Below the pieces are notes generated by a model, which saw nothing but the letters and a program-made list of their open reading frames with translations, had not been told where the DNA came from and did no database searches. This document shows, piece by piece, positions 1-21,269 of a stretch of 21,269 nucleotides of DNA. The translations under genes were made by a program, and so were the position numbers. Each line of letters begins with the position of its first letter. The stretch's first letter is position 1. The stretch comes from a virus: IMG/VR virus record IMGVR_UViG_3300036828_000111, positions 1 through 21,269 of that record; one strand, given 5' to 3'.

Positions 1-836
1 AAGCTGGTGCCGACCAGCAGCGCCCATGAGACCGCTAGACCCCATGAATTATCGTTTGCCCACGTTCCGGTTGTATCGAGAGTCAGCGTGACTGATTTAA
101 CGACATCAGTATTGGCCTCACCGGCCGCGATCGTATACTCGGCAATATATGACCTATTAGAAGTGACACCATTGCGAAACGCCACACAATACGTGCCAGC
201 CGGGGCCTTGACACCGAATTGAAGAGTGACCGTCTTGGCGGTTGCCGTTCCTGATTTGAGATCGCTGACACGGACTCCTTCTATGACCTGAGAGACTGTG
301 ACAATCTTTGTAGCGGCGGTAGCTTCGGCAGTCGTAACCGTTACTCGTATGCGATTTGGCGACCCCGCTGGCGTCAGACTGGCAACCCGCGCCAATGACA
401 ACGCACCCGTGGTGTTGGCTAGGGCGGAAAAGAACTGGTCTACGGGATAGTAACCCGTCACCGTTCCCGCTGCACTTGCATTTTCTTGGCTAATCATCAT
501 CGCGCCGTTGATGATGTAGTTCTTTTTCAGTGCATCGATGTTGGCTCGCGCCTGTGCCCGTTGATTGGCCGTTAGCGCCTGCGCCGTATCAAAACGCACG
601 CCGCCGTCAACATAGGACTTCGGAGCCGCGTCATTGGTCGCGACCGGCGGTGAACCGAACAACTTGAGTTGCGCGGTCATCGGGGTCGAGCCGTCAGTAT
701 AAACCGGCGTCGCACCGCCAGTCGCCGACTGGATGATCCACTTCTGGCCGTCCCACTTGTACTGCGGCTGGCCCGATATCGCAGGCGTAGGCCAGAGATC
801 GTTGACAGCGGGAGTGTTTGGAAAATTAAAGCCCAT
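1..836 (-). CDS. Tail fibre/appendage protein, 3'-truncated by the window edge
   Basis: The reading frame opens at ATG 836-834 and stays open to base 1, giving 278 codons with no stop, so the C-terminus lies outside the window. The start overlaps the stop of the upstream gene (TAATG), which suggests translational coupling. The first 35 residues (GFNFPNTP..., then YKWDGQKWI) are of the short fibre type that precedes a tail appendage. A KSYVDGGV segment at about 73-80 resembles the TKSYVD linkers of phage collar and fibre proteins. The segment around 106-135 (NYIINGAMMISQEN, then GYYPVDQF) is a hallmark I recall from fibre proteins of alphaproteobacterial phages, usually followed by a beta-sandwich, carbohydrate-binding-like region. 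The rest (140-278) is Thr/Val/Ala-rich and beta-like, which fits. The likely role is host-surface recognition at the tail tip. The family call is moderate; the reading frame is secure. Confidence 0.8.
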   Translation of the reverse strand, partial: MGFNFPNTPAVNDLWPTPAISGQPQYKWDGQKWIIQSATGGATPVYTDGSTPMTAQLKLFGSPPVATNDAAPKSYVDGGVRFDTAQALTANQRAQARANIDALKKNYIINGAMMISQENASAAGTVTGYYPVDQFFSALANTTGALSLARVASLTPAGSPNRIRVTVTTAEATAATKIVTVSQVIEGVRVSDLKSGTATAKTVTLQFGVKAPAGTYCVAFRNGVTSNRSYIAEYTIAAGEANTDVVKSVTLTLDTTGTWANDNSWGLAVSWALLVGTS

Positions 837-1195
837 TACACAACCTGTACCCATTGCGTCGATGTGCCGTCATTATAGCGCACAAACAACAGCCCACTGT
901 CGCTCTCGTACCAAAGCGCATTATCCGGCTGACCTGTCGGAGCGGTATCGGAGACTAAAGCCAACCCCGCGCCGGCCGCCCCCTGTGGACCCGTTGGACC
1001 CACTGGACCGGTCGGGCCTTGCAATCCAGTTGCACCGACCGGCCCTTGCAGGCCGGGCGGCCCCTGTGGTCCTGCCGGGCCTTGGTCGGGCACGCTGATG
1101 ACCTGAATCTGATCGTCCTGACTGATGATGACGTTGTCGGTCGAGGTGTCGGTTTGAACCGGATTGTCCTGAATGACTTCTGGGATATCGATCAC
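836..1195 (-). CDS. Short collagen-like tail fibre protein
   Basis: This 119-residue protein starts at GTG 1195-1193, inside a GTGA overlap with the stop of the upstream gene, and ends at the TAA that overlaps the next start. Residues 1-37 are polar and rich in Asp, Gln and Val. Residues 39-77 form an almost perfect Gly-X-Y run with many Gly-Pro triplets, expected to trimerise as a collagen-like triple helix. The C-terminal 40 residues (P...[11 protein letters not shown], then FVRYNDG...QWVQV) match a small beta motif often found after collagen-like repeats in phage fibres. It sits among receptor-binding genes, so I infer a thin trimeric fibre or a connector for the downstream appendage protein. 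It has no recognisable enzyme motif. GTG is the only start that keeps the polar N-terminus. Confidence 0.8.
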
Positions 1196-1536
1196 CGGCT
1201 TGCCCCCGCATTATTGATCAGCGTGCCAGACCAGACGCGGAGAATATTTCCGGCGTGAAATCGCACCAGCGAGTGTTCATAACTATCAACCGGCAATCGT
1301 TCCAAATCAGCTTGCGTGATGTATACAGAGAACCCGCCACCGACCGCATTGGTAATAGTCAGGCCACCATTCTCGGTCGTCAGCATCATCTGCTCGGTGA
1401 TGTCGGATGCGCGTTTTCTAATGCCCATGCGCATCGTGTCGCCGGTCAGGTCAATCGCCGTTCCGCTCTGATAGGTATACAAAAAGTTGCACAGGAAATC
1501 CGCGTCGGTCTGCGTGGTGATGTTGACGATTGCCAT
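1192..1536 (-). CDS. Small beta-rich tail-tip protein, conserved phage type
   Basis: This 114-residue protein has a GAGGCGG ribosome-binding site about 4 bases before ATG 1536, 9 bp after the DUF4376 gene. The pattern is a short N-terminal strand, then a [14 protein letters not shown] segment near residues 29-42, then a GG-rich strand pair and an acidic YEHSLVRF stretch, ending in a GTLINNAG motif. This layout (DLTG, then alternating strands, then a G..I strand) recalls small beta-sandwich proteins near phage receptor-binding genes, including the N-terminal domain of BppU-like upper baseplate proteins. That is from memory and untested. No membrane segment or catalytic motif is visible. By position it may link fibres to the baseplate. 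The coding call is firm; the function is inferred. Confidence 0.75.
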
Positions 1537-1545
1537 GACCGCCTC

Positions 1546-2145
1546 TTATGCGAAGGCTGCATCGATTTGCGCCAGCGTGGTCACCGTCCCGGCGTCAATC
1601 TCACTCTTCGTCTGTGCCGAAATCGTAAAGCAGTGATCGATATGAGTTTGCAGGTCGTTGCTCATGTTGATGACATCGGTGGCGGCCAGTTGCGCAATGC
1701 TGTCATCGGCAAAATGCCAGAACGGATTGTAAGTCGTGGTCTTGTCGATCGCCATCAGCTTGGCCCCGTTGATCTTGGCCTGCGAGCGATCATCGGTCTT
1801 GATCGGCTTGCCGGAAGTCAGCGTCAGGCCGCCCTGTTCTTTTTTCCATCGGCTGAAGGTCGTGTAGCTTTTGAGTTGCATCGTGCTGTAGACGCCCTCG
1901 GCCGGCTGCACGAAAGTGGTGCCGTCGAACAGCCAATCCGGAAGATACGACGGGTCCATGTTGCTGATGACGCCCCATAGCTCCGCTTCATCGGCAAGGT
2001 TGTGCGGCGCTGAATGGCTCTCCAGCCACGTCACATAGTCGGCGTCACTGGTCGGGACGTAGATATTCTTGCCGCTGAAATAGAGCTGTGATCCGCCGAC
2101 CGTCCAATAGTTGTTTCTCGGATCAACCGGGATGATCATGATCAT
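1546..2145 (-). CDS. DUF4376-containing tail fibre-associated protein
   Basis: This 199-residue protein starts at ATG 2145 in an ATGA overlap with the beta-helix gene; a second in-frame ATG lies two codons later. The N-terminal 90 residues (NNYWTVGGSQLYFSGK, then PSYLPDWLFDGTTFV) look like a fibre-assembly or fibre-base region. Residues 97-198 carry the DUF4376 pattern: F.RWKKEQGGL, then SGKPIKTDDRSQAKINGA, then a C-terminal helix pair with TLAQIDAAF at the end. DUF4376 occurs in phage tail fibre and fibre-assembly proteins, with no biochemical role I can name. The position just after a fibre gene supports a part in fibre structure or folding. The stop lies 9 bp before the next start. Confidence 0.78.
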   Translation of the reverse strand: MIMIIPVDPRNNYWTVGGSQLYFSGKNIYVPTSDADYVTWLESHSAPHNLADEAELWGVISNMDPSYLPDWLFDGTTFVQPAEGVYSTMQLKSYTTFSRWKKEQGGLTLTSGKPIKTDDRSQAKINGAKLMAIDKTTTYNPFWHFADDSIAQLAATDVINMSNDLQTHIDHCFTISAQTKSEIDAGTVTTLAQIDAAFA

Positions 2146-3185
2146 GTGTATTGCCCTCCGCTCGCCACACTGCCTGCAACGGTACCGGGCAGATAACTGA
2201 CGCCGCCACCTTGGCTGTCGATGATTCCGTTGGTCGATGCAAAGTATTTCGTCCCGGTGATATTGGCGAAGCCGGTGATGGTCGAATATTTAAATTGCAT
2301 ACTGGCCTGCGGCCCAGCCATGGCCCACCACTGCATCGTGAAAGGCCCCGTGATGTTCAGCGACGGCGAGTTGAGGATGTCATGCAGAATACGTCCACCC
2401 AACTGAGCTTCCGCATGAGCACGACCGGCGGTGCCGGTAACTCTTAGCGGCCCCTCAACGCCGATATAGCCGCCGTTGAGCGCGTACATATGATCATCGA
2501 GAACAGAGCCAAATTCGACGGAATATAGCGTGATCCCCGCGGTCCCCCATGCATAGAACCCGGTGGACGGAAACCCCGGAGTACGGCCGAGTGACGTCAC
2601 CTTAAAGCCGTTGAACTGATAGTCGCCGGTCCCGACCGCCGTGACAGCCGCTCCGCTCGGCGCGGAAATGGTGCAGAGCGAAGGCGTCGTGGTGTTGCCG
2701 ATATATTTGATGCTGCCAAAGCCGCCAATCGAACCGCAATACAGCGGCGCATATGTTCCGGGATTGACATGCACCTGCACATTGAAGCCATTCAAATTGA
2801 ACTGCACCAGCGTGTTTTGCGCCTTCTGCAGCGTCAAGAACGGTTTCGCTGCCGACAAACCATCATTGGAGTCACTGCCACTCGCTGCGTCAACGTAGTA
2901 GTCCCGCGACGCAGTCAACAGCCGCGAGTTGAAGATGCCGAAGATCGCCTTCAGCAATTGAGTCAAGTCAGCGTTGGTCGGCGCATGACAAAGCTGAGCG
3001 GCGTAATCATAATAACCGTGATCAAAGGCCCATTGGATCACGGCGACGATCTCGCGTTGGTCGTACTCAACCGATGCCGCAGGTGGGATCGATCCAGCTA
3101 GGCCCGCAGATGGGTTGCCATTGACATAAGGCGTGCCATACAGGATCGTCTCTGGCGGCAATCCATAGGGTTGATTATACAACAT
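2142..3185 (-). CDS. Tail fibre or spike with predicted parallel beta-helix
   Basis: This is a 347-residue protein. An AAGAAGGG ribosome-binding site precedes ATG 3185 by about 9 bases. Residues 1-95 look like an attachment region with a helical stretch (EIVAVIQWAFDHGYY, then NADLTQLLKAIFGIF). Residue 96 onward begins YYVDAASGSDSNDGLSAAKP, followed by a LQKAQ motif; this is the usual opening of pectate-lyase-like right-handed beta-helix repeats (DUF1565-like) in tailspikes. The rest is rich in Gly, Thr and Asn with repeated short strands, fitting a beta-helix that ends in a Gly/Ser-rich tail. It may bind or cleave host surface polysaccharide. I see no clear catalytic residue set, so binding is the safer reading. 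It is the first gene of the host-recognition module, directly after baseplate gp48. Confidence 0.8.
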   Translation of the reverse strand: MLYNQPYGLPPETILYGTPYVNGNPSAGLAGSIPPAASVEYDQREIVAVIQWAFDHGYYDYAAQLCHAPTNADLTQLLKAIFGIFNSRLLTASRDYYVDAASGSDSNDGLSAAKPFLTLQKAQNTLVQFNLNGFNVQVHVNPGTYAPLYCGSIGGFGSIKYIGNTTTPSLCTISAPSGAAVTAVGTGDYQFNGFKVTSLGRTPGFPSTGFYAWGTAGITLYSVEFGSVLDDHMYALNGGYIGVEGPLRVTGTAGRAHAEAQLGGRILHDILNSPSLNITGPFTMQWWAMAGPQASMQFKYSTITGFANITGTKYFASTNGIIDSQGGGVSYLPGTVAGSVASGGQYT

Positions 3186-3202
3186 GATTGTCTGCCCTTC
3201 TT

Positions 3203-3985
3203 TTACGGCGTCCCGGTCATGGGACCACCGGGCGTGAGTCCGGTATAGTCAAAGATGATTTGCGTGTGCGCTGGCTTCCAGCGGTTCAGGATGCACTCCA
3301 GATCAGTGTCGCGTCCGATGCGCAAATGCGGATCGACGCCGGTCTGGCCTCCGCCGCCGCCGCATCGGAACCACGTCAGGCTGACGGTGGCGACATGCAC
3401 CGTCCAATAAAAACGGTTGGTGTCTGGACCAAGTCCATAGTTCGGATACTCCGACAACACGCCGTTCTGAATTCTGTTGCCACTGGGATCACAGACCGGC
3501 AGATAGCCCCCCACGAACATGGTATTGAACATCGGGTTGGTGCCATCGCCATAGACCCGGTTGTCACCGCAGCGATCGAGCCCGACCACGAACGGCCGAT
3601 ACTCGCTGATGCTGATCGTGTAGCCGAGATAGGCCGCGGTATTGATGAAGAACTGGCGCGACTGAGCACCGATCATGGTCATGCGCAGCACCAGCTCACG
3701 CTGACGCTGGCCTATCGTCTGGGCCTGCGACCAGCACGGATCGGGCAGACCCCAGTTGCGCTCCCAGTCCGGCAGCAGCTCCATCGTGATGCGCGGATCG
3801 CTTTCACGCTCCAAAAGGTCTGCAGCTCTGCCGTCTACCGTACCCCAATATTGGTTCAGCCCGTCACAGGTCTGATACAGCACGCTGCCGACGACCCGCT
3901 TGGCCCACGCCTGTCCGTTCGGAAGCAGGTTAAGAAAGGCGTCCCTGTAATCGCTGCCCGATCTGCGGAGATGTCTGTCACTCAT
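3203..3985 (-). CDS. Baseplate protein, Mu gp48-like (DUF2313)
   Basis: I place the start at ATG 3985-3983, giving 260 residues, because it overlaps the gp47 stop (ATGAGTGA) and begins MSDRHLRRSGSDYRDAF directly before the family motif. A longer frame to 4111 would add 42 residues that are out-of-frame translation of the gp47 coding end. The motif LLPNGQAWAK at about 20-29 is the hallmark of the Mu gp48/YmfQ family. It is followed by DLLERESDPR and ELLPDWERNWGLPD, then a conserved region ending near YLGYTISISEYRPF. In Mu, gp48 is a baseplate component acting next to gp47. The C-terminal part is longer and more variable, with a Cys followed by five Gly near residue 210, probably where fibres attach. 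It directly precedes the fibre genes. Confidence 0.9.
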   Translation of the reverse strand: MSDRHLRRSGSDYRDAFLNLLPNGQAWAKRVVGSVLYQTCDGLNQYWGTVDGRAADLLERESDPRITMELLPDWERNWGLPDPCWSQAQTIGQRQRELVLRMTMIGAQSRQFFINTAAYLGYTISISEYRPFVVGLDRCGDNRVYGDGTNPMFNTMFVGGYLPVCDPSGNRIQNGVLSEYPNYGLGPDTNRFYWTVHVATVSLTWFRCGGGGGQTGVDPHLRIGRDTDLECILNRWKPAHTQIIFDYTGLTPGGPMTGTP

Positions 3986-5060
3986 AAAGTATTGTTCCAA
4001 GCACCGCCATGTTGCTTGCGCTAGCCATGGGGATGTCAGCGGTCGGCGCGACAAGGGCGAACGACACCACGGACGGAGAATTCTGGATCGCGTAGCTGAT
4101 CCAAGAGGCAAAGATAGTCTGGCCCGGAGCGGCCATGTCCATCAGCATGTTCTGAAGGCTGGTTTGAATCTCGCCCTGCGTTTCCGAAGTGTTCGGCACA
4201 AGGTTCTGAATGGTGACGTTGATGAATTGCTTTATCGGAGCAATTACGAAGCACTCCTTGACCGTCACCGGCCGCTTCTTGTCGATGTAATCCGCGACCG
4301 TATTGATGTCGGTCTGGTTCGGCCAACCATCGTTGTCGGCCCGCAGATCATCCATCAGGAACCACACCGTGACAGTGCCAACGCCCGGTCCCACCCACGC
4401 CCGCGTCACGCCGGGAACGGCTTCGGCCCATGCCACATAGTCATTTTCCCCACCGCCCATCGGCGGTTCCTGAATGCGCTGCAGGATGCGAGCGCGCAGC
4501 TCGTTGTCGGTCTCGGTATTGACGCCGCCGTCTACTGTCACCACCGTGGTCGAAGCGTCCACGCCCACAGGCGGGGTCAGAAAACCCAAGGTGTCTCCCG
4601 GATTCAGATTACCGATGGTGCCTGCGTTCAAGGCAGTCACCGGAACAGATGTCGCAGCGGAGCCGATCGTGGCAGCAGACGTGGTCTGATAGCTCGCCAA
4701 CGCCGCGCTACCGGTGCCGCCGAGCAGCGAGCCGGCTGAGACAACGGCTCCAACTGTACCGGTCGCGGTCACGGTGCCAGTGGCGAGCGTGGCCTGCTTG
4801 CGACCAATGGTGCCGTCCGAATTAACCAGCCAGATGTTGCCATGGCGATCCAGCCATTCCGTCTCGGCAGTGTCGGGCAATAGCTGCAGCGCCAGCCAGT
4901 CGATATACTCCAGCGTCAAGAAACACAACGCGCCCTGATTGTCGCTCATCACGCGCAGCACGCTGTTCGGGATCGTGGCGTCGCTGCCCGGCAGCGAGCC
5001 GTGGACCGAATCCTTGACCAGCGAGCGAACCTCGGCAAGCGGTGGGGTAGACCATGGCAT
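3978..5060 (-). CDS. Baseplate wedge protein, Mu gp47-like (baseplate J)
   Basis: This 360-residue protein starts at ATG 5060, overlapping the gp46 stop by one base (TAATG). The N-terminus (PPLAEVRSLVKDSVHGSLPG) and the block with LPDTAETEWLDRHG near 62-74 are typical of the baseplate J family. A Gly/Thr/Ala-rich beta region follows (90-160), with NAGTIGNL at 145-152. The conserved segment ETDNELRARIL at 183-193 and EAVPGVTRAWV at 213-223 complete the match. Family members form the wedges that ring the baseplate hub and connect to fibres. The length and order (46-47-48) match Mu. No truncation or frameshift is seen. Confidence 0.93.
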   Translation of the reverse strand: MPWSTPPLAEVRSLVKDSVHGSLPGSDATIPNSVLRVMSDNQGALCFLTLEYIDWLALQLLPDTAETEWLDRHGNIWLVNSDGTIGRKQATLATGTVTATGTVGAVVSAGSLLGGTGSAALASYQTTSAATIGSAATSVPVTALNAGTIGNLNPGDTLGFLTPPVGVDASTTVVTVDGGVNTETDNELRARILQRIQEPPMGGGENDYVAWAEAVPGVTRAWVGPGVGTVTVWFLMDDLRADNDGWPNQTDINTVADYIDKKRPVTVKECFVIAPIKQFINVTIQNLVPNTSETQGEIQTSLQNMLMDMAAPGQTIFASWISYAIQNSPSVVSFALVAPTADIPMASASNMAVLGTILYE

Positions 5061-5575
5061 TATGGCGTTATCCCTTGCCAGAGCAGTTGATACATCAGAT
5101 CAATCGCCGCGATCGGGCCACGATAGACCCGGATCACAACATCGATCTGTTGCGTGCTGACTCGCGCCGACATGATTTGGTAACGACTGGCAATCTTGCG
5201 ATCGATAAACGGTTGCAGCGCTTCCCTGATATAATTCATCACCCAAGTCTGAGTGGCCCCGAACTTTGCATCAGGACCTTCGATCGCGCTTCTTCTAAGC
5301 AGCCACAACCGCGACCCGATCGGCCAGCCGTTCCAAATCGTGTCGGCATCCATATCACCCCACCAGCCTTCGCGATTGGTTGAGTCGGGGTCCGGCAATA
5401 GGTCGGTAGCAGTTGCTAAGCCATTGGTGCCCAGCGCGACTACCATCGCGGTGGCCAGCGCCATGCTGTCATCGAGCGTGCCATCGGACAACAACTGCCA
5501 ATCAATCGTTACCGAGTACTGCGGAAAGAAGGTGTTCTGAACCGTCCTGATGTCGGGAGGGAAAACCATTGTCAT
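5060..5575 (-). CDS. Baseplate protein, Mu gp46-like
   Basis: This 171-residue protein starts at ATG 5575 in an ATGA overlap with gp45; a second ATG two codons later is an alternative. The N-terminal half carries a VALGTNGLATATDLLPD region and the strongly conserved REGWWGDMD at 68-76, which mark the Phage GP46 family (PF07409). The C-terminal half is helical and then beta, with RYQIMSARVSTQQIDVVIRVYRG resembling the gp25-like wedge fold that the family shares. In Mu it belongs to the baseplate, between spike and gp47. Spacing and order are canonical. Confidence 0.92.
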   Translation of the reverse strand: MTMVFPPDIRTVQNTFFPQYSVTIDWQLLSDGTLDDSMALATAMVVALGTNGLATATDLLPDPDSTNREGWWGDMDADTIWNGWPIGSRLWLLRRSAIEGPDAKFGATQTWVMNYIREALQPFIDRKIASRYQIMSARVSTQQIDVVIRVYRGPIAAIDLMYQLLWQGITP

Positions 5576-6447
5576 GGAACGGTATCCTGCGAAGTCGGCG
5601 GCCCCGGCTTCGGCGCGTTGATCAACACCGCGTCACTGCCGCTGGGATCACTGGTCATGCCGACGCCGCCATTGACGCCATAGGCCGGATTCGACGCGCT
5701 CTCGGTGCCCAGCTTCACTTTGCCGATGAAGCACCACGTCGCGCTTGCCTTATCATAATAGCCGACCACGGTGTCGCCGGAACGAAACTCGATGCGCTTC
5801 TTGGTGACACGCATCTCATTGTTGACGCTGTCACCTTCGTGCTTGAAGTCCTGCGAGCTGCCGCCACTGCTTCCACCAGTGCTGCTTCCACCACCCTGTG
5901 CGCCGCCGCCACTCATCTTGCGCTGCTGCTTCTGCTTCTCGACATGGCGCACCGACACGAACCGCTCGACGTTCTGGCTGCTGCTGCTACCGGAAGTGTC
6001 CTTTCCGGCTGGAGCAGCGCTGCTGCTCTGTTGCTGACTGTCATCCGGGCTATCGAGCGACAGCAGATACAGCCCGGCGCGCCTGATCAACGTCATCTGG
6101 CCGAGATCGTCATACTGGGAATTCTCGCCTTGCTTGAGGCCCATCGGTCGAAACCGACGATCATCCATTATGCCCATCACGGGAAAGCTGCGGTTGCCGC
6201 CCATGAATGAAACGAAACCCTCTGCGCTCTGCTGGATTTTTCCCATCGCATCTTTGGTCGCAGCCCTCACTACCGAAGAGAAACCATAATTCTGCGGAGC
6301 CTCGATCGCACTCCGCTGCTCATTGGCCATGAAGTTGCCCTTCGACTCCTGCATCTGCTTGCTGTCGTCCACTTCTGGGATGGTGGTTCGCGCGCCTCCG
6401 GCGACATAACCGCGAAACGAGGAATTAGCTGGCGTGGCTCGATGCAT
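5572..6447 (-). CDS. Baseplate spike/assembly protein, Mu gp45-like
   Basis: I place the start at ATG 6447-6445 (291 residues): a GAGGA site lies seven bases upstream and the gpP stop is 10 bases upstream. The frame is open to an ATG at 6543, but those 32 extra residues are Pro/His/Arg-rich and lie over the gpP coding end. The N-terminal region (about 50-135 in this numbering) contains FSSVVRAATKD, GIMDDRRFRPMGLKQGE and a strand set like the Mu gp45 OB-fold. Residues 139-199 are a Ser/Gln/Gly-rich linker. The C-terminal part (MRVTKKRIEFRSGDTVVGYY) begins a beta-helix-like strand stretch, as expected for a spike tip. Mu gp45 is the tail spike that pierces the outer membrane. The linker makes this version unusual. 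Confidence 0.85.
   Translation of the reverse strand: MHRATPANSSFRGYVAGGARTTIPEVDDSKQMQESKGNFMANEQRSAIEAPQNYGFSSVVRAATKDAMGKIQQSAEGFVSFMGGNRSFPVMGIMDDRRFRPMGLKQGENSQYDDLGQMTLIRRAGLYLLSLDSPDDSQQQSSSAAPAGKDTSGSSSSQNVERFVSVRHVEKQKQQRKMSGGGAQGGGSSTGGSSGGSSQDFKHEGDSVNNEMRVTKKRIEFRSGDTVVGYYDKASATWCFIGKVKLGTESASNPAYGVNGGVGMTSDPSGSDAVLINAPKPGPPTSQDTVP
5851..6033 (-). repeat. Low-complexity Ser/Gln/Gly linker in the spike gene
   Basis: This stretch encodes a run of Ser, Gln and Gly residues (QQQSSSAAP, SGSSSSQN, then GGGAQGGGSSTGGSSGGSS) with a short basic patch (VEKQKQQRK) in the middle. At DNA level it is full of GCT/CAG-type triplets. It separates the OB-fold-like region from the C-terminal strand region of the gp45-like spike. 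It could lengthen by slippage. Confidence 0.75.
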
Positions 6448-6454
6448 TGGTGGT

Positions 6455-6459
6455 TCCTC
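6455..6459 (-). promoter_or_regulatory. Ribosome-binding site that fixes the gp45-like start
   Basis: GAGGA on the minus strand lies seven bases before ATG 6447 and overlaps the gpP stop codon TGA (6460-6458). No comparable site precedes the longer ATG at 6543. Confidence 0.7.
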
Positions 6460-7660
6460 ATGGGGTTGGTGGAATGCCCGTTCCGGGTGGTGTCTGGCCG
6501 GGCAAATTGGTTGCCGTGGTGCCGCCGGGATTGACCGATTCATCCAGCAGCGCCCATGGCTGCTTTAAGAACAGTTCGGTCTCGGTGCCGCCGTTTGGCG
6601 TTTGCGTGAACGTAACATCCTGAATCGTCATCATCATGTTGAGAGGACACATCGGCGAATAGACGAAGACGTTGTCGCCGGGCCACCACACCGTCGTCGC
6701 GTCCCTGAACCAGCCTTGCACCGTGACGGTTGCTTCGATTTTGGTGCCTTCGTGCCACACCGCTTCATTCTTGGCCCGGTTGATCACTTCTTGGATTTGC
6801 TTCACCGGCTGTTCTGACGGCGTAATCAACAGGCTGCCGGGCCAGCCGCTGCCGCCCCAACTACCGCGCAGCTCGCTGGCCGCAGTGCCAGAATTGTCAT
6901 CACTGGCCGCAGACTGCGCCGTCACCACGTATTCGTTGAAGGCGACCGTGTCTTGGAAAACGCACTGCATCTTCTTGATGTTCTGGCCTTCGATGAGCTG
7001 GGTATTGAGCACCGGATTGGTGTGATCACCGATCGCCAGAAAATTACCGAACGAGTCACTGCCCAAGATGATGCCGCGCGGCCGCGCGATCCGCTCCAGA
7101 AAATCCCATACCGACTCACCCGGCTGGTTCTGCAGCTTGTCAAACGGAATCGAATTCAGCGTACCGATCGGGATGATCTGGCTGCCATAGGTCGACAGCA
7201 CCTTGTCGGCGACCTGCTTGAACGTCATGCCGTCGAAGCTGCCGGTCGTGGTGTTGACGCTGCTGTGAGCCACCTTTGAAGTCAGGCTCTTGCCCTGAAG
7301 TTCTATGCCATGCTGCTCGGAATCATAGGCCACCTGTCGAATCTCGATGACACCGTCGATCACATCGACGCCACCGAGATTGACCAGCACCCGAGTGCCC
7401 GGCATGAACTGCAGCTTGTAGAACAGACCGGGCGGCGTATCGCGTTCGACGCTGGTGAACGTGAAGTAAGAGAAGGCGTCACCCCAACGCAACTTGACGA
7501 AAACGCTTTCCCAATCCCTGAAGTTGATGCCGCCGACGATCAGGGTGGCCTGTTCCTTGGCCATCGGAGCATTGGCCGGGCGCACCGGCTCGATGTAGGT
7601 GACCGGAGGGATTTCTTTTGTTACGACAATCCGCGTTTCCGGAGGTGCTTCGTCGGCCAT
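6458..7660 (-). CDS. Baseplate hub/tail protein, Mu gpP-like
   Basis: This 400-residue protein has an AGGGACG site just before ATG 7660 and a 9 bp gap from the preceding gene. The N-terminus (1-35) is Pro-rich. Residues about 38-130 contain ATLIVGGINFRDWESVFVK and GTRVLVNLGGVDVIDGVIE, the first beta-barrel of hub proteins. Residues 143-160 (DGMTFKQVADKVLSTYG) and 179-196 (QPGESVWDFLERIARPRG) match the phage late control D/gpP signature, followed by FLAIGDH. A later region has WWPGDNVFVYSPMCPL, typical of Mu gpP. The C-terminal 30 residues are Pro/Gly/Thr-rich. The protein should form the trimeric hub that carries the spike encoded next. Length is close to Mu gpP. Confidence 0.9.
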   Translation of the reverse strand: MADEAPPETRIVVTKEIPPVTYIEPVRPANAPMAKEQATLIVGGINFRDWESVFVKLRWGDAFSYFTFTSVERDTPPGLFYKLQFMPGTRVLVNLGGVDVIDGVIEIRQVAYDSEQHGIELQGKSLTSKVAHSSVNTTTGSFDGMTFKQVADKVLSTYGSQIIPIGTLNSIPFDKLQNQPGESVWDFLERIARPRGIILGSDSFGNFLAIGDHTNPVLNTQLIEGQNIKKMQCVFQDTVAFNEYVVTAQSAASDDNSGTAASELRGSWGGSGWPGSLLITPSEQPVKQIQEVINRAKNEAVWHEGTKIEATVTVQGWFRDATTVWWPGDNVFVYSPMCPLNMMMTIQDVTFTQTPNGGTETELFLKQPWALLDESVNPGGTTATNLPGQTPPGTGIPPTP

Positions 7661-7669
7661 TCGTCGTCC

Positions 7670-8338
7670 CTATATCGACAATGCCTGACCGATCAACGGA
7701 CAGAAGGCGGGATGCACCACCTTGTTCTCCTGCCTGATCTGATCGTAACGACTGGCGTCACCATAGAGCCGCTGCGAGATGATCAGGCTGGGAAGCGATT
7801 GGGCGAACTGATAGCTCAGCATGCTTGGCAACGGTCGCGCCGTCGAAACCAGATAATCGACGATCGCCGCCCGCAACTCGATCAGGGCGATATAATCCGC
7901 TGCCGCCATGGTGTCGGCGGTAGTCTCCTCTGAGGTGTTGAATGGAATCTGGATGGCGAGGATCAGCGCGTCGACATCCTGACGGCTGGCGAACGTCATC
8001 GTCGAGATGATCTTGCCTTCCTGCGCCATTGCCAGATGGATGCTGCGATCCCGGATCATGGTCGCGCCGAGCGACACCGGATTTTCCGCCGTCAGCGCCA
8101 GCCGCACCGTCTCCATTTGCGGCAGCGTGCAGCCAGTCTGCCGCACCTGATCGAAGCAATAATCCAGCGGCACGCCAAGCTGGTCGTAATACAGCATGAT
8201 CATGGCATTCGATTGCAGCCATCCGATCGCCATCTTGGCCTGCACCGCCGCGTTGCCGGTGCCACTGATGATCCCGGATAGATTGACCAGCGTCCGCTGC
8301 ACGATTCCGTTGGCTTCTGTCGCCTCCGCTTTTTCCAT
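7670..8338 (-). CDS. Mu gpN-like protein, C-terminal half as a separate frame
   Basis: This 222-residue frame begins at ATG 8338, two codons after the TGA that ends the N-terminal half and in the same reading frame. It matches the C-terminal part of Mu-type DNA circularisation/tail proteins: STARPLPSMLSYQF near 165-178, then SLPSLIISQRLYGDASRYD, and VHPAF at 208-212. The region before (MEKAEATEANG, then NAAVQAKMAIGWLQ) is helical and corresponds to the middle of gpN. No strong ribosome-binding site precedes the ATG; only a weak AGAGA overlaps the upstream stop, so translation would depend on reinitiation or on reading through TGA. In Mu one polypeptide of roughly 490 residues covers both halves; here the two total about 420. 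It acts in the tail near the hub. Confidence 0.82.
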   Translation of the reverse strand: MEKAEATEANGIVQRTLVNLSGIISGTGNAAVQAKMAIGWLQSNAMIMLYYDQLGVPLDYCFDQVRQTGCTLPQMETVRLALTAENPVSLGATMIRDRSIHLAMAQEGKIISTMTFASRQDVDALILAIQIPFNTSEETTADTMAAADYIALIELRAAIVDYLVSTARPLPSMLSYQFAQSLPSLIISQRLYGDASRYDQIRQENKVVHPAFCPLIGQALSI

Positions 8339-8341
8339 CGA

Positions 8342-8935
8342 TCATCTCTGTTGCTGAGGAAAGCGATCGCTGAACGTCGTGGTGCCCGGCGGCGGCGTTG
8401 CCGGATTGGGTCCGGCCATGCCCCGAGCTGTCTGATCGCGCAGCGTGTCGGCCGCCGTGTTCAAGACCTGTGAGACGTTCGCGGACGACGTCAGCACCTG
8501 CGGGTCGAGACCGAATTCGGCGAACTCCATGTCGAACGCGCAATAGCCGCCGAACCGATCTTCCTCGGTCAGCCTGTATCGCGTCAGCACGACGTTCTCG
8601 GGTGGCAACGTCGGCAGCACGAGGATGCCGGGACCGGAAGACTCTAGCTGGAATAACAGATTATCGCGGACCACCCGGTAATCGATATTGTAGAGACCGC
8701 CCATATTGCCCTCCAGCGTGGAGGGATAGGTGATGCAATATCCGCGCAGCGTGAAGACCTTGGCGCGCCGTCCCATGTCCTCAGAATAGGGAATATCCTT
8801 TTTCGGAAACTCATGGGTGATGATCCGGCGACCGTTGTTTCGGCTATTGGCTTCGCAAAAGAACGGCGCGGCCTTGTAGGATGCGGGCAGCAACGCATCC
8901 CGGAACGGCAGATGGATATCCTTGATTGTTGACAT
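8342..8935 (-). CDS. Mu gpN-like protein, N-terminal half (DNA circularisation domain)
   Basis: This 197-residue frame starts at ATG 8935, seven bases after the tape measure stop region; the ribosome-binding site is weak. It contains the DNA circularisation N-terminal signature: FFCEANSRNNGRRIITHEFP, then DIPYSEDMGRRAKVFTLRGY at 47-66, and later LLFQLESSGPGILVLPTLPP. Residues 165-197 are a Pro/Thr/Gln-rich tail that ends at TGA 8344-8342. The Mu N gene product is a tail protein; its circularisation name comes from the P22-like family definition. The separate C-terminal half follows in frame. The two may form one functional unit. Confidence 0.88.
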   Translation of the reverse strand: MSTIKDIHLPFRDALLPASYKAAPFFCEANSRNNGRRIITHEFPKKDIPYSEDMGRRAKVFTLRGYCITYPSTLEGNMGGLYNIDYRVVRDNLLFQLESSGPGILVLPTLPPENVVLTRYRLTEEDRFGGYCAFDMEFAEFGLDPQVLTSSANVSQVLNTAADTLRDQTARGMAGPNPATPPPGTTTFSDRFPQQQR

Positions 8936-8941
8936 GACTAC

Positions 8942-11137
8942 TTACATAGGTGGTTGTGTGGCGAGCGGGCCGTCCGCAGCCGGTTGCATCTGAGTCTGCC
9001 GGTTCACTTCGGTCTTTTTGAACAGACCATCGCCTTCAGCTCTGACCTTGGTGCCAGCCGGAGCATTGACATCGACCGCAAGCTTGCCGGTAGCGTTGAC
9101 GTTGACGCCTTGCGCCGCCTTGTCATCCAACACCTTGCGATTGCTCTCGCTGCTCTCTCCCGTGTACGGCCTGACCGTGATTCTGGGAGCAGCTTCGCTC
9201 TCTTCCGCCAGTCGTTGCGCGCTGTAACGCTCCGACATCGGCCCCAGTTCCGCGCCCTTTATCTGCGCCCTACTATTAACCTCCGCCGCTTTTATGTTGG
9301 CATCGGCTGCCCGCTGCCGGGCAGCCCAATGGCGGCCTTGCTCTCCATGGGCCGAGAACCACGCGCCCTCAACCTTGTGCATGCCGTAGTAGCTTCTGTT
9401 CGACATGTACTTGGCGAAGTTGGGATCACCCGCCATGCCCTGATCGGTCGCATAGTCGGTAATGTTTGATCCAGCCCCTACTTTTCCGAGTGCTGCTAAC
9501 CCTCTTCTCCTCTGAGCTTCTGAAAGCCTTCCGCTGATCAAGTGGTGTTTGACAGGACCATATTGTCCAGAATGCAACGCCTGATTTATCGTCATGCCGC
9601 GCATGCTAGCGTAGTTAAACAACTGTTCTAAGTTGGATTGGACACCGCCTTCATGCTGCATGGCATCAATTGCAAAGTCCCTTAGTTGAGGATTGTCGTT
9701 CAATTCCTTGATGTGTTGCTGGCGTTGCTCGGCCAAGCTCTTGCTTCCGTCCTGCGCGGTTGTTACGGCATCACCGCTGGTTTCGGCCGCGCCACGGCCG
9801 CGGGGCGCTGGCCCAGCAGCTCCTGTTGGCGCGCTGCCGCCCTGCGGCGGCGGCGTTTCAGTAGCGCCCTTGCCAGTACCGGGACCGACCGAAGAGCCGT
9901 TGGGTTTTTGAGGCTGCGGCGCGCCCTGCGTCGGCGCGCCCTGCTGCGGCGCGCCCTGCGGCGCGCGATCTCCGGCAGCCGCGCCTTGGCTCTGCGGCGC
10001 AGCACCGCCCTGCGGTGGTGGGGCCTCGGTAGCGCCCTTGCCAGTGCCCGGACCAACGGAAGAACCCTCCGGCGCTAGTCGGGTGCCTTCACCGCGCCTG
10101 AGCATGTCCAAGCCCTGTTTGCGTAAATCAGGCTGCGCCGGACGCCCGGTCTTGCCGGGGCTGGTGTAGCTGCCGCCCTTGTCTAAACCGCCGGTTCTGG
10201 CCCACCATTGCTCGATGCGCTCAAGGAGCTTGACGATCGCCTCGATGTCCTTGGCGTCCTGCGCCAGTATCTTGGCAAGACCCGGCCCGAACGCCTTGAG
10301 CAGCGACTCGCCCACCAGCTCGCTGGATTTTTTCAATTCGTCGAATGCTGTTTTGACCCTGCGTCCGTTTGCAAGCAGCTCGTCGAAGCGTTTTTTCTCC
10401 TCCGCGGTCAGATTTTCCATGTGCCGGAGCAGCGTGGTGCTCGGGTCCATGTCGGTCAGCTTTTGATAGAACTCCAGTTTTGCCTTGGCCGCATCCGCAT
10501 CTGCGGTAGTCGAATCGTGGGTACGGCGCAGCGTATCGTCATGACGATGTTTTGCGACGTTCTCTGCCAGCTCGCGAGCCTTGTTGAACTTCTCCTCGAT
10601 CGTGGCGGCATTCTGTACCTCGCGAATGCCAGCGATCATCTCCGCCTTGTGGGTGCCCGCCATGTTGATCAGCGCTTGGTATCGCTGGCTGCCGAACCGC
10701 GACAGGTCAGCCAATGCGCCGGCAAACCGGCCCGCGCTGTCTGCAGCCACGTCACTGGCGACGCCAGCCTTCTCAAGCTGATCGACAAAACTCTTCAAGC
10801 GCGCCGGTTCGATCCCGGTTAGCTTGGCCTTGTCGGCCAGATCGGCCATCTTCAGCGCCGTGGAGGTCAGCACCGTGCCAAGGCCAGCAGCCGCGACGCC
10901 GAAGGCACCGAACTTGCCGATGAAACTGAGCAGCGCCCGCTCGCCACCGGTCGACAGTTCGATCAGCTTCTTGATGCCCTCGCCGATCTCGGCCTGACTC
11001 CGTTTGAATTTCTCAAAACTTGCGGCAGCTTGGCCGGAAGTTAGCTGCGCAATATTACCTCGGAGCGCAGCCAGCGCCGCCGAAGCCTGATCGTCGAGGA
11101 CGACCCGCAGTCGCAGTTCTTGTTCTTCAGTGGCCAT
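8942..11137 (-). CDS. Tail tape measure protein with hydrolase-like C-terminal domain
   Basis: This 731-residue protein starts at ATG 11137, directly after the TAA of the chaperone's -1 frame. It opens with RLRVVLDDQASAALAALRGNI, a usual tape measure N-terminus. A hydrophobic stretch at 68-95 is the membrane-like segment seen in such proteins, and 100-310 is largely helical and coiled-coil-like. Residues 355-450 are a Pro/Gln/Gly linker with a near-identical 20-residue duplication. Residues about 484-605 form a compact region (MQHEGGVQSNLEQLFNYASMR, then SGQYGPV, and GSNITDYATDQGM) reminiscent of SleB-like or lysozyme-like wall hydrolases, with Glu496 a possible catalytic acid. The tail after 610 is hydrophilic. 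The protein sets tail length and may open peptidoglycan at DNA entry. The order after 41/42 fits Mu. Confidence 0.88.
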   Translation of the reverse strand: MATEEQELRLRVVLDDQASAALAALRGNIAQLTSGQAAASFEKFKRSQAEIGEGIKKLIELSTGGERALLSFIGKFGAFGVAAAGLGTVLTSTALKMADLADKAKLTGIEPARLKSFVDQLEKAGVASDVAADSAGRFAGALADLSRFGSQRYQALINMAGTHKAEMIAGIREVQNAATIEEKFNKARELAENVAKHRHDDTLRRTHDSTTADADAAKAKLEFYQKLTDMDPSTTLLRHMENLTAEEKKRFDELLANGRRVKTAFDELKKSSELVGESLLKAFGPGLAKILAQDAKDIEAIVKLLERIEQWWARTGGLDKGGSYTSPGKTGRPAQPDLRKQGLDMLRRGEGTRLAPEGSSVGPGTGKGATEAPPPQGGAAPQSQGAAAGDRAPQGAPQQGAPTQGAPQPQKPNGSSVGPGTGKGATETPPPQGGSAPTGAAGPAPRGRGAAETSGDAVTTAQDGSKSLAEQRQQHIKELNDNPQLRDFAIDAMQHEGGVQSNLEQLFNYASMRGMTINQALHSGQYGPVKHHLISGRLSEAQRRRGLAALGKVGAGSNITDYATDQGMAGDPNFAKYMSNRSYYGMHKVEGAWFSAHGEQGRHWAARQRAADANIKAAEVNSRAQIKGAELGPMSERYSAQRLAEESEAAPRITVRPYTGESSESNRKVLDDKAAQGVNVNATGKLAVDVNAPAGTKVRAEGDGLFKKTEVNRQTQMQPAADGPLATQPPM
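9836..10063 (-). repeat. Duplicated Pro/Gly linker unit within the tape measure gene
   Basis: Two 60 bp units (10004-10063 and 9836-9895) encode residues 359-378 and 415-434, identical except for one Ala-to-Thr change (SSVGPGTGKGATE.PPPQGG). Between them lies a QGAP triplication (about 9914-9958). The DNA copies differ at synonymous positions, so the duplication is not brand new. Confidence 0.85.
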
Positions 11138-11323
11138 TTATTCTCCAGACTCAACGGCACGCGAACGCTCTAGTTGCGCCGTTCTGTCGAGATGAAGTTG
11201 AACTTCGCTGATCGGCATCTCAAGAAAGATGCGAGGATCAAGCTTGTAGTGAAACGCCAACCGGTAGCAATCCAAGATCAGGCTGTCGTTGATGACGGCG
11301 CTCACCATCCCCGCGTGTCTGGT
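11138..11323 (-). CDS. Mu gp42-like -1 frameshift extension of the tail assembly chaperone
   Basis: Continuing in the -1 frame after the slippery site gives 61 further codons, beginning TRHAGMVSAV and ending ...RAVESGE, with the stop TAA at 11140-11138 abutting the tape measure ATG. The frame contains LAFHYKLDPRIFLEMPISEV, which has the pattern of the second tail chaperone domain (small domain with DPR.F..MP..E) known from Mu gp42-type products. There is no good ribosome-binding site in this frame; the only early ATG (11308) follows the slip. The fused product would be 219 residues: 158 from the zero frame plus 61. Tail chaperone pairs of this kind coat the tape measure during tail assembly. 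Confidence 0.85.
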   Translation of the reverse strand, partial: TRHAGMVSAVINDSLILDCYRLAFHYKLDPRIFLEMPISEVQLHLDRTAQLERSRAVESGE

Positions 11324-11796
11324 AAAAAAAATTTACGCAGACGAAGCGCGCAGCTATTCCAGTCACGCGGGTCCATCGCTTCCAATAGCGGCGGCAGGAT
11401 GCCGCACAGTGCGCCCATAATGTAAGTCATTTTGCGTTCTTCGATGATGATTTCGCCGTCCCACAACATCCGCGTCGGGTTGCCAATCCGGTTGATCTCG
11501 GCAGCGCGCGGCTCGCGAAACACCAGCGAATTGACGCTCTCACCACGATCGTTCATGATCGAACGATACAATAGCTGCACCGTGATCGGCCAAATTTCGG
11601 CGCTGTCGAAAATTTCCTTTCGAAGCTGATCAACTTCGCTGAGCACAGGTTCCGGCTTGGGAGCCTCCGACTTCATCTGCGACGCTAGCGGCGGCTGCGG
11701 CAACGCCGACTGCGGCGGCTCAAGCGGCGGCGTTTCGGGAATGATGAAGCCTTCCCTTATCCGCCCGCCGCCGTTTCCTTTTTCCAGTTCCGTCAT
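11302..11796 (-). CDS. Tail assembly chaperone, Mu gp41-like, zero-frame product
   Basis: This 164-residue protein has a GAGGTG ribosome-binding site before ATG 11796 and lies 9 bp after the tube gene. Residues 20-50 are an unusual Pro-rich segment (PETPPLEPP, then PQPPLA). The conserved part is 55-164: a RKEIFDSAEIWP turn, then VFREPRAAEINRIGNP, and TYIMGALCGILPPLLEAMDPRDW, the typical helix with an MDP.DW motif of phage tail chaperones such as Mu gp41 and P2 E. The frame ends at TGA 11304-11302, six codons after the slippery heptamer. The position between tube and tape measure is where this chaperone always lies. Confidence 0.88.
   Translation of the reverse strand: MTELEKGNGGGRIREGFIIPETPPLEPPQSALPQPPLASQMKSEAPKPEPVLSEVDQLRKEIFDSAEIWPITVQLLYRSIMNDRGESVNSLVFREPRAAEINRIGNPTRMLWDGEIIIEERKMTYIMGALCGILPPLLEAMDPRDWNSCALRLRKFFLPDTRGW
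11323..11329 (-). other. Programmed -1 ribosomal frameshift slippery heptamer
   Basis: On the minus strand the codons read AAA TTT TTT TTA CCA, so the heptamer is T TTT TTA in the X XXY YYZ register of the zero frame, the same heptamer as HIV-1 gag-pol. Slipping back one base gives ACC AGA CAC and an open frame of 61 codons to the tape measure start. A modest hairpin (GATGGT / GTCATC with two G-U pairs, 11291-11309) begins 13 bases downstream; I see no strong pseudoknot by eye. Confidence 0.8.
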
Positions 11797-11805
11797 GACT
11801 TCACC

Positions 11806-12174
11806 TCACGCGATCGATAGTTCCTGACAGGCGAGACCTTCCCAACGGACTCTGACTTGGCCGTCTCGGGTGTTGTTGTCGAAGCCCCCTTTGCAGGTGC
11901 CGCCGGTCAAGGTGTACTGCATGCCGTTGGCCAATTGCGCAACCACGGTGACGTCGGTTTGCGTCTCAAGGTCTTCCAGCAACAGGCCCGGTATCGTGGA
12001 CAGATCGCCCTCGATATACGGCACCCGTGGCAGCTCCTGATAGCCATGGACGCCGTCTTGGCCTGCTATCATCGTCCGCTCTACGGCTGATGGCGAGACG
12101 GTGAAGTTGCCGCGAAGGGCCAGTTGAGTGCCGTCCACGGTTAGAAAAGCGATGCCAGCAAAACGCTGTGCCAT
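11806..12174 (-). CDS. Tail tube protein, Mu gpM-like
   Basis: This is a 122-residue protein with an AAGGAG ribosome-binding site eight bases before ATG 12174. The sequence opens GIAFLTVDGTQLALRGNFTVSPS, followed by an RTMIAGQDGVHGYQE turn and a run of beta strands, then TLTGGTCKGG with RVRWEGLACQEL. These are the marks of the Mu-type tail tube (gpM) family. It stacks as rings under the sheath to form the DNA conduit. The length matches Mu gpM (about 118). It lies 15 bp after the sheath gene, as in Mu. Confidence 0.92.
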   Translation of the reverse strand: MAQRFAGIAFLTVDGTQLALRGNFTVSPSAVERTMIAGQDGVHGYQELPRVPYIEGDLSTIPGLLLEDLETQTDVTVVAQLANGMQYTLTGGTCKGGFDNNTRDGQVRVRWEGLACQELSIA

Positions 12175-12189
12175 GGGTTAGTCTCCTTT

Positions 12190-13779
12190 CTATGGTTGTG
12201 CGCCGGAAGAAGCTTGGAACGGAGCCGGGGCCTGACCGATGATCGCCAGATCGATGCCGCGGTCGTACTGCAGCCGGAATTGCGCCAGCACGGCAAAAAT
12301 CCGGAGCTGGTTGATCAGATCGGGCGGATACAAAACATTGACCCGGTTCGGGTTGTTGGGGTCACGTTCGACGATTAGGTTGGCCTTGAACGCCCTGAGG
12401 TTTTCGACCAAGCCGTTCCACATATCCATCTGGTACTCGTTGACCAGCTCGGCCTTGATGATGCCCGGCGTCACGATCGCCTGACCCGGTCCGAACTTGG
12501 TGCCGTCGTCGGCCAGCTTGTGCCTCGGGAATTTGGTCGTAATGGCGTGCTTCTGGTTGCGAAGCAATTTCGCCAGCGTGGCGAGCGTGGTGACAAGCTC
12601 GTAGGCGTCATCCGCTGCGCCATAGAGATTGAGCTGATAGGTAGTCTGTTCCCGCAGGATCATCGGCTGATTGTCGCTGCCAGTCTCTTGGATGGCCAAG
12701 CCGTTGTCTGCTAGCGCATTCAGCTCCGGGAAATTGAAGCGATCGATCAGCGCGCATCCCTTGATCTGATTCAGCGACAATGTTTGCAGCGGTCGCGCCG
12801 GATCATTGATCAAAGCGCGCTGCGCCTTGGCGCAATAGGCCGCCGTGCATTCAAACGTCGGCGAAGCGGTCGTCGGCTCGAACGCCATGATTGACATCAC
12901 GCCGCTGTTGTTCGAAGCCCCGAACGTAAGCAACGCGGCATAGGTGCCGCGCTTGGCATTGAAGATGTGCCCGAACTGCTGGCGCTCCCATCCCCAGCGG
13001 CCGGTATCGGTGAAGCCATATTCCTGCTCCCACGCCAGCAGCGAGTTGCTGTCGGTATAAGGCATCGCGACGTATTCAAAATTCTTCTGCTGGATGTTGC
13101 TGATCCCATTGGTGAAGACGGGCGTGCCAACACCGCCGGTCAGCATGCCCGTGGCCGGCATCGTGATGCCGAGACCGATCGGCGTCGTCTCCGAGCCAAC
13201 TGTCCCATAATAGTTGAGCAAGACGGTGATCTCGTTGCCGTTGACGCCCTTGAACTTGGATGTCAGCGTCACGACGCCAGCCGCAGCCACCGCCGTCACC
13301 GGCAGCGCGTCCACGTTATTCTGCAACTGATAGTTGGTGATCGCCGATACGATGGCGGCCGCGATCGTGGTTGGCGTGTCCGTGGTCATGATGTTGATCG
13401 TGATCGGAGAACCAGCGATATAGAGGTTGATCGTTCCCGCCTGCGTCGGCGCAGCCGTGATCGTGATCGTGCCGGTGGCTGCGACGCCAGCGACCGGCTC
13501 GGCCACCGGCAGTGCCCAAACCTCGTTCGCAAAATTATTGGCGTAATACGCCTGAAACATTCGCGACAATTCGGAGCCTGCGCCGAAGGCCGCATCGGCT
13601 TGGGCCTGACTGCCGATCGGAATCGGCGTATCAACCACAGCGGTTCCGGCCGCAATCTTGACGCCAACCATCAACGCAATCAGGTTGATGGACGACAGAC
13701 CGGCCATCGAAGGATCGACTTCGACCCAGTACAGCGGGACTTTGATATTGGAAGGAATAGCGGCAAAGCTGATCGGCAT
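12190..13779 (-). CDS. Contractile tail sheath protein, Mu gpL-like
   Basis: This 529-residue protein has an AAGGAG site before ATG 13779. The N-terminus (MPISFAAIPSNIKVPLYWVEVDPS) matches Mu gpL-type sheaths, with GSQAQADAAFGAGSELSRMF near 57-76. Residues about 95-205 form a Thr/Ala/Ile-rich beta insertion (GTITITAAP, then NLYIAGSPITINI) of the kind found in Mu-like sheaths. The C-terminal half is conserved, with RPLQTLSLNQIKGC near 328-341 and ANLIVERDPNNPNRV close to LIVER, then QLRIFAVLAQFRLQYD at the end, which forms the inter-subunit arm. The full length is similar to Mu gpL (about 495). It proves a contractile tail. Confidence 0.95.
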   Translation of the reverse strand: MPISFAAIPSNIKVPLYWVEVDPSMAGLSSINLIALMVGVKIAAGTAVVDTPIPIGSQAQADAAFGAGSELSRMFQAYYANNFANEVWALPVAEPVAGVAATGTITITAAPTQAGTINLYIAGSPITINIMTTDTPTTIAAAIVSAITNYQLQNNVDALPVTAVAAAGVVTLTSKFKGVNGNEITVLLNYYGTVGSETTPIGLGITMPATGMLTGGVGTPVFTNGISNIQQKNFEYVAMPYTDSNSLLAWEQEYGFTDTGRWGWERQQFGHIFNAKRGTYAALLTFGASNNSGVMSIMAFEPTTASPTFECTAAYCAKAQRALINDPARPLQTLSLNQIKGCALIDRFNFPELNALADNGLAIQETGSDNQPMILREQTTYQLNLYGAADDAYELVTTLATLAKLLRNQKHAITTKFPRHKLADDGTKFGPGQAIVTPGIIKAELVNEYQMDMWNGLVENLRAFKANLIVERDPNNPNRVNVLYPPDLINQLRIFAVLAQFRLQYDRGIDLAIIGQAPAPFQASSGAQP

Positions 13780-13791
13780 CGGTTTATCTCC

Positions 13792-14085
13792 TTAGTTGGA
13801 TTCTTCGGTTGGCGGCTGCTGTTCTTCGGTTGGCTGTTGTTGCGGGTTTTCAGACAGCTTGACCGAACCCTCTTTCAGCCGCCGGAAGGTGAACGTATCG
13901 TTGGGCCACTCGATGTCACCCTCGGGGCGGAAACCTCCCGCAGTCGGATGCTTGAGTAGTTTGCGCATGTCGGCTGCGGTGAAACCATCGCCATCAGCCG
14001 GTTCGAGTCGAACACCCGGAACGGCCTTGGCGGTGCGATCTACTGACCGCCCCCGCATCACGATTCTCGGATTGATTTTGACCAT
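13792..14085 (-). CDS. Small protein preceding the sheath, DUF2635/Mu gp38-like
   Basis: This 97-residue protein ends with TAA 12 bp before the sheath start; an AAGAAGGG site precedes ATG 14085. The middle part reads AVPGVRLEPADGDGF near 21-35 and then IEWPNDTFTFRRLKEGSVKL at 58-77, with Trp60 and RRL at 68-70. This resembles the DUF2635 pattern (PG.RV..., then ....W.RRL.DGDV), which in Mu is gp38, the small gene directly before the sheath. The N-terminal 20 residues are basic, and the C-terminal 20 are Gln/Pro/Glu-rich and probably disordered. Its molecular role is unknown to me. Confidence 0.7.
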   Translation of the reverse strand: MVKINPRIVMRGRSVDRTAKAVPGVRLEPADGDGFTAADMRKLLKHPTAGGFRPEGDIEWPNDTFTFRRLKEGSVKLSENPQQQPTEEQQPPTEESN

Positions 14086-14103
14086 GAGCTGATCCCTTCT
14101 TTC

Positions 14104-14790
14104 TTATGGATCGGGCGGCAATGGCGTTGGCACCGAATCCGGATTGAATTCGTAGACTATCTTGACCTGCTGAATGGCTGCCTGTTCGGCAGACGTGCCG
14201 CCAATCGGAAAGGCCGTCGTCACTGTGATGCGCTGCAGATCATCGAAACCGTAGGGATACCATTCGCTTTCGAACTGGAACGTCAGATCGAGCACGCGTT
14301 CTGCAATCGGCGTTTCGTTCTTGCTACCTGCCATTCCATAACGCGGTCGGCTAACACGCCCTCGCGGAATTCCCTTAAGCGCGACACCTGAACCGGTATC
14401 AAAGGCATTGGTCAGCGCATTCAAACGAAACAGCTTGCGCATGATATGCCACGACACGCTGTCAATATCCTGCAACAACTTAACGCTGTCGTTATTGCGC
14501 AAAATAATCTGAAACCCAATTGGCACATTGTGCGTGAAACGAATTGTGGTCTCATCAAAATCACCAACCGGCGTCAACGGCTCATCGCTGATGAAGACGC
14601 CAAGAAACGGCACCTGACTCCACAACTCGACCGGCAGCGCCGACGAGATTCGCCTAACTGTGAAATTGACAAAGAACGGATCAGTTGAAAGCTGATTGAA
14701 AATCCAGTCCAGCAACACCCACGCATAACTCTGATTATCAAAAATCGTACCGGTGTCACCTGTCACCAAATCTTCCGGCGGCATTTTCAT
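14104..14790 (-). CDS. Probable tail terminator or neck protein
   Basis: This 228-residue protein has a CAGGTGG ribosome-binding site before ATG 14790. I do not recognise a family with certainty. It begins with helical segments (YAWVLLDWIFNQL) and a beta region (VNFTVRRISSALP, then FLGVFISDEPLTPVG). An internal FTHNVPIGFQIILRNNDSVKLLQDIDSV segment leads into a long helix, followed by RVLDLTFQFESEWYP and a final strand set. This alternation is like tail terminator proteins (Mu gp37, lambda gpU), which cap the tail tube and join it to the head. Its place, just before the sheath and after the neck proteins, agrees. Function is inferred from position and composition. Confidence 0.55.
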   Translation of the reverse strand: MKMPPEDLVTGDTGTIFDNQSYAWVLLDWIFNQLSTDPFFVNFTVRRISSALPVELWSQVPFLGVFISDEPLTPVGDFDETTIRFTHNVPIGFQIILRNNDSVKLLQDIDSVSWHIMRKLFRLNALTNAFDTGSGVALKGIPRGRVSRPRYGMAGSKNETPIAERVLDLTFQFESEWYPYGFDDLQRITVTTAFPIGGTSAEQAAIQQVKIVYEFNPDSVPTPLPPDP

Positions 14791-14805
14791 CGCACACCAC
14801 CTGCT

Positions 14806-15159
14806 CTACGGATCATAGCGACGAATCGTCAGCGTGATTTCACCACCACCATTCCATGCCGCATCGGTAATCTCGAAGCTGCCCGCCGCTGGAATATTGC
14901 CGTCCGCCGGAATGTCAACTTGATCACCCTGCGCTGGCACGACATCGAACTCACTCTCGCGAATATCCAAGATCGTTTCCTGATCCGACATCACCACCAT
15001 GCCTGCCTCGGTCTGGATCGCAGCGCCTCGCGTATTTAAAATTCCCCGCGCCGGGTATGCCGGACCGTTAGGCTGCGACGCAATCGGCATCACCGTGATG
15101 TCGCGTGCAAATTCTTCGAAACAATGCAGATAAACCACCGTGGAATAATCTATCGCCAT
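14806..15159 (-). CDS. Probable head-tail joining (stopper) protein
   Basis: This 117-residue protein overlaps the upstream gene by 10 bp; ATG 15159 follows a GGTGAG-like site. The N-terminal half (YLHCFEEFARDITVMPIASQPNGPAYPARG) has short strands. The C-terminal half reads DQETILDIRESEFDVVPAQGDQVDIP, then AGSFEITDAAWNGGGEITLTIRRYD, which resembles the small beta-barrel of lambda gpFII or HK97 gp9-like stoppers (GD.V......G..y.V......G.......L). The position between neck proteins and tail terminator supports this. No stronger match is seen. Confidence 0.55.
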   Translation of the reverse strand: MAIDYSTVVYLHCFEEFARDITVMPIASQPNGPAYPARGILNTRGAAIQTEAGMVVMSDQETILDIRESEFDVVPAQGDQVDIPADGNIPAAGSFEITDAAWNGGGEITLTIRRYDP

Positions 15160-15542
15160 TTGATCTTCTCACCCAGCAGCGCGACCATACGCGAGTACAA
15201 TTTATCGAACAGTTCAGGCCGCAAAAGCGGATGCCGCATGATCGAATGCATCAATCGCGGCATCGAAGACAGCGCTGGCTTGCGGATCGCAGCCGCATGC
15301 ATTCGGTGCGGATGCGTCTGCTGATAGGTACGCGAACGCGGATAAATCATGGTCTGCACGCTGCTCTGCCCTTGATCTCCCTCCTGCAAAACTTCAGTCT
15401 CAGGATATCTCCGGCGCATGTCCAGAACTTGCCAATCGGTAAAACCCTGCGGCAAATCTTCCTTGCCAAAAGTTTCAAGCCGATCCGCCATCGTCTCAAA
15501 CCGTTGCATAACCGCTTCGGTTTCTATCTCAATGTCTAGCAT
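15150..15542 (-). CDS. Small neck-region protein of unknown family
   Basis: This 130-residue protein starts at ATG 15542 within a 7 bp overlap with the connector gene and ends in a 10 bp overlap with the next gene. The composition is Met/Arg/His/Gln-rich and helical: MQRFETMADRLETF at the N-terminus, then a beta-poor centre (SVQTMIYPRSRTYQQTHPHRMH) and a C-terminal helix (FDKLYSRMVALLGEKIKW). The N- and C-terminal helices flanking a basic loop recall HK97 gp10-like tail completion proteins, but I see no diagnostic motif. I list it as a likely head-tail interface protein because both neighbours are of that type. Confidence 0.5.
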   Translation of the reverse strand: MLDIEIETEAVMQRFETMADRLETFGKEDLPQGFTDWQVLDMRRRYPETEVLQEGDQGQSSVQTMIYPRSRTYQQTHPHRMHAAAIRKPALSSMPRLMHSIMRHPLLRPELFDKLYSRMVALLGEKIKWR

Positions 15543-16192
15543 TGGAATCGCATGTAATGCGCCAAGATGCTCTCGATCGCCTGTAGCGTCGGCGACTTGC
15601 CAAGCGAGCGCAGCAACAGCAAGTTAGGATCAAAAAACGACACCATCGCTTCCTTGTGCCTGATCACCCGAATACCCGCGGTTTGTGCCTGCGTCATCCG
15701 GATGCGTTCCTCGCGCATCAACATCACCACGGCATGCTTCAGCGGCAACGGGGTCGCGGTGGGCAGACTATAACCACCGCTGTAATGCACCACGACCGGA
15801 TGATTCCAGCTTGCCGCCATCGAGCCGCCAGACGAGATATTCGACAGCTTGCCAGAATCCTCCGCGATCTCGTATTGGCCGGGTGCCAGTGTCACGCCAG
15901 CATCCGACACGCTTTTGATATCTGCAGCCTTGACCGGCCAATGTGACAAGTACAATCGGCCATTCAGAGTTTCGCGCCACGTCTCGTTGACTTCTTCATA
16001 ACCAAGCGTTGTCGTTGGATGCCGGTTGAGCCGTTCGGCGATCTCTTCCGAGAACGTCGTGATCATGGATTGCACCAGCACATCCTGCGACGTATCGGTC
16101 GACGAAATGTTAAGCCACAACTTGGCTTCGCTCAGCGTCAACAAATCGGTGCTCGGCGCTGGTGTGAGAACAGAAATCGTATAATCAGCCAT
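15536..16192 (-). CDS. Head-tail connector protein, gp6-like
   Basis: This 218-residue protein starts at ATG 16192, two bases after the stop of the collagen-like gene. The pattern LTLSEAKLWLNIS near 18-30, followed by a helical region (DVLVQSMITTFSEEIAERLNR) and the WPV...I.SV....G..L.PGQYEI strand set near 94-120, matches the phage gp6-like/phiE125 gp8 connector family. The second helical block (LPLKHAVVMLMREERIR) is also typical, since these proteins end in helices. They form the dodecameric ring beneath the portal. The C-terminal 45 residues are longer than in the smallest members. It is the first of the neck genes. Confidence 0.85.
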   Translation of the reverse strand: MADYTISVLTPAPSTDLLTLSEAKLWLNISSTDTSQDVLVQSMITTFSEEIAERLNRHPTTTLGYEEVNETWRETLNGRLYLSHWPVKAADIKSVSDAGVTLAPGQYEIAEDSGKLSNISSGGSMAASWNHPVVVHYSGGYSLPTATPLPLKHAVVMLMREERIRMTQAQTAGIRVIRHKEAMVSFFDPNLLLLRSLGKSPTLQAIESILAHYMRFQC

Positions 16193-16194
16193 GG

Positions 16195-17412
16195 CTAGCC
16201 AACATCATTCTGGAATTGCTCAAACAGACCGCGCAGCTCAAGCGTCGGTCCGCGCGAGCCGTCGCTCAGCAGCGGAACAGCCAGAAAATTTTCACGATCG
16301 ATAGTCCAGCCCTTGAGCGTCAGTTGTTTTCCCGGCTCGCCCGGCAAACCGCGCTCGCCACGCTCACCTTTCTCGCCGGACACGCCGCGCTGGCCTTGTC
16401 TCGCAATCAGTTGCCAACCCTCACCGGGACACGGACCGGGAACATCATGACGTGCGATAAAGCTGCCGCCATTGACGGCAACGACATCAAGCCGCTGATA
16501 CTTCATGTCGGGATCATACGTGCCGCGCACCTGCAACACGTCAGCGTCTCGACCGCCTGACGCGATGCAAATCCAATCCTCAGCTTTATCCGGTCGCTGA
16601 CTGGTGTCCTTGAGCGCCTGATAGGTGCCGCGATCATAGCGGACCACGTCACCGTCATAGTGCACGATATCCGGCTGCCAGTGCTTCACTCGCGGCAACT
16701 TGCCGGGTGCCCCATCGGCCCCGCGCTCGCCCTGCGCTCCAGACGCTCCGGCGGAGCCCACTGGCCCTGTTTCGCCGGGATCGCCTCTCGGCCCCACATC
16801 CCCCTTGATGCCCGGCTCGCCGCGTTCGCCAGAGGCTCCTGCCATGCCTCTGAGACCAGCCGGTCCAGTTGGACCTTCCGGGCCAATAAGACTTAGACCG
16901 TCTCGGCCCTCCTTGCCCGCTTGACCTTGCGGACCGCGCTGGCCTTGCGGCCCCGTTTCACCGCGCTCGCCTTTGAGACTTTCGCCACGCGGACCTTGCG
17001 GCCCGACTTTGCCTTCGATGCCTTCCTTGCCTTCATGTCCAATTTCTCCCTGTGGCCCCGGTGGTCCTTGTAGACCAATCTCGCCGCGTTCGCCAACCGG
17101 CCCGGCTTCACCATCACGGCCGGGCGCGCCATCGCGCACCAGCGCCAATCGCTCGGTCACCATGGTGGTAAAATCCAGCAACTTCTGCTGCAACAGGCTT
17201 TCAAGCTTGCGCTCCAGCTCGATCACCCGCGTGCGAAGCTCGGCGATCGACTGCGCCGCCTGCGCCTCGATCAGCGCACGTTCACGCTGCCACGAGGCGC
17301 GTTCCTGCGCCAGCGTATCGCCCAATACCTCACGCCAAGCGTCAATTAAGACGTCGGTTGATTCGGGCGGCAGCATCAAAGATTCGTCGGACTTCCCGTT
17401 GGACATCGTCAT
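16195..17412 (-). CDS. Collagen-like phage protein with coiled coil and CBM5/12-like segments
   Basis: This 405-residue protein starts at ATG 17412 with an AAGGTG site seven bases upstream, so the 71 bp overlap with the portal 3' end is real. Residues 25-90 form a charged, heptad-like coiled coil (QERASWQRERALIEAQAAQ, then VIELERKLESLLQQKL). Residues about 95-238 are a long Gly-X-Y run of roughly 45 triplets, with breaks at ESLKGER and LSLIG. Two short modules follow: HWQPDIVHYDGDVVRYDRGTY near 244-264 and GTYDPDMKYQRLDVVAVNGGSF near 297-318. Both have the aromatic/GDVV-type pattern of chitin-binding CBM5/12 modules. A second collagen run lies at about 340-361. It probably forms a trimeric head or neck fibre that binds host or environmental surface sugars. 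I know of no fixed name for it. Confidence 0.8.
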   Translation of the reverse strand: MTMSNGKSDESLMLPPESTDVLIDAWREVLGDTLAQERASWQRERALIEAQAAQSIAELRTRVIELERKLESLLQQKLLDFTTMVTERLALVRDGAPGRDGEAGPVGERGEIGLQGPPGPQGEIGHEGKEGIEGKVGPQGPRGESLKGERGETGPQGQRGPQGQAGKEGRDGLSLIGPEGPTGPAGLRGMAGASGERGEPGIKGDVGPRGDPGETGPVGSAGASGAQGERGADGAPGKLPRVKHWQPDIVHYDGDVVRYDRGTYQALKDTSQRPDKAEDWICIASGGRDADVLQVRGTYDPDMKYQRLDVVAVNGGSFIARHDVPGPCPGEGWQLIARQGQRGVSGEKGERGERGLPGEPGKQLTLKGWTIDRENFLAVPLLSDGSRGPTLELRGLFEQFQNDVG

Positions 17413-18796
17413 GGTTCACCTTCGGGGATGGTGACGGCTTCAAATCAATAGCCGCCGCGGGCGGCTGGCCACTTGCCGGCGGCGCTGGCGGCGGATGCGG
17501 TCCGGTCACGCCGCCCGAGCTACCGGGAACAATGCCTGCAGCGGCTTCTAATGGCACAACCTGCTGTTGAACTCGCGGGGAATCGCCATACGGAACGCTG
17601 TCAAGGTCTTCACGATTGCGGGCCTCGTTGGGTGAGAAAATGCCGCCTATGACGCCTTCCTTCAAGGCCGCGATCCGATCCTTCATTGCCGATCGCAATA
17701 GCGAATCAGTCGACAGCTCACAGTATTCGTCAGGCTGGCCCTTCAGTTGAAACAACCGGTCAAAGGCCTGCTCGACGTGGTTGAGCGCGAACCCAAGACC
17801 GGTCGAAATCCAAAACTGCATCAGCGCTTCGGTCGAACCGAAGGTGTGTCCGGCCATGCCAAGCACCGCTAGTGGTATCCGAAACACCAATGCGATATTT
17901 TCTTTGGAAAATTTCAAGAGTTCGGCAAGCTGCGCATCACGCCCGCCAACCGCCCACGGCATCACTTTCAGCCCGTGAGTCAGAACTGGCGTCTTGCCTT
18001 GTCCGATCAATTTCGATCGCTCATCCCAGCGATCCTGCAGCGCCTGCACCTGATCATGATCGAGATCAAGATCGGTGGTAATCACTGCGGACGGCCGCGC
18101 CTGATTCAAATAAAAATTTATTTGTTGCGCGGTGATCGCGTCGGTGATCGACATGTCGGCAACCGCCGACAGCAACGGCGTCTGTCCCCACAACGGAAAC
18201 GGATAGCGCCGATCGGCGTGTAACCGGATATGCAGAACATCGCGCAGCGGCACCAATAGCGGATATTCGTCAAGCAGTTCGTTGGCAATCACCGCATTAC
18301 CGCCCAACCGATAGAACACATCACCGGTCTTTGCCACCAGCGGCTTGCACAACCGCGAATCCATTAAATGCAGCTCGCTGATCTCATATCTGTCATTGCG
18401 CAATGCCAGCGCGTAGCAATTGCCGTCAAGGTACAATTGCCGCACACCATTGAGCATAAAATCACTGGGAGTCTGATAGGCGTTTGGCGTTCGTAAAATG
18501 CGCGACAGCGCCGAATTTTTCACCCGCTCCCGACCGCCCTTCGACGTCGCGCGCCAATGATCACCGGGGCACATCGCCGATGTCTGGCTGTAGGCCGACA
18601 CGCAGGCCTCGACCATCGCCGATTGCGCCCCGATCGGCATTGGGTCCATGCCCATCTGCCACCAATTGGAAGGCGAGCCATCGGGCAGCCATCCACCAGT
18701 GATCGGAAGGTTGTAGGGACCGGGACGAACTTCTCCCTCGACCGCGCGCACGATCGTGCGCAGTCCGCGAGCAAGTAATTGCCGCGCCGATGTCAT
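17342..18796 (-). CDS. HK97-type portal protein
   Basis: This 484-residue protein has a TGA directly before ATG 18796, and only a weak ribosome-binding site lies upstream. The first 60 residues are a variable N-terminal clip region. The family core shows SALSRILRTPNAYQTPSDFML near 95-115, DGNCYALALRN at 124-134, and LIGQGKTPVLTHGLKVMPW at 263-281. Next come FSKENIALVFRIPLAVLGM near 296-314 and GVIGGIFSPNEARNREDLDSV at 381-401; the SPNEAR segment is diagnostic of HK97-like portals. The portal forms the dodecameric channel for DNA entry and exit. The C-terminal 60 residues are Pro/Ala-rich with a basic helix. It lies downstream of the capsid gene rather than upstream as in HK97. Confidence 0.93.
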   Translation of the reverse strand: MTSARQLLARGLRTIVRAVEGEVRPGPYNLPITGGWLPDGSPSNWWQMGMDPMPIGAQSAMVEACVSAYSQTSAMCPGDHWRATSKGGRERVKNSALSRILRTPNAYQTPSDFMLNGVRQLYLDGNCYALALRNDRYEISELHLMDSRLCKPLVAKTGDVFYRLGGNAVIANELLDEYPLLVPLRDVLHIRLHADRRYPFPLWGQTPLLSAVADMSITDAITAQQINFYLNQARPSAVITTDLDLDHDQVQALQDRWDERSKLIGQGKTPVLTHGLKVMPWAVGGRDAQLAELLKFSKENIALVFRIPLAVLGMAGHTFGSTEALMQFWISTGLGFALNHVEQAFDRLFQLKGQPDEYCELSTDSLLRSAMKDRIAALKEGVIGGIFSPNEARNREDLDSVPYGDSPRVQQQVVPLEAAAGIVPGSSGGVTGPHPPPAPPASGQPPAAAIDLKPSPSPKVNHDDVQREVRRIFDAAARINRRLN

Positions 18797-18825
18797 TCAG
18801 GTCTTAAACCTTTATGAAAGAGACT

Positions 18826-18855
18826 AACCGATGCGGAGAAAACTCCGCACCGGTT
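18826..18855 (-). terminator. Hairpin between the small protein and portal genes
   Basis: Perfect 7 bp arms TGCGGAG/CTCCGCA with an AAAA loop on the plus strand (TTTT on the minus strand) are flanked, after one mismatch, by 5 bp AACCG/CGGTT arms. On the minus strand it lies just after the stop of the 82-residue gene and is followed by TTAGTCTCTTTC, a weak T tract. It may be a leaky terminator or an RNA-processing or stability hairpin in the polycistronic message. Confidence 0.45.
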
Positions 18856-18862
18856 AAGCATT

Positions 18863-19111
18863 TCAAGCAGCAGGCGGCTTCGGCGCTGCACGCGCCTGTG
18901 CCTGCCGGGTCTGATAGCCACCGCCCGGCTTGGCTTCCATGTGTTTCGCCACCTGTTCGAGATCAGAACCATCCGCTTCGTGCTCGGCGAAATATTCGCC
19001 AAGCGCGGCTTTATCGTTTTCCGACTGCGTCGGGGTCGGCTTGCCCTTGGTACGCTCGGCAAACTCCTTCATGACACGCTCGCGTAGTTCTTCGCCTTCA
19101 TGTTCCGGCAT
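18863..19111 (-). CDS. Small charged hypothetical protein between capsid and portal genes
   Basis: This 82-residue protein has a strong AGGAGA site seven bases before ATG 19111 and is clearly a gene. It is very hydrophilic: residues 1-25 are a basic/acidic helix (HEGEELRERVMKEFAERTKG), 26-60 contain a DKAALGEYFAEHEADGSDLEQVAKHMEA helix, and the tail is rich in Lys, Pro and Ala. There are no membrane segments, Cys or catalytic motifs. I do not recognise the family, although short charged proteins of this style occur in Rhizobiales prophages. Possible roles are a capsid-associated or small assembly factor. The gene is flanked on both sides by hairpins. Confidence 0.7.
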   Translation of the reverse strand: MPEHEGEELRERVMKEFAERTKGKPTPTQSENDKAALGEYFAEHEADGSDLEQVAKHMEAKPGGGYQTRQAQARAAPKPPAA

Positions 19112-19126
19112 TTGCTTTCTCCTGTT

Positions 19127-19160
19127 AAAAAAGTTTACGCGGGTGAATGACTCACCCGCG
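19127..19160 (-). terminator. Probable rho-independent terminator after the capsid gene
   Basis: The minus strand carries CGCGGGTGA, loop GTCAT, then TCACCCGCG, a perfect 9 bp GC-rich stem (19138-19160). It is followed by TAAAC and six T residues (19127-19132), nine bases after the capsid stop TAA. The T tract is offset by five bases, so strength is uncertain. It would lower transcription of the portal and tail genes relative to the capsid gene. Confidence 0.65.
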
Positions 19161-19169
19161 CAGTAACAA

Positions 19170-21269
19170 TTACCATGTCACGTTCTGGGTCCACGCCAAC
19201 ATGCCAGTGCGCCTGAAGGCCCAATTGACCGGGAACACCATCCTGAGTGCGAGCGAGTCTGTTTGAAACAGCGAACGCTGTGGCGACGCAACCACACCGG
19301 GAGAACCGCTCACTAAATCTAAGGGTGTAGTGTCCTCCATATGCAACGTGGCCTGATCGCTGATTTCAAACCGCACATTGTCACCTTGCATGGCGACAAA
19401 ATCCGCCGCGTCGGTCAGGATCACGGTTTTCGCCGGGACCGTAGCCGAATCGATGATCGGCACATTGTTCAACGTGCCACGACCGATCTCATCCTTGAAC
19501 GGGAAGATACCGGTATTGGGCGCGCTGGCCAGTGATGCCGACAGCGCATCGGATGGATTCATCAGCCATACCGGTGAGCGGATATTGCCGTAAGTCGCGG
19601 CAACCAGCGCACTCGTCAACTGCTTGATGTCGCCAATCACGGCGGCAATGCCGCCGCCTGCCGTTGCCACCAACGCCGATACACCGTTGAGAATGCCAGC
19701 AGGACGGATCAGTGTTGCCGGATTGGTGTCGAGCAGAACCGAATCCAGCGAGATCGCGGTGTCTTGCTGAATGGCTTCCCGCAGCACGCCCTCGATTGCG
19801 GGAATGGAATGATCGTTCATTTCCCTTGACCAAGTCGTGATTACCGCCATCTTCTTCGGCGTGAAGGTCTGGCTGGTGAACGCGCCTTGGCGCACCGGGA
19901 TAGCCATGCCTTCACCGACGAACGATCCGGCGATCGTTGGTGTACGCGAACGGCTTGGAAGCAGAATCTTTCCAGCCTGCCCAAAGCTGAGCGAAAGGCC
20001 CTTGCCGGAAAGTCTTGGGTAGATACTTTGCGCCATCAGCAGGCCCAGCAGATCGGCATAAATCTGATGAACCAGTTCCTGCGCCCAGCCCGCTACCGTG
20101 GTTAACGCGGGCGCAGACGGCGCACGCATCACCCAGTCAAGCACGACCTTGTGCTCTTCATCATCACCATAGATGCGAACCCGCTCAAGATCAGGCATCG
20201 TGCCGCGAATTTTTGACATGCCGACACAGACGCCGGCATGCACAAGATAATCCAACGGCAACCAGTCCTTTTTCGAGTGCTTGATAATCATCGGCGCGGC
20301 GACATTAGCCGTGCTGGTCATCAGCGATGCCGGAACCATCGAACGGCGATGCGTTCCGACTGCTTGCTCTTTTTCCACATCAGCGGCCTGCAACGCTTCG
20401 GTTTCGGTAAGCGCCGCGTGCTGATTGCGAAGCTGCCTGACCTGTGCGTTCAGAAGTGTGGTCTTTTCCAGATCAGCGTCGCTGACGTTGCTATCGTCCT
20501 GCTTGCCGACATGGGCGTCGAGTTCTTCCAGCTTGTTGGCGATCTGCTGCTGCAGATCGAGAATACGTTGTGAAAGAGAAGACATCTTACTGTCCTTCCC
20601 ATTACGAGACGTGTCGCCATGCTTGGCAGTGAAATCCCGCCGCTTGGTGTCAGCCTGTTTGCCGTGCTTGGCGAAGATGACATCGATGGTGGCGGGACTG
20701 ATCCCCAACGATTTGGCAACCGCGAGGGCATTCGGATTCGCCGGTACGCTGACCAGCGAGGTTTCGATCAATTCCTGTTTGACATATTTCGAACAAGGCC
20801 AGCCGCCGGTCGCCGACTTCAGCGGTTCGCTTTCAATCGGAGAAAAACCGACCGAAACTGCCTGTAGAATACCTTGCTCGACCAGACTGAGAATTTCATT
20901 GATCCGCTCTGACGTGCCCTTCTCGGCCAGCTTCAAATGTCCACGCAGTGACCCCTTCTCAACTCGAAGATTGTGCCACTTGCCGATCGGAAAATTGCTA
21001 TTGTGGTTAAACAACGCGATCGGATTTTTTTGAAAATTGTCGAGTACCCATCCTGCACTCGTGATGATATCACCCATACGATCAATCGTCTCGTCGCTTA
21101 ACACGAACTCCATGCCGATCGCATCGCCGCTGTGAGTCTTGCGAATAATCGCCTTGCGAACTGGCGCACGCGCCGCGCGTTCCTGCTGCGCGTCGTCCCA
21201 CATCATTTCACAGGAATCTTCATCCATGCTATCAAGACAGCGCTCAATAAAATCATCATGAGATTCGTC
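19170..21269 (-). CDS. Prohead protease-scaffold-major capsid fusion, HK97 type, 5'-truncated
   Basis: The frame is open from the right edge (codon 21269-21267) to TAA before 19170, giving 699 codons in the window. The first 14 (DESHDDFIERCLDS) match the N-terminus of many phage proteases (ES.DDF..RC), so the true start is outside the window and ATG 21227 is internal. Counting from that ATG, residues 25-170 are the S78 protease: ALFNHN with His75, LQAVSVGF with Ser125, and ETSLVSVPANPNAL. Residues 215-290 form a coiled-coil scaffold (delta) domain (LSQRILDLQQQIANKLEELD). Residues 297-685 are the HK97-fold capsid protein, with SVLLDTNPATLIRPAGIL and VPIIDSATVPAKTVILTDAADF. A strong internal ribosome-binding site before Met215 may also yield scaffold-capsid alone. 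The capsid is the head shell subunit. Confidence 0.92.
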   Translation of the reverse strand, partial: DESHDDFIERCLDSMDEDSCEMMWDDAQQERAARAPVRKAIIRKTHSGDAIGMEFVLSDETIDRMGDIITSAGWVLDNFQKNPIALFNHNSNFPIGKWHNLRVEKGSLRGHLKLAEKGTSERINEILSLVEQGILQAVSVGFSPIESEPLKSATGGWPCSKYVKQELIETSLVSVPANPNALAVAKSLGISPATIDVIFAKHGKQADTKRRDFTAKHGDTSRNGKDSKMSSLSQRILDLQQQIANKLEELDAHVGKQDDSNVSDADLEKTTLLNAQVRQLRNQHAALTETEALQAADVEKEQAVGTHRRSMVPASLMTSTANVAAPMIIKHSKKDWLPLDYLVHAGVCVGMSKIRGTMPDLERVRIYGDDEEHKVVLDWVMRAPSAPALTTVAGWAQELVHQIYADLLGLLMAQSIYPRLSGKGLSLSFGQAGKILLPSRSRTPTIAGSFVGEGMAIPVRQGAFTSQTFTPKKMAVITTWSREMNDHSIPAIEGVLREAIQQDTAISLDSVLLDTNPATLIRPAGILNGVSALVATAGGGIAAVIGDIKQLTSALVAATYGNIRSPVWLMNPSDALSASLASAPNTGIFPFKDEIGRGTLNNVPIIDSATVPAKTVILTDAADFVAMQGDNVRFEISDQATLHMEDTTPLDLVSGSPGVVASPQRSLFQTDSLALRMVFPVNWAFRRTGMLAWTQNVTW
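20586..20599 (-). promoter_or_regulatory. Internal ribosome-binding site inside the protease-capsid gene
   Basis: GGAAGGA followed by seven bases and then ATG (20585-20583) stands at the protease-scaffold junction, in frame with the downstream scaffold and capsid. Starting there would give a 471-residue scaffold-capsid protein without protease, similar in principle to lambda C/Nu3. Confidence 0.65.

Follow-up and report, generated by a model that had tools for sequence, protein, structure and literature searches.

A conserved slippery heptamer and a probable programmed -1 frameshift in the tail assembly chaperone gene of a phage with Mu-type tail genes

The window analysed here (a whole virus record of 21,269 bases, 58% GC) contains a tail assembly chaperone gene in which the heptamer T TTT TTA lies a few codons before the stop, and the question is whether some ribosomes slip at this heptamer into the -1 frame and produce a second, longer chaperone from the same start. 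The initial annotation had claimed a programmed -1 frameshift of this kind, and the comparative evidence given below bears it out. The features concerned are as follows.

12190..13779, minus strand: contractile tail sheath of the Mu gpL type (phrog_165, 1e-150)
11806..12174, minus strand: tail tube protein (PF10618, 5.1e-30; Shine-Dalgarno -8.7)
11302..11796, minus strand: tail assembly chaperone ORF, the G-like short product, 164 aa (PF10109 Phage_TAC_7 / phrog_166)
11323..11329, minus strand: slippery heptamer T TTT TTA in X XXY YYZ register, codons 156-158
11302..11322, minus strand: dual-coded overlap from the heptamer to the zero-frame TGA, 7 codons including the stop
11138..11323, minus strand: -1 frame extension (T/E'-like domain), 61 codons and TAA
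8942..11137, minus strand: tape measure gene, 731 aa, with its ATG directly 3' of the TAA of the extension

The chaperone gene (11796-11302) was found between the tail tube gene (12174-11806) and the tape measure gene (from 11137). By tblastn the sheath matched several phages, among them Mu, ST64B and phiNP. Baseplate genes of Mu type, from the Mu gp45, gp44/GpP-like and Baseplate_J families, followed 3' of the tape measure gene. The tape measure protein was assigned mainly from position and length, its match to phrog_14441 being weak (0.012); its start has a Shine-Dalgarno duplex of -6.4 kcal/mol. In the head region, a single ORF of 685 aa (19170-21227, minus strand) joins the prohead protease (Peptidase_S78, 4.8e-9) to the major capsid protein (Phage_capsid, 1.2e-12). 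Also among the head genes, a 405-aa collagen-repeat protein (PF01391, 4.9e-26) is encoded at 16195-17412 on the minus strand, immediately 3' of the portal gene and sharing about 70 bases with its 3' end. A second short collagen-like protein, below the Pfam cut-off, was detected near the tail-fibre end (836-1195, minus strand).

The chaperone of the window matched PF10109 at 3.5e-4 and 21 bits, below the curated cut-off of 25 bits; all 15 aligned members of the chaperone family matched PF10109, the best at 2.1e-11. By profile comparison, the chaperone belongs to PF10109 (Phage_TAC_7). Scanning viral contigs with the chaperone revealed 73 relatives of 43-85% identity, and named phages gave no significant match in direct tblastn searches with the chaperone, the consensus extension or the tape measure protein. 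Relatives of the chaperone were also present in three Bradyrhizobium genome contigs, which suggests a soil alphaproteobacterium as host of the phage.

On the minus strand, the zero frame of the chaperone ends with CTG CGT AAA TTT TTT TTA CCA GAC ACG CGG GGA TGG TGA. The heptamer at 11329-11323 is composed of the third base of codon 156 and codons 157-158, which agrees with the register claimed earlier for the 164-residue chaperone. After a -1 slip, 61 open codons lead to the TAA at 11140-11138, abutting the tape measure ATG at 11137, and the long product would comprise 158 + 61 = 219 residues; the initial annotation had all these numbers right. The run of eight A on the plus strand behind the heptamer is the longest homopolymer in the window, and the leucine codon TTA is rare there (20 of 558). 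Elsewhere on the minus strand TTTTTTA occurs in only one place, between genes at 19132-19126.

So that the test would not be circular, a protein motif instead of the heptamer was used to find the site in every locus that either scan, with the chaperone or with the extension, had produced. T TTT TTN in register was present in 89 of 91 distinct contexts: T TTT TTA in 36, T TTT TTT in 38, T TTT TTC in 14 and T TTT TTG in one. Related sequences are taken as separate in these counts, hence no formal probability is attached to them. The initial annotation had proposed checking this conservation, and only two contexts have lost the heptamer. Considering this conservation together with the homopolymer length and the rarity of TTA in the window, the heptamer is more than a chance occurrence.

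Two alternative positions of the heptamer were observed, AAR TTT TTT TTA or, one codon earlier, NNT TTT TTY. With A or G as the last base of the codon that precedes Phe-Phe, TTA or TTG follows as third codon in 37 of 38 cases; in sites whose third codon cannot complete the heptamer, the preceding codon has a final T, and 52 of 54 such sites carry the heptamer in this way. The residue before Phe-Phe varies in the NNT TTT TTY form (G, R, N, D, S, A or T), and TTT accounts for only about 33% of the Phe codons in these genomes. This codon pattern shows selection acting on the nucleotides rather than on the amino acids. In a set of 31 distinct close relatives, synonymous variation averaged 0.45 per codon upstream and was exactly 0 at the three heptamer codons (F-F-L). 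In the dual-coded overlap, five codons could be measured; four of them gave 0.06-0.19 and the first (Pro) gave 0.45, the upstream value.

The two contexts without a heptamer are L040/L115 (one contig, AAG TTT TTT ATA, L040 near 5004) and L154 (CGT TGT TTT CTT, 3000-3050), and the extension is still open in both. Each keeps only T TTT, available to a single P-site tRNA, and they may represent weak sites or decaying copies. The site may have moved by one codon in the evolution of the family, placing the heptamer on F2-L or on F1-F2 through compensatory substitutions on both sides, with no change in shift frame or extension, and the two heptamer-less relatives may use single-tRNA slipping on T TTT; we give this history an even chance.

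The same fusion could be obtained if RNA polymerase slipped on the T run and added a base to some transcripts, which would then be translated in the ordinary way. In the window the run is eight T long, close to the length where transcriptional slippage in bacteria becomes appreciable. However, many relatives have just T6 or T7, and conservation attaches to the codon register of T TTT TTN. A T6 flush with the codons, equally tolerable to polymerase slippage, was seen in one of the 91 contexts only (L040). Given this retained register and the sufficiency of T6 runs, we consider polymerase slippage very unlikely.

The split frame could also have come from a homopolymer sequencing or assembly error in a gene that is really one long ORF. 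Homopolymers are indeed error prone, but the same split frame occurs in 73 independent contigs and in the three Bradyrhizobium genome contigs, with runs of T6, T7 or T8, with varied codons and with the zero-frame stop always 8-17 codons past the heptamer. Through the number of independent records this explanation is excluded, its remaining probability being negligible.

Downstream of the heptamer, the -1 frame was open for 140-176 nt beyond the zero-frame stop in every relative with enough sequence, and the +1 frame was closed before the tape measure gene in most relatives, the window included. The median pN/pS of the extension was 0.20 in the -1 frame versus 1.38 and 2.04 in the other two frames, and codon position 3 of the extension frame took more changes than either of the other two positions. 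The residues D-C-Y-R-L-A, P, F-L, H and T were invariant among 19 members. Judged by these substitution patterns, the extension is evolving as a protein in the -1 frame. It matched no Pfam family, even with the 19 members, and among PHROGs only phrog_32181 at about 0.015.

A scan with the extension alone revealed 341 related places, of which the best 80 were kept and read. In all but two of these 80, an in-register heptamer was located 45-60 nt 5' of the DCYRLA motif, within a chaperone-like long zero frame with a stop 8-17 codons after the heptamer. No stand-alone or in-frame-fused extension gene was found among the best 80 of the 341 matches. Relatives with the two domains as separate genes, an arrangement that the initial annotation had named as counter-evidence, were not found.

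Alternatively, the extension might be a separate small gene with its own or a coupled start, as the ATG overlapping the TGA of the chaperone in the window could indicate. The window has ATG GTG at this overlap, and ATG or GTG was found there in most close relatives. The overlap starts are not conserved, however: three relatives (L066, L067 and L071) lack ATG, GTG and TTG alike over the stretch concerned, and in many others TTG is the sole candidate. The Shine-Dalgarno energy was +0.4 kcal/mol at the window ATG versus -6 to -10 for the neighbouring genes, and a separate gene leaves the selection on the heptamer unexplained. Because the overlap starts are unconserved, absent in three relatives and, in the window, without Shine-Dalgarno pairing, we regard a separate start as still less probable than polymerase slippage.

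The reading we prefer, with a probability of roughly 94%, is that programmed -1 ribosomal frameshifting at T TTT TTA determines how much of each of two tail-assembly chaperones is made relative to the other. The majority of ribosomes would read the 164-aa chaperone through to its TGA. A minority would slip one base back with tRNA-Phe and tRNA-Leu on TTT TTA; both tRNAs would pair anew with TTT TTT, and translation of 61 more codons would give the 219-aa chaperone-extension fusion. The sequence, the register, the conservation and the protein-level selection on the extension are observations; the slip itself, its efficiency and the part played in assembly are what we infer.

Stimulatory signals around the site were also searched for. 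Conserved nested RNA structure 3' of the site was not supported (mean z about -0.1 to -0.5) in a test that covered nested folds; structure 5' of the site received no support, and no Rfam match was detected. A Shine-Dalgarno-like stimulator upstream was not found, the signal being weaker than at control positions. These negative results, and the two contexts that lost the heptamer but kept the extension open, count against the frameshift reading.

For the role of the two products in tail assembly, lambda gpG/gpGT and P2 gpE/gpE+E' serve as the analogy. The N-terminal part shared by both products would coat the tape measure protein, and the extension would recruit tail tube subunits onto it; the product ratio would thus matter for tail building. 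Lambda G and GT, as predicted for the two products here, share one start, arise through a -1 frameshift and are encoded just 5' of the tape measure gene. Lambda is unlike the window phage in being a siphophage of unrelated sequence, and its slippery site differs from T TTT TTA. The fixed ratio of G to GT is obtained by -1 frameshifting, a mechanism conserved among tailed phages (PMC5009743).

The closest annotated system is E / E+E' of P2 (NC_001895), whose annotation places the -1 site at T TTT TTG (GGT TTT TTG), where the window phage has T TTT TTA. Common to both are a contractile tail, a chaperone followed by a -1 slip at a T-run heptamer (predicted here), a zero-frame stop few codons later and a short extension beside the tape measure gene. 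The tape measure gene overlaps E' in P2 whereas it abuts the extension in the window phage, and the profile comparison of the extension with P2 E' was not significant (E 0.44, about 20 test frames).

Mu gene 41 also belongs to PF10109, the family that covers E, 41 and 14, and like the window chaperone it has Mu-type sheath and tube neighbours. However, Mu is reported to use a -2 shift (PMC5009743, PMC2628397), which leads into the +1 frame, whereas the conserved downstream frame of the window phage is -1. A frameshift of the Mu gp41 -2 type was rejected on this ground and because the +1 frame is closed in most relatives. Since Mu itself shifts -2, P2 E/E' is the closer model. The initial annotation had described the extension as gp42-like and the pair as of gp41/42 type; the likeness did not hold and the name is wrong, as gp42 of Mu is the tape measure protein (NC_000929) and Mu shifts -2. 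The extension profile gave a marginal match to Mu that was not significant (E 0.012, about 20 test frames).

With the extension profile we found unannotated -1 frames in Pseudomonas phage PG1 (1e-8, about 20 test frames), beside T TTT TTG, and in Burkholderia phage BgVeeders33 (1e-5, about 20 test frames), beside T TTT TTC. In both, as in the window phage, no stop interrupts the -1 frame before the tape measure gene is reached, and the extensions have diverged; these matches tie the extension family of the window to the wider Mu-tail group. Two further observations concern ST64B (L079), where an open -1 frame behind a T-run reaches the tape measure gene at 5080-5260, and phiNP (L077), where one behind T TTT TTG does so at 5110-5300. 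Neither frame is annotated in its record, and both phages probably have the same kind of frameshift.

The extension was not annotated as a gene in any of the five Mu-tail-type records inspected, which marks an annotation blind spot; the earlier expectation that standard gene callers would miss it holds. The frameshift is a strongly conserved, previously unannotated case, ordinary in kind, of a known tailed-phage mechanism. It offers a clean comparative case of a slippery site held at the nucleotide level while the surrounding protein changes, and it adds more than 300 candidate extension sequences and one well-supported -1 frameshift to this blind spot.
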